A stretch of DNA of 64,000 nt, from NCBI GenBank assembly GCA_934476515.1, contig CAKSNZ010000007.1:14082-78081 (forward strand). Reading direction: 5' to 3'. The notes under the pieces were generated by a model. That model was not told the DNA's origin, made no database searches, and saw only the letters and a program-made list of their open reading frames with translations. Below, piece by piece: positions 1 through 64,000 of the stretch. Numbering within the stretch: the stretch's first letter is position 1; the number at the start of each line of letters is the position of its first letter. The translations under genes and the position numbers were made by a program. This stretch comes from an uncultured Ruminococcus sp. (GTDB lineage: Bacteria > Bacillota > Clostridia > Oscillospirales > Acutalibacteraceae).

Positions 1-160
1 AGAAAGGAACACCACAATCCATACATCTTGATGCCTGTTGTCTTCTTTCGTTTTCTGGCAATGGTGTGTGGAACTCTTTATAATTCTTAATTCTTTCAAG
101 AGGCGATGTGCCTACATTGCTTTTTCTTTCAAATTCTAAAAAACCAGTTGGCTTACCCAT
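1..160 (-). CDS. gltD: Glutamate synthase small subunit, N-terminal part (runs off window)
   Basis: The reading frame starts at an ATG at 158-160 and is open to the window edge. It begins MGKPTGFLEFERKS and reaches a Cys-rich motif RCMDCGVPF, which is the N-terminal ferredoxin-like iron-sulphur region of GltD-type small subunits. These NADPH/FAD proteins feed electrons to the large subunit. It lies 10 bp downstream of gltB on the same strand, as expected for a gltBD operon. Only about 53 codons are visible, so the FAD and NADPH domains cannot be checked. Confidence 0.9.
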   Translation of the reverse strand, partial: MGKPTGFLEFERKSNVGTSPLERIKNYKEFHTPLPENERRQQASRCMDCGVPF

Positions 161-170
161 TTTCAACGCC

Positions 171-3100
171 TCACTTTCTTGTATTAATATAGAATGCTTC
201 AATCTTTGCTTGTTCAGGTGTCATACCTTTTTCTTCCATAGCATACATTGTCTGCATCATCTTTGCGTAATCGTTTGGTAAAATCTTCTTAAACTTAGGA
301 ACATATTCATCAAAGTTATCAAGGATTTCCTTACCCTTTGGAGAGTCTGTTGCCTTAACATGTTCTTCAATCATATTCTTTAGTTCAAGAATATCGGCTT
401 TTTCTGATACAACGCTAACAGAAACAAGCTCTTTGTTCATTCTCATATATAGGTCTGAGTCTTCATCAAGTACATAAGCGATACCACCACTCATACCGGC
501 TGCAAAGTTCTTACCTGTTTTACCTAGGATAGCAACTCTACCACCTGTCATATATTCACAACCATGGTCGCCTACACCTTCAACAACTGCAATAGCACCT
601 GAGTTTCTTACGCAGAAACGCTCACCTGCTACACCACTGATAAATGCTTTACCACTTGTAGCACCATATAGAGCAACATTACCGATGATAATGTTTTCAT
701 CTCTCTTAAATGTGCTACCCTTTGGAGGATAAACAACAAGTTTACCACCTGATAGACCTTTACCAAAGTAGTCGTTACTGTCGCCCACAAGTTCAAGTGT
801 TAGACCCTTTGGAATAAAAGCACCAAAGCTCTGACCACCTGCACCGTTACACTTAACCTTAAATGTATCATCTTCAAGTGTGTTATCACCAAAGTGCTTT
901 GTGATTTCTGAACCGAAGATTGTACCAACAGAACGGTCTGTATTTGTAACATCAATTTCGATTGAATGTTTCTTCTTTTTATTCTTAAATGCCGGTTCTA
1001 ACTGCTTTAGAATGACCTTTTCATCAATAGTCTTTTCCAGTTCAAAGTTATAAACATCAGCCGGATTAAATCTCTGAGGTTCATCAGAACTGACAAATGG
1101 ATTGTTGATAATCTGACTTAAGTCAATTCTTGATGCCTTGCTACCCTCTTCAGTTTCTTTAACCTTTAGTAGGTCTGTTCTACCGATTAGTTCATCAACT
1201 GTACGGATACCAAGTTTAGCCATATATTCTCTTAACTCTTGAGCTATAAAGTGCATAAAGTTAACAACATATTCAGGCTTACCCTTAAATCTCTTACGAA
1301 GTTCAGGGTTCTGAGTTGCGATACCTACAGGACAAGTGTCTAGGTTACATACTCTCATCATTACACAACCCATTGTTACCAAAGGAGCTGTTGCAAAGCC
1401 ATATTCTTCTGCACCTAGTAAAGCTGCTACAAGAACATCTCTACCTGTCATTAACTTACCGTCTGTTTCAATAACAACCTTAGAACGAAGTCCGTTCATA
1501 ATTAGTGTTTGGTGAGTTTCTGCAAGACCAAGTTCCCATGGTAAACCTGCATTATAGATTGAGTTTCTAGGAGCGGCACCTGTACCACCGTCAAAACCTG
1601 AAATTAAAATAACACCTGCACCGGCTTTCGCAACACCAGCTGCAACTGTACCTACACCTGCTTCTGAAACCAGCTTAACTGAAATTCTGGCATCTTTATT
1701 GGCATTCTTACAGTCATAGATTAGCTGAGCTAAGTCTTCGATTGAATAAATATCATGATGTGGTGGAGGTGAAATTAGGCTAACACCAGGTGTTGAATGA
1801 CGAGTCTTTGCAATCCAAGGATATACCTTTTTGCCTGGTAGGTGACCACCTTCACCGGGCTTTGCACCCTGAGCCATTTTAATCTGAATTTCTTTTGCAC
1901 TTACAAGGTATTCTGATGTAACACCGAATCTACCGGAAGCAACCTGTTTAATAGCAGAACAACGGTTAAGTCCATCTTTACCGATTGTTAGACGGTCTGT
2001 ATCTTCGCCACCTTCGCCGGAATTTGACTTACCACCGATTTGGTTCATAGCAATTGCCATTGTTTCGTGAGCTTCTTTAGAAATTGAACCGTATGACATA
2101 GCACCTGTCTTGAATCTATGGCAAATGCTTTCTACACTTTCAACCTCATCAATAGGAATACCACCGTCTTCAGGGAAGTTAAAGTCAAGAAGACTTCTTA
2201 GGTTCATATTTGTATCTTCTCTATTGATAGCTTCTGAATACTTCTTGAATAAATCATAATTATCTGTCCAAGTAGCTTCCTGTAGAAGGTGAATTGTTTC
2301 AGGGTTATATAGATGTTCTTCTTTACCACTTCTTAGCTTATGACTACCGGCACTTTCAACTTCAAGCTGAATATTTAAGTCTAGTGGGTCAAAGGCTGAT
2401 GCATGAAGTCTTTCGGAACGCTTACTAATATCCTGTAGTGTAATACCACCAACTCTTGAAACAGTATTTGTAAAGTACTTATCAATTACTTCCTTAGAAA
2501 TACCGATTGCTTCAAAAATCTTAGAACCTAGGTATGACTGAATTGTTGAGATACCCATTTTTGATGCAATCTTAACGATACCATGTAGGATAGCATCATT
2601 ATAGTCATTAACTGCTGCGTAATAATCTTTATCAAGTGAACCTGAATCTACTAGGTCACGGATTGTTTCTTGTGCTAGGTAAGGGTTAATAGCACTTGCA
2701 CCGTAACCAAGTAGTGTTGCAAAGTGATGAACTTCACAAGGTTCTGCACTTTCAAGAATAACTGAGATTGATGTTCTCTTCTTTGTTCTAACTAGGTGCT
2801 GTTGCATTGCTGATACAGCTAGAAGGGAAGGAATAGCAACATGGTATTCATCAACACCTCTGTCTGATAGAATGATAATATTTGCACCGTCTTTATATGC
2901 CTTATCTGCTAGGATGAACAGATGTTCAATAGCCTTAGCTAGGTTTGTACTCTTATAATATGTGATTGGAATAACTGCTGACTTTAGACCCGGAGCATCA
3001 ATGTTCTTAATCTTTAGTAAGTCAGTATTTGTTAGGATTGGGTCTTCAATCTTAAGAATATGACAGTTCTCAGGTTTTTCTTCTAGGATGTTACCGTTGC

Positions 3101-4736
3101 TGCCTAGATGAACACTTGTATCTGTAACAATCTCTTCACGAATTGAGTCAAATGGAGGGTTTGTTACCTGTGCAAATAACTGTTTAAAGTAGTTAAATAG
3201 AGGACCATCCTTTTGTGATAAAGGAGGAATTGCAGTATCAGCACCCATAGCTGCAATTGGTTCTGTACCATTCTTAGCCATTGGTAGGATACTTGTTCTA
3301 ATCTGTTCATATGTATAACCAAAAGCCTTTTGATGTCTTACAAGTGACTCTTTGTCATACTTTTCGATACCCTTATTAGGAATCTTTAGATCACCTAGGT
3401 GAACTAGATTTTGGTCTAACCATTCACCATATGGCTGTCTTGTTGAATAATATTCCTTAATATCTTCGTCATCAATTAGCTTACCCTTAACTGTATCAAC
3501 AAGAAGCATTTTACCCGGACGAAGTCTTTCTTTTACTACAACATCTTCAGCAGGAATATCGATACAACCAACTTCTGATGAAAGAACTAGGAAACCATCT
3601 TTTGTAATGTAATATCTTGATGGTCTTAAACCGTTTCTGTCAAGAACTGCACCCATCATATCACCATCTGAGAAGATGATTGATGCAGGACCGTCCCATG
3701 GTTCCATCATTGTTGCATAATACTGATAGAAATCTCTCTTTTCAAGAGACATTGTACGGTTGTTTCTCCAAGGTTCCGGAATTGTAATCATAACTGCAAG
3801 AGGTAATGGCATACCTGCCATCATCATAAATTCCAATGTATTATCAAGTCTTGCTGAGTCAGAACCGTTAGGGTCAACTATTGGAAATACCTTTGACAAA
3901 TTGTCACCGAAAACCTCTGATGAAATAGATTCTTCACGAGCTAACATTCTATCGGCATTACCAGTGATTGTATTGATTTCACCGTTATGAACAATAATTC
4001 TGTTTGGGTGAGCTTTCTGCCATGAAGGATTTGTATTTGTACTGAATCTACTATGTACTGTAGCAATAGCAGAAACAAATTTATCACTCTGTAGGTCATA
4101 GAAGAACTTTCTTAGTTCTTTAACAAGGAACATACCTTTATAAACGATTGTACGGCTTGAAAGAGAAACTACATAAGTATCTTCATTACTCTGTTCAAAT
4201 ACTCTTCTAGCAATATATAACTTTCTATCGAAAGATAAGCCCTGTTCAACATTAGAAGGTCTCTTAACAAAACCTTGCATAATGTATGGCATACTGTCTA
4301 ATGCTTTTTGACCGATTACTGATGGATCAGTAGGAACTTCTCTCCAACCTAAGAACTCTAGATTTTCTTTCTTAATAATAATTTCAAAAAGCTTCATAGC
4401 CTGAAGTCTTTTTAGCTTATTTTGTGGGAAGAAGAACATACCAATACCGTAATCTCTTTCCTCACCAATATCAAAACCTAGGTCAGCAGTAGCATCTTTG
4501 AAAAATTCGTGACAAATCTGTAGAAGAATACCAACACCGTCACCGGTTTTGCCTTCGGCATCTTTACCGGCTCTATGTTCAAGTGTTTCAACAATACTTA
4601 AAGCATTGTCAACAACTTTTCTTGATTTAATGCCGTTGATGTTGACTACTGCACCGATACCACAGTTGTCATGCTCAAAACGTGGGTCATACAGACCTTG
4701 TTTTGCAAATGGTTCCTGATTTCTGAAGTTATCCAT
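171..4736 (-). CDS. gltB: Glutamate synthase large subunit
   Basis: Makes glutamate from glutamine and 2-oxoglutarate. About 1521 residues, the normal size. An N-terminal class II glutaminase domain has its nucleophile Cys at about residue 25 (HDNCGIGAVVN), so a short propeptide is probably removed. The central and FMN-binding synthase domains follow, with the cluster-binding Cys motif CVMMRVCNLDTCPVGIA, then a C-terminal GXGXG-type beta-helix domain rich in repeated glycines. A longer frame begins with GTG at 4743-4745, but that codon has no suitably spaced ribosome site. The ATG at 4734-4736 has AGGTG six bases upstream and was chosen. Operon with gltD. Confidence 0.96.
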   Translation of the reverse strand: MDNFRNQEPFAKQGLYDPRFEHDNCGIGAVVNINGIKSRKVVDNALSIVETLEHRAGKDAEGKTGDGVGILLQICHEFFKDATADLGFDIGEERDYGIGMFFFPQNKLKRLQAMKLFEIIIKKENLEFLGWREVPTDPSVIGQKALDSMPYIMQGFVKRPSNVEQGLSFDRKLYIARRVFEQSNEDTYVVSLSSRTIVYKGMFLVKELRKFFYDLQSDKFVSAIATVHSRFSTNTNPSWQKAHPNRIIVHNGEINTITGNADRMLAREESISSEVFGDNLSKVFPIVDPNGSDSARLDNTLEFMMMAGMPLPLAVMITIPEPWRNNRTMSLEKRDFYQYYATMMEPWDGPASIIFSDGDMMGAVLDRNGLRPSRYYITKDGFLVLSSEVGCIDIPAEDVVVKERLRPGKMLLVDTVKGKLIDDEDIKEYYSTRQPYGEWLDQNLVHLGDLKIPNKGIEKYDKESLVRHQKAFGYTYEQIRTSILPMAKNGTEPIAAMGADTAIPPLSQKDGPLFNYFKQLFAQVTNPPFDSIREEIVTDTSVHLGSNGNILEEKPENCHILKIEDPILTNTDLLKIKNIDAPGLKSAVIPITYYKSTNLAKAIEHLFILADKAYKDGANIIILSDRGVDEYHVAIPSLLAVSAMQQHLVRTKKRTSISVILESAEPCEVHHFATLLGYGASAINPYLAQETIRDLVDSGSLDKDYYAAVNDYNDAILHGIVKIASKMGISTIQSYLGSKIFEAIGISKEVIDKYFTNTVSRVGGITLQDISKRSERLHASAFDPLDLNIQLEVESAGSHKLRSGKEEHLYNPETIHLLQEATWTDNYDLFKKYSEAINREDTNMNLRSLLDFNFPEDGGIPIDEVESVESICHRFKTGAMSYGSISKEAHETMAIAMNQIGGKSNSGEGGEDTDRLTIGKDGLNRCSAIKQVASGRFGVTSEYLVSAKEIQIKMAQGAKPGEGGHLPGKKVYPWIAKTRHSTPGVSLISPPPHHDIYSIEDLAQLIYDCKNANKDARISVKLVSEAGVGTVAAGVAKAGAGVILISGFDGGTGAAPRNSIYNAGLPWELGLAETHQTLIMNGLRSKVVIETDGKLMTGRDVLVAALLGAEEYGFATAPLVTMGCVMMRVCNLDTCPVGIATQNPELRKRFKGKPEYVVNFMHFIAQELREYMAKLGIRTVDELIGRTDLLKVKETEEGSKASRIDLSQIINNPFVSSDEPQRFNPADVYNFELEKTIDEKVILKQLEPAFKNKKKKHSIEIDVTNTDRSVGTIFGSEITKHFGDNTLEDDTFKVKCNGAGGQSFGAFIPKGLTLELVGDSNDYFGKGLSGGKLVVYPPKGSTFKRDENIIIGNVALYGATSGKAFISGVAGERFCVRNSGAIAVVEGVGDHGCEYMTGGRVAILGKTGKNFAAGMSGGIAYVLDEDSDLYMRMNKELVSVSVVSEKADILELKNMIEEHVKATDSPKGKEILDNFDEYVPKFKKILPNDYAKMMQTMYAMEEKGMTPEQAKIEAFYINTRK

Positions 4737-4844
4737 CAGAAGCACCTACTTCCTTTTTATTAGTTTCTTTATATTGAACACTAACCCTACATATAGTTAT
4801 AGGGGTGAACTCTACAACAATTTTTAAGATTTATTGCATAAATA

Positions 4845-4873
4845 ACTTTAACACAATGAAGGGCATATGTCAA
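4845..4873 (-). promoter_or_regulatory. Promoter of gltBD
   Basis: On the minus strand TTGACA (4868-4873) and TAAAGT (4845-4850) are separated by 17 bp. This predicts a leader of about 100 nt, which holds a small CCCTA/TAGGG hairpin near 4782-4804. I found no recognisable riboswitch or T-box in the leader. The rest of the gene-free stretch (about 4874-5100) is AT-rich and shows nothing I can assign. Confidence 0.6.
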
Positions 4874-5100
4874 GGAAAATTGCAATTATTTTTAGTTTTG
4901 TTGCAATTTTCTCTGTTTTTAGTATGTTTTTTGAAACTTATTTGAAATATTTGCAAGTTTCCTATTCATTCTTGCAATTATATTTTAGTCATACAAGACC
5001 TATTAATTTAATATGTGTTCTTTAACAAGATACTACATATTGTTATCAAAATAATATTATTTTGATTAATATTGTAGGAATAATTTGTAATATTTTTACA

Positions 5101-5135
5101 AAAGAAAAACTGACCTTGAATTAGCAAGGTCAGTT
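5101..5135 (-). terminator. Rho-independent terminator after cdaR
   Basis: Arms AACTGACCTTG (5108-5118) and CAAGGTCAGTT (5125-5135) form an 11 bp stem, followed on the minus strand by a T-rich tract. It sits just after the cdaR stop codon. Confidence 0.85.
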
Positions 5136-5140
5136 ATAAT

Positions 5141-6385
5141 TTAACTTATTTCGACTACTACTTCATATGAACCATAAATCCAACAACCGTCTTTGTCTTT
5201 AAGTGTCAGACTCAACGGAACTGTTCTTGAACCTGCTGATACCTCAGTGCCTGTAAAATCAATTACAGCATCAATATCGTTTTCATCAATATTTTTCAAA
5301 GCACTCTTTGTACCATAGAGAGTTACCTCTACAGACTGAGTAGTAACATTTGCTGAATATTTCTTATCAAGGCCCTTAATATCAAAATCAGTTAAATTGA
5401 TAGTTTTCTTTTCCATAGAGGACAAATCCAAATTAACTACAACTGAATTAACTGAATTAATATCAACACACTTGTTAGGAATATCAAGATTTTTATTAAT
5501 CTTATAATCTTTATTCCTTAAAGTTGAAAAATCAATAGGCTCAATATTTACCTTAGTGATATTTTCAATATTACTTGAATCAGCACCTAAGGATATTGAA
5601 TTTGGTTCAATCTTGCTGTACTTAGATAAATCAATTCCACTAGGTCCATTTGTGGTACTAAGTTCAACATTAACATCTTTCTTCTGTAATACACTTACTG
5701 TTGCTTTTACCTTTGATGGTGAAATTGTAAGTGTATCATTAGTTTTGATTTCTTCACCGAAAGAATCAAGTAACTTAACATCATATTCATTAGTTACTGA
5801 ACTCTTAAGTTCTTCCTTAACATCACCTTCAATTACAACTTTATCAATTTTCTTAATTTCAGTTTCAGGTCCTGAAATAGTAACTGACTCGTTATCAAGA
5901 AGGACAGTTCCATAATAATCCTTAGGAATAGTGTAACTAATATTCTGTTCAATTTTCTTAGTTATATTTCTGTTTCTGTCGAGTTTAATATAAACTGTAC
6001 TAGGAAAAACTGACTCAATATTATAGTTTAGAGAACTAGACTTTTTCTTGGCTACAAGTGACAAGGTATATGAACCGGCAGAAGTAAGGTTATCCGTTTG
6101 TTCCGGTACAATCTCAATATCATCAGAAGTAAGATTTCCGATAATTGAACGGTTACCTGAAACTGTTACAGTACCCTTTAGTTCATCATTGTTAAATACC
6201 TTTAGTCCTTGGTTAATTGCAGTATCAGGCAAATCAATTGTAATAGGAATATTAGAAACTGAATAGCTGGTTTCTGCAAAGTCACCCATATTAATACTAA
6301 TCCAAATTGTAAGAGAAATAACAACTGACAGTATTATAAGAAAAAGTTTGTTGGAAAAAATTCTAGACAAAATACCTTTATTCAT
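5141..6385 (-). CDS. cdaR: CdaR, YbbR-domain regulator of diadenylate cyclase
   Basis: A 414-residue protein with one N-terminal membrane segment (about residues 11-30, LFLIILSVVISLTIWISI) and a long extracytoplasmic part made of repeated beta-rich YbbR-type units. In Firmicutes CdaR binds and modulates the membrane-bound diadenylate cyclase CdaA. The start codon overlaps the end of cdaA by 8 bp, and AGGAG lies 10 bases upstream, which implies translational coupling. In many relatives glmM follows, but here the operon ends at a terminator. Assignment rests on topology, the repeat pattern and the partner gene. Confidence 0.88.
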   Translation of the reverse strand: MNKGILSRIFSNKLFLIILSVVISLTIWISINMGDFAETSYSVSNIPITIDLPDTAINQGLKVFNNDELKGTVTVSGNRSIIGNLTSDDIEIVPEQTDNLTSAGSYTLSLVAKKKSSSLNYNIESVFPSTVYIKLDRNRNITKKIEQNISYTIPKDYYGTVLLDNESVTISGPETEIKKIDKVVIEGDVKEELKSSVTNEYDVKLLDSFGEEIKTNDTLTISPSKVKATVSVLQKKDVNVELSTTNGPSGIDLSKYSKIEPNSISLGADSSNIENITKVNIEPIDFSTLRNKDYKINKNLDIPNKCVDINSVNSVVVNLDLSSMEKKTINLTDFDIKGLDKKYSANVTTQSVEVTLYGTKSALKNIDENDIDAVIDFTGTEVSAGSRTVPLSLTLKDKDGCWIYGSYEVVVEIS

Positions 6386-7253
6386 CTTTCTTGTTCTCCT
6401 TTCTAGAGGAGAATTTACTTAGAAAATTCTTTTTCTCTTGTGTTGGGATAAGTTCTTCTTCCAGTTTTTTAATCAAAGACGTTTTGTTGTAATTAGAAGT
6501 TAATTCTCCATTTTGTGCAACAGAAATTGTACCTGTTTCTTCAGATACAACAACAATAACTGCATCTGATACTTCAGAAATACCGATTGATGCTCTATGT
6601 CTTGTACCTAAATTCATATCTACATCTTCGTTTCTAGAAGTTAAAGGCAAAATACAACCGGCTGACTTAACAAGTCCGTTACTAATAATTACTGCACCGT
6701 CATGAAGTGGTGCTTTGTTAAAGAACAAGTTACCTAAAATAGCAGTTGAAGTATCTGCATTAATCTCTACACCGGTTGCTGCAATATCTGAAAGCTTGGT
6801 TTCTCTTTCAAATACTATCAAAGCACCTGTTTTTTGTCTGCTAAATACCTCAGCAGTTTCTGCTACATCTAAAATTGCCTTTTTCTCTTTTTCTATCCAT
6901 TCATCAGTTCGGTTTACCCTATTCATAAAGGAAAAACTCTTTATATTCTTACGACCTAACTGCTCCAAAGCATTTCGTATTTCCGGTTGGAAAATAATTG
7001 CCAACAAAACAACACCAAATTCAAACAATGTTTTCAGCAAGTTCTTCATCATCAACATATTAAATATTGATGCACCCAGGTAGGCAATCATTAAAATTAC
7101 AATACCTTTTACAAGTTGTTCTGCTCTGGTATCTCGAACAAGTTTAAATAGACTATATACAATAAAGGCAATAACAACAATATCAATAACATCAACAAAT
7201 CTAAATGTTTTTAGCACTGTTAAAATACTGTCAAACAATGCACCTATATTCAT
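6378..7253 (-). CDS. cdaA: Diadenylate cyclase CdaA
   Basis: Synthesises the second messenger c-di-AMP from two ATP at the membrane. About 291 residues. Three hydrophobic segments occupy roughly residues 1-85, followed by the DAC catalytic domain with both signature motifs, DGA (APLHDGAVII) and RHR (LGTRHRASIGISE). The frame could begin upstream at a GTG at 7260-7262, but AAGGAG is 8 bases before the ATG at 7251-7253, so the ATG was chosen. It overlaps cdaR, its regulator. Confidence 0.95.
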   Translation of the reverse strand: MNIGALFDSILTVLKTFRFVDVIDIVVIAFIVYSLFKLVRDTRAEQLVKGIVILMIAYLGASIFNMLMMKNLLKTLFEFGVVLLAIIFQPEIRNALEQLGRKNIKSFSFMNRVNRTDEWIEKEKKAILDVAETAEVFSRQKTGALIVFERETKLSDIAATGVEINADTSTAILGNLFFNKAPLHDGAVIISNGLVKSAGCILPLTSRNEDVDMNLGTRHRASIGISEVSDAVIVVVSEETGTISVAQNGELTSNYNKTSLIKKLEEELIPTQEKKNFLSKFSSRKENKKDE

Positions 7254-7284
7254 TGTTACCACTCCTTCTTTTTTATTTACATAT

Positions 7285-7313
7285 ATTTTAGCATAAAAAT
7301 AATACTAGTTCAA
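7285..7313 (-). promoter_or_regulatory. Promoter of cdaA-cdaR
   Basis: Minus-strand TTGAAC (7308-7313) and TAAAAT (7285-7290), 17 bp apart, about 30 bp upstream of the cdaA start codon. Confidence 0.6.
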
Positions 7314-7320
7314 GAAAATT

Positions 7321-8454
7321 TTAATTTGTTAATTTTCTTATAACATTTAGTAGGTAGTTTATGTCATTTATTGTATTAAATGCTCCCGGAACCACTCTTA
7401 CTGTACCATTTTCTATAGTATTCATTGTTGTATGAGCAAGCGGTGAACAATGAAGTCCTCCCCTAGTCATTATTCCGTATTTATTTAATTTAGCTACAAG
7501 GTCCTCAGAATAAACTCCATCTATATTAAAGGAAACTACTGGTGCTACTTTGCCATAATCAAATGATTTATTATAGGTTATAACCTTTCTGTTATTCGCT
7601 AGTCCATTAAATAGGCGTTTTGCAAGTTTATATTCATGATTATAGATATTTTGGATACCTTTTTTCTGAACAAACTCTACTCCTGCCCTTAGTCCGGAGA
7701 TACCGTTCATATTTTGTGTGCCACTTTCAAACTTTTCAGGTAGTCCCTCAGGCTGAGATTTCTTTACTGATTCAGTACCTGTACCACCATATAATAATGG
7801 CTTTAAATTGCGATTATTTAGGATTAACACACCTGTACCCATTGGACCGTAAAGGCTTTTGTGACCTGACATACAGACAAAATCATATTGATTAGTGCCA
7901 ACATCTATATCAAATACACCGGCAGACTGTGCTGAATCTACACAAAAGAGAATTCCGTAAGCATGACACAAAGCGCATATTCTTTCAATAGGAAACCTAA
8001 AACCAAAAACATTTGATGCGTGAGTACAGATAACTAATTTTGTTTCAGGCTTTATTAAGTTTCGAACATTATCTACGGTTTCATTATCATCATAGGAATA
8101 ATCAAAGGTTGAATAAGTTACACCTTTATCTTTTAGTGACTCTAATGGCCTTGTAACAGAATTATGCTCCATTGAAGATATTAGAACATGGTCACCTTCA
8201 CTTAGCAAACCAAAAATCACTGTATTTAGTGCCATTGTACAATTCTCAGTAAAGATAATTTCTTCTTCACTGTTTACATTGAAAAGTTCCTTTAATCTTT
8301 TTCTACATTCAAAAATTTCTTTAGCTGCTCTCAGAGAAAGTGAGTGTCCACTTCTTCCCGGATTTGCACTAAACTTCTTTAATGATATATCTACATTTTG
8401 TCGTACTGACAGTGGTTTAGGAAAAGAAGTTGCACCATTATCAAGATAAATCAC
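7321..8454 (-). CDS. Cysteine desulfurase-like class V aminotransferase
   Basis: A 377-residue PLP enzyme of the NifS/SufS superfamily. The PLP Asp region CVDSAQSAG, the Schiff-base Lys in SGHKSLYGPMG and a C-terminal candidate catalytic Cys in RGGLHCSPLAH are all present. The family removes sulphur (or selenium) from cysteine (or selenocysteine) as an enzyme-bound persulphide. The sequence style (IYLDNGATSFPKP at the start, GLHCSPLAH near the end) fits the subgroup that is often paired with a DUF3343 protein rather than housekeeping IscS. The neighbouring DUF3343 gene overlaps it by 4 bp, which supports a sulphur or selenium transfer role. The acceptor is unknown. Confidence 0.85.
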   Translation of the reverse strand: MIYLDNGATSFPKPLSVRQNVDISLKKFSANPGRSGHSLSLRAAKEIFECRKRLKELFNVNSEEEIIFTENCTMALNTVIFGLLSEGDHVLISSMEHNSVTRPLESLKDKGVTYSTFDYSYDDNETVDNVRNLIKPETKLVICTHASNVFGFRFPIERICALCHAYGILFCVDSAQSAGVFDIDVGTNQYDFVCMSGHKSLYGPMGTGVLILNNRNLKPLLYGGTGTESVKKSQPEGLPEKFESGTQNMNGISGLRAGVEFVQKKGIQNIYNHEYKLAKRLFNGLANNRKVITYNKSFDYGKVAPVVSFNIDGVYSEDLVAKLNKYGIMTRGGLHCSPLAHTTMNTIENGTVRVVPGAFNTINDINYLLNVIRKLTN

Positions 8455-8666
8455 CTATTTACAATACCTAAAACAGAAATTTTGTTTTTAAGGAGAATAT
8501 CCTTAGCTTTATCAACATCACCAAACACTAGCAAGCTATATCCACAAGAACGAGCAATATTGTTCTTTGGTGTTCTTTCTACAGAACATTTTATATTGTG
8601 TTTGTCAAGTATTTCCTTAGACTTTAAGGCACTTGACACAGAATTTAATAATATATATTTTTTCAA
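8451..8666 (-). CDS. DUF3343 putative Se/S carrier-like protein
   Basis: A small soluble protein of about 71 residues (LKKYILLNSVSSALKSKE onward) ending in a GIVNR tail. It resembles the DUF3343 family, proposed carriers of selenium or sulphur with a conserved Cys; Cys is present in IKCSVERTP and ARSCGYSL. The frame can be read from a GTG at 8685-8687, but GGGGTG lies 6 bases before a TTG at 8664-8666, so TTG is the probable start. The stop overlaps the start of the desulfurase-like gene (ATGA-type overlap). The ribosome site lies inside the 3' arm of the dapB terminator hairpin. Confidence 0.75.
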   Translation of the reverse strand: MKKYILLNSVSSALKSKEILDKHNIKCSVERTPKNNIARSCGYSLLVFGDVDKAKDILLKNKISVLGIVNR

Positions 8667-8672
8667 TAAAAT

Positions 8673-8703
8673 CACCCCATAGTACACTACATACTATGGG
8701 GTG
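8673..8703 (-). terminator. Terminator of dapB whose 3' arm is also a ribosome site
   Basis: Arms CACCCCATAGTA and TACTATGGGGTG form a 12 bp perfect stem with a 7-base loop, then ATTTTATTG. The hairpin ends the dap operon. The GGGGTG in its descending arm is the only good ribosome site for the downstream TTG-started DUF3343 gene, so folding would hide that site. Confidence 0.75.
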
Positions 8704-8726
8704 AGATTTTATATGTGTTTATTAGA

Positions 8727-9491
8727 TTATTCAGCAAGTAAATCTGACATATCATACATACCGGACTTTTTGTCTTTCATAAATACGGCTGCATTGATAG
8801 AACCAATAGCAAAAACTTCCTTAGAATGAGCCTCATGCTTAATTGAAACTACTTCATCATGACCGGCAAAAATAACTTCATGTTCACCGACAATTGTACC
8901 ACCACGAATTGAGTGAATACCGATTTCGTTCTTATCTCTCTTCTTTCTATAAGCATGTCTATCATAAACATACTGCTTTTCTGTTGGAGATACAGAAGAA
9001 ATACCGTCAGCAATCATAAGTGCAGTACCACTTGGAGCATCTAGCTTTTGGTTATGGTGCTTTTCGATAACTTCAATATCAAAGTTATCACCATGGTTAG
9101 CAAATACTTTTGTTGCCATTTTGCAAAGTTCAACCATTAGGTTGATACCAAGTGACATATTACCTGAATAGAAAATAGCAGTCTTTTCTGATGCGTTCTT
9201 AATTTCTGCAATTTGTTCTTCAGAAAAACCTGTTGTACAGATAACAGCAGGAACTTCATTTGTTACTGCATAGTCAAGCATAGTATCAAGCACTGCAGGA
9301 TTACTAAAGTCAATAATTGCATCATACTTTTCAGTAATTTCAGAAAAACTCTTATATACTGTAAAATCATAGTCGCCACAATCGTAAGCATCAACACCAC
9401 AAGCAATTTCACAATCGTTTCTTTCGTCAATTGCCTTTACAATAGCGTGACCCATCTTACCTGAGCAACCACTTAAAATAACCTTTGTCAT
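8727..9491 (-). CDS. dapB: 4-hydroxy-tetrahydrodipicolinate reductase
   Basis: Second committed step of diaminopimelate/lysine synthesis, reducing HTPA with NAD(P)H. 254 residues. The N-terminal nucleotide-binding motif GCSGKMGHAI and the substrate and catalytic motif EKHHNQKLDAPSGTA are intact. Last gene of asd-dapA-dapB; a short palindromic repeat lies in the 60 bp gap to dapA. Confidence 0.96.
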   Translation of the reverse strand: MTKVILSGCSGKMGHAIVKAIDERNDCEIACGVDAYDCGDYDFTVYKSFSEITEKYDAIIDFSNPAVLDTMLDYAVTNEVPAVICTTGFSEEQIAEIKNASEKTAIFYSGNMSLGINLMVELCKMATKVFANHGDNFDIEVIEKHHNQKLDAPSGTALMIADGISSVSPTEKQYVYDRHAYRKKRDKNEIGIHSIRGGTIVGEHEVIFAGHDEVVSIKHEAHSKEVFAIGSINAAVFMKDKKSGMYDMSDLLAE

Positions 9492-9516
9492 TATTATTCC
9501 CCTTAAATATAGTTAT

Positions 9517-9535
9517 GGGCGTACATTGTACGCCC
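9517..9535. repeat. Palindromic CATTG-loop repeat between dapA and dapB
   Basis: GGGCGTA and TACGCCC flank a CATTG loop. The same pattern, GGG plus four bases, CATTG, four complementary bases and CCC, occurs twice at 44870-45010 with different arm bases. This suggests a dispersed palindromic repeat family. It lacks a T tract on either strand, so it is not an obvious terminator, though it could protect or attenuate the dap transcript. Confidence 0.6.
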
Positions 9536-9551
9536 AAATTCATTAGTTTAA

Positions 9552-10454
9552 TTACTTCTTGTACTTATCCAGTAGGTTGTACTTAGCTAAGCAATCCTTT
9601 AGGTCGTGATAACCTGAATAGCTCATTGGTACAAGTGGTAATCTACATTCACCGGCATTAAAACCGATTAGGTTCATAGCAGTCTTAACCGGAATAGGGT
9701 TAACATCTGAGAACATAATATCCATTAGTTCAACAAAATGGAAGTTCATTTCTGCTGCTCTCTGGAAATCGTTATCAAGACAAGCCTGACAAATTTCGTG
9801 CATTTCCTTAGGGCAGAAGTTTGAGAATACAGAAATAACACCCTTACCACCTAGAGACATAAATGGAACTGTCTGGTCATCGTTACCTGAATAAATAGCA
9901 AAGTCATCTGAACATAGGCTTCTTGTTAGAGAAACTGATGAAATATCACCGTTAGCTTCCTTAACACCTACAATGTTCTGGTGCTTTTCAAGTTCAGCAT
10001 ATGTCTTTGGCTGCATATTACAACCTGTTCTTGATGGAACATTGTAAAGAATGATTGGTAGGTCAACAGAATCGGCAATTGTTGTAAAGTGCTTTACAAG
10101 TCCTGCCTGTGAAGTCTTGTTGTAGTATGGAGTTACAGAAAGTAAGCCGTCTGCACCATACTTCTGTGCTGACTTTGATAGGCTGATTGCAGTAGCAGTA
10201 TCGTTACTACCTGTACCTGCAATAACCGGAATTCTCTTGTTAACCTTTTCTGCTACATATGAAAGAACAGCCTTGTGTTCTTCAACTGAAAGTGTAGCAG
10301 CTTCGCCTGTTGTACCACAAGCGATAATAGCATCAGTACCGTTTTCAATCTGGAATTCAAGTAGTCTTCCAAGTTCATCAAAGTTAACGGAACCGTCACT
10401 GTTCATAGGTGTAATTAAGGCAACACCTGCACCTGTAAAAATTGGTGTACTCAT
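9552..10454 (-). CDS. dapA: 4-hydroxy-tetrahydrodipicolinate synthase
   Basis: Condenses pyruvate with aspartate semialdehyde. A 300-residue TIM barrel with GTTGEAATLS near residues 46-55, the Tyr-containing ILYNVPSRTG motif (about residues 134-143) and the Schiff-base Lys in IVGVKEANGD. It starts 21 bp downstream of asd, which supplies its substrate. Confidence 0.97.
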   Translation of the reverse strand: MSTPIFTGAGVALITPMNSDGSVNFDELGRLLEFQIENGTDAIIACGTTGEAATLSVEEHKAVLSYVAEKVNKRIPVIAGTGSNDTATAISLSKSAQKYGADGLLSVTPYYNKTSQAGLVKHFTTIADSVDLPIILYNVPSRTGCNMQPKTYAELEKHQNIVGVKEANGDISSVSLTRSLCSDDFAIYSGNDDQTVPFMSLGGKGVISVFSNFCPKEMHEICQACLDNDFQRAAEMNFHFVELMDIMFSDVNPIPVKTAMNLIGFNAGECRLPLVPMSYSGYHDLKDCLAKYNLLDKYKK

Positions 10455-10475
10455 TATATATAACCTCCAAAAGGT

Positions 10476-11558
10476 TTAGTTTTCAATATATCCTTCAGCA
10501 CATAGAAGTTCAGCTAGAAGAACTGCACCACCTGCAGCACCTCTTAGTGTATTATGGCTCATACATACAAACTTCATATCGTACTGAGTATCCGGTCTTA
10601 ATCTACCGATTGAGATAGCCATACCATTTTCTAGTGTTCTGGCTGTCTTAATCTGTGGCTGGTCTGGTTCTGTAAAGTAGTGTAGGAACTGCTTTGGAGC
10701 ACTTGGTAGCTCTAGTTCCTGAGCTCTACCCTTGTAGTTTTCCCATGTTTCGATAATCTTTTCTTCTGATGGAACTTCACCGTCAAATGAAACAAATACA
10801 GCTGCTGTATGACCATCTGAAACAGGAACTCTTAGGCACTGTGATGTGATAGCAATATCATCAGTATCAACAATCTGGTCGCCTTCAATATGACCCCAAA
10901 TCTTTAGTGGTTCTTTTTCTGACTTTTCTTCTTCGCCACCGATATATGGGATTAGGTTATCAACCATTTCAGGCCATCTTTCAAATGTTTTACCTGCACC
11001 TGAAATAGCCTGATAAGTACAAGCAAGAACCTTGTTACAACCTAATTCTCTTAGTGGATGTACTGCAGGTACATATGACTGTAGAGAACAGTTAGACTTA
11101 ACTGCAACAAAGCCTTTCTTTGTGCCAAGTCTCTTTCTCTGAGAATCAATAATCTTAATATGGTCAGCATTGATTTCAGGGATAACCATTGGTACATCAG
11201 GTGTGTGTCTGTGAGCTGAGTTATTTGAAACAACAGGACATTCTGCCTTTGCATAAGCTTCTTCTAGTTCACGAATCTGATCTTTTGGCATATCAACAGC
11301 ACAAAATACAAAATCAACCTTTGATGCAACTTCTTCAACATTAGCTGCGTCTAGGATAATCATATCTTCCATTGCCTTTGGAATTGGTGTTTTCATAGCC
11401 CAACGAGATTCTACACATTCTTTATATGTTTTACCGGCACTTCTTTTACTTGCAGCAAGTGCTGTAACAGTAAACCAAGGGTGATTTTCAAGTAGAGTTG
11501 CAAATCTCTGACCTACCATACCTGTAGCGCCGATGATACCAACTTTATAATTTTTCAT
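10476..11558 (-). CDS. asd: Aspartate-semialdehyde dehydrogenase (archaeal/fungal-type)
   Basis: Reduces aspartyl phosphate to aspartate semialdehyde, the branch point for lysine, threonine and methionine. 360 residues, with GATGMVGQRF for NADP binding at the N-terminus. The catalytic Cys lies in SNCSLQSYVPAVHPL, and the C-terminal HNTLRGAAGGAVLLAELL is diagnostic. The motif wording fits the archaeal/fungal-type Asd subfamily rather than the E. coli type. First gene of asd-dapA-dapB, transcribed divergently from queA. Confidence 0.94.
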   Translation of the reverse strand: MKNYKVGIIGATGMVGQRFATLLENHPWFTVTALAASKRSAGKTYKECVESRWAMKTPIPKAMEDMIILDAANVEEVASKVDFVFCAVDMPKDQIRELEEAYAKAECPVVSNNSAHRHTPDVPMVIPEINADHIKIIDSQRKRLGTKKGFVAVKSNCSLQSYVPAVHPLRELGCNKVLACTYQAISGAGKTFERWPEMVDNLIPYIGGEEEKSEKEPLKIWGHIEGDQIVDTDDIAITSQCLRVPVSDGHTAAVFVSFDGEVPSEEKIIETWENYKGRAQELELPSAPKQFLHYFTEPDQPQIKTARTLENGMAISIGRLRPDTQYDMKFVCMSHNTLRGAAGGAVLLAELLCAEGYIEN

Positions 11559-11634
11559 ATTCGTCTTCCTCCAAATTTAAAAAATCAGTTGTGTTTTTCT
11601 TAAGTTTATTATATTATATATTAGGAAAAACAAA

Positions 11635-11663
11635 TTGACCTATTTTCTTATTTATTCTATCAT
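11635..11663 (+). promoter_or_regulatory. Promoter of queA-tgt
   Basis: TTGACC (11635-11640) and TATCAT (11658-11663), 17 bp apart, about 55 bp upstream of the queA start. The same 160 bp gap must also hold the asd promoter on the other strand, where TATAAT-like boxes are seen near 11610-11625. Confidence 0.5.
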
Positions 11664-11722
11664 TTAAGAAAGATTATGTCAATTATTTTGAGAAATAAAG
11701 ATTAGGATGATGTTGATTTTTT

Positions 11723-12748
11723 ATGAAGACTAGTGATTTTTATTATGATTTACCGGAAGAACTTATTGCTCAGACACCTGTTGAACCAAGAGATTCTTCA
11801 AGAATGATGGTTTATAACAGAAAAACTAAGGAAGTTCTTCACAAGCATTTTTATGATGTTATTGACTTTTTAAATGAAGGTGATGCTCTTATTGTTAATG
11901 ACTCAAGAGTTTTACCTGCAAGAATTTACGGTACAAAAATTCCTACCGGTGCTAATGTAGAATTCTTACTGTTAAAGCAAGTTAAAGACAAGGTATGGGA
12001 AACACTTGTAAAGCCCGGTAAAAAAGCAAGAACCGGTGACAGCTTTACTTTTGGTGATGGCATTATGACAGGTAAAGTTATTGATGTACTTGAAGATGGC
12101 AACAGAATTGTTGAATTTAAGTGTGACAGTAACTTCTATGAAACACTTGATAAGATTGGTCAAATGCCACTTCCTCCATATATTCATGAAAAGTTAAAGG
12201 ACAAGGAAAGATACCAGACAGTATATAGTCACGAACTTGGTTCTGCTGCTGCACCTACTGCGGGACTTCACTTTACTGATGAGTTACTTGAAAAAATTAA
12301 GGCTAAAGGCATTAAGATTGGATATGTAACACTTCATGTAGGACTTGGTACATTTAGACCTGTAAAGGTTGATGATGTTACAACTCATAAGATGCACAGT
12401 GAACATTATGAAGTGCCGGAAGAAACTGCAAAGCTGATTGAAGAAACCAAAAAGAATGGCAAGAGAGTTATTGCAGTTGGCACAACTTCTTGCAGAACAC
12501 TTGAAAGTGTTGCAAAGGAATATGGCAAGGTTGTTCCTTGTGAAGGTTGGACAGATATTTTCATTTATCCGGGATTTGAGTTTAAAGTGCTTGACGGACT
12601 TATTACTAACTTTCATCTACCTGAAAGCACACTTATTATGCTAGTTTCTGCTTTTGCCGGTTATGATGAAGTTATGGGGATATATAAAGAAGCTGTCAAA
12701 GAGAAATACAGATTTTTCTCATTTGGTGACAGTATGTTTATTGAGTAA
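11723..12748 (+). CDS. queA: tRNA preQ1(34) S-adenosylmethionine ribosyltransferase-isomerase
   Basis: Transfers and isomerises the ribosyl part of SAM onto preQ1 in tRNA to give epoxyqueuosine. 341 residues, full length. Typical motifs are [14 protein letters not shown] at the start, [30 protein letters not shown] and [16 protein letters not shown]. It lies 8 bp ahead of tgt, which acts just before it in the queuosine pathway. Confidence 0.97.
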
Positions 12749-12756
12749 GGAGAAAT

Positions 12757-13887
12757 ATGTTTAAATTAATTAAGAATGAAAAAACTGCAAGACGAGGTGA
12801 GTTTATAACACCACACGGTACTTTTCAAACTCCTTGTTTTATGAATGTTGCAACTGCCGGTGCTATTAAGGGTGGTGTATCTTCCTTTGATTTAAAGGAT
12901 ATTAAGTGCCAGGTTATGTTGTGTAACACCTATCACCTACATGTTAGAACAGGTGATAAAATTATTAAAGAGTTAGGTGGTATTCACAGTCTTACTAAGT
13001 GGGATGGTCCTATACTTACAGACTCAGGTGGATTTCAGGTATTCTCTCTTGCAAAGCTAAGAAACATTAAAGAAGAAGGTGTTTACTTTTCTTCCCATAT
13101 TGACGGTAGAAAAATATTTATGGGACCTGAAGAATCAATGCAAATTCAATCTAACCTAGGCTCTACTATTGCTATGGCATTTGATGAATGTATTGAAAAC
13201 CCTGCCCCATATGATTATGTAAAGAATTCTATTGGTCGTACTACCAGATGGCTTGAAAGATGCAAAAAAGAAATGGACAGACTAAACAGTCTTCCTGACA
13301 CTATTAACAAAAAACAAATGCTATTTGGTATTAACCAAGGTTCTACTTACAGTGACCTTAGGATTCAGCATATGAAAGATATTTCTAAACTTGACCTTGA
13401 CGGTTATGCTATCGGTGGTTTAGCAGTTGGTGAAACTGCTGATGAAATGTATCGAATTATTGAAGATGTTGAACCATATATGCCTAAGGATAAAATCAGA
13501 TACCTAATGGGTGTTGGTACTCCTGTAAATATTCTTGAAAGTGTTAAGCGTGGTGTTGATTTATTTGACTGTGTTATGCCTAGTAGAAATGCAAGACATG
13601 GTCACCTATTCACTAAGAGTGGTATCATCAACATTAACAATCAAAAATATCAAAAGGACCTTGCTCCTATTGACAAAGAGTGTAATTGTCCTGTATGCAA
13701 GAGTTTTTCAAGGGCATACCTAAGACATCTTAAGAAAGCTGAGGAAATGCTTTATATGCGACTTGCAGTAATGCACAACTTATATTTCTACAATAATCTA
13801 ATGGAAGAAATCAGAAATGCTCTTGATAATGGAGAATTTGAGACATATTACAACAATAATATTGACATATTAGGAAAACGCATTTAA
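12757..13887 (+). CDS. tgt: tRNA-guanine(34) transglycosylase
   Basis: Exchanges guanine 34 for preQ1 in tRNAs with GUN anticodons. 376 residues. The catalytic Asp regions LTDSGGFQVFSL and DCVMPSRNARHG are present, as are the substrate motif GGLAVGE and a C-terminal zinc site (CNCPVCKSFSRAYLRHL). Co-transcribed with queA; yajC follows from its own promoter. Confidence 0.97.
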   Translation: MFKLIKNEKTARRGEFITPHGTFQTPCFMNVATAGAIKGGVSSFDLKDIKCQVMLCNTYHLHVRTGDKIIKELGGIHSLTKWDGPILTDSGGFQVFSLAKLRNIKEEGVYFSSHIDGRKIFMGPEESMQIQSNLGSTIAMAFDECIENPAPYDYVKNSIGRTTRWLERCKKEMDRLNSLPDTINKKQMLFGINQGSTYSDLRIQHMKDISKLDLDGYAIGGLAVGETADEMYRIIEDVEPYMPKDKIRYLMGVGTPVNILESVKRGVDLFDCVMPSRNARHGHLFTKSGIININNQKYQKDLAPIDKECNCPVCKSFSRAYLRHLKKAEEMLYMRLAVMHNLYFYNNLMEEIRNALDNGEFETYYNNNIDILGKRI

Positions 13888-13895
13888 AATAGTAC

Positions 13896-13924
13896 TTGAA
13901 TATGCAATGAAAAGTTGTTATAAT
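13896..13924 (+). promoter_or_regulatory. Promoter of yajC
   Basis: TTGAAT (13896-13901) and a perfect TATAAT (13919-13924), spaced by 17 bp, lie 33 bp before the yajC start. It begins right after the tgt stop codon, so yajC need not depend on queA-tgt transcription. Confidence 0.65.
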
Positions 13925-13956
13925 CTAATTATTAATATGAAATGGAGAATTTAACT

Positions 13957-14355
13957 ATGAATCTAAACTTACTTTCCGGCTCAACTGGTAGCGGTAGCAT
14001 GTGGACACTAATCATCATCTACGCTCTTATCTTCGTTGGTATCTACTTTATTCTTATCAGACCAAAGTCAAAGAAATCAAAGCAAGAACAGGAACTAAGA
14101 AACAGCCTACAGATTGGTGATGAAATCACAACAATCGGTGGTATCGTTGGTAGAGTTATTGCTATTAGAGAAGAAGCTGATGAAATCGTACTTGAAACAG
14201 GTTCTGAAAAGACAAAGATGGTATTTAAGCGTTGGGCTATTTCAACTGTTAATTCAGGTAAGGATAAACCTGCTGAAAAGACTGACAAGACAGAAAAGAA
14301 AGGTTTCTTCGGTAGAAAGAAAAAAAATGCTGAAGAAAACCCAGTTGAAAAATAA
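13957..14355 (+). CDS. yajC: Preprotein translocase auxiliary subunit YajC
   Basis: A small single-pass membrane protein that associates with SecDF. About 132 residues: one N-terminal membrane segment (TLIIIYALIFVGIYFILI), the family motif IRPKSKKSKQEQELRNSLQIGDEI in pieces, and a lysine-rich cytoplasmic tail. An upstream in-frame ATG at 13942 exists, but GGAG lies 9 bases before the ATG at 13957, which was preferred. The queA-tgt-yajC order is common in bacteria. Confidence 0.92.
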   Translation: MNLNLLSGSTGSGSMWTLIIIYALIFVGIYFILIRPKSKKSKQEQELRNSLQIGDEITTIGGIVGRVIAIREEADEIVLETGSEKTKMVFKRWAISTVNSGKDKPAEKTDKTEKKGFFGRKKKNAEENPVEK

Positions 14356-14372
14356 TTACATAATTTTCAATT

Positions 14373-14412
14373 CCCCTGAATATGATTTAGTATCATATTT
14401 GGGGGTGTTTTT
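14373..14412 (+). terminator. Terminator after yajC overlapping the next gene's ribosome site
   Basis: A 13 bp stem (14373-14385 with 14393-14405, two G-T pairs) is followed by TGTTTTTTT. The GGGGGTG in the descending arm is the only ribosome site for the TTG start at 14413, so the terminator and translation start share the same bases. Confidence 0.7.
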
Positions 14413-14820
14413 TTGAAAAGCATTACTTTAGGATTTAATAAATTTAAGTACATAAAAGGTTTAGTAGTTGGTTTAATAGTTGGAGAATTAACTCTTATTG
14501 TTTTACTTAGCCTTGTGGCAATAGTTATGAGTAACACAGGGATACTTAACAGTACTGTACTAAACATTCTTCTCACTATTATATGTGGTGTATGTGCATT
14601 TGTTACAGGGTTTATATGTTCAAAAATTTCTCCTATTAAGGGATATATCAATGGGATTAGCAGTGGGTTTATATTTTTCTTAATTATCTTTAGTGCAGGT
14701 ATGATAAGCATTGACAGTAATTTTACTGTTTTTACATTCTTAAAGTTTATTGTATCTTTCCTATTCGGCACTATTGGTGGAATACTTGGTGTAAGTAAAA
14801 AAGAAAAGTTAATAAAATAA
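14413..14820 (+). CDS. Small four-helix membrane protein (TIGR04086-like)
   Basis: 135 residues with four predicted membrane helices (about residues 15-38, 44-65, 75-98 and 103-125) and a basic C-terminus. The size and the Gly-rich helices (FLFGTIGGILGVSKKEK) resemble the TIGR04086 family of uncharacterised Clostridial membrane proteins, often found next to yajC. The start is a TTG fused to the yajC terminator. Function unknown. Confidence 0.6.
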   Translation: MKSITLGFNKFKYIKGLVVGLIVGELTLIVLLSLVAIVMSNTGILNSTVLNILLTIICGVCAFVTGFICSKISPIKGYINGISSGFIFFLIIFSAGMISIDSNFTVFTFLKFIVSFLFGTIGGILGVSKKEKLIK

Positions 14821-14825
14821 TTATA

Positions 14826-14857
14826 GGCTAGTGATACTTTTAAATCTATCACTAGCC
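14826..14857. terminator. Bidirectional terminator between converging genes
   Basis: Arms GGCTAGTGATA and TATCACTAGCC are flanked by T tracts on the plus strand and an A-rich side on the other. It separates the yajC-side genes from pncB. Confidence 0.8.
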
Positions 14858-14873
14858 TTTTTCGTAAAATATA

Positions 14874-16322
14874 TTAAATAAAGTTTTTAAATCTTGAAAG
14901 TAAGTCTTTCTTGGTATTCCATAGTTTTTCTGAAAGGTCAACATAATAAGTATGTGGATTTTCAAAACGCTTAACTTCATCCCATAGTAAATCAATTTCT
15001 TTAGCACAATAATCTTTGATTTCTTCAAGGGTTGGCATATCATATACACAATTACCATCTTTAAAGATTGGTACTTGAAGCTCTCTAACTTTAAAGTTAG
15101 TTAACTCTTTAGTTTTCCAAGTAGCTTGTTGGTCAAAGATTATTCTAGGTTCTTTATCACTTACTACTTCATCATAGATACAAAGTTCATCTGCCAAAGC
15201 CTTGCCACTTTCTTTGTCATAGTATCTATAAACTTTCTTAAAGTGTGGGTTAGTGATTTTTGCAGTGTTTTCACTGACTTTGATTTTTGGAACAATGTTG
15301 CCATCATTATCTTCAACTGCAACTAACTTATATACTCCACCAAATACAGGTGTACTCTTGGAAGTAATCAGTCTTTCACCTACACCAAAGGTATCTACCT
15401 TTGCGTCTTGCATCATTAAGTCACGAATTAGGTATTCATCAAGTGCATTAGATGCTACAATCTTACAACACTGCAGTCCTGCATCATCAAGCATTTTTCT
15501 TGCTTTCTTAGATAGATAGGAAATATCACCTGAATCAAGTCTGATTGCAAAATTAGTAATACCCTTTGGTAAAAGAATTTCTTTAAACACCTTAATTGCA
15601 TTTGGTACACCACTTTTTATGGTGTTATAAGTATCAACTAAAAGTGTTACATTCTCCGGATAGGTTTCACAATAAGTCTTAAAAGCATCATACTCAGTAT
15701 CAAACATTTGTATCCAAGAATGAGCCATTGTACCACCGGCAGGTACACCATAAAGTTCATCGGTAATTGTACAAGCAGTACCTGCACATCCACCTATATA
15801 TGCTGCTCTTGCACCTAAGATTGCACCATCAGCACCTTGTGCTCTACGAGAACCAAACTCTAAAACCGTTCTACCCTGTGAGGCTCTTACAATTCTATTT
15901 GCTTTTGTTGCAATTAGTGACTGATGATTAATTGAAAGAAGTACAAATGTTTCAATAAGTTGTGCTTCAATTGCCGGTGCTTTTACAGTAAGGATTGGCT
16001 CATTTGGAAATACAGGTGTACCCTCAGGTATTGCATATATATCACCTGTAAAATGAAAATCCTTTAGGTAATCTAAAAATTTTTCATCAAAGATATTTTT
16101 TGAACGTAAAAAATCAATATCTTCTTTTGAAAAATGAAGGTTCTTTATATAATCAATTACTTGTTCAAGACCGGCTACAATTGCAAAACCACCATTGTCA
16201 GGTACTGAACGATAGAATACATCAAAATATGTAATTTTCTTATAAAAACCGTTCTTAAAGTAACCATTTGCCATTGTAAGTTCATAGAAGTCACATAGCA
16301 TAGTCATATTCTTTTCTGTCAT
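14874..16322 (-). CDS. pncB: Nicotinate phosphoribosyltransferase
   Basis: Converts nicotinate and PRPP to nicotinate mononucleotide in NAD salvage. 482 residues. Motifs include MLCDFYELTMANGYF at the N-terminus, EFGSRRAQG, and FGVGERLITSKSTPVFGGVYKL in the PRPP-binding part. It starts 12 bp after pncA, whose product is its substrate. Confidence 0.95.
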   Translation of the reverse strand: MTEKNMTMLCDFYELTMANGYFKNGFYKKITYFDVFYRSVPDNGGFAIVAGLEQVIDYIKNLHFSKEDIDFLRSKNIFDEKFLDYLKDFHFTGDIYAIPEGTPVFPNEPILTVKAPAIEAQLIETFVLLSINHQSLIATKANRIVRASQGRTVLEFGSRRAQGADGAILGARAAYIGGCAGTACTITDELYGVPAGGTMAHSWIQMFDTEYDAFKTYCETYPENVTLLVDTYNTIKSGVPNAIKVFKEILLPKGITNFAIRLDSGDISYLSKKARKMLDDAGLQCCKIVASNALDEYLIRDLMMQDAKVDTFGVGERLITSKSTPVFGGVYKLVAVEDNDGNIVPKIKVSENTAKITNPHFKKVYRYYDKESGKALADELCIYDEVVSDKEPRIIFDQQATWKTKELTNFKVRELQVPIFKDGNCVYDMPTLEEIKDYCAKEIDLLWDEVKRFENPHTYYVDLSEKLWNTKKDLLSRFKNFI

Positions 16323-16334
16323 ATTTACACCTAC

Positions 16335-16859
16335 TTATTCTGTTATTTTAATTTGGAAGCTACTCATAACGGAAAGTGCTTCATCATTTAATTTGTCGTC
16401 ATTTGATGCTACAAGATTCTTGTTCACAATAATTTCTGTTTCAGGTTGGGCAGTTTTTGCAATTACTGCATTTGAGATAACACAGATATTTGTTACTACA
16501 CCAACTAATTCTATTGATGAATACCGATTATTTTTTAAATATTCAAATAGTTTATCTGAACCAAAAGTGTTTTTCTCAAAAAGTAAATCCGATTCTTTAA
16601 CCGAATGTGACACTTTCCCATAAAGATTATGACCGATTGTACCTTTAATACAATGTGGTACAGGTAAAGATTTACCCTCATTTGTATTCATATAATCATC
16701 ATAGTGAGTATCTAAGGTAAAAACAACATCATCACTGTTATTATGGTACTTTTTTATTAAATTAGCAATTTCAAAGTCAAGTTCTTTAGCTTTTTCAAAG
16801 CCAAGAGAACCTGAAACAAAATCATTTTGATAATCTACAACTACAAGACATTTCTTCAT
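16335..16859 (-). CDS. pncA: Nicotinamidase (isochorismatase family)
   Basis: Deamidates nicotinamide to nicotinate. 174 residues with the catalytic Asp in VVDYQNDFVSG, metal ligands in FTLDTHYDDY, the Lys in HCIKGTIGH and the nucleophile Cys in VVTNICVISNAV. The order pncA-pncB gives a two-step NAD salvage operon. Confidence 0.93.
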   Translation of the reverse strand: MKKCLVVVDYQNDFVSGSLGFEKAKELDFEIANLIKKYHNNSDDVVFTLDTHYDDYMNTNEGKSLPVPHCIKGTIGHNLYGKVSHSVKESDLLFEKNTFGSDKLFEYLKNNRYSSIELVGVVTNICVISNAVIAKTAQPETEIIVNKNLVASNDDKLNDEALSVMSSFQIKITE

Positions 16860-16980
16860 AATTAATCCCTACTTAAATTTTCTTTAATAATATTCAATCA
16901 TTTTTTAGGAATTTAGTCAAGTATAATTTAAGTAAATTTTAGTTTAGAAAAGTTTAGGATAAGATAAAAAAGGTATAAAA

Positions 16981-17006
16981 AAGACCTATGCATAAACATA
17001 GGTCTT
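16981..17006 (-). terminator. Terminator after ilvE
   Basis: Arms AAGACCTATG and CATAGGTCTT with a 6-base loop, then a run of T on the minus strand (about 16974-16980). Confidence 0.85.
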
Positions 17007-17031
17007 AAAGTCTTAACTTTTAGATTTTAGA

Positions 17032-18102
17032 TTAGCAAACAGGAACAACCCAACCTAGCTTATCTTCAATCTTACCCCACTGAATACCTGTTAGGTTATC
17101 GTAAAGTTTCTGGCTGATTTCACCGATTTCACCATTGTTGATTGTCATAACCTTGTCGCCACACTTTAATTCACCGATTGGTGAAATAACTGCAGCAGTA
17201 CCTGTACCAAAGCTTTCCTTTAGTCTGCCTTCGTCAGCTGCCTTTTCAACTTCCTGAATTGAAAGTCTTCTTTCTGAAACCTTGTAACCCCAAGATTTTA
17301 GAAGTTCGATTGTACTCATTCTTGTGATACCACCAAGGATTGAACCCTGAAGTGCAGGTGTAATAACTTCGTCATCAATAACAAAGAATACATTCATTGT
17401 ACCAACTTCTTCAATATACTTTCTTTCTACACCGTCTAGCCATAGAACCTGAGTATATTTCTGCTTTTCAGCTTCATCCTGAGCCTTTAGAGAAGCAGCA
17501 TAGTTACCACCTGTCTTAGTAAAGCCCATACCACCCTTAACGGCACGAACATAATTTTCTTCAACATAAATCTTAACAGGGTTAAGTCCTTCAGGATAAT
17601 AAGCACCAACAGGACAACAGATAATTACAAATAGAAGATGTTTTGCAGGGTGAACACCTAGCTGAGCATCTGTTGAGAAAATAAATGGTCTAATGTATAG
17701 AGATGTACCTTCTGAATGTGGTACCCAATCTTTTTCTACTTCTACAAGTTTCTTAACTGCTTCTACTGCAAACTTTTCGTCAATCTGAGGAATACAAAGT
17801 CTTTCGTTAGAAACATTAAGTCTAGCCATATTTTTGTCCGGTCTAAATAGGTTAATGCCACCGTTGACATTTCTGTATGCTTTCATACCTTCAAATACTT
17901 CTTGACCGTAGTGGAATACCATTGCTGATGGGTCTAGTGCGATTGGACCATAAGGTACAATTCTTGGGTCATGCCAACCCTGACCTTCATCATAATTCAT
18001 TAGGAACATATGGTCTGTGAAAATACGACCAAAACCTAGTTTACTTTCGTCTTGTGGTTTTTCTTTTGGATTTTTAGTAAGTTCAATTTTAATTTCTTCC
18101 AT
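17032..18102 (-). CDS. ilvE: Branched-chain amino acid aminotransferase
   Basis: Reversible transamination of leucine, isoleucine and valine with 2-oxoglutarate. A 356-residue fold-type IV PLP enzyme of the longer (BCAT2-like) subgroup. It has QEVFEGMKAYR near the N-terminus, the PLP Lys in GFTKTGGNYAAS, and SILGGITRMSTIELL plus GTGTAAVISPIG for phosphate binding. Single gene with its own terminator. Confidence 0.94.
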   Translation of the reverse strand: MEEIKIELTKNPKEKPQDESKLGFGRIFTDHMFLMNYDEGQGWHDPRIVPYGPIALDPSAMVFHYGQEVFEGMKAYRNVNGGINLFRPDKNMARLNVSNERLCIPQIDEKFAVEAVKKLVEVEKDWVPHSEGTSLYIRPFIFSTDAQLGVHPAKHLLFVIICCPVGAYYPEGLNPVKIYVEENYVRAVKGGMGFTKTGGNYAASLKAQDEAEKQKYTQVLWLDGVERKYIEEVGTMNVFFVIDDEVITPALQGSILGGITRMSTIELLKSWGYKVSERRLSIQEVEKAADEGRLKESFGTGTAAVISPIGELKCGDKVMTINNGEIGEISQKLYDNLTGIQWGKIEDKLGWVVPVC

Positions 18103-18162
18103 AATATAATCGACCTTTCGTATATGAACTCTAGTTCTATTTTATCACAAATTACATAATAG

Positions 18163-19029
18163 TCAATATTTTAACAAATATTTTATGTCAAAAGGCAAAT
18201 TACTTTCCAAAACTATTTTTTTATTGCTTATTGGATGGGTAAAAATCACCTTGCTACAATGTAATGCTTGTCTGGAGATATGCTCTAAAGAACCACCATA
18301 TAAATCATCCCCTGCAAGTGGATAACCTAGGTATGACATATGGCATCTTATCTGATGAGTTCTGCCTGTTTCTAAAGTACAGAGAATCTCTGTATAGCTT
18401 GGACTTCTATTAATTACTTTATAGTGAGTAACAGCCTTTGCACCATCATCAGAAACTTCACGAACCATCTTGCTATTTTCTTTTAATTTTATATTTTTAT
18501 TTACCGTACCATCTTCGACAATATTACCACAGCATACTGCTGTATATTCTTTATATAGGGACTTGATTTTGTTTGCTACGAATCTGTTTTTTGCAATTAC
18601 AACTAAGCCAGATGTATCTCTGTCAATTCTGTTAATTGCTCTAAAGGTATAGTCCTCATTTTTGTTAAGTGAATAATATCTAACTATATTGGCTAAGGTA
18701 TCTGTTTGGTGATTCTTAGTAGGATGTACCGGCATTAGTGGTGGTTTATCTACTACCAAAATATAGTCATCCTCATAAATTACATTTAGTTCGCCTTTAG
18801 TTGGAGTAATTTCGTTACTGTCGTTAGGTAAATTAATTACTACTTTATCCCCTACATACACATTATCGATAGTTCTTAAAAGCTGATTATCCCTAGTAAT
18901 TCCCATTTTTGTTCTTACCAGCCTTGTAATTAATCTTGCAGAAATGTTGCAATAATACTTTAAGAACTCTTTGCAATTTTTGTTGTCATATTCTATTGGT
19001 ACTATAAAAGTTAAACTTTTTCTATTCAT
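18163..19029 (-). CDS. RluA-family pseudouridine synthase
   Basis: 288 residues. An S4-like N-terminal region (SARLITRLVRTKMGI) is followed by the catalytic motif NRIDRDTSGLVV with the invariant Asp, and by GRTHQIRCHMSYLGYPLAGD. The family isomerises specific uridines in rRNA or tRNA; the target cannot be told from sequence alone. Its start is 4 bp after the DUF1294 gene. Confidence 0.88.
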   Translation of the reverse strand: MNRKSLTFIVPIEYDNKNCKEFLKYYCNISARLITRLVRTKMGITRDNQLLRTIDNVYVGDKVVINLPNDSNEITPTKGELNVIYEDDYILVVDKPPLMPVHPTKNHQTDTLANIVRYYSLNKNEDYTFRAINRIDRDTSGLVVIAKNRFVANKIKSLYKEYTAVCCGNIVEDGTVNKNIKLKENSKMVREVSDDGAKAVTHYKVINRSPSYTEILCTLETGRTHQIRCHMSYLGYPLAGDDLYGGSLEHISRQALHCSKVIFTHPISNKKIVLESNLPFDIKYLLKY

Positions 19030-19033
19030 AACA

Positions 19034-19282
19034 CTATCCTATATAACCTACTGCGTAAAGCACTACTAAGGTAAAAATAATTTGTAACACAAAAATAATG
19101 GGAATACCAACCATAAAAAGTAGATGTCTTGTTTTGTGGTGAATAATTCTCATAATTAGGTACATTAATACTGAACCACCTAAAAATGAAAATAGCATTA
19201 AGGTGCTTTCTCTCACTCTCCACAAGCCTAAAACACTTGCTCTTTTATCATATATAGTCAAAGCTATGGCTATAATATTCAC
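19034..19282 (-). CDS. DUF1294 small membrane protein
   Basis: 82 residues. The motif YDKRAS...WRVRESTL...GGSV...HHKTRH is the DUF1294 pattern, with hydrophobic segments before and after. Family function is unknown. Ends 4 bp before the RluA-type gene. Confidence 0.75.
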   Translation of the reverse strand: MNIIAIALTIYDKRASVLGLWRVRESTLMLFSFLGGSVLMYLIMRIIHHKTRHLLFMVGIPIIFVLQIIFTLVVLYAVGYIG

Positions 19283-19347
19283 TACTACTAACTACTAAAT
19301 ATATAATCAAAAAATATAACATAATATCACCGAAAGGATTGTTAATA

Positions 19348-20574
19348 TTGAAAACTAAAATTTATTTATCTTTACTTGCTTTATCACTTCTAATAGCTGT
19401 TATCACATTAAATTACTATGAAGTAGCTAATCCTGTAAAGGAAGTAATAAACACAAATACTGTACCTATAACCGAAAGTACCACTAAAAAGGTTATTAAG
19501 AAAAGTCAGGACAAATTCTTTATGAAAGGAATTTGGGTTACATATATGGACCTTGATATGAGTGACACAGACAGAAGTTACACTTCTTTTAAAAAGAAGT
19601 TTGATTCTATTGTTGACACTTGCAAAGAAAAAGGCTTTAACACACTTATTGTACAAGTTAGGCCATTTTCCGATGCATTATATAATTCATGTGTATATCC
19701 TTATTCTCACATACTTACAGGTGAACAAGGTAAAAATCCAAATTATGATGGACTAAAATATATGTGCAAAAAGGTTCACGAGTCCGAAATGAGGATTGAG
19801 GCTTGGGTAAATCCATACAGAGTAAAAAGCAAAAAAGTTCCGGAAAAATTATCAAATGATAACCCATACATTAAGGATAATTCCATAGGTGTTGAAACTG
19901 ATGATGGAATATATCTTAACCCGGCAAGTAAAAAGGCTCAAGATCTGGTTGTAAAAGGTGTTGAAGAAATTGTAGCTAACTATGACATTGACGGAATACA
20001 GTTTGACGATTACTTCTACCCTACTGATGATGAAAGTTTTGACAGCAGAGAATACAGTCAATACAAAAAAGCACAAAATAACAACTGTCTTAGCCTTGAT
20101 AAATGGAGAATGAACAATGTTAATACACTTATCAAAAATGTATATGAGAAGATTCACAGTCTTAAAGATAATGTACAGTTTGGCATTTCACCACAAGGCA
20201 ATGTTGACAACAACAAGGAAATTTATGCTGATGTAAAAACTTGGTGCAGTAAAGATGGATATATAGACTACATTTGTCCTCAAATTTACTTTAGCCTAGA
20301 CAATCCTGCACTTACATATGAAGATGCCATTAATGATTGGCTAAAGATTAAGAAAAATAAAAATATCAAAATATATTCAGGTCTTGCCGGATATAAGGCC
20401 GGTACTGATGACAGTGACAGTGGCACTTGGAGTGACTTTGACGATATACTAAAGCAAGAATATGAAATTGCAGTAAAAAAGAACTATAATGGTATAATGC
20501 TATACAGTTATAGTTCTTTATCTGAAAAATCTGCAACTAAGGAAATTGCAAACCTTACTATGAAATTAAATTAA
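19348..20574 (+). CDS. Glycoside hydrolase-like GHL10 (YngK-type) exported protein
   Basis: About 408 residues. An N-terminal membrane or signal segment (YLSLLALSLLIAVITLNYYEVA) is followed by the GHL10/DUF187 domain: KGIWVTYMDL, FNTLIVQVRPFSDALY, AWVNPYRVK, NYDIDGIQFDDYFYP and CPQIYFSL. The conserved acidic residues in IDGIQFDDYFY fit a TIM-barrel glycosidase. Substrate unknown, possibly cell-wall glycan. Of two in-frame TTG codons, the one at 19348 has AAAGGA 9 bases upstream and was chosen. The 3' end overlaps mtaB by 9 bp, tail to tail. Confidence 0.8.
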   Translation: MKTKIYLSLLALSLLIAVITLNYYEVANPVKEVINTNTVPITESTTKKVIKKSQDKFFMKGIWVTYMDLDMSDTDRSYTSFKKKFDSIVDTCKEKGFNTLIVQVRPFSDALYNSCVYPYSHILTGEQGKNPNYDGLKYMCKKVHESEMRIEAWVNPYRVKSKKVPEKLSNDNPYIKDNSIGVETDDGIYLNPASKKAQDLVVKGVEEIVANYDIDGIQFDDYFYPTDDESFDSREYSQYKKAQNNNCLSLDKWRMNNVNTLIKNVYEKIHSLKDNVQFGISPQGNVDNNKEIYADVKTWCSKDGYIDYICPQIYFSLDNPALTYEDAINDWLKIKKNKNIKIYSGLAGYKAGTDDSDSGTWSDFDDILKQEYEIAVKKNYNGIMLYSYSSLSEKSATKEIANLTMKLN

Positions 20575-21852
20575 TTCACCTATACAATAATCATCAAAAG
20601 CATCTGTTAATTTAACATCTACAATCTTATCGTTTAGGTCTAAGTCAGAAAATACTCTTACCGGTGTATAGTTCATTGTGTAACCTTCCCAGTAGCCTTC
20701 TTGTTTCTTTCGTTCAAACAGAACTGAATATGTATTGTTAAGCTGATTTCTAAGGAACTCTTTTCTATCCTTTAGAGTAACTTCAATCATTTTCTTACTG
20801 CGTTCACTTTTAATTTGTGGGTCAACCTGATTAGGTAGTTTGTCGCCTACTGTACCCTTTCTACGAGAATAAGAGAAAGTATGTACCTTAGCAAACTTAA
20901 TAGAATGAACAAAGTCAAGGGACTTTTGAAATTCTTCTTCTGTTTCACCTGCAAAGCCTACCATTACATCAGTAGTAATTGCACAATCTTTAAATGCTTT
21001 ACGCAAGTTATTTACAATAGTTCTATATTCTTCTGTATCGTAATGACGGTTCATTCTCTTTAGTGTTTCGTCACAACCTGACTGTAAAGACAAATGGAAC
21101 TGTGGGCATAGTTTATCACACTTTGCAAGTCTTTCGATAAACTCAGGGTCAAGTCTTTCAGGTTCTAGGGAACTTAGTCTTACTCTATCAACGCCATCAA
21201 CTGATGCTACAGTTTCTACTGCATCACATAAATTCAAGTTAGTATCCTGACCAAAACAAGAAAGGTTGATACCTACTAAGACAATTTCTCTAAAGCCCTT
21301 TGATGCTAGGTCTGTTGCTTCTTCCTTAAGTTCATTAATATCCTTTGAACGAACTCTGCCTCTTGCATAAGGGATAATGCAATATGCACAGAAACGGTTA
21401 CAACCGTCCTCAATTTTAATCTGGGCTCTTGTTCTTTCTTCAAAGTTAGTAATTTTGATTGGTTCAAAAATTTCTCCACCTGTATGTTCTTCAACATTTA
21501 CATAGTGGTCTGAATTTGCCACATAGTCTTTGATTAAATTTGAGATAATCTTTCTGTTTGTATTACCAACAACAATGTCACAAATTTCATACACTTCATC
21601 TTCAGGAAATGCTTGTGACATACAACCTGTTACTACAATAATTGCATTTTCATTATTTCTTCTAATTCTTCTGATTAGTTTTCTGTTTTTGCTATCACTT
21701 ACAGAAGTTACAGTACAAGTATTTACAATAAAAATATCTGCATGGTCTTTGTCTTGGCTATGAGTAAAACCATCCTTTAGCATAACCTCTGTCATAACCT
21801 GAGATTCGTACTGATTAACCTTACAACCCAGTGTAATTATATTAAATGTCAT
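20566..21852 (-). CDS. mtaB: tRNA t6A37 methylthiotransferase
   Basis: Adds a methylthio group to t6A37 of tRNA. 428 residues. The N-terminal UPF0004 domain carries cluster Cys residues (TLGCKVNQYE, NTCTVT, VTGCMSQ). The radical SAM motif is CNRFCAYCIIPYARGR, and a C-terminal TRAM region follows (NNTYSVLFERKKQEGYWEGYT, shown in part). The TLGCKVNQYES start points to the MtaB subgroup rather than MiaB or RimO. Confidence 0.93.
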   Translation of the reverse strand: MTFNIITLGCKVNQYESQVMTEVMLKDGFTHSQDKDHADIFIVNTCTVTSVSDSKNRKLIRRIRRNNENAIIVVTGCMSQAFPEDEVYEICDIVVGNTNRKIISNLIKDYVANSDHYVNVEEHTGGEIFEPIKITNFEERTRAQIKIEDGCNRFCAYCIIPYARGRVRSKDINELKEEATDLASKGFREIVLVGINLSCFGQDTNLNLCDAVETVASVDGVDRVRLSSLEPERLDPEFIERLAKCDKLCPQFHLSLQSGCDETLKRMNRHYDTEEYRTIVNNLRKAFKDCAITTDVMVGFAGETEEEFQKSLDFVHSIKFAKVHTFSYSRRKGTVGDKLPNQVDPQIKSERSKKMIEVTLKDRKEFLRNQLNNTYSVLFERKKQEGYWEGYTMNYTPVRVFSDLDLNDKIVDVKLTDAFDDYCIGELI

Positions 21853-21958
21853 AAAATACTTCTCCTTTTAGTCATAACTTAAAGTATAATAATTTTCAAG
21901 AGAAATGTCAACTAAAGGATTGATAAAGCAAGTAAATAACTATATTTTCCATAAAAAT

Positions 21959-21981
21959 TGCCCATTGAAAATCAATGGGCA
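21959..21981 (-). terminator. Terminator after the flavodoxin pseudogene
   Basis: Arms TGCCCATTGA and TCAATGGGCA, followed on the minus strand by ATTTTTATGG. Confidence 0.75.
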
Positions 21982-22001
21982 GTTCTTTTATTATGTTTTG
22001 T

Positions 22002-22475
22002 TTATATACCTAGGTCTTTTACCCAAGACTCAACTTCTTCTTGTGATGCACCTGATGAGAATCTTTTGCCATCTTTCCATTTACCTGTACCTGTTTGTTC
22101 TTTTAAAGTTTCACCACTATTTCCAATATCTGAAGATGTTGAAGTACAGAAAGGAATAACTGTTTTATCTGTAAAGTCATTACCTTTAACAAAGTTATCT
22201 ACCGGCCAAGCAGCACCACCCCACCAAATTGAATAACCGATAAATACAGTATAGTAACTATCGAATTTTTCAGGTGTTACTGTTTTTAGTGGAACATCTC
22301 TTTTACTTTCGTCATATTGACTTAGTAGTTTTTGTCTTAGCACTTGTTGATTAACTTGAGTTTCTCTTTGCATTAGTACCGGAACTTGAGTTAGAATTTA
22401 AACTACCACAAGCTGAAAAAGTTAATACAAGTAAAAGTGCTACTACAAAGAAAAATTACATATTAACAATACTGT
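22002..22475 (-). pseudogene. Degraded exported flavodoxin
   Basis: The 3' frame (22002-22373) encodes the C-terminal half of a flavodoxin-like domain (YYTVFIGYSIWWGGAAWPVD, then PFCTSTSSDIGNSGETLK). The N-terminal FMN phosphate loop (usually a T/S-x-T-G-N-T motif) is missing. Upstream, another frame carries a lipoprotein-type signal (LLLVLTFSACGS) directly after an ATG-TAA, and it is out of frame with the rest. So a lipoprotein flavodoxin has lost its start, its cofactor loop and its frame. A good terminator and a MerR-type operator still flank it. Confidence 0.75.
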
Positions 22476-22523
22476 CCCTCTCCTAAATTATATTAAATTT
22501 AATGTATTATTAAGTTCATTTTC

Positions 22524-22551
22524 ATTATGCAACTTGGAGTTAACTTCAAGT
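22524..22551 (-). promoter_or_regulatory. MerR-type operator/promoter in front of the flavodoxin remnant
   Basis: ACTTGGAGTTAACTTCAAGT (22532-22551) is a near-perfect inverted repeat. On the minus strand it fills a 19 bp gap between a weak -35 (ACGACT) and CATAAT (22524-22529). The long spacer with a dyad CTTGRAG-TTAACT-type core is typical of MerR-family promoters. No merR gene lies in this window near it. Confidence 0.5.
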
Positions 22552-22653
22552 CGTGAGTCTTTATTAAAAAATTTTCCATTTTGCTTTTTATATAACAATA
22601 GCGGCTTAATGATAAACATTAAACCACTATTATACTATATTACTAACTAACTT

Positions 22654-23754
22654 TTAAATATGTACTTTATTTAAAAGTCTTTTACCAATATTCACTATCT
22701 TTTGTGATAACAAATCAATTTTTATTAATTTAAAAAGTTGCTTTTGGATATATCCTATTAATGAACAAACAATATAAATAGCTACAGTGGATATAACAAC
22801 ACTTAAAACTAATAAACCGCTAGACATACTTGCATAACTATTAAAAATAGATTTTTGAAATTCGTAAAATAAAACAGGATGTACACTAATCAAATAAACA
22901 GAAAATGATACTGAAGAAAAGATATTTATAATAGACTTACCTTTACTAAAATGTAAATCTACAAATAACAAAAACAAAACTATTGAAGCTATAATAATAA
23001 ATGGAGAATTATATATTTGAAGGGTAACATTTGGGAGTTTTGAATAAACATGTTTTTTTACATAAATAACACACATATCAAAAAAGAAATTTGCAAATAC
23101 TGAACACAAGTAAATTATAAAATATACTTTCTTTTTATATAAATTTCGCCTATAGTATAATTTAATATACGCACCAACAATATATAAATACATTAACCAA
23201 ATTGCACTATACCCATCCTCTAACTTGAAAATATCATAGCATCCTACAAAAGATCCTATTAAAGAAATTACACCAAACAGTACAAAACCAATAAAAACTA
23301 TTCTTTTATGTAAAAGCTGAGACATATTATTTATGGCTTTATTTAAAAATGGAATTAATAAAAATAAACAAAAATAACTTGTAAAATACCAGTATCTACT
23401 ACTTGTAATCGGTATTAATCCGTATATTATATTAATTTTACTAATATTAAAACCCGGTAATAATAAAAATATGATTGTAATTAAAAATGAGTAAAAAAAC
23501 ACTTCACACCATAACGATACAATCTTATGAAATCTATAAGTAGCTTTAATATAAACAAAACCTGTTATTAATGCATATAAATTTACTGCACAAAAACAAA
23601 AATGCTCCATAAAGTTAGATATGTAATAGTTTGATGTATTTTCTACAGTGTTTTCAATTACTCCTCCAATACCTAAAATATGCAATACCACAACCATTAG
23701 CATTGAAATAATACGAAGTAAATCTATTCCTTCATATCTAAATTTTTTATTCAT
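22654..23754 (-). CDS. Acyltransferase family 3 membrane protein
   Basis: 366 residues, about ten membrane helices. It starts with the family signature YEGIDLLRIISMLMVVVLHI, where the Arg and His of the acyltransferase-3 (OafA/WecH type) active region are present. Such proteins O-acetylate surface sugars or lipids. Very AT-rich compared with its neighbours and sits alone between a decayed gene and the pur operon, so it may be acquired. A 15 bp hairpin (22597-22631) follows the gene without a clear T tract. Confidence 0.82.
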   Translation of the reverse strand: MNKKFRYEGIDLLRIISMLMVVVLHILGIGGVIENTVENTSNYYISNFMEHFCFCAVNLYALITGFVYIKATYRFHKIVSLWCEVFFYSFLITIIFLLLPGFNISKINIIYGLIPITSSRYWYFTSYFCLFLLIPFLNKAINNMSQLLHKRIVFIGFVLFGVISLIGSFVGCYDIFKLEDGYSAIWLMYLYIVGAYIKLYYRRNLYKKKVYFIIYLCSVFANFFFDMCVIYVKKHVYSKLPNVTLQIYNSPFIIIASIVLFLLFVDLHFSKGKSIINIFSSVSFSVYLISVHPVLFYEFQKSIFNSYASMSSGLLVLSVVISTVAIYIVCSLIGYIQKQLFKLIKIDLLSQKIVNIGKRLLNKVHI

Positions 23755-23905
23755 CCCTACCTTCTCCTTAAATAAATATTAAATTAGTTTTAATTTCATC
23801 TACATTTGAGGCTTATATCTACAAAGAAAATTGGGACTATCATATTCCGTAAATCTTTATTTGTAAACATAAAACCACTAGCCTTTGCAACAGGTTTACC
23901 ATCAA

Positions 23906-23934
23906 AAATGCACACCATAAAATGATGTGCATTT
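23906..23934 (-). terminator. Terminator of the purine operon
   Basis: A 13 bp stem (23906-23918 with 23922-23934, one G-T pair on the RNA) with a 3-base loop and TTTTT at its foot, 18 bp after the purD stop. Confidence 0.75.
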
Positions 23935-23952
23935 AAGTTTAAATATTTAAAT

Positions 23953-25218
23953 TTATTTTGTGCGACCAATGTCGGTTCTATAATGTGCACCCTCAAAAGA
24001 GATTTTCTTTACTGCATTATAAGCATTATTAAGTGCATCATCAAGAGTTTTACCACTGGCAGTAACACCTAGAACTCTACCACCGTTTGTGTAGAATTTG
24101 CCGTTTTCATACTTTGTACCGGCGTGATATACTGTTGCACCTTCAACTTGACCTTTATCATCAAGACCAAACATTTCAATACCCTTTTTGTATGATTCAG
24201 GATAACCACCACTTGCCATAACAACACAAGCAGTTGGTTCATCTGACCATTCAATATTGATTTCATCTAGTCTTTCGTCAATAATTGCATCACAAATATC
24301 AACTAAATCTGTCTTTAGTCTTGGAAGTACAACCTGTGCTTCAGGATCACCAAAACGAGCATTATATTCAATTACCTTTGGTCCTTTTGGTGTCATCATT
24401 AAGCCAAAGTATAGACAACCCTTAAATGGTCTGCCCTCTGCTTTCATAGCATTTACTGTTGGAATAAAGATTTCTTCCATACACTGCTTTGCAAGTTCAT
24501 CAGTATAGTAAGGGTTTGGACTGATTGTACCCATACCACCTGTATTTAAACCTTCGTCATTGTCATATGCTCTCTTATGGTCCTTTGAACTAACCATAGG
24601 TTTAACTGTCTTACCGTCTGTAAAGGATAGAACAGAAACTTCAGGGCCTGTTAGGAACTCTTCAATAACAATGTTGTTACCGGAAGAACCAAACTTCTTG
24701 TCCTCCATAATTGTCTTAATTGCTTCTACTGCATCTTCAACAGTTTGACAAATAAGAACACCCTTACCAAGTGCCAAGCCATCAGCCTTTACAACACATG
24801 GTGCCATATTATTTTCTTTAACCCAAGCAATTGCTTTTTCTGAGTCATCAAAAACTTCATACTGAGCAGTTGGGATATTGTACTTTTTCATTAGGTTCTT
24901 TGAGAAAACCTTTGATGCTTCAATAATAGCAGCCTTTGCATTTGGACCAAATGCACGAATACCGGCTTCTTCGCAAGCATCTACCATACCGTCAGCAAGT
25001 GGGTCATCAGGAGCAACAAAAACCATATCAATGTTATTGTCTTTTGCAAAAGATACCATTTTTTCTTTATCCATTACAGGAATATCAACAACTTCTGCAT
25101 CTCTTGAAATACCACCGTTACCGGGAGCACAATAAAGCTTTTCTACCTTATCACTTTCAAGTAACTTTTTGATTAGGGCATGTTCTCTACCACCGGAACC
25201 AACCATTAATATTTTCAT
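23953..25218 (-). CDS. purD: Phosphoribosylamine-glycine ligase
   Basis: Step 2 of purine synthesis. 421 residues with an ATP-grasp fold. Motifs are VGSGGREHALIKKL at the start, GPNAKAAIIEASKVFSKN, VVKADGLALGKGV, and YNARFGDPEAQV for metal and ATP binding. Last gene of the pur operon. Confidence 0.97.
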   Translation of the reverse strand: MKILMVGSGGREHALIKKLLESDKVEKLYCAPGNGGISRDAEVVDIPVMDKEKMVSFAKDNNIDMVFVAPDDPLADGMVDACEEAGIRAFGPNAKAAIIEASKVFSKNLMKKYNIPTAQYEVFDDSEKAIAWVKENNMAPCVVKADGLALGKGVLICQTVEDAVEAIKTIMEDKKFGSSGNNIVIEEFLTGPEVSVLSFTDGKTVKPMVSSKDHKRAYDNDEGLNTGGMGTISPNPYYTDELAKQCMEEIFIPTVNAMKAEGRPFKGCLYFGLMMTPKGPKVIEYNARFGDPEAQVVLPRLKTDLVDICDAIIDERLDEINIEWSDEPTACVVMASGGYPESYKKGIEMFGLDDKGQVEGATVYHAGTKYENGKFYTNGGRVLGVTASGKTLDDALNNAYNAVKKISFEGAHYRTDIGRTK

Positions 25219-25231
25219 TTAAGTCACCTCA

Positions 25232-26410
25232 TTAATGATGGAATAGTCTAATACCTGTAAAGCACATTGTCATATTGTACTTATTACAAGTATCAATTAC
25301 ATTATCATCACGAATTGAGCCACCAGGCTGTGCAACATACTGAACGCCGCTTCTCTTGGCTCTTTCGATATTATCACCAAATGGGAAGAATGCATCACTA
25401 CCTAGAGAAACACCTGAGAATGTGCTTAACCATTCTTTCTTTTCTTCTCTTGAAAGTGGTTCAGGCTTTTCAGTAAAGAACTGTTCCCATGTGCCGTCAG
25501 CTAGTACATCTTCGTAATCATCAGAAATATAAACATCAATTGTGTTATCTCTGTCAGGTCTTCTGATATCTTCCTTGAAAGGTAGGTTTAGACACTTTGG
25601 ATGCTGACGAAGGTACCAAATATCTGCCTTATTACCGGCTAGACGAGTACAGTGAATTCTTGACTGCTGACCTGCACCAACACCGATAGCCTGACCGTCT
25701 TTTGCATAGCAAACTGAATTTGACTGTGTATATTTTAGAGTGATTAAAGCAATAAGTAAATCTCTCTTTGCTTCTTCAGGAAGTTCCTTATTTTCTGTAA
25801 TAATATTCTTTGTTAAGAATTCTTCATCAATCTTTAGTTCGTTTCTGCCCTGCTGGAAAGTAACACCAAATACATCCTTATATTCCTGTGGAGCAGGTGT
25901 ATAGTTAGGGTCAATCTTAACAATGTTATAGTTACCACGCTTTTTAGTCTTTAGGATTTCAAGTGCTTCGTCAGTATAACCAGGAGCAATGATACCGTCA
26001 GATACTTCTCTCTTTAGCAGTAAAGCAGTTTCCTTATCACATACATCAGAAAGTGCTGCCCAGTCACCGTAAGAACTCATTCTGTCAGCACCTCTTGCCT
26101 TTGCATAAGCTGATGCTAATGGTGAAAGTTCTAGGTCATCTACAAAGTAGATTTTCTTTAGTGTATCTGAAAGTTCTGTTGCAACAGCAGCACCTGCAGG
26201 AGAAACATGCTTAAATGATGCAGCAGCAGGTAGGCCTGTAGCAGCCTTTAGTTCCTTAACTAACTGCCAACTGTTGAAAGCATCCAAAAAGTTAATATAA
26301 CCCGGTTTACCGTTTAGAACTTCGATTGGAAGGTCACTATCGTCTTTCATAAAAATTCTTGATGGTTTCTGGTTAGGGTTACAACCATACTTTAGTTCAA
26401 GTTCGTGCAT
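25232..26410 (-). CDS. purH: Stand-alone AICAR formyltransferase (PurH C-domain type)
   Basis: 392 residues with the AICAR transformylase signature SFKHVSPAGAAVA and GAGQQSRIHCTRLAGNKA. The C-terminal SDAFFPFGDNIERAKRSGV is also typical. It transfers a formyl group from 10-formyl-THF to AICAR. The N-terminal MGS-like IMP cyclohydrolase domain of the usual bifunctional PurH is absent. The next gene upstream in the operon supplies that activity as a separate PurO-type protein. Confidence 0.92.
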   Translation of the reverse strand: MHELELKYGCNPNQKPSRIFMKDDSDLPIEVLNGKPGYINFLDAFNSWQLVKELKAATGLPAAASFKHVSPAGAAVATELSDTLKKIYFVDDLELSPLASAYAKARGADRMSSYGDWAALSDVCDKETALLLKREVSDGIIAPGYTDEALEILKTKKRGNYNIVKIDPNYTPAPQEYKDVFGVTFQQGRNELKIDEEFLTKNIITENKELPEEAKRDLLIALITLKYTQSNSVCYAKDGQAIGVGAGQQSRIHCTRLAGNKADIWYLRQHPKCLNLPFKEDIRRPDRDNTIDVYISDDYEDVLADGTWEQFFTEKPEPLSREEKKEWLSTFSGVSLGSDAFFPFGDNIERAKRSGVQYVAQPGGSIRDDNVIDTCNKYNMTMCFTGIRLFHH

Positions 26411-26421
26411 AGTAATTCTCC

Positions 26422-27138
26422 TTATTTATTTTTATTAATAATTCTTGATGTTGCTTTACCTGTTGCAATATCAATATATCTTACGAATAGAGATACTTTG
26501 TTATCTTCGTTAAGTGCATTCCATACCTTATTAGTAAATGTATCAATATCATCATTATTAACATCTACAAGAGTTGGTTCGCCTTCATAGCTTGGTAGTG
26601 GATTACCGTCATTCATATATGTATGAATAAATCTACCTTTACCGGCTAGTGGATTTTCATAAGAATAAGTAAATCTTAGTGAAGAATTAGGATCACCGTC
26701 ATCACTCTTTAGAATTGACATATTCATATCCATTTTGCCATCGTTAATTTCGATAATGCCTGAAATTCTTGGTGTATAGTTAGGACCATCAGGTTCAAAC
26801 TCTCTAGTGCGAAGTGACTGTTCAAAAGTCTGACCGTCTTTCATTAGGTCGTAAACAGTATCTGTCTGGTCACCATTTGTAACGATAGTCTTGTTACCTA
26901 GCACTCTTACAGGTGCATAGATAATTAGTGAAGGGTCTGTTAGTTTGCTTTCATCAAAAGCCTGTGTACGGATGCCTTCACCTTCTTCAACAAAAACTCT
27001 GTTACGGCTGTTTTCACTTCTACCCATAATAAAGTATGTGATTACAGCATTTTTACCGTCAGCAGTTCTGCCTAGCATAATGCCTCTGCCGGGATATGCG
27101 TTACTCTGAAGATCTTTCTCAAATGATATTGCTTTCAC
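26422..27138 (-). CDS. purO: IMP cyclohydrolase, PurO type
   Basis: 238 residues. It matches the archaeal-type PurO family: YPGRGIMLGRTADGK, AVITYFIMGRSENSRNR and a YENPLAGKGRFIHTYM stretch. It closes FAICAR to IMP, the last step of the pathway. Placed between purN and the stand-alone AICAR formyltransferase, which makes its substrate. Confidence 0.88.
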   Translation of the reverse strand: MKAISFEKDLQSNAYPGRGIMLGRTADGKNAVITYFIMGRSENSRNRVFVEEGEGIRTQAFDESKLTDPSLIIYAPVRVLGNKTIVTNGDQTDTVYDLMKDGQTFEQSLRTREFEPDGPNYTPRISGIIEINDGKMDMNMSILKSDDGDPNSSLRFTYSYENPLAGKGRFIHTYMNDGNPLPSYEGEPTLVDVNNDDIDTFTNKVWNALNEDNKVSLFVRYIDIATGKATSRIINKNK

Positions 27139-27151
27139 TATAAAGTACCTC

Positions 27152-27778
27152 TCATTCTGAAATTATTGTTTTGTTATCTTCTACTTTTATTTTGTCACTG
27201 CAAAATAATTCTACTGAAAGTGGAAGTATCTTCCACTCTACATTTTCCATAATTCTTCTTTGTAAAATTTCCGGTGTATCATCATTTTTAACTTCAACAG
27301 ACTTTTGCATAATGATAGGACCACCATCACACTCTTCTGTTACAAAATGAGTTGTTGCACCTGAAATTTTAACACCCTTTTTTAGTGCTTCTTCGTGAAC
27401 CTTTAGTCCGTAAAAACCTTCACCACAGAAACTTGGAATTAGGGCTGGATGAATATTGATAATTCTGTTTTCAAAGGCTGAAATCACCTTATGTCCTAAG
27501 ATAGTCATAAAACCGGCTAGGACAACAAGGTCAGCACCCTTGCTCTTTAACAATTCTGTTAAAGCTGAATCATATTCATCAAATGTATCAAAATCTTTTC
27601 TTCTGATAACATCAGTATCTATATTATTATTTTTTGCTCTTTCCAGTGCATAGGCATTAGGATTAGAAGAAATTACTGTTGTAATCTTGCCACTTTTGAT
27701 GATACCTGATTTTTCAGCATCAATAAGTGCCTGTAAATTAGTGCCACCACCGGAAACTAAAACAACTATATTCTTCAT
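27152..27778 (-). CDS. purN: Phosphoribosylglycinamide formyltransferase
   Basis: 208 residues. Formylates GAR with 10-formyl-THF. Motifs are VLVSGGGTNLQALID, the catalytic region INIHPALIPSFCGEGFYG, and KISGATTHFVTEECDGGPI with the key His and Asp. The GTG/ATG junction with purM overlaps by one base. Confidence 0.96.
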   Translation of the reverse strand: MKNIVVLVSGGGTNLQALIDAEKSGIIKSGKITTVISSNPNAYALERAKNNNIDTDVIRRKDFDTFDEYDSALTELLKSKGADLVVLAGFMTILGHKVISAFENRIINIHPALIPSFCGEGFYGLKVHEEALKKGVKISGATTHFVTEECDGGPIIMQKSVEVKNDDTPEILQRRIMENVEWKILPLSVELFCSDKIKVEDNKTIISE

Positions 27779-28815
27779 TATTCAAAAATAACTCCGTCAT
27801 TACCTTCAACTAGTTCACCAAGAACTACTGCATCTTCACCGTAAGCCTTTAGAGTTTCAACTGCCTTGTCGGCATTTTCCTTAGCAACTGCAACAATCAT
27901 ACCAATACCCATATTAAATGTATTGAACATATCATGTTCAGGAATGTTGCCAACTCTCTGAATTACCTTGAAGATTGGAAGTACAGGAACTGCATCTTTC
28001 TTAATCTTAGCAGTTAGACCGTCGCTTAACATTCTAGGAATGTTTTCATAGAAACCACCACCGGTAATGTGAGAAATAGCCTTTACATCAACTTTGCTGA
28101 TTAGGTCTAGGATAGGCTTAACATAAATCTTTGTTGGAGTTAGAAGTGTTTCACCTAGAGGCTTATCTAGTTCAGGGTATTCGTTATGAATTGTGTTTTC
28201 ATCAATACCAAATACTTTTCTTACCAGTGAGAAACCATTTGAATGAACACCACTTGATGGTAAACCGATAAGTACATCACCGGCTGTTAGTTTACTACCG
28301 TCAATGATTTTCTTCTTATCAACAATACCTACTGAGAAACCTGCAACATCATATTCATCAACAGGATAGAAACCAGGCATTTCAGCAGTTTCACCACCAA
28401 CTAGTGCTGAATAAGACATTTCACAACCATCAGCAATACCTGATACAATTTGTGCTACCTTTTCAGGAACATTCTTTCCAACTGCGATGTAATCTAGGAA
28501 AAACATTGGCTTTGCACCACAACATACAACATCATTAACGCACATTGCAACTGCATCAATACCGATTGTATCGTGCTTATCAAGTAAGAAAGCAAGTTTT
28601 AGCTTTGTACCGACACCATCAGTACCACTTACTAGGATTGGTTCTTCCATACCTTTCATATCAGGAGCAAATAGACCACCAAAACCACCGATGCCTGAAA
28701 CAACACCTGATGTTTTTGTTCTCTTAACATGCTCTTTCATTAATTCAACTGCTTTGTAACCTGCTGTTACATCAACACCTGCATTCTTATAACTTTCTGA
28801 AAAACTATTTTTCAT
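27778..28815 (-). CDS. purM: Phosphoribosylformylglycinamidine cyclo-ligase
   Basis: Makes AIR from FGAM with ATP. 345 residues with [34 protein letters not shown] and [17 protein letters not shown]. Overlaps purN. Confidence 0.97.
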
Positions 28816-28825
28816 AATACACCTC

Positions 28826-30280
28826 TTATTTGGAAAGTTTTATTTTCTTGCTGAATTTATCAACATAGTTTTCTTTTGGTACCGGACCTGTGTAATTACC
28901 TGTGAAACAAGCATCACAAACAGAAACACCGTTTTCGTTAGAGATTTTTCTTAGGCTTTCAATGCTTAAGAAACCTAATGAATCTGAACCTACAAAATTC
29001 TGTAGTTCCTCAACTGTCATTAGGTTGGCAATCATATTCTTCTCGGTATGTAAATCTGAACCATAATAACAAGAATATTTTAGTGGTGGTGAAGAAATTC
29101 TCATATGAACTTCAGCAGCACCTGCCTCTCTAAGCAATTTAACAATGTGACTTGCTGTACTACCATGAACAATTGAGTCGTCAATAATAACAACCTTCTT
29201 GCCCCTTACCTTATGCTTTAATACATTTAGTCGCATCATTAGTAGTCGTTCTTTCTTAGTATTTTTCATTGAAGAAAGGCTACGACCTATATATTTATTT
29301 TTAACAAAAACTGCACTGTAAGGAATACCGGATTCTTCGGCATAACCTTGGGCAGCTTCATTACCTGAGTCAGGAACACCACAAACAAGGTCAGCCTCTA
29401 CAGGGAAGTCCCTTGCAAGTTCCTTACCGAATTCTTTTCTTACTGCGTGAACAGGACCACAATCAAGGATACTGTCAGGTCTGGCAATATAAACATATTC
29501 AAATACGCATAAAGCAGACTTCTTAGGCTTTTCAATCATATATGAATGGAAGCCGTCTTCGTCAATAACAACCATTTCACCCGGTTTAACATGACGAATA
29601 AACTGTGCACCGATTGAGTCAAATGCACAACTTTCAGATGCTACAACATAGCTTTGACCCAGTTTGCCTACACATAATGGACGGAAACCATAAGGGTCTC
29701 TAACTGCAATTAACTTACTTGGTGAAGTAAGAACAAATGAATAAGCACCTTCAATTTTATTACAAGCATTTTTAACTGCATCTTCAATAGTTTCACTATT
29801 TACTCTTTCTGTTGCAATAACATAAGCAATAAGTTCTGCATTTGAGAAAGACTGGAAAATAGCTCCACCCTCTTCAAGGTTCTTTCTAATTTCAGCAAAA
29901 TTAGTAATTGAACCATTATGACAAATTGCAAGTGAACCTTGAATATATCTAATAACAAGCGGCTGAGAACCGGCTCTGTCAAGTGCTTGATATGGAGTAT
30001 ATCTAACATGAGCAATAGCAATCTTACCGTCAGTACCCAGTTCTTCCATGGCTTGATTAGTCAGCACTTCTGAAACCATACCAACATCTTTTATTGACTT
30101 AAAATTGCCATCATTGTTTACTGCAATACCGGCACTTTCTTGACCACGATGTTGAAGTGCATAGAGGGCATCTCTTGAGATTGAAGCAACATCTACTTCA
30201 TCATCCATCTTATAGATACCGAACACACCACATTCTTCGTGAACTTTTTCATTATAAAAATCTAGGGAATTATTTTTCAA
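28826..30280 (-). CDS. purF: Amidophosphoribosyltransferase
   Basis: First committed step of purine synthesis. 484 residues. The glutaminase nucleophile Cys follows a propeptide of about 16 residues ([11 protein letters not shown]), so processing is expected. The PRPP site [18 protein letters not shown] and C-terminal Cys residues that may hold an Fe-S cluster ([18 protein letters not shown]) are present, as in the B. subtilis type. Its start overlaps purE by 4 bp. Confidence 0.97.
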
Positions 30281-30774
30281 ATTTCATCAACCTTACTCTG
30301 AATATCTTTATCCTTAGAAACAACTGTTTCAGCCATTTTCTTTCGGTTATCAACTAACTTCTGTGCTAAAGTTTCATCTGATAGTGCTAACATTTGGATT
30401 GCAAGAATTGCAGCATTTGCAGCACCATTAACAGCAACAGTAGCAACAGGAATACCTGTTGGCATCATAACTGTAGCAAGTAAAGCGTCCATACCGTCAA
30501 AACAAGGACCTTTACAAGGAATACCGATAACAGGAAGTGTTGTATTAGCAGCAAGAACACCACCTAAATGAGCAGCCATACCGGCAGCAGCAATAATAAC
30601 ACCAAAGCCATTCTTAATTGCATTCTTAGCAAATTCAGACGCTTCGTCAGGTGTTCTGTGAGCTGACATAACATGAACTTCAAAAGGAACTTCGTAATCT
30701 TTCAACTGTTTAATAGCTTTTGAAACAATTGGAAAATCGCTATCAGAACCCATAATAATTGCAACTTTTTTCAT
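30277..30774 (-). CDS. purE: N5-carboxyaminoimidazole ribonucleotide mutase
   Basis: About 165 residues. [22 protein letters not shown] and [13 protein letters not shown] are class I PurE motifs. The frame extends upstream to a GTG, but AAAGGTG precedes the ATG at 30772-30774 at good spacing. First gene of the operon. No purK is seen in this window. Confidence 0.96.
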
Positions 30775-30850
30775 AATGATCACCTTTCGTTACAAAAATT
30801 AACTAGTAAAAACAAGTGTATTTTTATTAGCTACATAATTTTACTTTTTA

Positions 30851-30879
30851 ATTATACCCAAAAATCAAATTAAATTCAA
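30851..30879 (-). promoter_or_regulatory. Promoter of the pur operon
   Basis: Minus-strand TTGAAT (30874-30879) and perfect TATAAT (30851-30856), 17 bp apart, about 77 bp before purE. No guanine-riboswitch core could be recognised in the leader. The further gap up to 31011 is AT-rich without identifiable signals. Confidence 0.65.
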
Positions 30880-31011
30880 TAGATATAGACTATTTTTTTG
30901 ACAGTATGATACTACATTTCTGCAATTTTCAATATAAATCATATACTAATCAAGTAGAATAATGTATCTTAATGTATAATTATGTATGAACAAACTATAA
31001 ATATAAAAAAT

Positions 31012-31034
31012 GAGCTACCTAAAATAGGTAGCTC
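31012..31034 (-). terminator. Terminator after the SPFH gene
   Basis: Arms GAGCTACCT and AGGTAGCTC, followed on the minus strand by ATTTTTTATAT. Confidence 0.85.
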
Positions 31035-31040
31035 CGGTTA

Positions 31041-31949
31041 TTATTTGTTATCGTTAGAGATAATTTCCTTAATAGCAGTTGCAGCAGTTGCAAGTGGCTT
31101 AATATCTGATGGGATAATAATCTTTGTTGACTGACCATCGGCAACTTTTTGGAATGTTTCGTAACTCTTTAGTTGTAGTACTTCTTCAATTGGTTTTGCT
31201 TCATTTAGAAGTTTTAGAGCATCAGCCTGAGCCTTTTGAACTAGCATAATAGCTTCAGCTTCACCCTGAGCTTCTCTAACCTTAGATTCCTTAATAGCAT
31301 CAGCTTTTAGGATTGTTGATTCCTTTAGACCTTCTGCTTTTAGGATTTGACTCTTCTTCTCACCTTCAGCTTCAAGAATTTTTGCTCTTCTTTCTCTTTC
31401 AGCTTTCATCTGCTTTTCCATTGCATCCTGAATTTCTTTTGGTGGAAGAATATTCTTTAGTTCAACTCTGATTACACGAATACCCCAAGGGTCTGTTGCA
31501 GTATCCAGAATTGTACGGATTTTATCATTGATAGTATCTCTTGAAGTTAGAGTTGCATCAAGTTCCAAGTCACCGATAATATTTCTTAAAGTTGTAGCAG
31601 TTAGATTTTCAATAGCTGACAGTGGTCTTTCAACACCATAAGTATATAACTTAGGGTCAGTAATAGCAAAGTAAACTACTGTATCAATCTGCATAGTAAC
31701 ATTATCTTTTGTAATAACCGGTTGTGGTGGGAAATCTACAACCTGTTCTTTTAGTGAAAGTTTCTTAGCTATACGGTCAACAAATGGTACTTTCAGGTGT
31801 AATCCTGTGTTCCATGTTGTTTGGTAAGTACCAAGTCTTTCAATAACATAAGCATGAGCTTGTGGTACGATTTTGATATTCTTTACGATTACGATAACTA
31901 TTGCAATGATAATTGCTGCAATAATCACTAGCTTTACTATTGGATCCAT
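31041..31949 (-). CDS. SPFH/Band 7 membrane protein (stomatin/QmcA-like)
   Basis: 302 residues: an N-terminal membrane segment (KLVIIAAIIIAIVIVIVKNI), the SPFH domain beginning VPQAHAYVIERLG, and a long charged helix (MEKQMKAERERRAKILEAEG and following, about residues 180-240) typical of oligomerising coiled coil. The family builds membrane microdomains or works with proteases. It lies 3 bp after an NfeD gene, its usual partner. Confidence 0.9.
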   Translation of the reverse strand: MDPIVKLVIIAAIIIAIVIVIVKNIKIVPQAHAYVIERLGTYQTTWNTGLHLKVPFVDRIAKKLSLKEQVVDFPPQPVITKDNVTMQIDTVVYFAITDPKLYTYGVERPLSAIENLTATTLRNIIGDLELDATLTSRDTINDKIRTILDTATDPWGIRVIRVELKNILPPKEIQDAMEKQMKAERERRAKILEAEGEKKSQILKAEGLKESTILKADAIKESKVREAQGEAEAIMLVQKAQADALKLLNEAKPIEEVLQLKSYETFQKVADGQSTKIIIPSDIKPLATAATAIKEIISNDNK

Positions 31950-31952
31950 AAT

Positions 31953-32393
31953 TTACTCCTTTACCGGTGAAACAATTAGTTTTACACCTTTAATATCCTT
32001 TACTATAACTACACTATCTGTAGGAATTACTGAGCCGTCATCACTTGTAGCAGACCACACAGAGCCTTTTAGGTTTACAAGCCCTACACCTAGAGTGTTA
32101 TTAATTTCTTCTTTTACTACACCTTTCATTCCAATATATCTATCGGAATTAGTCGGTAATTTCTTGGTTCTTGTGATTTTCTTTACAATAGGTTTTGTGG
32201 CTATTAGTGTTGCAACAGAAATAACTATAAACAAAATTATTTGTAACCAAATATTTTCAGGTACAAAAATTGAAACTATTGCAGAAACAACTGCTCCCAA
32301 AACAAACCATATAGACACAAGCTGATAAGTTACACCCTCAATAATAGCCATAAAGAGTGCTATACCAAACCATATATAAGGCATCATTTCCAA
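31953..32393 (-). CDS. NfeD-family membrane protein
   Basis: 146 residues: two to three membrane helices (about residues 5-25, 28-45 and 48-68) and a C-terminal OB-fold (GMKGVVKEEINNTLGVGLV... GVKLIVSPV). The start is TTG with AGGAGG 8 bases upstream. The pairing with an SPFH gene is characteristic of nfeD loci. Confidence 0.88.
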   Translation of the reverse strand: MEMMPYIWFGIALFMAIIEGVTYQLVSIWFVLGAVVSAIVSIFVPENIWLQIILFIVISVATLIATKPIVKKITRTKKLPTNSDRYIGMKGVVKEEINNTLGVGLVNLKGSVWSATSDDGSVIPTDSVVIVKDIKGVKLIVSPVKE

Positions 32394-32415
32394 TTTGACA
32401 ACCTCCTTTTAGAAA

Positions 32416-32445
32416 ATTATATCACAAGTAAAATAGTCGAGTCAA
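32416..32445 (-). promoter_or_regulatory. Promoter of nfeD-SPFH pair
   Basis: Minus-strand TTGACT (32440-32445) and TATAAT (32416-32421), 18 bp apart. Confidence 0.6.
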
Positions 32446-32515
32446 CAAAAAACACTACACATTTCATATATTTTGTGTTATAATAATTATAGAACTTATG
32501 GAAGAAGGTGACTCT

Positions 32516-33106
32516 ATGTCCTTTGATACATTTGATGAAGGAATTAATCCCGGTGGAATGAGAAGTAAGAATGAAATTAGAATACTGATTTGTTATTTAA
32601 TTAAGTCTGTGAAAGCTCCGGTTAGCAAAGAATTGATTTTGGAGTCACTACAAAAAGATGGACTTGCTAATTACTTTGAAGCTAGTGCTTGTTTTGATGA
32701 TTTAGTCAAAAACAGACATATTACTGTTAATGGCAACAACAAATACACACTTACAGAAGATGGTATGATGATTGCCACTCAGCTTGAGGATTCCTTGGCT
32801 TATACAGTAAAGGAAAAGGCCTTTCACTGTGTAATGATGTTACTTGAAAAAGAAAAGACTGAAAGAGAAAACAAGGTTGAAATTGTTAAAAATGAAAGAG
32901 GATACAATGTAAAATGCTCTATCACAAGTGAGGAGCTGACTATTCTTTCTCTTGAATTCTATGTTCCGGACTATGAACAAGCAAAGTTAGTTAAGAAGAA
33001 CTTTAGGAAAAATCCGGAATTACTATATAAGACTACAATTTCAGTATTGTCAAAACAGAAGGATTTATTAACCGACACACTAAAAGACCTAGAAATGTTG
33101 TCATAA
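32516..33106 (+). CDS. DUF4364 family protein
   Basis: About 196 residues, starting at the ATG at 32516 behind AAGGTGA; a longer frame from 32498 lacks a ribosome site. The N-terminal half reads as a winged-helix (NEIRILICYLIKSVKAPVSKE, then KYTLTEDG), which suggests DNA binding. The whole resembles DUF4364, a Clostridial family without known function. TATAAT at 32479-32484 is a likely -10 box. Its stop codon overlaps the converging bofA-like gene by 6 bp. Confidence 0.78.
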   Translation: MSFDTFDEGINPGGMRSKNEIRILICYLIKSVKAPVSKELILESLQKDGLANYFEASACFDDLVKNRHITVNGNNKYTLTEDGMMIATQLEDSLAYTVKEKAFHCVMMLLEKEKTERENKVEIVKNERGYNVKCSITSEELTILSLEFYVPDYEQAKLVKKNFRKNPELLYKTTISVLSKQKDLLTDTLKDLEMLS

Positions 33107-33355
33107 CAAATTTAGGAAAAGTAAAAGTGCTACTGCCGGAACTCCACCACCTGCCGAAACTCCAACAGTAAACATACTGATTGGTATATGTACCTGGGTT
33201 ATTACAGAGGTTACATTTACTAAAAACAGTGCAGAAAGCCCTATAATCATACTACCAAAAGCCCTTAATAAGGGCTTTTTATTTTTGCCTAATTTATGTA
33301 AAACAGCAAGAATAATTAAGATAATAACAAGCATAGAAAGTAGATAATAGTCCAT
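33101..33355 (-). CDS. BofA-like integral membrane protein
   Basis: About 84 residues with three hydrophobic segments. The C-terminal part (GLSALFLVNVTSVITQVHIP, then PISMFTVGVSAGGGVPAVAL) matches BofA, the inhibitor that holds pro-sigma-K processing in endospore formers. An earlier in-frame start at 33397 would place the N-terminus inside the secG terminator; GGTGA precedes the ATG at 33353-33355, so that start was chosen. BofA-like proteins are also found in species with incomplete sporulation. Confidence 0.7.
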   Translation of the reverse strand: MDYYLLSMLVIILIILAVLHKLGKNKKPLLRAFGSMIIGLSALFLVNVTSVITQVHIPISMFTVGVSAGGGVPAVALLLFLNLL

Positions 33356-33377
33356 AAAATCACCACAAAATAAAAAA

Positions 33378-33402
33378 TACCGATGGAACTTGTCCATCGG
33401 TA
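33378..33402 (-). terminator. Terminator after secG
   Basis: Arms TACCGATGGA and TCCATCGGTA, followed on the minus strand by TTTTTTATTTTG. Confidence 0.85.
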
Positions 33403-33429
33403 AATTATATGCATTGTATTACTCGCTTA

Positions 33430-33675
33430 TTACTTAAAGTTAGCAATAATATCAAGAACAATAACAAATACTACGAAGCCTGCTGCAAATACCTTTGTCC
33501 ATCTTGATAGGAATGAATCCCAACTTCTTGCCTTGTTCTTAGAGAAGAAAGAATCAGCTGCACCGGTAATAACACCTAGACCCTGCTGGTTGCCTTCCTG
33601 TAGAACAACAACTAGGATAATTAGTACGCAAAATAGAATAAGTAATGCACCAAGGATATAACTAACTACGCCCAT
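33430..33675 (-). CDS. secG: Preprotein translocase subunit SecG
   Basis: 81 residues, two membrane helices (about 5-25 and 58-78) joined by the family motif VLQEGNQQGLGVITGAADSF. Part of the SecYEG channel. GAAAGGTG precedes the start. Confidence 0.93.
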   Translation of the reverse strand: MGVVSYILGALLILFCVLIILVVVLQEGNQQGLGVITGAADSFFSKNKARSWDSFLSRWTKVFAAGFVVFVIVLDIIANFK

Positions 33676-33765
33676 TTCAATTCACCTTTCATTAGAATTA
33701 ATCAGTCTTTTATTAGATGATAACACAAAACCATTTAAAAATCAAGTATTATTTTCTATTTCACC

Positions 33766-36006
33766 TTATAAAATAGAAAGTTGTTCGTTGCCACTATCTT
33801 CTTCAGTTAAAAATGCACCTAAAGCCGGTAGTGTTTTGGTTCTGTATCGTGATGGTTTAGAGAATAAACCATCAGTATATTCTTCTAGTTTTTCAAGGTA
33901 CTGACCTTTTTTCATTCGCATTACAGCGACACCTTGAGTATTCTTTGTATTCTTTAAGCTTATTACACCAGTATGGATAAGCAGAACTCTGCCACCTGAT
34001 GAAGTTAACATTAATTCCTTATCTTCATCAAGCCACATTACATCAGAAAGTGGTGACTTATCTGAATAAGCACTAACAAGTTTCTTACGGTTAGTCTTTG
34101 TATAATAAGCATTCATAGGTACTTTTGCAAGTTTACCGTTTTCAAATGCAAATACAAACATACCGTTGTAGTCCTTTGTAACAAACATTTTCAGTGGGAC
34201 TTCTCCTTCATCCATTTGAAGTTTAGCCGGTACATAATCACCCAGTACACTTGCCTTTGTATCATCAAAGTCTGAGGCTTTGCTCTTATAAACCTGACAC
34301 TTATTAGTAAAGAATAACAGTTCAGCAGTATTGGTAGACTCATAGTGCTGAATCATCATATCCCCTTCCTTTAGCTTTTGTTCACTGCTCATACGAAGTG
34401 ACTGAGGAGTAATTTTTTTGAAATAACCCTCTTTACTAAAGAATAGGTTTACAGGATAATCTGGTACTTCTTCAACATATGACTCATTGCTTTCATCAAC
34501 ATTGTATAGTAATTCAGAAACTCTGTCTTTGCCGTATTTATCAGCAACATTCTTTAGTTCCTTAACTATGATAGTCTTTACTCTCTGTTTACTTGCTAAA
34601 ATTGCTTCTAGCTCTGCAATATCCTTTTCAAGACTTTCGATTTCTTCAATTCTCTTTAGGATATATTCTTTATTTAAATGTCTTAGTTTAATTTCTGCAA
34701 CATATTCAGCCTGAGTTTCATCAATGCCGAAACCAATCATTAGGTTAGGTACAACTTCACTTTCTTCTTCAGTTTCTCTGACAATTTTTACTGCCTTATC
34801 AATATCAAGTAAAATTGCCTTTAGACCTTTTAGAAGATGAAGTTTCTCTTGCTTTTTGTTTAAATCAAAATATGTTCTTCTTCTTACACATTCAACTCTA
34901 AATGCTATCCATTCATTAAGAAGTTCTCTAACACCCATTACTCTTGGTACACCGGCTATTAGCACATTAAAGTTACAACTAAAACTATCCTGTAATGTTG
35001 TAAGTTTAAATAACTTCATCATTAGCTTTTCAGGGTCAGTACCACGCTTTAGGTCGATTGTGATTTTTAGACCGTCAAGACCTGTTTCATCACGAATATC
35101 GGCAACTTCCTTAACTTTGCCTTGCTTAGACAAATCAATAATTTTTTCAATAATTACTTCACAAGAAGTTGATGGTGGAATTGAGAAAATATCAATACAG
35201 TTATTTGCTTTATCATACTGATACTTTGCTCTAACCTTGATACCACCACGACCGGTTTCATAAATTTTCTTAATGGCACTTTCGTCATAGATAATCTGTC
35301 CACCACCAATAAAGTCAGGTGCAGGTAAGGTTGACATAATGTCATGGTCTTTATCACGAATAAGTGCTGCTGTAGTTTCACAAACTTCACGCAAGTTAAA
35401 TGAACAAATGTTAGACGCCATACCTACGGCAATACCTGTATTTGCATTAACCAGTACCGATGGAAAAGTTGCCGGTAAAAGTGAAGGCTCTTTCATTGTA
35501 TTATCGTAGTTATCTACAAAGTCAACTGTATCTTTATCAATATCCTTAAAAAGTTCATTACAGATTGGGTCAAGTTTTGCTTCAGTATATCTTGATGCAG
35601 CCCATGCCATATCTCTGCTGTAGAACTTACCGAAGTTACCCTTTGAGTCAACATATGGATGTAAAAGTGCTTCATAACCTCGTGACAATCTAACCATTGT
35701 ATCATAGATAGCTGAGTCACCATGAGGATTAAGTTTCATTGTTGCACCAACAATGTTGGCTGACTTTGTTCTCTTACCTGTTAAAAGTCCCATTTTGTAC
35801 ATTGTGTAAAGTAGCTTTCTATGAGATGGCTTAAATCCGTCAATTTCAGGAATTGCTCTGGACATAATAACACTCATTGCATAAGGCATATAGTTTTCTT
35901 CAATAGTTGATGCAATCTTTTGCTCTACTACTTCACCAGCACCGTCAATTACACCGTCAATCTTAGGTAATTGAGGAGCTTTTGGCTCTTTCTTCTTTCT
36001 TGCCAC
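33766..36006 (-). CDS. parC: Type IIA DNA topoisomerase subunit A (ParC/GyrA-like)
   Basis: 746 residues. The breakage-reunion domain has the catalytic Tyr in AASRYTEAKL and the QRDR-like region IVGATMKLNPHGDSAIYDTM. The C-terminal part is shorter than a GyrA with six full blades and lacks a clear GyrA box. It is paired with an adjacent B subunit, so topoisomerase IV or a Clostridial second gyrase-like enzyme is likely. The symbol is by family and context. Confidence 0.85.
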   Translation of the reverse strand: MARKKKEPKAPQLPKIDGVIDGAGEVVEQKIASTIEENYMPYAMSVIMSRAIPEIDGFKPSHRKLLYTMYKMGLLTGKRTKSANIVGATMKLNPHGDSAIYDTMVRLSRGYEALLHPYVDSKGNFGKFYSRDMAWAASRYTEAKLDPICNELFKDIDKDTVDFVDNYDNTMKEPSLLPATFPSVLVNANTGIAVGMASNICSFNLREVCETTAALIRDKDHDIMSTLPAPDFIGGGQIIYDESAIKKIYETGRGGIKVRAKYQYDKANNCIDIFSIPPSTSCEVIIEKIIDLSKQGKVKEVADIRDETGLDGLKITIDLKRGTDPEKLMMKLFKLTTLQDSFSCNFNVLIAGVPRVMGVRELLNEWIAFRVECVRRRTYFDLNKKQEKLHLLKGLKAILLDIDKAVKIVRETEEESEVVPNLMIGFGIDETQAEYVAEIKLRHLNKEYILKRIEEIESLEKDIAELEAILASKQRVKTIIVKELKNVADKYGKDRVSELLYNVDESNESYVEEVPDYPVNLFFSKEGYFKKITPQSLRMSSEQKLKEGDMMIQHYESTNTAELLFFTNKCQVYKSKASDFDDTKASVLGDYVPAKLQMDEGEVPLKMFVTKDYNGMFVFAFENGKLAKVPMNAYYTKTNRKKLVSAYSDKSPLSDVMWLDEDKELMLTSSGGRVLLIHTGVISLKNTKNTQGVAVMRMKKGQYLEKLEEYTDGLFSKPSRYRTKTLPALGAFLTEEDSGNEQLSIL

Positions 36007-36020
36007 AGTAACTCACCTCC

Positions 36021-38006
36021 TTAACTTAAATCTAAGTTATCTACATATTCAGCACCATGGTTTACAATATAGTCTTTTCTACCTTGTAAATTGTCACCTA
36101 GTAGAATATCAAACATTTCTGCTGTACGCTTTACATCATCCGGCATAACCTTAATAAGTCTTCTTGTTGCCGGATTCATTGTAGTTAAGTTCATCATTTC
36201 AGGTTCGTTTTCACCAAGACCTTTACTACGCTGAACGGTAAACTTTTCTTTGCCGATTTCTTTAATATATTTTTCTTTTTCTGCCTCGGTATAAGCAAAA
36301 TAAACCTTTTTATTTGTTGTTATTTCGTAAAGAGGTGATTCTGCTATAAATACCTTGCCTTCTTCAATTAGTGTTGGTGTAAGTCTATACACCATAGTAA
36401 GTAAAAGTGTTCTAATCTGGAAACCGTCAACATCGGCATCAGTACAAAAAATAATTCGTTTCCATCTTAGTAAATTCATATCAAAAGTAGCTAAGTCCTT
36501 ATTAGCTTTTGACTTAACTTCAACACCACAACCCAGGACTTTTAATAAGTCGGTAATAATGTCACTTTTGAAAATTTTATTTAAATCTGCTTTTAGGCAG
36601 TTAAGTATCTTACCTCTTATAGGCATAATTGCTTGGAAGTTAGGGTCTCTTGCTTGTTTACAAGCACCTAAAGCTGAGTCACCTTCCACTATGAATAATT
36701 CTCTTTCAGAATTATCTTTACTTCTGCAGTCAACAAATTTTGCTACTCTGTTTGTCATATCAAGAGAACTTGTTAAGTTCTTCTTAATTCTAACTCTTGT
36801 TTTTTCGGCATCTTCTCTACTTCTCTTGTTAATAAGAACCTGATTACAGATTTTCTCTGCTTCAAGTGGTGTTTCAATAAAGTAGATTTCAAGTTCATGA
36901 CGCAAAAACTCAACCATTGCATCTTGGATACCTTTATTTGTAATAGCCTTTTTAGTTTGGTTTTCGTAAGAAGTCATACTGGAGAAACTGGAGATTACAA
37001 TTACAAGACAATCTTCTACATCTTCAAAAGTAATTTTCTTTTCGTTCTTAGTATATTTACCGTTATTCTTTAACCATTGGTCAATCTGATATACAAAAGC
37101 ATTTTTAACTGCCTTTTCAGGTGCACCACCATATTCCAAATAGCTTGAGTTGTGGTAATATTCGTGCATAGAAACCTTGTTTGAAAATGCAACTGCAATT
37201 GTCATTTTGCATTTATATTCAGGTTTATCCTTTCTGTCACGAACCTTTTGTTCTGTTGACCATGTTTGAGTTGTTGAAAGGCCTTGATCACCTACTACTT
37301 CATTTACATAGTCGGTGATACCGTTTTCATACTTAAACTCTGTTACTTCAAACTTACCGTTTACTTGGTTTCTAAAAACAAAGTTTACACCTGCATTTAC
37401 AATTGACTGTTTCTTCATTACATCTAAGAAATAGTCAGCTGTAATATTTATATCTGTGAAAACTTCTAAATCAGGTTTCCACTTGATGATTGTACCGGTA
37501 TCCTTCTTGTCATATTTTTCTTTATGAAGTCCACCGACATTCTCACCTTTTTCAAAATGAAGGGTAAATTTCTGCCCATCTCTACGGATATTTACATCCA
37601 TATATTCTGATGAATACTGAGTTGAACAAAGACCTAAACCATTTAAACCTAGAGAAAACTCATAGTTTTCACCGTCATTGTTGTTGTATTTACCACCGGC
37701 ATACAGTTCACAAAATACTAGTTCCCAGTTATATCTTTCTTCATTCTTGTTGTAATCAACAGGAATACCTCTACCATGGTCCTCAATCTGAATTGAGCCA
37801 TCGGCAAACTTTGTAACTATTATTTCGTTACCATAGCCTTCTCTAGCTTCATCTATGGAGTTAGAAAGTATTTCAAAGACTGAATGGCAACAGCCCTCTA
37901 TACCATCAGAACCAAAAATAACAGCAGGTCTTTTTCGTACTCTATCGGCACCTTTTAAAGAACTGATACTGTCATTTCCGTATTCTTGTGTCTTTTTCTT
38001 TGCCAC
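36021..38006 (-). CDS. parE: Type IIA DNA topoisomerase subunit B (ParE/GyrB-like)
   Basis: 661 residues. The GHKL ATPase has NSIDEAREGYG and DHGRGIPVDY, and the TOPRIM domain has FIVEGDSALGACKQARDPNF and CTDADVDGFQIRTLLL. The usual EGDSAGG is EGDSALG here, which marks it as a divergent paralogue rather than the housekeeping GyrB. Directly abuts uvrB upstream and is 14 bp ahead of parC. Confidence 0.86.
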   Translation of the reverse strand: MAKKKTQEYGNDSISSLKGADRVRKRPAVIFGSDGIEGCCHSVFEILSNSIDEAREGYGNEIIVTKFADGSIQIEDHGRGIPVDYNKNEERYNWELVFCELYAGGKYNNNDGENYEFSLGLNGLGLCSTQYSSEYMDVNIRRDGQKFTLHFEKGENVGGLHKEKYDKKDTGTIIKWKPDLEVFTDINITADYFLDVMKKQSIVNAGVNFVFRNQVNGKFEVTEFKYENGITDYVNEVVGDQGLSTTQTWSTEQKVRDRKDKPEYKCKMTIAVAFSNKVSMHEYYHNSSYLEYGGAPEKAVKNAFVYQIDQWLKNNGKYTKNEKKITFEDVEDCLVIVISSFSSMTSYENQTKKAITNKGIQDAMVEFLRHELEIYFIETPLEAEKICNQVLINKRSREDAEKTRVRIKKNLTSSLDMTNRVAKFVDCRSKDNSERELFIVEGDSALGACKQARDPNFQAIMPIRGKILNCLKADLNKIFKSDIITDLLKVLGCGVEVKSKANKDLATFDMNLLRWKRIIFCTDADVDGFQIRTLLLTMVYRLTPTLIEEGKVFIAESPLYEITTNKKVYFAYTEAEKEKYIKEIGKEKFTVQRSKGLGENEPEMMNLTTMNPATRRLIKVMPDDVKRTAEMFDILLGDNLQGRKDYIVNHGAEYVDNLDLS

Positions 38007-39965
38007 TTAATCTTCTCCCTTCAATTTATTGATTTTATCTCTAATATAGGCAGCATGTTCAAATTCAAGCAACTTTGCTGCTGCTTTCATTTCTTTTGTT
38101 AACTGCTCGATAAGTTTCTTCTTTTCACCCTTAGTTAGCTTTTTACTGTTAAAGTCTTTTTCTTCCTTACGGGTACTGATTTCCAGAACATCAGCAACCT
38201 TTTTCTTAATAGTCTTAGGTGTAATGTTGTGGTCTTTGTTATACTGTTGCTGAATTTCTCTTCTACGGGTAGTTTCTCTTATTGCTGACTCCATAGAAGG
38301 TGTTACTGTATCAGCATACATAATAACCTTACCTTCACTGTTTCTTGCTGCTCTGCCTATTGTCTGAATTAAACTGCGTTCAGAACGAAGGAAACCTTCC
38401 TTATCAGCATCTAGAATAGCAACTAGAGAAACTTCCGGAATATCAAGTCCTTCACGAAGTAGGTTGATACCAACAAGTACATCAAACTCACCCAAACGCA
38501 AGTCCCTAATAATTTCCATTCTTTCAACAGTATCTATATCATGGTGCATATATCGCACCCTAATATCCATTTGTTCAAAATAATCAGTTAAGTCCTCAGC
38601 CATTTTCTTGGTTAAGGTTGTAACTAATGTTCTTTCATTCTTTTCTGTTCTAATATTTATTTCAGAAATCAAGTCATCTAGCTGACCTTCAGTTGGTCTT
38701 ACATCAATTTCAGGGTCAAGCAGACCTGTTGGTCGGATAATTTGTTCAGCAACAACACTACTTTTTTCAAGTTCTAAGTCACCCGGTGTTGCTGACACAA
38801 AGCAGACTTGATTTATTCTATCATAAAATTCATCAAAATTTAAAGGACGGTTGTCATAAGCTGACGGTAATCTGAATCCATAATCAATAAGACTTTTCTT
38901 TCTTGAAAGGTTACCACCATACATACCTCTAACTTGGGGTAAAGTTACATGGCTTTCATCAACAAAAAGCAGAAAATCTTTCGGAAAATAATCCAGCAAA
39001 GTAAATGGGGCTGTACCCTTCTCTAGTCCGGCTAAAACACTTGTATAGTTTTCGATACCGGTACAAAATCCGATTTCTTGGAGCATTTCAATATCGTATC
39101 TTGTTCTTTGTTCAAGTCGTTGAGCCTCTAGGAGTTTACCCTCACTTCTGAAATATTCCAGTCTCTCGTCAAGTTCTTTTTCTATTCTTGCAATAGCCGG
39201 TTCCATCTTTTCTTTAGGAACAATGTAGTGAGATGCAGGGTAAATTGCAACATGCTTTAGAATAGAATTCAGTTCACCTGTTAGTGGGTTAATTTCGGAA
39301 ATTCTATCAATTTCATCACCAAAATATTCTACTCTTATAATATAGTCGGAAGAAGCTGCAGGGAAAATTTCTATTGTGTCGCCTTTTACTCTAAATTTAT
39401 TTCTGGTAAAGTTAATGTCGTTTCTCTCATATTGCAGTTCAACTAACTTTGCAACAAGTTCTTCCATTGGTTTTTCCATTCCCGGTCTAAGGGAAATAAC
39501 CATATTACGGTAATCTATAGGGTTACCTAAGCTATAAATGCAAGAAACTGAGGCAACAATAATAACATCTCGTCTTTCGGATAGTGCTAAAGTTGCACTA
39601 TGTCGGAGTTTGTCGATTTCGTCATTAATGCTACTATCCTTTTCAATATAAGTATCAGTTGATGGCACATAGGCTTCAGGTTGGTAGTAGTCATAGTAGG
39701 ATACAAAATATTCTACTGCATTATCAGGGAAAAATTCTTTAAACTCTGAGCATAGCTGGGCTGCTAAAGTTTTGTTATGGGCTAAAATCAAAGTAGGTCT
39801 GTTTACCTTTTCAATAACATTAGCCATTGTGAAAGTTTTACCTGAACCTGTTACGCCTAAAAGTGTTTGTTCTTTGTTGCCGTTTTCGATACTCTTTACT
39901 AATGTATCAATAGCTTGTGGCTGGTCACCTGTTGGTTTATATTCAGATTTAAGTTTAAAATTCAT
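38007..39965 (-). CDS. uvrB: Excinuclease ABC subunit B
   Basis: Damage verification in nucleotide excision repair. About 652 residues. It has the Walker [16 protein letters not shown], the beta-hairpin [13 protein letters not shown], helicase motifs DESHVTLPQ and [16 protein letters not shown], and a C-terminal UVR motif. The start at the ATG 39963-39965 ([11 protein letters not shown]) is favoured over an upstream TTG because GGATGA lies at usable spacing. It overlaps nothing but is immediately followed by parE. Confidence 0.96.
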
Positions 39966-39970
39966 AAAAC

Positions 39971-40675
39971 TCAATCATCCTTTAAATAAAAAATACTACC
40001 TGTCAGTTCACTTTCGGCAAGTGAAATACAATCATTATCTGCAACTATAATATGGTCAATTAAATGTGAACCTATTAAGTCAAGGGTAGTAATTAAATTT
40101 TTTGTGATAATTATATCTTCCTTTGATGGAAAAGCCACACCACTTGGGTGATTATGGGCAACTACTGCTGTATGAGCGTTATAATTCATAACAAGTTCAA
40201 CAATTTTACGAACAGGCATTTCTGAACTTGTGAAAGAACCTCTTGCTACACTGCCAAAGAAAAGTTCTTTGCCCTTTGAATCCATCAACAATAAATATAC
40301 TTCTTCAGAATCCTTGCCAATATACTTAGGTAAAAAATAATCACCTAAATGTTCCAAATCAATAATCTTATCGGCATTGTTATGTTTATCGCTAATGTAA
40401 ATACGAGTAAACTCAGGAATCATCTTGATAAGTATTGCAGTATGCTCACTTACTCCACACTCCATAATAGTGTTGATTGGAGAGTCACAAAGAGCAGAAA
40501 AAGAGCCAAACTTATTTAACAGTTTATGTGCAATACCGTTTGTATCTTTCCTTGGACAAGCATAGTAAAGTAGCATTTCAAGTTGTTCGTGTTGTTCAAA
40601 AATTTCCAAAGTACCGGCATCAAGAAACTTTTTCTTCATTCTGGAACGATGGTTTGCATGTACATTTTCATTCGC
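39971..40675 (-). CDS. radC: RadC/JAB-domain protein
   Basis: 235 residues. An N-terminal helix-hairpin-helix-like region ([20 protein letters not shown]) is followed by a JAMM metalloprotease-like domain with [17 protein letters not shown], the HxHx7-10D metal motif. The historic role in repair is unproven. A longer frame from GTG at 40705 lacks a ribosome site; GGTGA precedes the ATG at 40673-40675. First gene of radC-uvrB-parE-parC. Confidence 0.9.
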
Positions 40676-40723
40676 CATATGAATCACCAAAGCATAATTT
40701 CTCACAATATTCTACATCATAAT

Positions 40724-40753
40724 AATGTATCACAATATATTGTGATAGGTCAA
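40724..40753 (-). promoter_or_regulatory. Promoter with NrdR-box-like palindrome before radC-uvrB-parE-parC
   Basis: Minus-strand TTGACC (40748-40753) and TACATT (40724-40729), 18 bp apart. The whole spacer is the perfect 18 bp palindrome ATCACAATATATTGTGAT (40729-40746). Its core CACAATATATTGTG resembles the NrdR box (ACACWATATATWGTGT-like). A half copy, TCACAATAT, lies at 40702-40710. A protein bound there would block RNA polymerase. Confidence 0.55.
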
Positions 40754-40847
40754 TTATAATTACACAACTGTAATCTTAAATTTATGATTTATTAAATAAT
40801 TTTCTATATTTTATGGGGATTTTTAAGCACATTAAATTAAAAAATAA

Positions 40848-40877
40848 GCCATAAAACCTTATACAAGGAATTATGGC
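40848..40877 (-). terminator. Terminator after the CYTH gene
   Basis: GCCATAA and TTATGGC plus an inner CCTT/AAGG step form an interrupted stem, followed on the minus strand by TTATTTTTTAATT. Confidence 0.7.
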
Positions 40878-40886
40878 ATTTATGAT

Positions 40887-41444
40887 TTATTCACTTATAT
40901 TCATTAGCATTGACAGATATGAAGTATTGATTGTGTCTTTCATTGAGTAACCTAACTTTAGCAATAGGTTTTCTAATACTTCTAATGATTTTTCTTTCTC
41001 AGAATTATTTTCCACTATAATTTCTAATTCCAAATAGTCACCTAATCCTTTAACAGTATCCACACAAGCAGTTATATTGTTGTTTTTTAGGTATTGTCTT
41101 TCCTTTACAAGTGGTGGTACTGACTTAAAGCCTATATTTTCTAAAATTTCCTTAACAATTTTAGAGTCTTTAATTTCAGTTTCAAGTTCTTTTCTTGACA
41201 TAGAAATATTGTCTAGCTTTGCACCTTTATATGTAATCACCGATTTAGTTTCATTTGTAGATTTATTAAGTACATTTCTTATTCTCAAAGCCTCATCAAG
41301 TGAAATAAAATCGTGATGTGATGAAGTAAAGTAAGTGTCGGTTTCTACCACTAAACTTGACTTTGTGAAATTTATATTTTCTAATTTATCAATAATTTCT
41401 TCTTTACCGGAAATTTTTACTTTTAATTCAACTTCAATACTCAT
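40887..41444 (-). CDS. CYTH-domain protein (CyaB/ThTPase-like)
   Basis: 185 residues. The N-terminal EVELKVKI matches the ExExK signature of the CYTH triphosphate-tunnel fold. Further charged motifs (ALRIRNV, KSVITYKGAK, RKELETEI, ACVDTVKGLGDYLELE) line the tunnel. Members hydrolyse thiamine or inorganic triphosphate or act as class IV adenylate cyclases; the activity cannot be decided here. 1 bp after the panE gene. Confidence 0.82.
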   Translation of the reverse strand: MSIEVELKVKISGKEEIIDKLENINFTKSSLVVETDTYFTSSHHDFISLDEALRIRNVLNKSTNETKSVITYKGAKLDNISMSRKELETEIKDSKIVKEILENIGFKSVPPLVKERQYLKNNNITACVDTVKGLGDYLELEIIVENNSEKEKSLEVLENLLLKLGYSMKDTINTSYLSMLMNISE

Positions 41445-41445
41445 A

Positions 41446-42399
41446 TTACTTTGCCCATGTTACTTTGTCTTTGTCACCTGTATAATCAAACTTACCGTCA
41501 TTCTTTTCTTCCAATGCTTTTATCATATGATAGGTAAATTCATTATAAGGTGTTTTAATATTCAGTTCTTTTCCCATACGAATTAATGCACCTGAAAACA
41601 TATCAATCTCTGTATGTCTTTTTGCATCTAAGTCTTGTAATGTGGAATATCTTGCTGAGGCAGGTACTGCACTACCTCTCTTTGATAGTTCTCCTGACTT
41701 ATTAATATCAATCCCCTTTGATGTTGCTATAGTTTCAAGTTCATTTCTTAAACCGTCACTAATAGCTTTCATATGGATACTGTCTTCATAACAACCTACA
41801 CCTGCACCTAAAATCGCTTGTGGTAAATTGTTACACACATTAAGTCTAAACTTTGCCCACATTTCTTCTAATATATAATCTGTATATCTATAGTGAAGTC
41901 CTGTGTTGCTAAATAGTTCTTCAATAGCTTTTACTCTTTCACTATAGTATGGTTCTTCTGTTTCACCAAAAATTATACCTAGTGTGGTTTCAGGATTAAA
42001 GCAGTAACCGTTATTTTCTTTATGAGAAGCAACTTTAATAAATGATTGGATAACATTTTTCTTGCCTATTTCTGCTGAAATAATTTCTTCACTGTCAACA
42101 CCATTCATCAAACTCATAACAACAGTATTTTCATTAACTGCACTTGCAATTGTTTTTACTGCATTTTGTAATGAATTGTACTTTAATGCTACTATTAATA
42201 AATCAATATCCTTTTCTGTTGATGACCACACATTAGGATAATACTTTTCACTATTAATAGTAATACCTTTCTTTAGTCTTTCTGCTCTTTCACCCTCAGC
42301 TATAACACCAAGTTGGATATTATCTTTCTGTGAAAGTCCCCAAATTACATATGAGCCAACTGCTCCTGCACCAAGGACTGCTACTTTCTTTATTTTCAT
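41446..42399 (-). CDS. panE: 2-dehydropantoate 2-reductase family protein
   Basis: 317 residues. It has a Rossmann motif VAVLGAGAVGSYV, an ALKYNSLQNAV segment containing the expected catalytic Lys, and EEMWAKFRLNVCNNLPQAIL with the second catalytic Lys. A substrate-binding SARYSTLQDLDAKRHTEIDMFSG stretch follows. Ketopantoate reductases act in CoA synthesis, but the family contains paralogues, so the substrate is inferred. Confidence 0.82.
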   Translation of the reverse strand: MKIKKVAVLGAGAVGSYVIWGLSQKDNIQLGVIAEGERAERLKKGITINSEKYYPNVWSSTEKDIDLLIVALKYNSLQNAVKTIASAVNENTVVMSLMNGVDSEEIISAEIGKKNVIQSFIKVASHKENNGYCFNPETTLGIIFGETEEPYYSERVKAIEELFSNTGLHYRYTDYILEEMWAKFRLNVCNNLPQAILGAGVGCYEDSIHMKAISDGLRNELETIATSKGIDINKSGELSKRGSAVPASARYSTLQDLDAKRHTEIDMFSGALIRMGKELNIKTPYNEFTYHMIKALEEKNDGKFDYTGDKDKVTWAK

Positions 42400-42473
42400 A
42401 TTTTTTCAACCTTATCTTTAATAAACTAAAATTAGTATAAACTTATTTAATAATATGGTCAATAAAAATTATC

Positions 42474-42502
42474 TGGCAATAAAAAATAAAGTATGATATA
42501 AT
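42474..42502 (+). promoter_or_regulatory. Promoter of tex
   Basis: TGGCAA (42474-42479) and TATAAT (42497-42502), 17 bp apart, 26 bp before the start codon. Confidence 0.55.
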
Positions 42503-42528
42503 AGCCTAGCAAAAGAAAGAAGGTTAAT

Positions 42529-44676
42529 ATGGATTATTCACAAATTTTAGCTAAAGAATTTAACATTAAAGAACAATACGCAACTAATATTATTAGTTTG
42601 CTTGATGAGGGAAATACAATTCCGTTTATTGCAAGATACCGAAAAGAAATGCATGGTTCTATGGATGACCAGTTAATAAGAGAATTTTCTGAAAAATTGG
42701 AGTATCTACGCAACCTTAATAAACGTAGAGAAGAAATTAGAAACCTTATTAATGAACAAGAAAAGTTAACTGATGAAATTTCTGTTTCACTTGATAAGGC
42801 AGTTACACTTAGTGAACTTGAAGATATTTACAGACCATTTAAGCCTAAGAGAAAAACCAGAGCATCTATTGCTAAGGAAAAAGGTCTTGAACCACTTGCT
42901 ATTGAAATACTTTTACAAGATAGCAAATTTAACCCTAATAAATCAGCAGAAAAATATGTAAATGCTGAAAAAGGTGTTGATACAGTTGAAGATGCTATTA
43001 ATGGTGCTAAGGACATTATTGCTGAACAGATTTCCGATAATTCAAAAATTAGAAAGACTATCAGAAAAATGCTAAATAATTATGGCACAGTAGTTTCTGT
43101 TGCAAGTGATAAAGACAAGGACAGTGTTTATAGGTCATACTATGAATACAGTGAACCTGTAAAGAAAATTGCCGACCACAGACTTCTTGCTATTAACAGA
43201 GGTGAGAAAGATGGTTTCTTGAAAGTATCTATTCAATGTGATGATGAAAAGTTTATTGAATATATCAACAATGAAACTATCAACTACAAAAATGACTTAT
43301 GCAGTGACATTATCAAAGAAGCTGGTGCTGACGCTTATCAGCGACTTATTTTCCCATCTATTGAGAGGGAAATTCGTTCTGCTTTAACTGAAAATGCTTG
43401 TGAAAACTCAATGAAGGTTTTTGCAATTAATTTAAAGCAGTTACTAATGCAACCACCTGTTAAAGGTAAAACTGTACTTGGACTTGACCCTGGTTACAGA
43501 ACAGGTTGTAAAGTTGCAGTTGTTGATGAAACAGGTAAGGTACTTGACACAACAGTTATCTACCCTACTCACGGTGAAATTAAGGTTAAGCAATCTAAGG
43601 AAAAGATTATTCAGTTAATTAATAAATATGATGTAGATATTATTTCTATCGGTAACGGTACTGCAAGTAAAGAAACTGAAATGTTTGCAGTTGATGTTAT
43701 TAAGGACTGTGGCAAAGATGTTAAGTATATGGTAGTTAGTGAGGCCGGTGCATCGGTTTATTCTGCATCTAAACTTGCTGCTAAAGAACTTCCTGAACTT
43801 GACCTTACACTAAGAAGTGCCGTTTCTATTGCAAGAAGAATTCAAGATCCACTTGCTGAACTGGTAAAAATTGAGCCTAAGGCAATTGGTGTTGGTCAAT
43901 ATCAACATGATATGCCACAAAAAAGACTTGCTGAAACACTTGACGGTGTTGTTGAAAACTGTGTTAACTCAGTAGGTGCTGACCTAAATACTGCTTCACC
44001 TGCATTACTTTCTAGAGTTGCCGGTCTTAATGCTACTGTATGCAACAACATTGTAAAATACAGAGAAGAAAACGGTGCATTCTCTTCAAGAAGTGAACTA
44101 AAGAAAGTACCTAAACTTGGTCCTAAGGCATTTGAGCAATGTGCCGGTTTCCTTAGAGTTGCTGAAAGTAAAAATCCATTTGACAACACAGGTGTTCACC
44201 CTGAAAGTTATAGTAATGCAAAAGAACTGCTAAAGACACTTGACTACAGTGACAAAGATATTAAATCCGGTGACTACTCTGATTTATCAGCTAGAGTAAT
44301 GAACTTTGGCAGTAAGAAACTTGCTGACATTGTTGAAATCGGATTACCTACACTTGACGATATTGTAAAGGAACTTTCTAAACCCGGACGTGACCCTAGA
44401 GATGAACTTCCTGCACCTATGCTAAGAAGTGATGTACTTGACATTAAGGACTTAAAGGAAGGTATGGAACTTAAGGGTACTGTAAGAAATGTAATTGACT
44501 TTGGTGCATTTATTGACATTGGTGTGCATCAAGACGGACTTGTACATATTTCTCAAATCTGTGATAAGTACATTAAGCATCCATCAGAGGTGCTAAAAGT
44601 CGGTGACATTGTAAAAGTAAAAATTCTTTCTGTTGAACCTGAAAAGAATAGAATTGCTTTAACTATGAAGTTTTGA
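42529..44676 (+). CDS. tex: Tex-family RNA-binding transcription accessory protein
   Basis: 715 residues, the usual size. It has an N-terminal Tex domain (NTIPFIARYRKEMHGSMDD), a YqgF-like region (TVLGLDPGYRTGCKVAVVD), HhH motifs (VNSVGADLNTASPALLSRVAG), and a C-terminal S1 domain (LKGTVRNVIDFGAFIDIGVH). A conserved, nonessential RNA-binding protein linked to transcription. Monocistronic. Confidence 0.95.
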   Translation: MDYSQILAKEFNIKEQYATNIISLLDEGNTIPFIARYRKEMHGSMDDQLIREFSEKLEYLRNLNKRREEIRNLINEQEKLTDEISVSLDKAVTLSELEDIYRPFKPKRKTRASIAKEKGLEPLAIEILLQDSKFNPNKSAEKYVNAEKGVDTVEDAINGAKDIIAEQISDNSKIRKTIRKMLNNYGTVVSVASDKDKDSVYRSYYEYSEPVKKIADHRLLAINRGEKDGFLKVSIQCDDEKFIEYINNETINYKNDLCSDIIKEAGADAYQRLIFPSIEREIRSALTENACENSMKVFAINLKQLLMQPPVKGKTVLGLDPGYRTGCKVAVVDETGKVLDTTVIYPTHGEIKVKQSKEKIIQLINKYDVDIISIGNGTASKETEMFAVDVIKDCGKDVKYMVVSEAGASVYSASKLAAKELPELDLTLRSAVSIARRIQDPLAELVKIEPKAIGVGQYQHDMPQKRLAETLDGVVENCVNSVGADLNTASPALLSRVAGLNATVCNNIVKYREENGAFSSRSELKKVPKLGPKAFEQCAGFLRVAESKNPFDNTGVHPESYSNAKELLKTLDYSDKDIKSGDYSDLSARVMNFGSKKLADIVEIGLPTLDDIVKELSKPGRDPRDELPAPMLRSDVLDIKDLKEGMELKGTVRNVIDFGAFIDIGVHQDGLVHISQICDKYIKHPSEVLKVGDIVKVKILSVEPEKNRIALTMKF

Positions 44677-44854
44677 TTTTGGTTATTTAATTTTGACTGC
44701 GTTTGAAGATAATGTGTAACACAAATTAGGATTTTTCAATTCTGATTGTGCGTAAAGGTTAGTTTTATAAATTTGGGTTTGTCTTTTTAATTTTGATTGT
44801 GGTTAAAGGCAAATTTGTAGTGAGAATATATACCATAAAATCATATGAAACTAT

Positions 44855-45025
44855 GACTCACAGGTGTAGGGGACATCATTGATGTCCCGTTTGAAAATTA
44901 ACCTTTCTATTTGTATTTTGTCCTATGTAGATATTATAAATTTATAGTCTGCAAATAGGACAATAATCCCATAGGTATCACACTTTTTAACGGGCGAACA
45001 ATGTTCGCCCCTACGACTGTGAGCC
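44855..45025. repeat. MITE-like palindromic element with long terminal inverted repeats
   Basis: About 171 bp, no coding capacity. The ends are imperfect inverted repeats of about 40 bp (GACTCACAG...GTAGGGG inward, matched by CCCCTAC...CTGTGAGCC at the far end). Each end carries its own palindrome, GGGACAT-CATTG-ATGTCCC at 44870-44888 and GGGCGAA-CAATG-TTCGCCC at 44992-45010. An inner pair, TTGTCCTAT (44918-44926) and ATAGGACAA (44955-44963), folds inside. A related palindrome lies at 9517-9535. The flanks 44677-44854 and 45026-45110 hold only AT-rich sequence. Confidence 0.6.
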
Positions 45026-45147
45026 AAAATTTTGCTATAATTCACACCTACGAACCCTAATTTGCAAAAGTGATTAATCTTAGTCCACTGACAAAATTGA
45101 AAAATTTAGCATTGCAATATATTATTTTATTATGTTAAAATATATCT

Positions 45148-45282
45148 ATGTAGTAGACTATTTTATAGTCATTCATTTGAAAAACTCCTTTTGATTTATT
45201 ACAGTTGTCAGACATTATTCAAAGGTAATTTTTTATACAAAAAATAACGGTGTAAATTCTTATGAGTTTACACCGTTTTATT
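45148..45282 (+). ncRNA. Possible small orphan transcript
   Basis: A promoter-like pair, TTGCAA (45112-45117) and TAAAAT (45136-45141), is 18 bp apart. It is followed about 100 nt later by a clear terminator, arms AACGGTGTAAA (45246-45256) and TTTACACCGTT (45267-45277) with a T-rich tail. No open frame of note lies between. I recognise no RNA family. The terminator is firm; the transcript is inference. Confidence 0.3.
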
Positions 45283-45420
45283 TTGTTTCGATTAATTTAT
45301 TACAATATTCATAAGGTATTATAGATAAGGAAAATTTAAATTTCTTGGAGACAATATATTTTTACTTATTTATGTTATAATGATAGTTAACAATAAAAAC
45401 TAAAATACATTGAGGAGAAA

Positions 45421-45798
45421 ATGAAAGAGATAGATTTAACTGATGGTTCTATATTCAAAAGGTTGATAAAATTTTCTTTACCTATGATTGTGGGGAATTT
45501 TCTTCAACAAATATACAACCTTGCAGACACATTGATTGTGGGAAAATACATAGGTGCAAATGCCTTAGCACTGGTTGGTTCGGTATATTATTCTTATGGT
45601 ATGGGTACTTTAGAGGAATTAACAAACCACATATTTCTCTGATTCTTACAATTATTTTTCTTGGCACAAGGGTAGTGCTTTCTTATGCATTAGCACCAAC
45701 TACACCACTTGGCGTAATTGCAATTTGGCTATCTATTTCTATCGGTTGGGTTCTTGCTGATGTTGTGGGATATTTATACTACAAAAAATCTCATTAAA
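45421..45798 (+). pseudogene. MATE-family multidrug exporter with large internal deletion
   Basis: The first 53 or so codons (FSLPMIVGNFLQQIYNLADTLIVGKY...) are the N-terminus of a MATE transporter. The frame then jumps into an out-of-frame stretch that, read in another frame, gives the C-terminal end (ISLILTIIFLGTRVVLSYAL ... GWVLADVVGYLYYKKSH). Ten or so central helices are missing, so the gene cannot work. Start, ribosome site (GAGGAG), a TATAAT box near 45374 and terminator persist. Confidence 0.85.
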
Positions 45799-45803
45799 AG
45801 ATT

Positions 45804-45832
45804 AAGAAACTGCTAAAATCTAGCAGTTTCTT
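45804..45832 (+). terminator. Terminator after the MATE remnant
   Basis: Arms AAGAAACTGCTA and TAGCAGTTTCTT with a 5-base loop, then TTTTG. It may also serve the converging minus-strand genes. Confidence 0.8.
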
Positions 45833-45879
45833 TTGTTATGTAATAATATTATTTAATTAGATAATGCCGATTAACCTAT

Positions 45880-45987
45880 CTATTTGTTAACAACTTTACC
45901 GTTACTATCTACTTCTTTAGGGAAAGAAGTACATACTTTCCACTGGGCATCGATATTGAAATCGGTGTCATAACCGATGCCCTTATA
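45880..45987 (-). pseudogene. Detached gene-end fragment, copy 3 (subtilase C-terminus-like)
   Basis: An open but start-less frame reading YKGIGYDT...DAQWKVCTSFPKEVDS...VVNK and ending in TAG. The last residues closely match the true C-terminus of the subtilase at 49778-49870 (GYDT...VWKVCTSFPKEVDSNGN...). Here no secreted-protein gene follows, unlike the other two copies. See the fragments at 47249 and 48512. Confidence 0.7.
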
Positions 45988-46016
45988 TGTGTACTAAAGC
46001 CAATTTGACAAGGGAA

Positions 46017-47234
46017 TTAGCCTATTTTTACAAATTTAAAGCCGTTTTTCTTAGCGTATTTTTCACCGGCAGAACCTTTATAACCACGGATTGTAAAGCC
46101 TTTTACTTTACTAATACGACCGTCATATTCACTTTCTATGTAACCTAAAGCTCTTTCACCAATTTTTTTTACAGTTTTAGGAATTGTAACTTTCTTAAGT
46201 TTTTCACAACTTATAAATTCTTCATTCGTTAATGTTTTCACATTACTTGGGATACTGATACTAGAAAGATTGTAACAATTTCTAAAAACACCATATCCAC
46301 TAACCTTAGGAACTTTTAAAGTTTTTATTTTAGTAAGATATGAAAAAGCCTCATCACCAATTTTTAAGTTTTTGTTGGCATTGATAGTTAGTTTAGTAAC
46401 AGAAGTACACTCACGAAAAGCCCATTCACCTATACCGGTAACATTCTTCGGTATTTTAATTAAAGATAACTTGTAGCAGTTAATGAATGCATCATTTCCA
46501 ATTTTCTTTATATTTTTTCCAAGGGTAACTGTTCTTAGGTATTTACTCCATTTAAAACCTCCGTTATGTACAAATTTAACACTATTAGGAATAGTAAATT
46601 TTGCTGATTTCTTTCCACCGGGATAAACTATAAGCTTTGTTTTCTTTTTATTGTAAAGAACACCGTCTTTGCTACTAAAATATTTATTATTTCTAGAAAC
46701 CTTGATTTCTTCCAATGGTACAAATAAATGAAAACCTCCTTCATTTTTGATTGTCTTTACTCCTCTTCCAATGGTCAAAGATTTTAATTCCATTGGAAAA
46801 GCTGATGCAGATAACTTCGTAATCTGTGGTGGTACAGTGTATGACTTAATTCCACTGCAATGTCTAAGAAATAATACAGGAATTTCTGTAACATACTTAC
46901 CAAATGTAACTTTTTTAATTTTTCTTGCACCATTTAAAGCATATTGTTCAAGTTTTTTTATACTATCAGGAAAAGATACCGAGGTTACTTCTCTGTTGTA
47001 ATAAAATAAATTCTCGCCTACTCTAGTTACAGTATAATTGTCAAGTTTTGAAGGAATAACTACATCCAATCCTTCACCAATATATCTTGTGATTTTGATA
47101 TTTTTATCATTAAGTTTTACATACTGAAAATCACCAGAAGTATATACAGTCTCTTCTGCACTAACTGTTGGTACTATAGATACTACAGAAACTGCCATTA
47201 TCAATGTTAACAACAATGCTAATAATTTTTTCAT
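46017..47234 (-). CDS. Secreted BspA-like leucine-rich repeat protein
   Basis: 405 residues. The signal peptide MKKLLALLLTLIMAVSVVSI...VSA is followed by about ten LRR_5 (BspA/TpLRR) repeats such as VTSVSFPDSIKKLEQYALNG, NCYKLSLIKIPKNVTGIGEW and CEKLKKVTIPKTVKKIGE. It ends in KGYKGSAGEKYAKKNGFKFV-type sequence. Such proteins bind host or matrix ligands on the cell surface; no anchor motif is seen. The first 27 residues are nearly identical to those of the next two genes upstream, while the rest is unrelated. Confidence 0.85.
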   Translation of the reverse strand: MKKLLALLLTLIMAVSVVSIVPTVSAEETVYTSGDFQYVKLNDKNIKITRYIGEGLDVVIPSKLDNYTVTRVGENLFYYNREVTSVSFPDSIKKLEQYALNGARKIKKVTFGKYVTEIPVLFLRHCSGIKSYTVPPQITKLSASAFPMELKSLTIGRGVKTIKNEGGFHLFVPLEEIKVSRNNKYFSSKDGVLYNKKKTKLIVYPGGKKSAKFTIPNSVKFVHNGGFKWSKYLRTVTLGKNIKKIGNDAFINCYKLSLIKIPKNVTGIGEWAFRECTSVTKLTINANKNLKIGDEAFSYLTKIKTLKVPKVSGYGVFRNCYNLSSISIPSNVKTLTNEEFISCEKLKKVTIPKTVKKIGERALGYIESEYDGRISKVKGFTIRGYKGSAGEKYAKKNGFKFVKIG

Positions 47235-47248
47235 AAAATAAACCTCCT

Positions 47249-47356
47249 CTATTTTTTAACAACATTACCGTTTTCGTCAACTTTTTTAGGGAAAGAAGTA
47301 CATGCTTTCCACTGGGCATCGGTTTTGAAACCGGTGTCATAACCGATGCCCTTATA
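47249..47356 (-). pseudogene. Detached gene-end fragment, copy 2
   Basis: Start-less frame YKGIGYDTGFKTDAQWKACT...VDENGNVVKK ending in TAG, placed 14 bp before the start of the LRR gene so that its stop overlaps the AGGAGG ribosome site. Nearly the same as copies 1 and 3. The first part of the matching sequence (to about 47400) is in another frame. Confidence 0.7.
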
Positions 47357-47411
47357 TGTATGCTAAAGCTAATTTGACTAAGGAAATTAACTTTAGTTCC
47401 ACAGGGTACGA

Positions 47412-48497
47412 CTATTGTTTACTTGAATAGTCGTACTTAATTTTTACTGCTTTTACATCTGACCAAGGACTATACTGAGGATAATAATAACTAGCAAAAG
47501 TTATTTGTGGATATTTTACATTTCTACTATTATAAGGTTCAACATCATAAGTTACACCATGGGTTTTTAATCTACATCTAAAATAATATGTTTTTCCTTT
47601 TTTCAAACTTGTCAAATACTCATATGAAGTAAAAGTTTTATATTTCTTAAATTTTGTTGTTTCACTATATTGAACAATAAATTTTTCTTTTGCTCCCTCA
47701 TACAGAACATTATCATAATAAGCAGTAACACCATATTTTCCTTGTGTTACTACAACTTTAGGCTTTGATGGTTTAATCTCATAGTAAATATAGGCAATAC
47801 CATAAAACTTTCCTTTACCTTGAATAATTGCACACGCAAGACCAGGATTAATATTATTCAAATATTTAACTGAATAATCCCTATTAAGTTTTAAAACCTG
47901 TTTCCCTCTCTTTATGGAAAACTTTAGATTTCTTTCCTTACCATTGAATACCATATATGCATATTTACTACTTTTATCTTTCTTTTTAAAATCATATTTA
48001 AAACCATATGTAGTTAAATATTGCACATCTCCATAGATTTTTCCTTTTATTGAATAATCAAGCCCACATTGTCTTGCGTAAGACTCTGCCCTTGAACCAC
48101 CATCACATACAATCAATGAATTAAAATCATAAGTTACATTATACATACTAGCGTTATGTTTTACATAACCATACAAACCTTTAATATATGTTATTGTCAT
48201 TGGTATTTTGATTTTTCTGAACTGATAACCCCATCCTTTATCCTCTAACACTAACTTTTTTACTATGTGTCCGTTAAGTTTAGATGGTATTTTCCAATAT
48301 TTAACTGCATACTCATGGTTATTACTTTCGTAAGTTGGACCATAATAATTTATTACTGTCGCATAACCCTTTTTATCTAATGTATAGTAACAATTATCAC
48401 TTTTATATACTTTAGATTTTGCACTAACTGTTGGTACTATAGACACTACAGAAACTGCCATTACCAATGTTAACAACAATGCTAATAATTTTTTCAT
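47412..48497 (-). CDS. Secreted protein with cadherin/MBG-like and FN3-like domains, paralogue B
   Basis: 361 residues with the shared signal peptide MKKLLALLLTLVMAVSVVSI...VSA. The middle holds KRGKQVLKLNRDYSVKYLNN and GLACAIIQGKGKFYGIAYI, a pattern seen in bacterial Ig-like surface modules. The C-terminal part (KKGKTYYFRCRLK ... SPWSDVKAVKIKYD) resembles a fibronectin type III fold. Related to the gene at 48675 along its whole length, with identical C-terminal residues. Ligand unknown. Confidence 0.7.
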   Translation of the reverse strand: MKKLLALLLTLVMAVSVVSIVPTVSAKSKVYKSDNCYYTLDKKGYATVINYYGPTYESNNHEYAVKYWKIPSKLNGHIVKKLVLEDKGWGYQFRKIKIPMTITYIKGLYGYVKHNASMYNVTYDFNSLIVCDGGSRAESYARQCGLDYSIKGKIYGDVQYLTTYGFKYDFKKKDKSSKYAYMVFNGKERNLKFSIKRGKQVLKLNRDYSVKYLNNINPGLACAIIQGKGKFYGIAYIYYEIKPSKPKVVVTQGKYGVTAYYDNVLYEGAKEKFIVQYSETTKFKKYKTFTSYEYLTSLKKGKTYYFRCRLKTHGVTYDVEPYNSRNVKYPQITFASYYYPQYSPWSDVKAVKIKYDYSSKQ

Positions 48498-48511
48498 AAA
48501 ATCGACCTCCT

Positions 48512-48625
48512 CTATTTGTTAACAATATTACCGTTTTCGTCAACTTTCTTAGGGAAAGAAGTACATACTTTCCACTGGGCATCGGTTTTGAAACCGATGT
48601 CATAACCGATGCCCTTATATGTGTA
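48512..48625 (-). pseudogene. Detached gene-end fragment, copy 1
   Basis: Start-less frame YTYKGIGYDIGFKTDAQWKV...VDENGNIVNK ending in TAG, 14 bp before the start of paralogue B. It mirrors the true end of the subtilase gene, which has the same position before paralogue A. Confidence 0.7.
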
Positions 48626-48674
48626 CTAAAGCTAATTTGACTAAGCAAATTAACTTTAGTTCCATAGGGTACGA

Positions 48675-49763
48675 CTATTGTTTATTTGAATAGTCATACT
48701 TAATTTTTACTGCTTTTACATCTGACCAAGGACTATACTGAGGATAATAACCTGCAGAATATACTATATCAGAATATTTAAGACTCTTATCTAACCAAGG
48801 TATAGAATAGTTGAAACCACCAACTTTATATCTACATCTAAAATAATAAGTCTTACCTTTTTTTAGTTTTTTAAAGTCTTTTTCCTGATTTTTTACAGTT
48901 ATATAATTTTTAAAATCTGGTTTTTCGCTATATTGCACAATCTTTTTATCAATAAAATTATAGTACTCAACAAATTCAGTATTAACAAAGAAAAAATATT
49001 TACTTTGTTCAATTCTTACAGTAGGTTTGTAGGGTACTATATCAAAATTATAAGGATCACAACCATAGTATTTACCTTTTCCGACCAACACAACTGTAGC
49101 TTGTCCTGGATTATAATTGTTTATATACTTAACAGTGAAATCTCTTCCTTTCTTTAGTACTTGCTTTCCTCTCCTTAATTCAGTAATTTTAAATTCGTGT
49201 GCTTTGCCTGTATATTTTACTGATTTAGGGATTTTAACAACATTTTTGCCATTCATAATTTTAAAATTTATATACATTAAATGCCCATACATATTACCGT
49301 TTATAATATACTCTATTTGACATTGTTTTGCATATGACTCTGCTCTTGAACCTTTATCACACACAACGGCAAGATCAATATACTTATCATAAGGAACAGG
49401 ATTGTTGAAACAATTAATATAATATTTCAGTCCTTTTATATATGTTACAGTTTTGGGAATTTTTATTTTTTTAAAACGAAGCCTATATTCTTGAAAGTAG
49501 GTTTCCCAAATAAACTTTTTTACAATATGACCGTTAAGTTTAGAAGGTATTTTCCAATAATCAACTATTGCTTCCTCTTTTTTTATTCCGTAATAAGCAA
49601 CTACTGTTGCGTATCCCTTTTTGTCTAAGGTATAACAACAATTATTACTTTTATATATCTTTGACTTTGCACTAACTGTCTCTTCTGCACTAACTGTTGG
49701 TACTATAGATACTACAGAAACTGCCATTATCAATGTTAACAACAATGCTAATAATTTTTTCAT
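48675..49763 (-). CDS. Secreted protein with Ig/FN3-like domains, paralogue A
   Basis: 362 residues. The signal peptide is identical to that of the LRR protein, with a duplicated VSAEETVSAKSK-type tail. The Ig-like module is RRGKQVLKKGRDFTVKYINN with ATVVLVGKGKYYG, and the C-terminal FN3-like part is KKGKTYYFRCRYK ... GYYPQYSPWSDVKAV. Lies 14 bp after the subtilase stop, so it may be co-transcribed with it. AGGAGG precedes the start. Function unknown, probably cell surface or secreted. Confidence 0.7.
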   Translation of the reverse strand: MKKLLALLLTLIMAVSVVSIVPTVSAEETVSAKSKIYKSNNCCYTLDKKGYATVVAYYGIKKEEAIVDYWKIPSKLNGHIVKKFIWETYFQEYRLRFKKIKIPKTVTYIKGLKYYINCFNNPVPYDKYIDLAVVCDKGSRAESYAKQCQIEYIINGNMYGHLMYINFKIMNGKNVVKIPKSVKYTGKAHEFKITELRRGKQVLKKGRDFTVKYINNYNPGQATVVLVGKGKYYGCDPYNFDIVPYKPTVRIEQSKYFFFVNTEFVEYYNFIDKKIVQYSEKPDFKNYITVKNQEKDFKKLKKGKTYYFRCRYKVGGFNYSIPWLDKSLKYSDIVYSAGYYPQYSPWSDVKAVKIKYDYSNKQ

Positions 49764-49777
49764 AAAATCGACCTCCT

Positions 49778-52165
49778 CTATTTGTTAACAATATTACCGT
49801 TACTATCTACTTCTTTAGGGAAAGAAGTGCATACTTTCCATACATTATCAGAATAAAGACTCGTATCATAACCAGCCCTATGGGATAAATTTTTGAAATC
49901 CCACAATTTTACACTGGTTCCATTTTCTTCTGTTGGTATAAGCACACCTAAGTTAAGTTCATAAAACTTATCCAATCCCAGTTGTCCACAAGCAGTATAA
50001 GCTTCTCCATTACGGCGACTATAAAAGTTTGGATTATCCTCGTAAATTGTACAAATTTTATTTATATATGGTTTATCTGTGCTCTGATCTTTTGCTTTGT
50101 CTATATAATAGTATTTAGAAAATTTCTTAATATCTCTAAACTCTGCTACTCCATAGCTAACTGCAGTCTTTAGATGTTGTCTATGACGATAGTTTTTATT
50201 AACATTATTAGTTTGACAAGCATCTATAATTTTCCCTTTTAAATTTGTATCCAACGCAAAATTAGTTGCATTATCAAATAAATCTATTATTTTACTTTCT
50301 CCTTTAACAGTTACAGTATATTCAGAATACTTTTTTTCAAACTTATCTTTTGAATAAACTGTAGGCACTTGTGTTCTATGTGAAAAAGTATCACCAATCA
50401 TATGAAAACACATACCAATAGCCTTGTACAATGCCTGATTATTTGAGATTTTCTCATTATCATTACTTAGTGTTGTATTAAAATTTACAGTATCTATTAT
50501 AGCTAGACTGTCTATCATATCATCAATGGTATCCTTTGATATTTTACTAGAATAACAAGGTAAACTATTTGCGTATTTCTTCGTTTCTTTTCCAATTTGC
50601 GTTAAAGTTTTACTATTTTTATATTTTTTCAACAAACAAACAAATTTCCAGGCACATTTTAGATTAGCAACATAATTACCACCACCATGAAATGCTGAAA
50701 TTTCTTTGAATGATATTTTCTTAGATGATTTGATATAACTTAAAGATTTTTCGTCCGGTGCAGTTGAACCACTAATAATTAGTTTTAAACTATTTCCGGT
50801 AATTCCTAAATCATTACCTCCCTGTTCTGCCATAGCTTTATGTTCATCTTTAAACCACAAACCCTTTACATAACCATCTGTTGTATATTCTTCTACATCA
50901 CTTGGGTTTGAATATTCTGTTACACTTTTACTTGGTGAATAATTCTTTGCAAAATCATCATAAATAGACAAAGCATATTCTCCATCTACTGCACCGGTAA
51001 CAATTCCATTATCGGTAATTTTCTTTGATGACTTTAGGATTAGGTCTTTTACAAAGTCAGGAGACTTGGACTTATCTTTTTCAAGAATTAGGGAAGCTAT
51101 TCCGGTTACTTGGGCTGTAGCGATACTTGTGCCATCTGAGCCGTTAATTGTACCGAAGATACCGGTTGACTCAATATTTTCTCCCGGTGCTACAACATCA
51201 AGATTTTCGTCAACTGATGTAAAATCCGAAATTTCTCCATTTGGACTTTGTGAACCAACAGAGATAACCTCAGGATAGGCTGACGGATACTGAACACCTT
51301 TTTCCTTATCATTACCGGAAGCTGAAACCAAAACAATACCATTATCGTAGGCAGTTTTGATAGCTGTTCTAAGTGAAGCTGAGTTTGTGTTTGTACCAAA
51401 GCTCATATTGATAATATCCATATGATTATCAATGCCCCAATAGATGCCCTGAATAATTCTGCTAAGAGGTGCTTCTATGTTGTTATCTAAGGCTCTTACT
51501 GAATATAAATCTACATTTGGATTTACTCCGGTAACACCCTTGCCGTTATCCTTAGCACAAATAACACCGGCCATTCCTGTTCCATGTTGGCTATAATCTT
51601 CATAAAGTGGATTTATTCCGGCATCTTCTTCAATTAGGTTTTCACGATATTTTACATCAATATCATCCGACCAAGAAACACCACTGTCAAGCAACTCTAC
51701 CTTTACTTTTTCGCCTGATGGTGAAGTATCTATTTCATCCACTCCTAAAGACTCTAAATTCCATTGATTTAGGTCTTTTGTATTGACATCTTTAAATAAA
51801 TAGTCCAAAACATCTGTTTCCTCAGTTGAATTTGCGTTATCATTTGAACTACCCGACAATACAATATCTTTTTCCACATTTGTGACACCATCAATACTTT
51901 TCAGTTGTGACAAATCGTTATTACCCAGTGTCATTTTTGAAATAGTTTTCTTACTATTTATCTTCAATAGTTCTTCCGACTCATTAGAAATTTTGTTAGC
52001 CTCATCTAATGCTCTACCACTGTTTGTAACAACTATATAATCAGTTGTACCACTTTTTTCCTCTGTTTCATTAGCCATATAATGTGTTGAGAGTACCGTA
52101 CCTGCAATCATTGTTGTAGCTAATGTTAAGCTGATTAATTTTTTAATTTTTATCAAAACACTCAC
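49778..52165 (-). CDS. Exported subtilisin-like (S8) protease with a metal-binding-like C-terminal domain
   Basis: 795 residues. An export signal (residues about 9-30) and an I9-like propeptide region are followed by the S8 domain with Asp160 (VELLDSGVSW), His194 (YSQHGTGMAG), Asn285 (SASGND) and Ser347 (SDGTSIATAQ). After residue 430 comes a separate domain with AFHGGGNYVANLKCAWKF and KAIGMCFHMIGDTFSHRTQV. Its H-x3-D-x3-H spacing recalls zinc phospholipase C/DUF6765-type metal sites. The C-terminus GYDT...WKVCTSFPKEVD is repeated as detached fragments downstream. Likely secreted; substrate unknown. Confidence 0.82.
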   Translation of the reverse strand: MSVLIKIKKLISLTLATTMIAGTVLSTHYMANETEEKSGTTDYIVVTNSGRALDEANKISNESEELLKINSKKTISKMTLGNNDLSQLKSIDGVTNVEKDIVLSGSSNDNANSTEETDVLDYLFKDVNTKDLNQWNLESLGVDEIDTSPSGEKVKVELLDSGVSWSDDIDVKYRENLIEEDAGINPLYEDYSQHGTGMAGVICAKDNGKGVTGVNPNVDLYSVRALDNNIEAPLSRIIQGIYWGIDNHMDIINMSFGTNTNSASLRTAIKTAYDNGIVLVSASGNDKEKGVQYPSAYPEVISVGSQSPNGEISDFTSVDENLDVVAPGENIESTGIFGTINGSDGTSIATAQVTGIASLILEKDKSKSPDFVKDLILKSSKKITDNGIVTGAVDGEYALSIYDDFAKNYSPSKSVTEYSNPSDVEEYTTDGYVKGLWFKDEHKAMAEQGGNDLGITGNSLKLIISGSTAPDEKSLSYIKSSKKISFKEISAFHGGGNYVANLKCAWKFVCLLKKYKNSKTLTQIGKETKKYANSLPCYSSKISKDTIDDMIDSLAIIDTVNFNTTLSNDNEKISNNQALYKAIGMCFHMIGDTFSHRTQVPTVYSKDKFEKKYSEYTVTVKGESKIIDLFDNATNFALDTNLKGKIIDACQTNNVNKNYRHRQHLKTAVSYGVAEFRDIKKFSKYYYIDKAKDQSTDKPYINKICTIYEDNPNFYSRRNGEAYTACGQLGLDKFYELNLGVLIPTEENGTSVKLWDFKNLSHRAGYDTSLYSDNVWKVCTSFPKEVDSNGNIVNK

Positions 52166-52550
52166 CTCATTTTCATTTATTTCTCAGTTTTTAATTTAAA
52201 TTTCCATTGGCATATCCTTTCTTGTTATTAAGATTATATAAAATGCATAACTAATTTATATAATTCACAATTAAACTAGTTATCTTTAATAAGAGAATAA
52301 CATATAAAATGCTAAAAAGCAATAAATTTTAATTAAAACAGTAAACAATATTCACTGTATATATTTGGTTATTTTGTACACATATTCAGTATTGTTAGAT
52401 ACTGTATCTTCTATATATAATATAACACAAAATAAAGTTGTAAAAGGTTACATAATTTTTGAAGATTTTTTATATTTGGTATATTTATACAATTAATAAA
52501 TTGATGATTTATACAAACTAACCAATAAATTTATTAAAGTAAAAAAATAA
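52166..52550. other. AT-rich gene-free stretch
   Basis: Upstream region of the subtilase gene. A TTTACA/TATTAT-like promoter pair may lie near 52420-52450 on the minus strand. A short palindrome, GATACTGTATC, is present near 52398. No gene or named element was recognised. Confidence 0.4.
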
Positions 52551-52572
52551 GGGTAGTTCAAATGAACCACCC
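52551..52572 (-). terminator. Terminator after the feo operon
   Basis: GGGTAGTTCA and TGAACCACCC form a 10 bp stem (one G-T pair), followed on the minus strand by TTATTTTTTTAC. Confidence 0.8.
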
Positions 52573-52579
52573 AAAATAA

Positions 52580-52738
52580 TTATTTACACTTTTTATTACA
52601 ATTTTGGCAACCACAATTGCAACAGCCTTTGCCCTTTTTCTTTCTACTTCTCATAGAGTAAATTGCAAGGGCTACTGCAACAATGACTAAAGCTAAAATT
52701 AAATAATCCCAAAAATTTAAACTACTAAGAAAATCCAT
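52580..52738 (-). CDS. FeoB-associated Cys-rich membrane protein
   Basis: 52 residues, below the usual ORF cut-off. One membrane helix (DYLILALVIVAVALAIYSM), a basic patch RSRKKKGKG, then the Cys-rich tail CCNCGCQNCNKKCK. The sequence plan and position 1 bp after feoB fit the FeoB-associated Cys-rich family (PF12669). It may bind iron or help assemble the ferrous transporter. Confidence 0.85.
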   Translation of the reverse strand: MDFLSSLNFWDYLILALVIVAVALAIYSMRSRKKKGKGCCNCGCQNCNKKCK

Positions 52739-52739
52739 A

Positions 52740-55085
52740 CTACACCATTCCTACTGCTGAACCAATTAAGTGGACTATGAATGCTACTACCCAAGCAATA
52801 ACACACTGCCACAAGGCAACACCTATTGCCCACTTACCACCCAGCTCTCTCTTTACTGATGCAATAGCTGCAACACAAGGAGAATATAGCAAACTAAATA
52901 CAAGTAGTGATGATGCTGCAAGTGGTGTTAATACTGATGCAATGTTGCCACTAAATAGGACTTGTAATGTTGATACTACACTTTCCTTAGCCATAATACC
53001 TGAGATTAATGAAGTACAAATTCTCCAATCTCCAAGTCCTAATGGTGCAAATATTGGTGAGATAAAGCCTGAGATGGAAGCTAACATACTATCTGCTGAA
53101 TTTGTCACCATATTAAAGTGAATATCAAAGCTCTGTAAGAACCAAACAACTATTGTTGCTATTAGAATAATTGAAAATGCTCTTTGTAAAAAGTCCTTTG
53201 CTTTTTCCCACAATAGTTGAACAACATTCTTTGCACCGGGTAGTCGGTAGTTTGGTAATTCCATAACAAATGGTACTGCCTCACCTTTGAACAATGTTCC
53301 TTTATATAGAAAGGCGATTAGGATACCGATTACTATACCCAGCACATACAATCCTGCCATTATCAGTCCACCCTGTTTAGGGAAAAATGAACTGACAAAA
53401 AATGAATAGATAGGTAACTTTGCAGTACAACTCATAAATGGAGTTAGCAGAATTGTCATCTTTCTATCTCTTTCAGATGTTAAAGTTCTTGTTGCCATAA
53501 CTGCCGGTACTGTACAGCCAAAACCTATTAGCATTGGAACAATACTTCTACCGGACAGACCGATTTTTCTCAGCAATTTATCCATTACAAATGCTACTCT
53601 TGCTATGTAACCACTGTCCTCCATTAATGATAAGAAGAAAAACAGTGTTACGATTATAGGTAAGAAACTTAACACACTACCTACACCATTAAATATACCG
53701 TCTATTACAAGGCTATGTATTGTGTCATTTACATGGGCTGAGGTTAGGGCATTATCTGTTATTGTGGTTAATGAGTCAATACCCATTTCCAATAAAGTTT
53801 GAAGTCCTGCACCTATTACATTAAATGTTAGGTAAAAGACTAAAACCATTATTGCAATAAAACAAGGAATTGCAGTATATTTACCTGTTAGAATTTTATC
53901 TATCTTTTCACTTCTGACTCTCTCTTTACTTTGTTTAGGCTTGATAACTGTATCTTCACAAAGTTTTTCGATAAATTCAAAACGCATATCAGCTATTGAG
54001 GCATTTCTGTCAAGTTGTCTTTCTGTTTCAAGTTGCTGAACAATATGCTCAAGCATTTCCATTTCATTTTCATCAAGGTTCAACTTATCTAGAATTAAGT
54101 GGTCACCCTCTATTGCCTTAGTAGCTGCAAACCTTACAGGAATATCTGCTTGTTCTGCATGGTCCTCTATTAAGTGAATTACTGCGTGAATACAACGATG
54201 GACTGCACCATTATGGTCATTTTTGTCACAAAAATCCTGACGCAATGGCTTTTCCTGATACTGAGCAATATGAAGTGCGTGTTTGATAAGTTCATCAACA
54301 CCTTCATTTTTTGCTGCAGAAATTGGAATAACCGGTACACCCAGCATTTTTTCCATTGTATTTACATCAATAGAACCTTGGTTACCTGTAACTTCATCCA
54401 TCATATTAAGGGCTATTACCATTGGAATATCCATTTCAAGAAGCTGCATTGTAAGGTAAAGGTTTCTCTCAATATTAGTAGCATCTACAATATTGATAAT
54501 AGCCTTTGGCTTTTCGTCAAGGACAAAATTTCTTGAAACAATTTCTTCACTACTATATGGTGACATTGAGTAAATGCCCGGTAGGTCAGTTACATTTGTG
54601 TTGGGATAGCCTTTGATTGAGCCATCCTTTCTGTCAACAGTTACACCGGGAAAGTTACCGACATGCTGATTTGAACCGGTGATTTGGTTGAACAAAGTTG
54701 TCTTGCCACAGTTTTGGTTGCCAACCAAAGCATATGTAAGGGTTGTTCCTTCCGGCAAAGGGTTGCCATCTCCCTTTGCATGGAATTTACCTTCTTCACC
54801 AAGACCGGGATGCTCTGTATCCTTAAACCTATCCACTCTATCGTGACTTCTTGTACGAGATTTGATAGGTTCAACCTGAATTTTATCGGCATCTGCTAAT
54901 CTTAAAGTCAGTTCATACCCATGGACTTGAAGTTCCATAGGGTCTCCCATTGGTGCAAATTTCACAACAGTTACTTCTGCATTAGGAATCATACCCATAT
55001 CAAGAAAATGTTGTCGCAATGCACCCTCACCACCAACTGATGTTATGATGGCACTTTCGCCTATATTCAATTCTTTTAAGGTCAT
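52740..55085 (-). CDS. feoB: Ferrous iron transporter, FeoA-FeoB fusion
   Basis: 781 residues. Residues 1-75 are a FeoA (SH3-like) domain (MTLKELNIGESAIITSVGG). A linker leads to the FeoB G domain with G1 GNQNCGKTTLF, G3 DLPGIYSM and G4 NMMD, then about eight membrane helices with Gate motifs (VPMLIGFGCTVPAVMATRTL, and a second Cys region LYSPCVAAIASVKRE). Imports Fe2+ across the cytoplasmic membrane. The 404 bp upstream are AT-rich and also carry the pckA promoter; I saw no clear Fur box. Confidence 0.95.
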   Translation of the reverse strand: MTLKELNIGESAIITSVGGEGALRQHFLDMGMIPNAEVTVVKFAPMGDPMELQVHGYELTLRLADADKIQVEPIKSRTRSHDRVDRFKDTEHPGLGEEGKFHAKGDGNPLPEGTTLTYALVGNQNCGKTTLFNQITGSNQHVGNFPGVTVDRKDGSIKGYPNTNVTDLPGIYSMSPYSSEEIVSRNFVLDEKPKAIINIVDATNIERNLYLTMQLLEMDIPMVIALNMMDEVTGNQGSIDVNTMEKMLGVPVIPISAAKNEGVDELIKHALHIAQYQEKPLRQDFCDKNDHNGAVHRCIHAVIHLIEDHAEQADIPVRFAATKAIEGDHLILDKLNLDENEMEMLEHIVQQLETERQLDRNASIADMRFEFIEKLCEDTVIKPKQSKERVRSEKIDKILTGKYTAIPCFIAIMVLVFYLTFNVIGAGLQTLLEMGIDSLTTITDNALTSAHVNDTIHSLVIDGIFNGVGSVLSFLPIIVTLFFFLSLMEDSGYIARVAFVMDKLLRKIGLSGRSIVPMLIGFGCTVPAVMATRTLTSERDRKMTILLTPFMSCTAKLPIYSFFVSSFFPKQGGLIMAGLYVLGIVIGILIAFLYKGTLFKGEAVPFVMELPNYRLPGAKNVVQLLWEKAKDFLQRAFSIILIATIVVWFLQSFDIHFNMVTNSADSMLASISGFISPIFAPLGLGDWRICTSLISGIMAKESVVSTLQVLFSGNIASVLTPLAASSLLVFSLLYSPCVAAIASVKRELGGKWAIGVALWQCVIAWVVAFIVHLIGSAVGMV

Positions 55086-55356
55086 AAATTAAATTATCCT
55101 TTCCTTTTCTCCTAAAATTATAAAAATTTTTGCATACTTTTAAACTCCAAGATTATTATAATACATTTAACTACATAAATCTACAATATCTGCACATATG
55201 ATGAAAATTTCATGAATAACCAAAGTAATACTACTTATAATAGATTACTGTAGTGAATAATTGTTAAAAGTAATAGACAAAATGTTAAAGATATGTTAGT
55301 TATTATACAAATAAAATCAAAGGTCAGAAATTTATAGTATTTTACTAGTTATTTGC

Positions 55357-55385
55357 TTGACGATAATGCTTAATTATGCTAGAAT
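55357..55385 (+). promoter_or_regulatory. Promoter of pckA
   Basis: TTGACG (55357-55362) and TAGAAT (55380-55385), 17 bp apart, giving a leader of about 98 nt. GAAAGG lies 11 bases before the start codon. Confidence 0.6.
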
Positions 55386-55489
55386 ATTTAGGAACATAGG
55401 ATTACAGTTTATGCTGAATAACTATAGCATTGGACTGAAAAATACAATTTCTATGTAAAAATTCAAGAAAAAGAAAGGTTGATACTGAA

Positions 55490-57097
55490 ATGGCAAAGAT
55501 TGATTTAACTAAGTATGGTATTACCGGTACTACTGAAATTATCCACAATCCTTCCTACGAAGAACTATTCAACGAAGAAACAAAGCCTGAACTAGAAGGC
55601 TATGAAGTTGGTCAGGAAACTGAACTAGGTGCAGTTAATGTAATGACCGGTATTTACACAGGTCGTTCACCTAAAGACAAGTTTATCGTTATGGACGAAA
55701 ATTCTAAGGACACTGTATGGTGGACTTCTGATGAATACAAGAACGACAACCACCCAGCTACACAGGAAGCATGGGAAGCTGTAAAGGAAATTGCTAAGAA
55801 AGAACTTTCTAACAAGAAGCTTTATGTTGTTGACGCATTCTGTGGTGCTAACCACGACACTAGAATGGCAGTTCGTTTCATCGTTGAAGTTGCATGGCAG
55901 GCTCACTTTGTAACAAATATGTTCATTAAGCCAACTGCTGAAGAACTAGAAAACTTTGAACCTGACTTTATCGTTTACAACGCATCAAAGGCTAAGGTTG
56001 AAAACTATAAGGAACTAGGTCTAAACTCAGAAACAGCTGTTCTATTTAACATCACAAGCCGTGAACAGGTTATCGTTAACACATGGTACGGTGGTGAAAT
56101 GAAGAAGGGTATGTTCTCAATGATGAACTACTACCTACCTCTAAAGGGTATTGCTTCAATGCACTGCTCAGCTAATGCTGATAAGAACGGTGAAAACACA
56201 GCTATCTTCTTCGGTCTATCAGGTACAGGTAAGACAACACTTTCAACAGACCCTAAGAGACTTCTAATCGGTGATGACGAACACGGTTGGGATGACAATG
56301 GTGTATTTAACTTTGAAGGTGGTTGCTATGCTAAGGTTATCGACCTTGACAAGGAATCTGAACCAGACATCTACAATGCTATCAGAAGAGATGCTCTACT
56401 AGAAAATGTTTCTGTTGACGAAAACGGTAAGATTGACTTTGCTGATAAGTCAGTTACAGAAAACACTCGTGTTTCTTACCCAATCGACCACATTGAAAAC
56501 ATTGTTCGTCCTGTATCTTCTGCTCCTGCTGCAAAGAATGTAATCTTCCTATCAGCTGATGCATTTGGTGTACTACCTCCAGTTTCTATTCTAACTCCTG
56601 AACAGACAAAGTACTACTTCCTATCAGGCTTTACTGCAAAGCTAGCAGGTACTGAAAGAGGTATCACAGAACCAACTCCAACATTCTCTGCTTGTTTCGG
56701 TCAGGCTTTCCTAGAACTTCATCCAACAAAGTATGCTGAAGAACTAGTTAAGAAGATGGAAAAGAGTGGTGCTAAGGCTTACCTAGTTAACACAGGTTGG
56801 AACGGCACAGGTAAGAGAATTTCTATTAAGGATACAAGAGGTATCATTGATGCTATCCTTGATGGTTCTATTACAAAGGCTCCTACAAAGACTATCCCTC
56901 ACTTCAACTTTGAAGTTCCTACAGAACTACCAGGTGTTGACCCAGCTATCCTAGATCCTAGAGACACATATGCTGATGTTAACGAATGGGAAACAAAGGC
57001 TAAGGATCTTGCTTCAAGATTTGTTAAGAACTTTGCTAAGTATGAAGGTAATGAAGCAGGTAAGGCTCTAGTATCTGCAGGTCCTACAGTAGAATAA
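55490..57097 (+). CDS. pckA: Phosphoenolpyruvate carboxykinase (ATP)
   Basis: Interconverts oxaloacetate and PEP with ATP/ADP. 535 residues. It has [11 protein letters not shown], the Walker [14 protein letters not shown], the Walker B-like [11 protein letters not shown] and [11 protein letters not shown]. Codon choice is markedly biased (CTA for Leu, AAC, GGT), unlike neighbours, which suggests high expression. Probably anaplerotic CO2 fixation in a fermenter. Confidence 0.97.
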
Positions 57098-57132
57098 TTT
57101 TAGTCTTAACTAACTTTATAATTCATAAATTT

Positions 57133-57157
57133 AGGGTGTACTCACTGAGTACACCCT
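57133..57157 (+). terminator. Terminator after pckA
   Basis: Arms AGGGTGTACTC and GAGTACACCCT around ACT, then TTTTTG. Confidence 0.9.
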
Positions 57158-57190
57158 TTTTGTTATGCCTACACCATTTACACATTAGCT

Positions 57191-57206
57191 GTCCCAAAAA
57201 TGGAAC
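57191..57206. repeat. GTCCCA palindrome, left flank of the CRISPR-Cas region
   Basis: GTCCCAAAAATGGAAC is an inverted copy (15 of 16 bases) of GTCCCATTTTTGGGAC at 62765-62780. The two bracket the small gene, array, cas genes and part of the lone-repeat unit. No transposase is seen. Confidence 0.4.
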
Positions 57207-57292
57207 TTATCTCTTTGGATTACAATATTTTTTTGAAAAATTAATTACAACCGGTTTCTTTTAATATATAATTATCTCAAGAGGTGATTATT

Positions 57293-57706
57293 ATGAAAAA
57301 ATATTCTAATAATTTATTTTCAATTTCCGTCATAATTCTGATAATTATATCAGCTATTGTTATATTCCTTTTCAACCCTATTAAAGATGGTGACAATCGG
57401 CATTACATTTCTGTGAAAAACTATACTGACTATGTATCATATGGAAATTATTTTACTTTTAATTTTAAGGGTGATGCTTGGCATACATATAAAATTGTAA
57501 TAATTGACATAGATAATTACGATAATATAACTAAAAAATTCACCGGTGAAACAGAGGTTAAAACTGATATTTGGGGACAAGGTACATTTAAACTTAAGCT
57601 AACTTCTCGTATTAATGATACTTTATTATGTTACCCTGAGATTTATTATGATGATTTCAAATCCGTTGATATAGATTGTTTTAATTTTGAATTCACTGTT
57701 GAATAG
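57293..57706 (+). CDS. Small membrane-anchored protein of unknown function
   Basis: About 137 residues. One N-terminal membrane helix (LFSISVIILIIISAIVIFLF), then a Tyr/Asp-rich extracytoplasmic beta-type region (YGNYFTFNFKGDAWHTYKIV ... FEFTVE). AGAGGTG precedes the ATG at 57293, favoured over the GTG at 57284. I recognise no family. Sits between pckA and the CRISPR array and shares a terminator with the array. Confidence 0.6.
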   Translation: MKKYSNNLFSISVIILIIISAIVIFLFNPIKDGDNRHYISVKNYTDYVSYGNYFTFNFKGDAWHTYKIVIIDIDNYDNITKKFTGETEVKTDIWGQGTFKLKLTSRINDTLLCYPEIYYDDFKSVDIDCFNFEFTVE

Positions 57707-57735
57707 CATTTAAATAATCATATATTATTAACAAA

Positions 57736-57765
57736 AAGGAGTGATAGCAAAAACTATCACTCCTT
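57736..57765. terminator. Bidirectional terminator ending the CRISPR array transcript
   Basis: Arms AAGGAGTGATAG and CTATCACTCCTT with a 6-base loop; GTTTTT follows on the plus strand and TTTTTGTT on the minus strand. Its stem core is the same as that of the terminator of the lone-repeat RNA at 62796-62821. Confidence 0.85.
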
Positions 57766-57801
57766 GTTTTTATACTTTTCTAATACTTTCAATAATGTAA
57801 T

Positions 57802-57966
57802 TAGGATTAATATGAAAATTCTTAAGGTTGATTAAACTATGTAATGCACCATAAAGGACTTTCTTATCTACAATAGTAGAAATTCTAAGGGTTGATTAAA
57901 CTTAATGTAGCTATTGCCCACCACAGAGCCATCTACAATAGTAGAAATTCTAAGGGTTGATTAAAC
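57802..57966 (-). CRISPR. Two-spacer type V-A CRISPR array
   Basis: 36 bp repeats; the crRNA strand is minus. The repeat starts GTTTAATCAACCCTTAG and ends AATTTCTACTATTGTAGAT, the Cas12a processing hairpin. Full copies lie at 57931-57966 and 57866-57901. A decayed last copy at 57802-57837 keeps the GTTTAATCAACC side but has lost the hairpin. Spacers are 57902-57930 (29 bp) and 57838-57865 (28 bp). Transcription runs from the cas side toward the terminator at 57736-57765. Confidence 0.93.
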
Positions 57967-58094
57967 CCTAACTTTGTTTAACCCTACATAAATTACATCT
58001 CGGTAATTTATGCAATTGTTCATTATGAATATAAACTTCATTGTTTAACAACCCTTTACAAAGAATATCTAAAATAAAGACTGAGGTTTGCAAA
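57967..58094 (-). promoter_or_regulatory. CRISPR leader
   Basis: AT-rich 128 bp between cas2 and the first repeat. It holds a perfect inverted repeat, CATAAATTAC (57987-57996) and GTAATTTATG (58003-58012), and GGGTTAAAC, which complements the first bases of the repeat. No clear promoter was identified. Confidence 0.55.
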
Positions 58095-58370
58095 TTATGT
58101 AACAACAAGCAAAGGCTCATCTTCATTTTTAGCATAACCAAACTTTTGAACTTTGCATGAACTACTTAACTGAAAGATATACACACTATCAGATTGGTCA
58201 AACATTTTCAAAAATTTATTATTAATATCTGCAATAATATTGTTCAGTATTCTTTCACTATTATCAATCTCATATACAGAATACTGCAACATATGACCAA
58301 AACGCTTAATGTATTTTGAAAATTTACTGCGTTTTCTGTCATCAGATATATCATAACTAATTATAATCAT
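58095..58370 (-). CDS. cas2: CRISPR-associated endoribonuclease Cas2
   Basis: 91 residues. MIIISYDISDDRKRSKFSKY with the conserved Asp after the first strand, and the IKRFGHMLQYSVYEI motif. Cas2 is the structural core of the Cas1-Cas2 integrase. It is intact, but its partner Cas1 is missing here, so spacer acquisition is not expected unless supplied in trans. It starts 1 bp after the end of the cas1 remnant. Confidence 0.92.
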   Translation of the reverse strand: MIIISYDISDDRKRSKFSKYIKRFGHMLQYSVYEIDNSERILNNIIADINNKFLKMFDQSDSVYIFQLSSSCKVQKFGYAKNEDEPLLVVT

Positions 58371-58371
58371 A

Positions 58372-58467
58372 TTATTCTCCTATGTCAAATACAGGGAATT
58401 TATCCACTTCCAATTTCTTCATAAATGCTCTGTAGTAGGACTGAATACAGAGAAAAATTGAATCTTT
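58372..58467 (-). pseudogene. cas1: cas1 C-terminal remnant
   Basis: A start-less frame ending EKDSIFLCIQSYYRAFMKKL and then EVDKFPVFDIGE before TAA, 1 bp upstream of cas2, exactly where cas1 ends in type V-A loci. It overlaps the end of the cas4 frame in another frame. About 300 upstream residues of Cas1, with all catalytic residues, are absent. The identity of so short a tail rests mainly on position and the alpha-helical RAFMKKLE style. Confidence 0.55.
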
Positions 58468-58745
58468 TTCTTTCGTTCTATTAATTGGAATTTTTTACTA
58501 TCATACAAATCAATTTTTCCACTTAAATTATACTTTTCAGAATACACTGTTATTGATTGAAGCATTGACTTTTTGCTTGAATATGTACCACTGTCCACTG
58601 TTGTGTGGACAGCAGTACCATTAAGTTGGTCTGAATTTTGATATGTCATTTTTTCAGTATCATAATCAAGTGAATGAAAATAAATTGACACAGGACAAAA
58701 GATAAAATCATTAAGATTAGAAATAGCAATAGGGTTTTCACTCAC
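58419..58745 (-). pseudogene. cas4: Truncated cas4
   Basis: 108 residues. The N-terminal Cas4 part is clear: SNLNDFIFCPVSIYFHSL with the first cluster Cys, LNGTAVHTTVDSG, GKIDLYDSKKFQLIERKKK with the nuclease Asp and Lys region. It then runs into FFSVFSPTTEHL and stops. The C-terminal Cys cluster and the rest of the RecB-like fold are missing. The GTG start overlaps the cas12a stop (GTGAGTGA). A single deletion from within cas4 to the last codons of cas1 explains it. Confidence 0.82.
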
Positions 58746-61700
58746 CTAAATCACCTTTTTGGGCAAATTTCAGCCATTCCTTTTTGCTGATTTTCAACAA
58801 CTCGTTATTGGTTACATCATCAGTATTTTTCAATTTGTTAATAATCATCAAACCTTTTCGTGCAATGTTATATGCACCATTTGCATCACCGTCTTGTGGC
58901 TGTGTCGGTACTTCTTCATTGGACTTTTTGTAGTTTTCACTATAATAGAAGTTACCGTTTCTATCCTTTACAGGTGAGATGATGTAATCAACATCACTAT
59001 TAATTTCAGAATTTCTCAACTGAACAGTCAGTTTGAGAGTATCCATAAATGACTTTAGGAGTTCCTTACTATTAACTAATAGTAGTTTTTCCTTAATATT
59101 ATCATTGACAAAATCAATACCTGCATTATTAAAAGTTTCTTTGAACTTTTCGGTAATATTCACCATTCTACTTGCCGGTTTATTTCTTGAATCTTTGTAA
59201 TACTGTATTCTGTTACCATAGGAACAGATTGTCCACTTCTTACGATAATTATAACTACCTTGTGGGAACTTATCGTAATCAACATCAAACTCAAAGTAGT
59301 CTTCACTTCGATTATATCGAATATCATCAATATTACTAATGAAATTGTGAGTCTTTGGTATTGTCTCATACTTAGGATAAAGCAGATTTGCAAAACCGGT
59401 TACCGGATCAATCTTACTAGTTAGATATGGGTCAACATAAAAGATAATACCACTTTGTTTTCCGATTCTTTCAAATGTTTCAAACTTATTTGTAAGCTGA
59501 TATGCCTTTAATAGTCCACCACATTCTTTGTAGTCGGTACCTTTATCAACATAATAATTTAGCTTATTAATAAGCATAGTTTCAAACTTTTGATAGACTT
59601 GTTTTTCAACTTTTGTTCTACCTCTCTTGAAACTACCATTTAGGTTTTCCATCACAACAATTGCATCATATTGAACAATAAGTTTACAAATTTGATGTAC
59701 AACCTGACTAATGTAACCGTCTTTCAGTTCCTTAATTGTTTCAATAGTTTTCCAAGTTTTTCTTGCCTCTTGTCTTTCTTTTTCTCTAATGTTAAGCTTT
59801 TTCTGATAATCAGTTTTGTATTTCTTACCATTGTAACTGTTTTCAATAATATTGAAGTTGATTTGGTCAACTATTACTCCATCACTGCTGATTATAGTTA
59901 CATAGATAAGGTTTCTTTCACCTCTATCAATACCGATAATATTGTTCTTATTTGACTTCTTAAGAAGTTCTCTAACACTATTATTTAACCAATAATGGTC
60001 AGGCTGATTACAATTCATTGCTAAAGTTAAATGTAGAGAAAATTGATCTTCAGTAAAGCGTTTGTTCTTTACTATTGCATAGTTAAATTTGCTATAATAC
60101 TTAGCTTTTTCATCATCTGTAGGATTGTCTTTATCCTTTACTTTATCTTCACATGTACGCTTAATAATTTCAACATTTGCATCATGTTGAAATTTTGAAT
60201 CTGTCTTGATACTTGCAGGACGATAGAACATTTCTGCTCCACCCTGCAATTTGTATACTAAGTTCTCTAAATTCCTATCATCAAATAGCATTTGGAAATA
60301 CATAGTATGTAGATTTTTCTTACCTTTACTGTACTCAGAAAAGTCCTTGTTGTAGATTTTGAAAAGGTAAAGTTTTCCTTGTTCTACTAATGAAAGTAAT
60401 TGTTTTTCAGATACTTTTACTTTGGTGATTTGGTAGGCTTGATTGTTAACATCATCAACAAATTCATTAAAACTTCCATACTCATCAGCTGACTTAAAAA
60501 CAAAATTATACTTACAATAATATTCCTTTGTTCTTGCAATATAATACTCTAAATATTCCTTTAGATTGTCTTTGTTAAAGTTATCACTTGTAGTTTTGTA
60601 ACTTTCGGTTTTTCTAATTCTATTGATATTTTCAGGTAGATACTGATTCTTTAGTTCTTCAAGAACAACATTAACACCATCATCATTTTTTCTACCATTT
60701 TTCTTTACAATCTTACCATCAACAAGCATAAGATTTTGAATAACTCTACCCGGATTTGGAATTTGATTGTACTCAATCTTAACCATTGTATCACTATCAT
60801 TTTCAGGAGCATTATACTGAGTTTTGAACTCTCTCTTGGTTTCTTTGTCCATTACCCCAAGATAATACAATCCATCTTTCATAAAAAGTTGTGCTGAATA
60901 GTCAGTTTCTTTGCTATGTTGCCATCCACCTAGGAACTGTGGATTATCAAAAGACAGCTTAATTTTGTCAAGAGAATAAGGCTTTTCTGTAATGTAATTT
61001 CTTACTTTGTCATATAGCTTATCAATATATCTTGACTGTTCAAACCATTTTGTAAAATTACCATAGAAAAGTTCATCCTTGCCACTTTCTTTTCCCGTAC
61101 CGGTTAGTATTTTCACAAAACTTTCTAATGATTTAACACTATCTAAAAAGTCCTTAATAAGTGCTACATCTTTTTCACTTGTTTTTAGACTCTTATTTTC
61201 CGGATAATCAGTAGATAGCAAATCTTTTACTGACTGATATTTGTTTTCGACTTCAGCAGTACATCTATGGAAATCACAACTAAAGTAATCTGTAATTTTC
61301 TTGCTATTAATATCTTCTTCAAGAGATGTTTCAATTAAATCTTGCAACTGATTAATTGAAAAGCTTTCTGACTTTTTATATACATTACGTCTTTTGTCAT
61401 TATACTTATCAATATCTTTTGCTTTCTCCGGATTGTTGACTTTATCATACCGGTCATTCCATAAATTACAGAATACTGACCAATCATTGAACATATTTTG
61501 CGATAAATTAGTAAGTGAAATATCATTCCTTACGAACACACCATCAAGGTTATATTCAGATAAATTATCAAAAATATTTTGAAACTCGGTTATGGTTTCT
61601 TTTAATGCAGTGAAATTCTTTTCAGCATTACCGGTATTATAGAAATCATAAACTGCTTTTAGAAGTTCATTGTCATTTTCAAACTTACCAGGAAGAAAAG

Positions 61701-62574
61701 AACTAGTCTTTTTTTGACTACCAATCTGTTTATATAGTCGTTTTAAATTAGGGACTTTATGTCCTTGTTGTGCAGTTTGGTTATGGAGATTAATGTACTC
61801 ATTAATCCCCTTAACCTTGTCATTACCTATAATGGCATTATAGGTATCAATGCCTGACTGTGAAAGAACACAGTTGAAATAATCCAAGGTAAACATATCA
61901 TCAACTGTTGTATCATATACACCCTTAAAGTTATTTCTAAGTTCTTCTAGATCACTTGGTTTTAGTTCTTCTAAAACCTTTTCATATGCTTTAATATTAT
62001 CAATAAATTTTGGTAAATTATCATTAATACATCTATAAGGAATTGCCGTTGACTGTTCCTTATCTGTATACATATTTTTACAATTATCGTAATAACTATT
62101 AAAATAAGTTGAGAAAGAAGAAAGATTTGCTATATCTTCAAGGGCCTTTTCATCATCTTCAAGATACTCAGGTAGATAATCATTAAGAATTTTCTTATTT
62201 AATCGTTTCAGAATTTCTTTTAAAAAATCGGCTAATTCTTTCCTTAACTTTTCTTCAGCAGACTTAAACTTCTGTTCATCCCTGTCTTTAGTGATATAAA
62301 GTTCATAGTACTCATCAAGATGCTTTAACTTTATGGGTTTGGAAAGGCATTTGTCACTTTCATCTGCAAGGTACTTTGAAATATACTCCTTGATACGCTT
62401 TGCAGAATCAAGCAAGTCTTTTTCTTTGGATAATCTGTCTTTAAAATCAAAGTTGTCTGCAGTTGCACCTATTGGAATAAGGCTGAATCTTAAAGTTTTT
62501 TGAATATTGTATAGATCTGTGAAAAAATCAATTTTTCTACATTCTTCTGAAAATTTGTTAATGTTGATTGGCAT
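58738..62574 (-). CDS. cas12a: CRISPR effector nuclease Cas12a
   Basis: RNA-guided DNA nuclease that also processes its own pre-crRNA. About 1278 residues. The REC lobe starts FFTDLYNIQKTLRFSLIPIG. The RuvC residues are Asp883 (NIIGIDRGERNLIYVT), Glu976 (IVVMENLNGSFKRGR) and Asp1230 (DGDANGAYNIARKG), and the bridge helix and Nuc regions (VQLRNSEINSDVDYI) are present. All three acidic residues are intact. The frame extends to an ATG at 62590-62592, but AAAGGA lies 9 bases before the ATG at 62572-62574 (MPININKFSEE), so that start was chosen. A lone repeat-guide RNA upstream appears to target its leader. Confidence 0.97.
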   Translation of the reverse strand: MPININKFSEECRKIDFFTDLYNIQKTLRFSLIPIGATADNFDFKDRLSKEKDLLDSAKRIKEYISKYLADESDKCLSKPIKLKHLDEYYELYITKDRDEQKFKSAEEKLRKELADFLKEILKRLNKKILNDYLPEYLEDDEKALEDIANLSSFSTYFNSYYDNCKNMYTDKEQSTAIPYRCINDNLPKFIDNIKAYEKVLEELKPSDLEELRNNFKGVYDTTVDDMFTLDYFNCVLSQSGIDTYNAIIGNDKVKGINEYINLHNQTAQQGHKVPNLKRLYKQIGSQKKTSSFLPGKFENDNELLKAVYDFYNTGNAEKNFTALKETITEFQNIFDNLSEYNLDGVFVRNDISLTNLSQNMFNDWSVFCNLWNDRYDKVNNPEKAKDIDKYNDKRRNVYKKSESFSINQLQDLIETSLEEDINSKKITDYFSCDFHRCTAEVENKYQSVKDLLSTDYPENKSLKTSEKDVALIKDFLDSVKSLESFVKILTGTGKESGKDELFYGNFTKWFEQSRYIDKLYDKVRNYITEKPYSLDKIKLSFDNPQFLGGWQHSKETDYSAQLFMKDGLYYLGVMDKETKREFKTQYNAPENDSDTMVKIEYNQIPNPGRVIQNLMLVDGKIVKKNGRKNDDGVNVVLEELKNQYLPENINRIRKTESYKTTSDNFNKDNLKEYLEYYIARTKEYYCKYNFVFKSADEYGSFNEFVDDVNNQAYQITKVKVSEKQLLSLVEQGKLYLFKIYNKDFSEYSKGKKNLHTMYFQMLFDDRNLENLVYKLQGGAEMFYRPASIKTDSKFQHDANVEIIKRTCEDKVKDKDNPTDDEKAKYYSKFNYAIVKNKRFTEDQFSLHLTLAMNCNQPDHYWLNNSVRELLKKSNKNNIIGIDRGERNLIYVTIISSDGVIVDQINFNIIENSYNGKKYKTDYQKKLNIREKERQEARKTWKTIETIKELKDGYISQVVHQICKLIVQYDAIVVMENLNGSFKRGRTKVEKQVYQKFETMLINKLNYYVDKGTDYKECGGLLKAYQLTNKFETFERIGKQSGIIFYVDPYLTSKIDPVTGFANLLYPKYETIPKTHNFISNIDDIRYNRSEDYFEFDVDYDKFPQGSYNYRKKWTICSYGNRIQYYKDSRNKPASRMVNITEKFKETFNNAGIDFVNDNIKEKLLLVNSKELLKSFMDTLKLTVQLRNSEINSDVDYIISPVKDRNGNFYYSENYKKSNEEVPTQPQDGDANGAYNIARKGLMIINKLKNTDDVTNNELLKISKKEWLKFAQKGDLGE

Positions 62575-62599
62575 AAGCATCAATCCTTTCATATATAGT

Positions 62600-62613
62600 T
62601 TTACGGTTATTAT
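62600..62613 (+). promoter_or_regulatory. Predicted Cas12a self-target (PAM plus seed) in the cas12a leader
   Basis: Plus-strand TTTA PAM at 62600-62603 followed by CGGTTATTAT at 62604-62613. These ten bases equal the first ten of the guide-like part of the lone-repeat RNA; beyond them matches are scattered. The site is about 20 bases downstream of the predicted cas12a transcription start and about 26 bases before the start codon. Confidence 0.8.
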
Positions 62614-62638
62614 TTATAAATATTAATCTTATATCCTG

Positions 62639-62667
62639 ATTATATATCAGTATCTATAATAATTCAA
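62639..62667 (-). promoter_or_regulatory. Promoter of cas12a
   Basis: Minus-strand TTGAAT (62662-62667) and perfect TATAAT (62639-62644), 17 bp apart; the predicted start of transcription is near 62632. Confidence 0.7.
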
Positions 62668-62764
62668 TACACAAACCATCCAAATTTTAATAATTTTATT
62701 TGTGCAATATTTTTCACAAGTTAAACACACTAATTTTTCTTTGATAAATTATATCATATTATGT

Positions 62765-62780
62765 GTCCCATTTTTGGGAC
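62765..62780. repeat. GTCCCA palindrome, right flank
   Basis: GTCCCATTTTTGGGAC, inverted copy of 57191-57206. It lies between the lone-repeat RNA terminator and the cas12a promoter. Confidence 0.4.
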
Positions 62781-62788
62781 TTACCTAT

Positions 62789-62894
62789 AAAAAAAGAGTG
62801 ATAGTTGAAAAACTATCACTCTCAAACTCCATAAAACATACTACGGTTTCATGGACTACAACATAATAACCGATCTACAATAGTAGAAATTCTA
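62789..62894 (-). ncRNA. creR-like Cas12a-regulating RNA (lone repeat plus guide)
   Basis: About 105 nt. It starts at or next to the last 22 bases of the CRISPR repeat (62873-62894, ending CTACTATTGTAGAT, the full Cas12a hairpin). A guide-like segment begins CGGTTATTATGTTG, and the RNA ends in a terminator with arms GAGTGATAGTT and AACTATCACTC (62796-62821) and seven T. It is not part of an array. The first ten guide bases match a PAM-flanked site in the cas12a leader. Short match lengths allow Cas12a binding but not cutting, so repression of cas12a is inferred. Confidence 0.85.
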
Positions 62895-62899
62895 CTATC

Positions 62900-62928
62900 A
62901 TTATATTCTATGTGCAATCTACTGTCAA
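62900..62928 (-). promoter_or_regulatory. Consensus promoter of the creR-like RNA
   Basis: Perfect TTGACA (62923-62928) and perfect TATAAT (62900-62905) with a 17 bp spacer, the strongest-looking promoter in the window. It predicts transcription from the first base of the repeat portion (about 62893-62894). The stretch from here to 63072 shows no gene. Confidence 0.85.
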
Positions 62929-63072
62929 ACACAATTTATTTAAAATTATACTATATAGTTTTGCTTTTCCTTAGTAAATTTATATATTAATATGCTTTTC
63001 CTTGGCAAAGGACTGTTATTTTGATAGAAACTATATTTTTTCGTAGGCTCTATTTTCTTACCCCAACATTTA

Positions 63073-63186
63073 TTATAGAGCCAGAAAAAAGACTGTTTCT
63101 CTTACAAGGAAAACCATTCCGTATCCGCCGCCGAAGTAAAGGGCACCGATCATTAAAAAATTCAGGAATAATTTCAGGTAAATCAT
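63073..63186 (-). pseudogene. chrA: Truncated chromate-transporter-like gene, second subunit
   Basis: MIYLKLFLNFLMIGALYFGG then GYGMVFLVRETV is the start of a ChrA domain. After about 33 residues the frame runs into AT-rich sequence and stops. The remaining domain is absent, so the break at about 63085 is a junction between GC-richer and AT-rich DNA. Confidence 0.75.
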
Positions 63187-63750
63187 TGTTAATTGCCGTT
63201 TCCTTTCCGCAGTTTTTTCAGGAAGAAAATCGCAAGTCCTGCTGTACCGCAAATTAGAATATAGTAAACGGAAGAAAAGAAACGGTAAAAACAGTGCACA
63301 CCAGCATTGCAGCAATGACAGACAGCAAAATGACCATGTTAAAGGCATTTCTTTTAATGCTTTTCAGCATTTTCAAGCCAGCAAAGGAGATCAGATAGAT
63401 CACACATACCTGTATTCCGCGGAAAGCACGGAAAACCCATGTAAGCTTAAGAATTGATCAAAAAACAGTGAGATGCAAAAAATTACGGTAAACGAAGGAA
63501 TACAAACCGCCACGGTAGCCACAGCAGCACCGAACAAGCCTGCAATTTTATAGCCGCGATATATGTGGCGCTGTTGATTGCAACCGGTCCGGGTGTAGAC
63601 TCGGCAATGGCTACCATATTCAGAAAGTCGTCCTTTTCGATCCACTTCTTGCGCTATACAAATTCATTTTCAAGCAGCGCAATCATAGCATATCCACCAT
63701 CGAAGGTAAAGGTGCCGATTTTAAGAAATGTGAGGAACAAAGTCCACGCT
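63184..63750 (-). pseudogene. chrA: Frameshifted chromate-transporter-like gene, first subunit
   Basis: Pieces of one ChrA domain appear in different frames: LFLTFLKIGTFTFDGGYAMI, an in-frame TAG, KKWIEKDDFLNMVAIAESTP, a shift, GYKIAGLFGAAVATVAVC, a second shift, FRGIQVCVIYLISFAGLKML, a third shift, and SSVYYILICGTAGLAIFFLK to the stop. The usual FGGGY is FDGGY. At least one nonsense and three frameshift changes make it inactive. Base composition is richer in G+C than the CRISPR side. Confidence 0.85.
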
Positions 63751-63754
63751 TTTC

Positions 63755-64000
63755 TCAGTCTGCCCGCAGCATACGGTAACCGACGCCGATATGCGTCTGA
63801 ATGTATTGTGGACAGTCCTTTTGCGACTCCAGCTTTTTGCGTAGGGTCGCCATAAACACCCGCAGAGAAGCAATATCGTTTTCCCAGCTGCTACCCCAAA
63901 TCTGCCGCGTGATATAGGTGTGCGTCAGCACCTTTCCGACATTATGAGAGAGCAGACACAAAAGCTTGTATTCAATCGGGGTCAGGTGCAATTCCTCCCC
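63755..64000 (-). CDS. OmpR/KdpE-type response regulator, C-terminal part (runs off window)
   Basis: At least 80 residues of a winged-helix transcriptional output domain: HLTPIEYKLLCLLSHNVGKV, RQIWGSSWENDIASLRVFMA and GVGYRMLRAD. The recognition-helix wording and the SLRVFMATLRKKLE stretch are close to KdpE. The receiver domain lies beyond the window. Its stop adjoins the broken chrA. Confidence 0.85.
   Translation of the reverse strand, partial: GEELHLTPIEYKLLCLLSHNVGKVLTHTYITRQIWGSSWENDIASLRVFMATLRKKLESQKDCPQYIQTHIGVGYRMLRAD

Follow-up and report, generated by a model that had tools for sequence, protein, structure and literature searches.

The window, the whole 64,000-base stretch of DNA analyzed here, contains a cas12a locus with cas2, a putative cas4 remnant and a short CRISPR array, and, upstream of cas12a, a lone Cas12a repeat with a promoter and terminator predicted for it (Table 1). 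The coding sequence of cas12a probably begins at 62574 and not at the listed 62592, because in a blastn alignment position 62574 falls on the ATG of the nearest relative (locus L001 in genome G001), upstream of which stands an AAAGGA sequence. The window Cas12a possesses GIDRGE, MENLNG, and DANGAYN, which we take to be the RuvC motifs of Cas12a. The frame behind cas12a presumably derives from cas4 and is broken in both the window and L001; between cas12a and the array of the window, no cas1-sized frame was found. By eye, the two spacers of the window and the seven of L001 have none in common, so that spacer turnover occurred despite the seemingly dead adaptation genes of the locus.

Table 1. 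Features of the cas12a locus and its upstream region in the window
Feature	Position	Strand	Remarks
Short CRISPR array	57816..57966	-	Two spacers; three repeats, one of them degenerate and two full
cas2	58095..58370	-	PF09827
cas4-like N-terminal remnant (putative)	58419..58745	-	108 aa; without Pfam match; assigned by position and resemblance
cas12a	58738..62592 as listed (probable start 62574)	-	1284 aa; RuvC_1, REC1, REC2, and NUC domains
PAM TTTA	62600..62603	+	TTTA in all eight loci that have a true lone repeat
Seed match to guide positions 1-10, CGGTTATTAT	62604..62613	+	Exact, 10 nt
Predicted cas12a promoter	62639..62667	-	TTGAAT-17-TATAAT; hexamers identical in L001
Palindrome GTCCCATTTTTGGGAC	62765..62780	.	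Between lone-repeat gene and cas12a promoter
Predicted intrinsic terminator of lone-repeat gene	62794..62823	-	Followed by a T-run to about 62787
Guide, first 24 nt	62849..62872	-	Seed is 62863-62872; begins CGGTTATTATGTTGTAGTCCATGAAACCG...
Lone Cas12a direct repeat AATTTCTACTATTGTAGAT	62873..62891	-	3' part same as array repeats; identical in L001
Predicted promoter of lone-repeat gene	62900..62928	-	TTGACA-17-TATAAT; 12/12 consensus bases

The lone repeat stands 260 bp upstream of the PAM and seed site in the cas12a leader. Its predicted promoter, a sigma-70 consensus that stops eight bases short of the repeat, shows no difference to that of L001 (0 of 29 positions), and the start of the RNA would almost coincide with the 5′ end of a mature crRNA. 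Downstream of the guide, the terminator search returned one terminator (mean of 0.0 in shuffled sequences), and the 110-nt RNA folds with a z-score of −5.6, much of which comes from the terminator stem. With a predicted 12-of-12 promoter and a predicted intrinsic terminator of its own, the unit resembles a stand-alone small RNA gene of ∼105 nt. It matched no Rfam family at the gathering score. Within a 33-nt guide, most of the first 11 bases can pair internally (−7.5 kcal/mol), and without trimming of the 3′ end this could hide the seed. The idea that this hairpin acts as a switch was set aside, as one of its pairs is lost in L001.

The guide and the cas12a leader are linked by a short match. 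The sequence-only reading had placed an exact TTTA plus ten guide bases at 62600–62613, and the window sequence confirms this: the match ends at guide position 11 (G versus T), beyond which agreement is only scattered. TTTV followed by the first six guide bases occurs a single time on both strands of the window, at the leader site, whereas the 10-mer without a PAM occurs at three places (the leader site, the guide itself, and position 31035).

A comparison with L001 shows that guide and target have changed together. The cas12a genes of the two loci are 93.4% identical in DNA; G001 and G099 are of one genus, and L087, the locus of G099, is a duplicate of L005 from Ruminococcus bromii. In L001, the guide begins AGGTTATTAT and the leader carries TTTA AGGTTATTAT. 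Over the 142 nt of the lone-repeat gene from −35 to terminator, the two loci differ at one position, guide position 1 (C/A), with guide positions 11–24 being identical. The 14 nt of PAM and seed likewise differ at one position, the one cognate to guide position 1, whereas neighboring leader stretches differ at 8 of 25, 6 of 25, and 10 of 119 positions. The cas12a promoter shows one difference in 29 positions, which lies in the spacer. Thus, the co-variation of guide and leader seed that the sequence-only reading had proposed to look for is present, as one paired change between two genomes. TTTV plus the 10-nt seed of L001 is found once in the 2.4-Mb G001, at the cas12a leader; the reversed pattern is also found once, so that the single genome-wide hit is weak on its own.

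We extended the comparison to other cas12a loci. A single-protein query detected no relatives in the genome contigs. A search of the named genomes with an alignment (A1) of 19 rows (the window, L003, and 17 of 120 listed proteins) yielded 102 relatives, the best 80 of which were used. Among the listed proteins, P0001 (93% identical) represents 976 member sequences. L035, L044, L074, L077, and L081 were excluded from the leader test owing to a partial match or a start at a contig edge, and L002 (same leader as L058) and L004 (without a start) were not counted. This gave 78 tested loci, among them the window, L001, and L003; 70 have at least 300 bp of upstream sequence, and L060 and L061 have their sampled cas12a stretch in common. 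Further searches of 161 genomes of the genus, 394 of the order, and 391 of the class returned known loci (L085, L086, L088, and L093 are loci already counted) and the fragments L095 and L096.

Repeat-like matches were found upstream of cas12a in nine of the 78 loci, and eight of these are true lone repeats: the window, L001, L003, L005 (R. bromii), L026 (Acetobacterium), L036 and L059 (both Moraxella), and L058. The ninth, L022, lacks the conserved flank of the repeat as well as a seed match. All eight true lone repeats find TTTA and a seed match in their own leader, over 9, 9, 10, 10, 11, 11, 11, or 12 bases. As the guides of the window and L001 and those of L036 and L059 are near-identical pairs, these represent six unrelated guides. 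The sequence-only reading had named loci that keep the guide and lose the leader seed as evidence against it; no such locus was found among the eight. Searching for the repeat with three mismatches added no case with a seed of at least 7 nt among the matches listed (at most three per locus). A recognized lone repeat is absent upstream of cas12a in 62 of the 70 loci with at least 300 bp of upstream sequence, indicating that the circuit is dispensable for Cas12a. No cas12a was found on phages, a single plasmid record was found (23% identical), and the cas12a on a viral contig (L089) has no leader repeat.

The lone repeats come in three gene layouts. The window and L001, and by eye L003 and L026, have a separate gene with its own terminator; in L005 and L058, the repeat lies inside the predicted cas12a 5′ leader; and in the two Moraxella loci, it is divergent from cas12a. 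In L005 and L058, the lone repeat is placed behind a predicted promoter but ahead of the start codon; the cas12a mRNA would thus include the guide RNA, and Cas12a could process its own message. In the Moraxella loci, the guide extends into the 5′ end of another reading frame, which by eye encodes a lipoprotein.

Several controls speak against a chance match. Among 400 dinucleotide-shuffled leaders per locus, none reached the observed match length in six of the eight loci, including the window (0/400 with at least 10 nt), and one did so in each of L005 and L058. As a further control, we took 613 sequences located behind array repeats in 58 loci; their PAM-flanked matches to their own leader were at most 7 nt long, a length seen once. 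When the eight lone-repeat guides were compared with the 77 other leaders (616 pairs), the longest matches were 11 nt (the two Moraxella sister loci) and 8 nt (one other pair), with at most 6 nt in the remainder. Based on the shuffled leaders, the array-following sequences, and the paired change in L001, we rejected a chance match.

The same data bear on the view that the lone repeat is a decayed mini-array or a stray immune spacer that matches the leader by accident. The repeat does stand alone, in a degraded locus with a cas4-like remnant, no cas1-sized frame, and a short array. However, none of the 613 array-following sequences matches its own leader over at least 8 nt, and the lone-repeat gene has diverged far less than the DNA around it, its one change being paired with one in the target. 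Moreover, the guide lacks a convincing protospacer: it has no match in plasmids and 12 weak ones in phages (the best being 83% at E = 4). Two viral contigs have 18–19 nt in common with the guide but no T-rich PAM, which by a rough estimate is near chance for such a collection. We consider this view largely refuted and its probability minimal.

Instead, the lone repeat and its guide very probably form a CreR-type RNA gene that directs Cas12a to repress cas12a without cutting, as judged from sequence features. Transcription of the RNA would start at its own promoter and end at its own terminator, and Cas12a would load the product like any crRNA. The complex would then target the TTTA PAM and the 10-nt seed in the cas12a leader, where a 10-bp hybrid is presumably too short to activate the nuclease and yet keeps Cas12a over about +1 to +32. 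Bound in this way, Cas12a would hinder RNA polymerase at the start or escape step. More free Cas12a would mean more repression; relief would come from ordinary crRNAs that compete with the lone-repeat RNA and from anti-CRISPR proteins that block DNA binding or destroy the guide. Because the RuvC motifs are kept, a longer genomic match would risk self-cutting, and the limit of 9–12 nt found in every guide fits with selection for binding without cleavage.

Where the repressor would act depends on promoter calls. These are consensus matches (six promoter-like sites found versus a mean of 4.9 in shuffled sequences) and gain weight only through conservation. The sequence-only reading had put the site about 20 bases past the predicted cas12a start, and measured from TTGAAT-17-TATAAT it indeed lies at about +19 to +32, 26–39 nt upstream of the probable start codon. 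The corresponding site is at +18 to +31 in L001 and at +23 to +35 in L058. In L005, it is at +91 to +103 by the top promoter candidate and at +23 to +35 only by the fourth-ranked one. In the other four of the eight loci, the best-scoring predicted promoter overlaps the site or lies downstream of it: in L003, the site falls into the spacer between −35 and −10, and in L026, L036, and L059 it precedes −35. As the position relative to the promoter varies, one blocking geometry cannot explain all loci. The orientation is fixed: in all eight loci, the guide pairs with the coding strand and the PAM is on the gene side (two-sided sign test over the six guides, about 0.03).

Guides that are complementary to the coding strand in eight of eight loci could also point to an antisense RNA, the seed of which would pair with the 5′ untranslated region of cas12a transcripts and influence their translation or stability, with no binding of Cas12a to DNA. 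The site does lie in the predicted transcribed leader in the window, L001, and L058, and with a lower-ranked promoter in L005. However, the TTTA found in all eight loci is superfluous for antisense pairing, the sites of L003, L026, and the two Moraxella loci are outside the mRNA if the predicted promoters are right, and the window site, at its distance from the probable start, is off the ribosome site. Hence, we regard an antisense RNA as very improbable.

As a variant of repression by Cas12a, the sequence-only reading had proposed that the complex acts as a roadblock to elongation in the early leader. The positions in the window, L001, and L058 agree with this, as does that in L005 if the fourth-ranked promoter is used. 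On the other hand, excerpts of PMC9758054 report that Escherichia coli RNA polymerase approaching As-dCas12a from the PAM-distal side passes it in 47% of encounters, and in 73% with GreB, even with a full hybrid, whereas no read-through was detectable from the PAM side. A 10-bp hybrid should be weaker still, and the sites of L003, L026, and both Moraxella loci are not downstream of the best predicted start. A roadblock to elongation is therefore unlikely, and we favor occlusion of initiation as the likelier mode of autorepression because the polymerase would meet the weak, PAM-distal side of Cas12a.

How tightly Cas12a would hold such a site can be gauged from published work, which is here cited from excerpts. 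PAM plus eight matched bases in background DNA slowed Cas12a about eight-fold, which the authors read as transient binding without activation, and a match without a PAM caused no slowing (PMC13129545). For stable binding, Cas12a needs more matched bases than Cas9 (PMC7054755), so that occupancy at a 10-nt seed may be weak. Of the sequence-only reading, the crRNA-like guide, the PAM, the seed-only match, and the predicted autorepression are supported, whereas the roadblock is not, nor is its statement that binding through a 10-nt seed is established. Its proposal that loss of crRNAs relieves repression has to be reversed: ordinary crRNAs compete for the effector (excerpts of PMC12737573), and their loss should strengthen repression. 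By the same competition, few spacers (two in the window versus seven in L001) would mean stronger repression.

CreR autorepression of type I-B, I-E, and V-A systems was described by Liu et al. (2023, Cell Host Microbe 31:1481; cited via excerpts of PMC13131331 and PMC12737573). As these reviews already report a type V-A CreR, the mechanism is not new, and the window circuit is best assigned, on its sequence features, as a further example. It has in common with CreR a Cas12a repeat outside the array and close to cas, and complementarity to the cas12a promoter or leader that is limited to PAM and seed. The transcription of a small RNA is represented in the window by a consensus promoter and a terminator that are predicted and conserved. 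The crRNA-like RNA, the cognate Cas effector as repressor, and relief by competing crRNAs and anti-CRISPRs, as given in the excerpted reviews, are predicted alike here. To this, our analysis adds the paired seed change, TTTA plus 9–12 nt in eight of eight loci, the fixed strand, and the three gene layouts.

If the assignment is right, the locus offers a clear natural example, complete with a compensatory base change, of Cas12a serving as a repressor via a 9–12-nt hybrid, and a simple rule suffices to detect such circuits in sequence data alone. It has implications for the number of matched bases that Cas12a needs in cells to act without cutting, for the way in which CRISPR systems that have few spacers keep Cas12a low, and for how anti-CRISPR attack could raise it. 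As the strand is the same in all eight loci, the mode of blocking can be tested directly.

Cas9 is reportedly autorepressed by tracr-L, a natural single-guide RNA with which the nuclease represses its own promoter via a short match. The tracr-L form works with Cas9 and tracrRNA, whereas the window features a lone repeat and Cas12a; Cas9 autorepression is also mentioned in PMC13131331 (excerpts). CreTA and CrePA toxin modules likewise employ a crRNA-like RNA with a partial promoter match (excerpts of PMC13131331 and PMC12737573). Their target is a toxin gene, whereas that in the window is cas12a, and no open reading frame of at least 60 amino acids lies between the lone repeat and cas12a. Racrs, too, are single CRISPR repeats outside an array, type V-A included, but are decoys on viruses and plasmids (excerpts of PMC10651486); in contrast, the window repeat adjoins cas12a and has a PAM-flanked seed match in the leader. 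Solitary V-A repeats of phages are known as Racrs, some of which may serve Cas-dependent repression instead, and no mention of a PAM-flanked seed beside them was found in the available excerpts of the same paper.

Solitary Cas12a repeats also occur on viral contigs. From the repeat scan, 80 of 103 stretches were used, 78 of them with one repeat, and a GG variant of the repeat gave 16 more. The viral guides matched one of the 78 cas12a leaders over at least 8 nt in seven of 82 cases and the reversed guides in four of 82. With no clear excess over the reversed guides, phage-made repressors of cas12a were set aside. Exact-pattern searches of viral contigs gave no copies of the window's repeat plus seed or of the Moraxella one.

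Next to the viral repeats, the picture is different. Within 120 nt upstream of the repeat (300 nt on either side for the GG variant), the best PAM-flanked match is either at most 5 nt or 11–12 nt, with nothing between. It reaches 11 nt in six of the 82 viral guides, four of which are one family with identical DNA over 1600 nt, and 12 nt in one of the 16; reversed guides, a control that covers the 82, reach at most 4 nt. Four phage families (L111/L165/L183/L186, L143, L173, and L230) carry TTTA or TTTG plus seed on the strand of the repeat, 19–29 nt upstream of it. These sites stand before a viral gene and by eye adjoin portal-like or capsid-like genes in L173 and L230. In L133, an 11-nt match is 3.8 kb away; over whole loci, reversed guides reach 8 nt.

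Relatives of the gene behind the first phage family carry the repeat in four of nine cases. In L217–L220 (91% identical), PAM and seed are continuous and the repeat is missing. In this family, the repeat was thus either inserted into a PAM-flanked stretch, with duplication of 11 nt, or lost from it. The upstream DNA of L216 is different and contains no repeat, and none is present in L222, a 59% relative of the L173 gene. We tentatively suggest, at less than even odds, that TTTV plus 9–12 matched bases is a general Cas12a operator, found in host cas12a leaders as well as beside solitary repeats of phages. If so, the match would never exceed 12 nt, as in every case seen, and the host seed would be private and co-evolving. 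A PAM that is always on the gene side would let RNA polymerase strip off the repressor, making it a dimmer and not a lock. Phages would place the operator before their own genes, and the Cas12a of the host would switch viral genes.

Two minor features of the window locus are its palindrome and its hairpins. The palindrome upstream of the cas12a promoter, a possible operator of another regulator, has one difference, at its center, in L001, and a near copy lies at 57191–57206, at the opposite end of the locus. The hairpins 3′ of the array (57752–57772) and of the lone-repeat gene (62786–62806) have a common stem, with a 21-nt inverted match of 86%.
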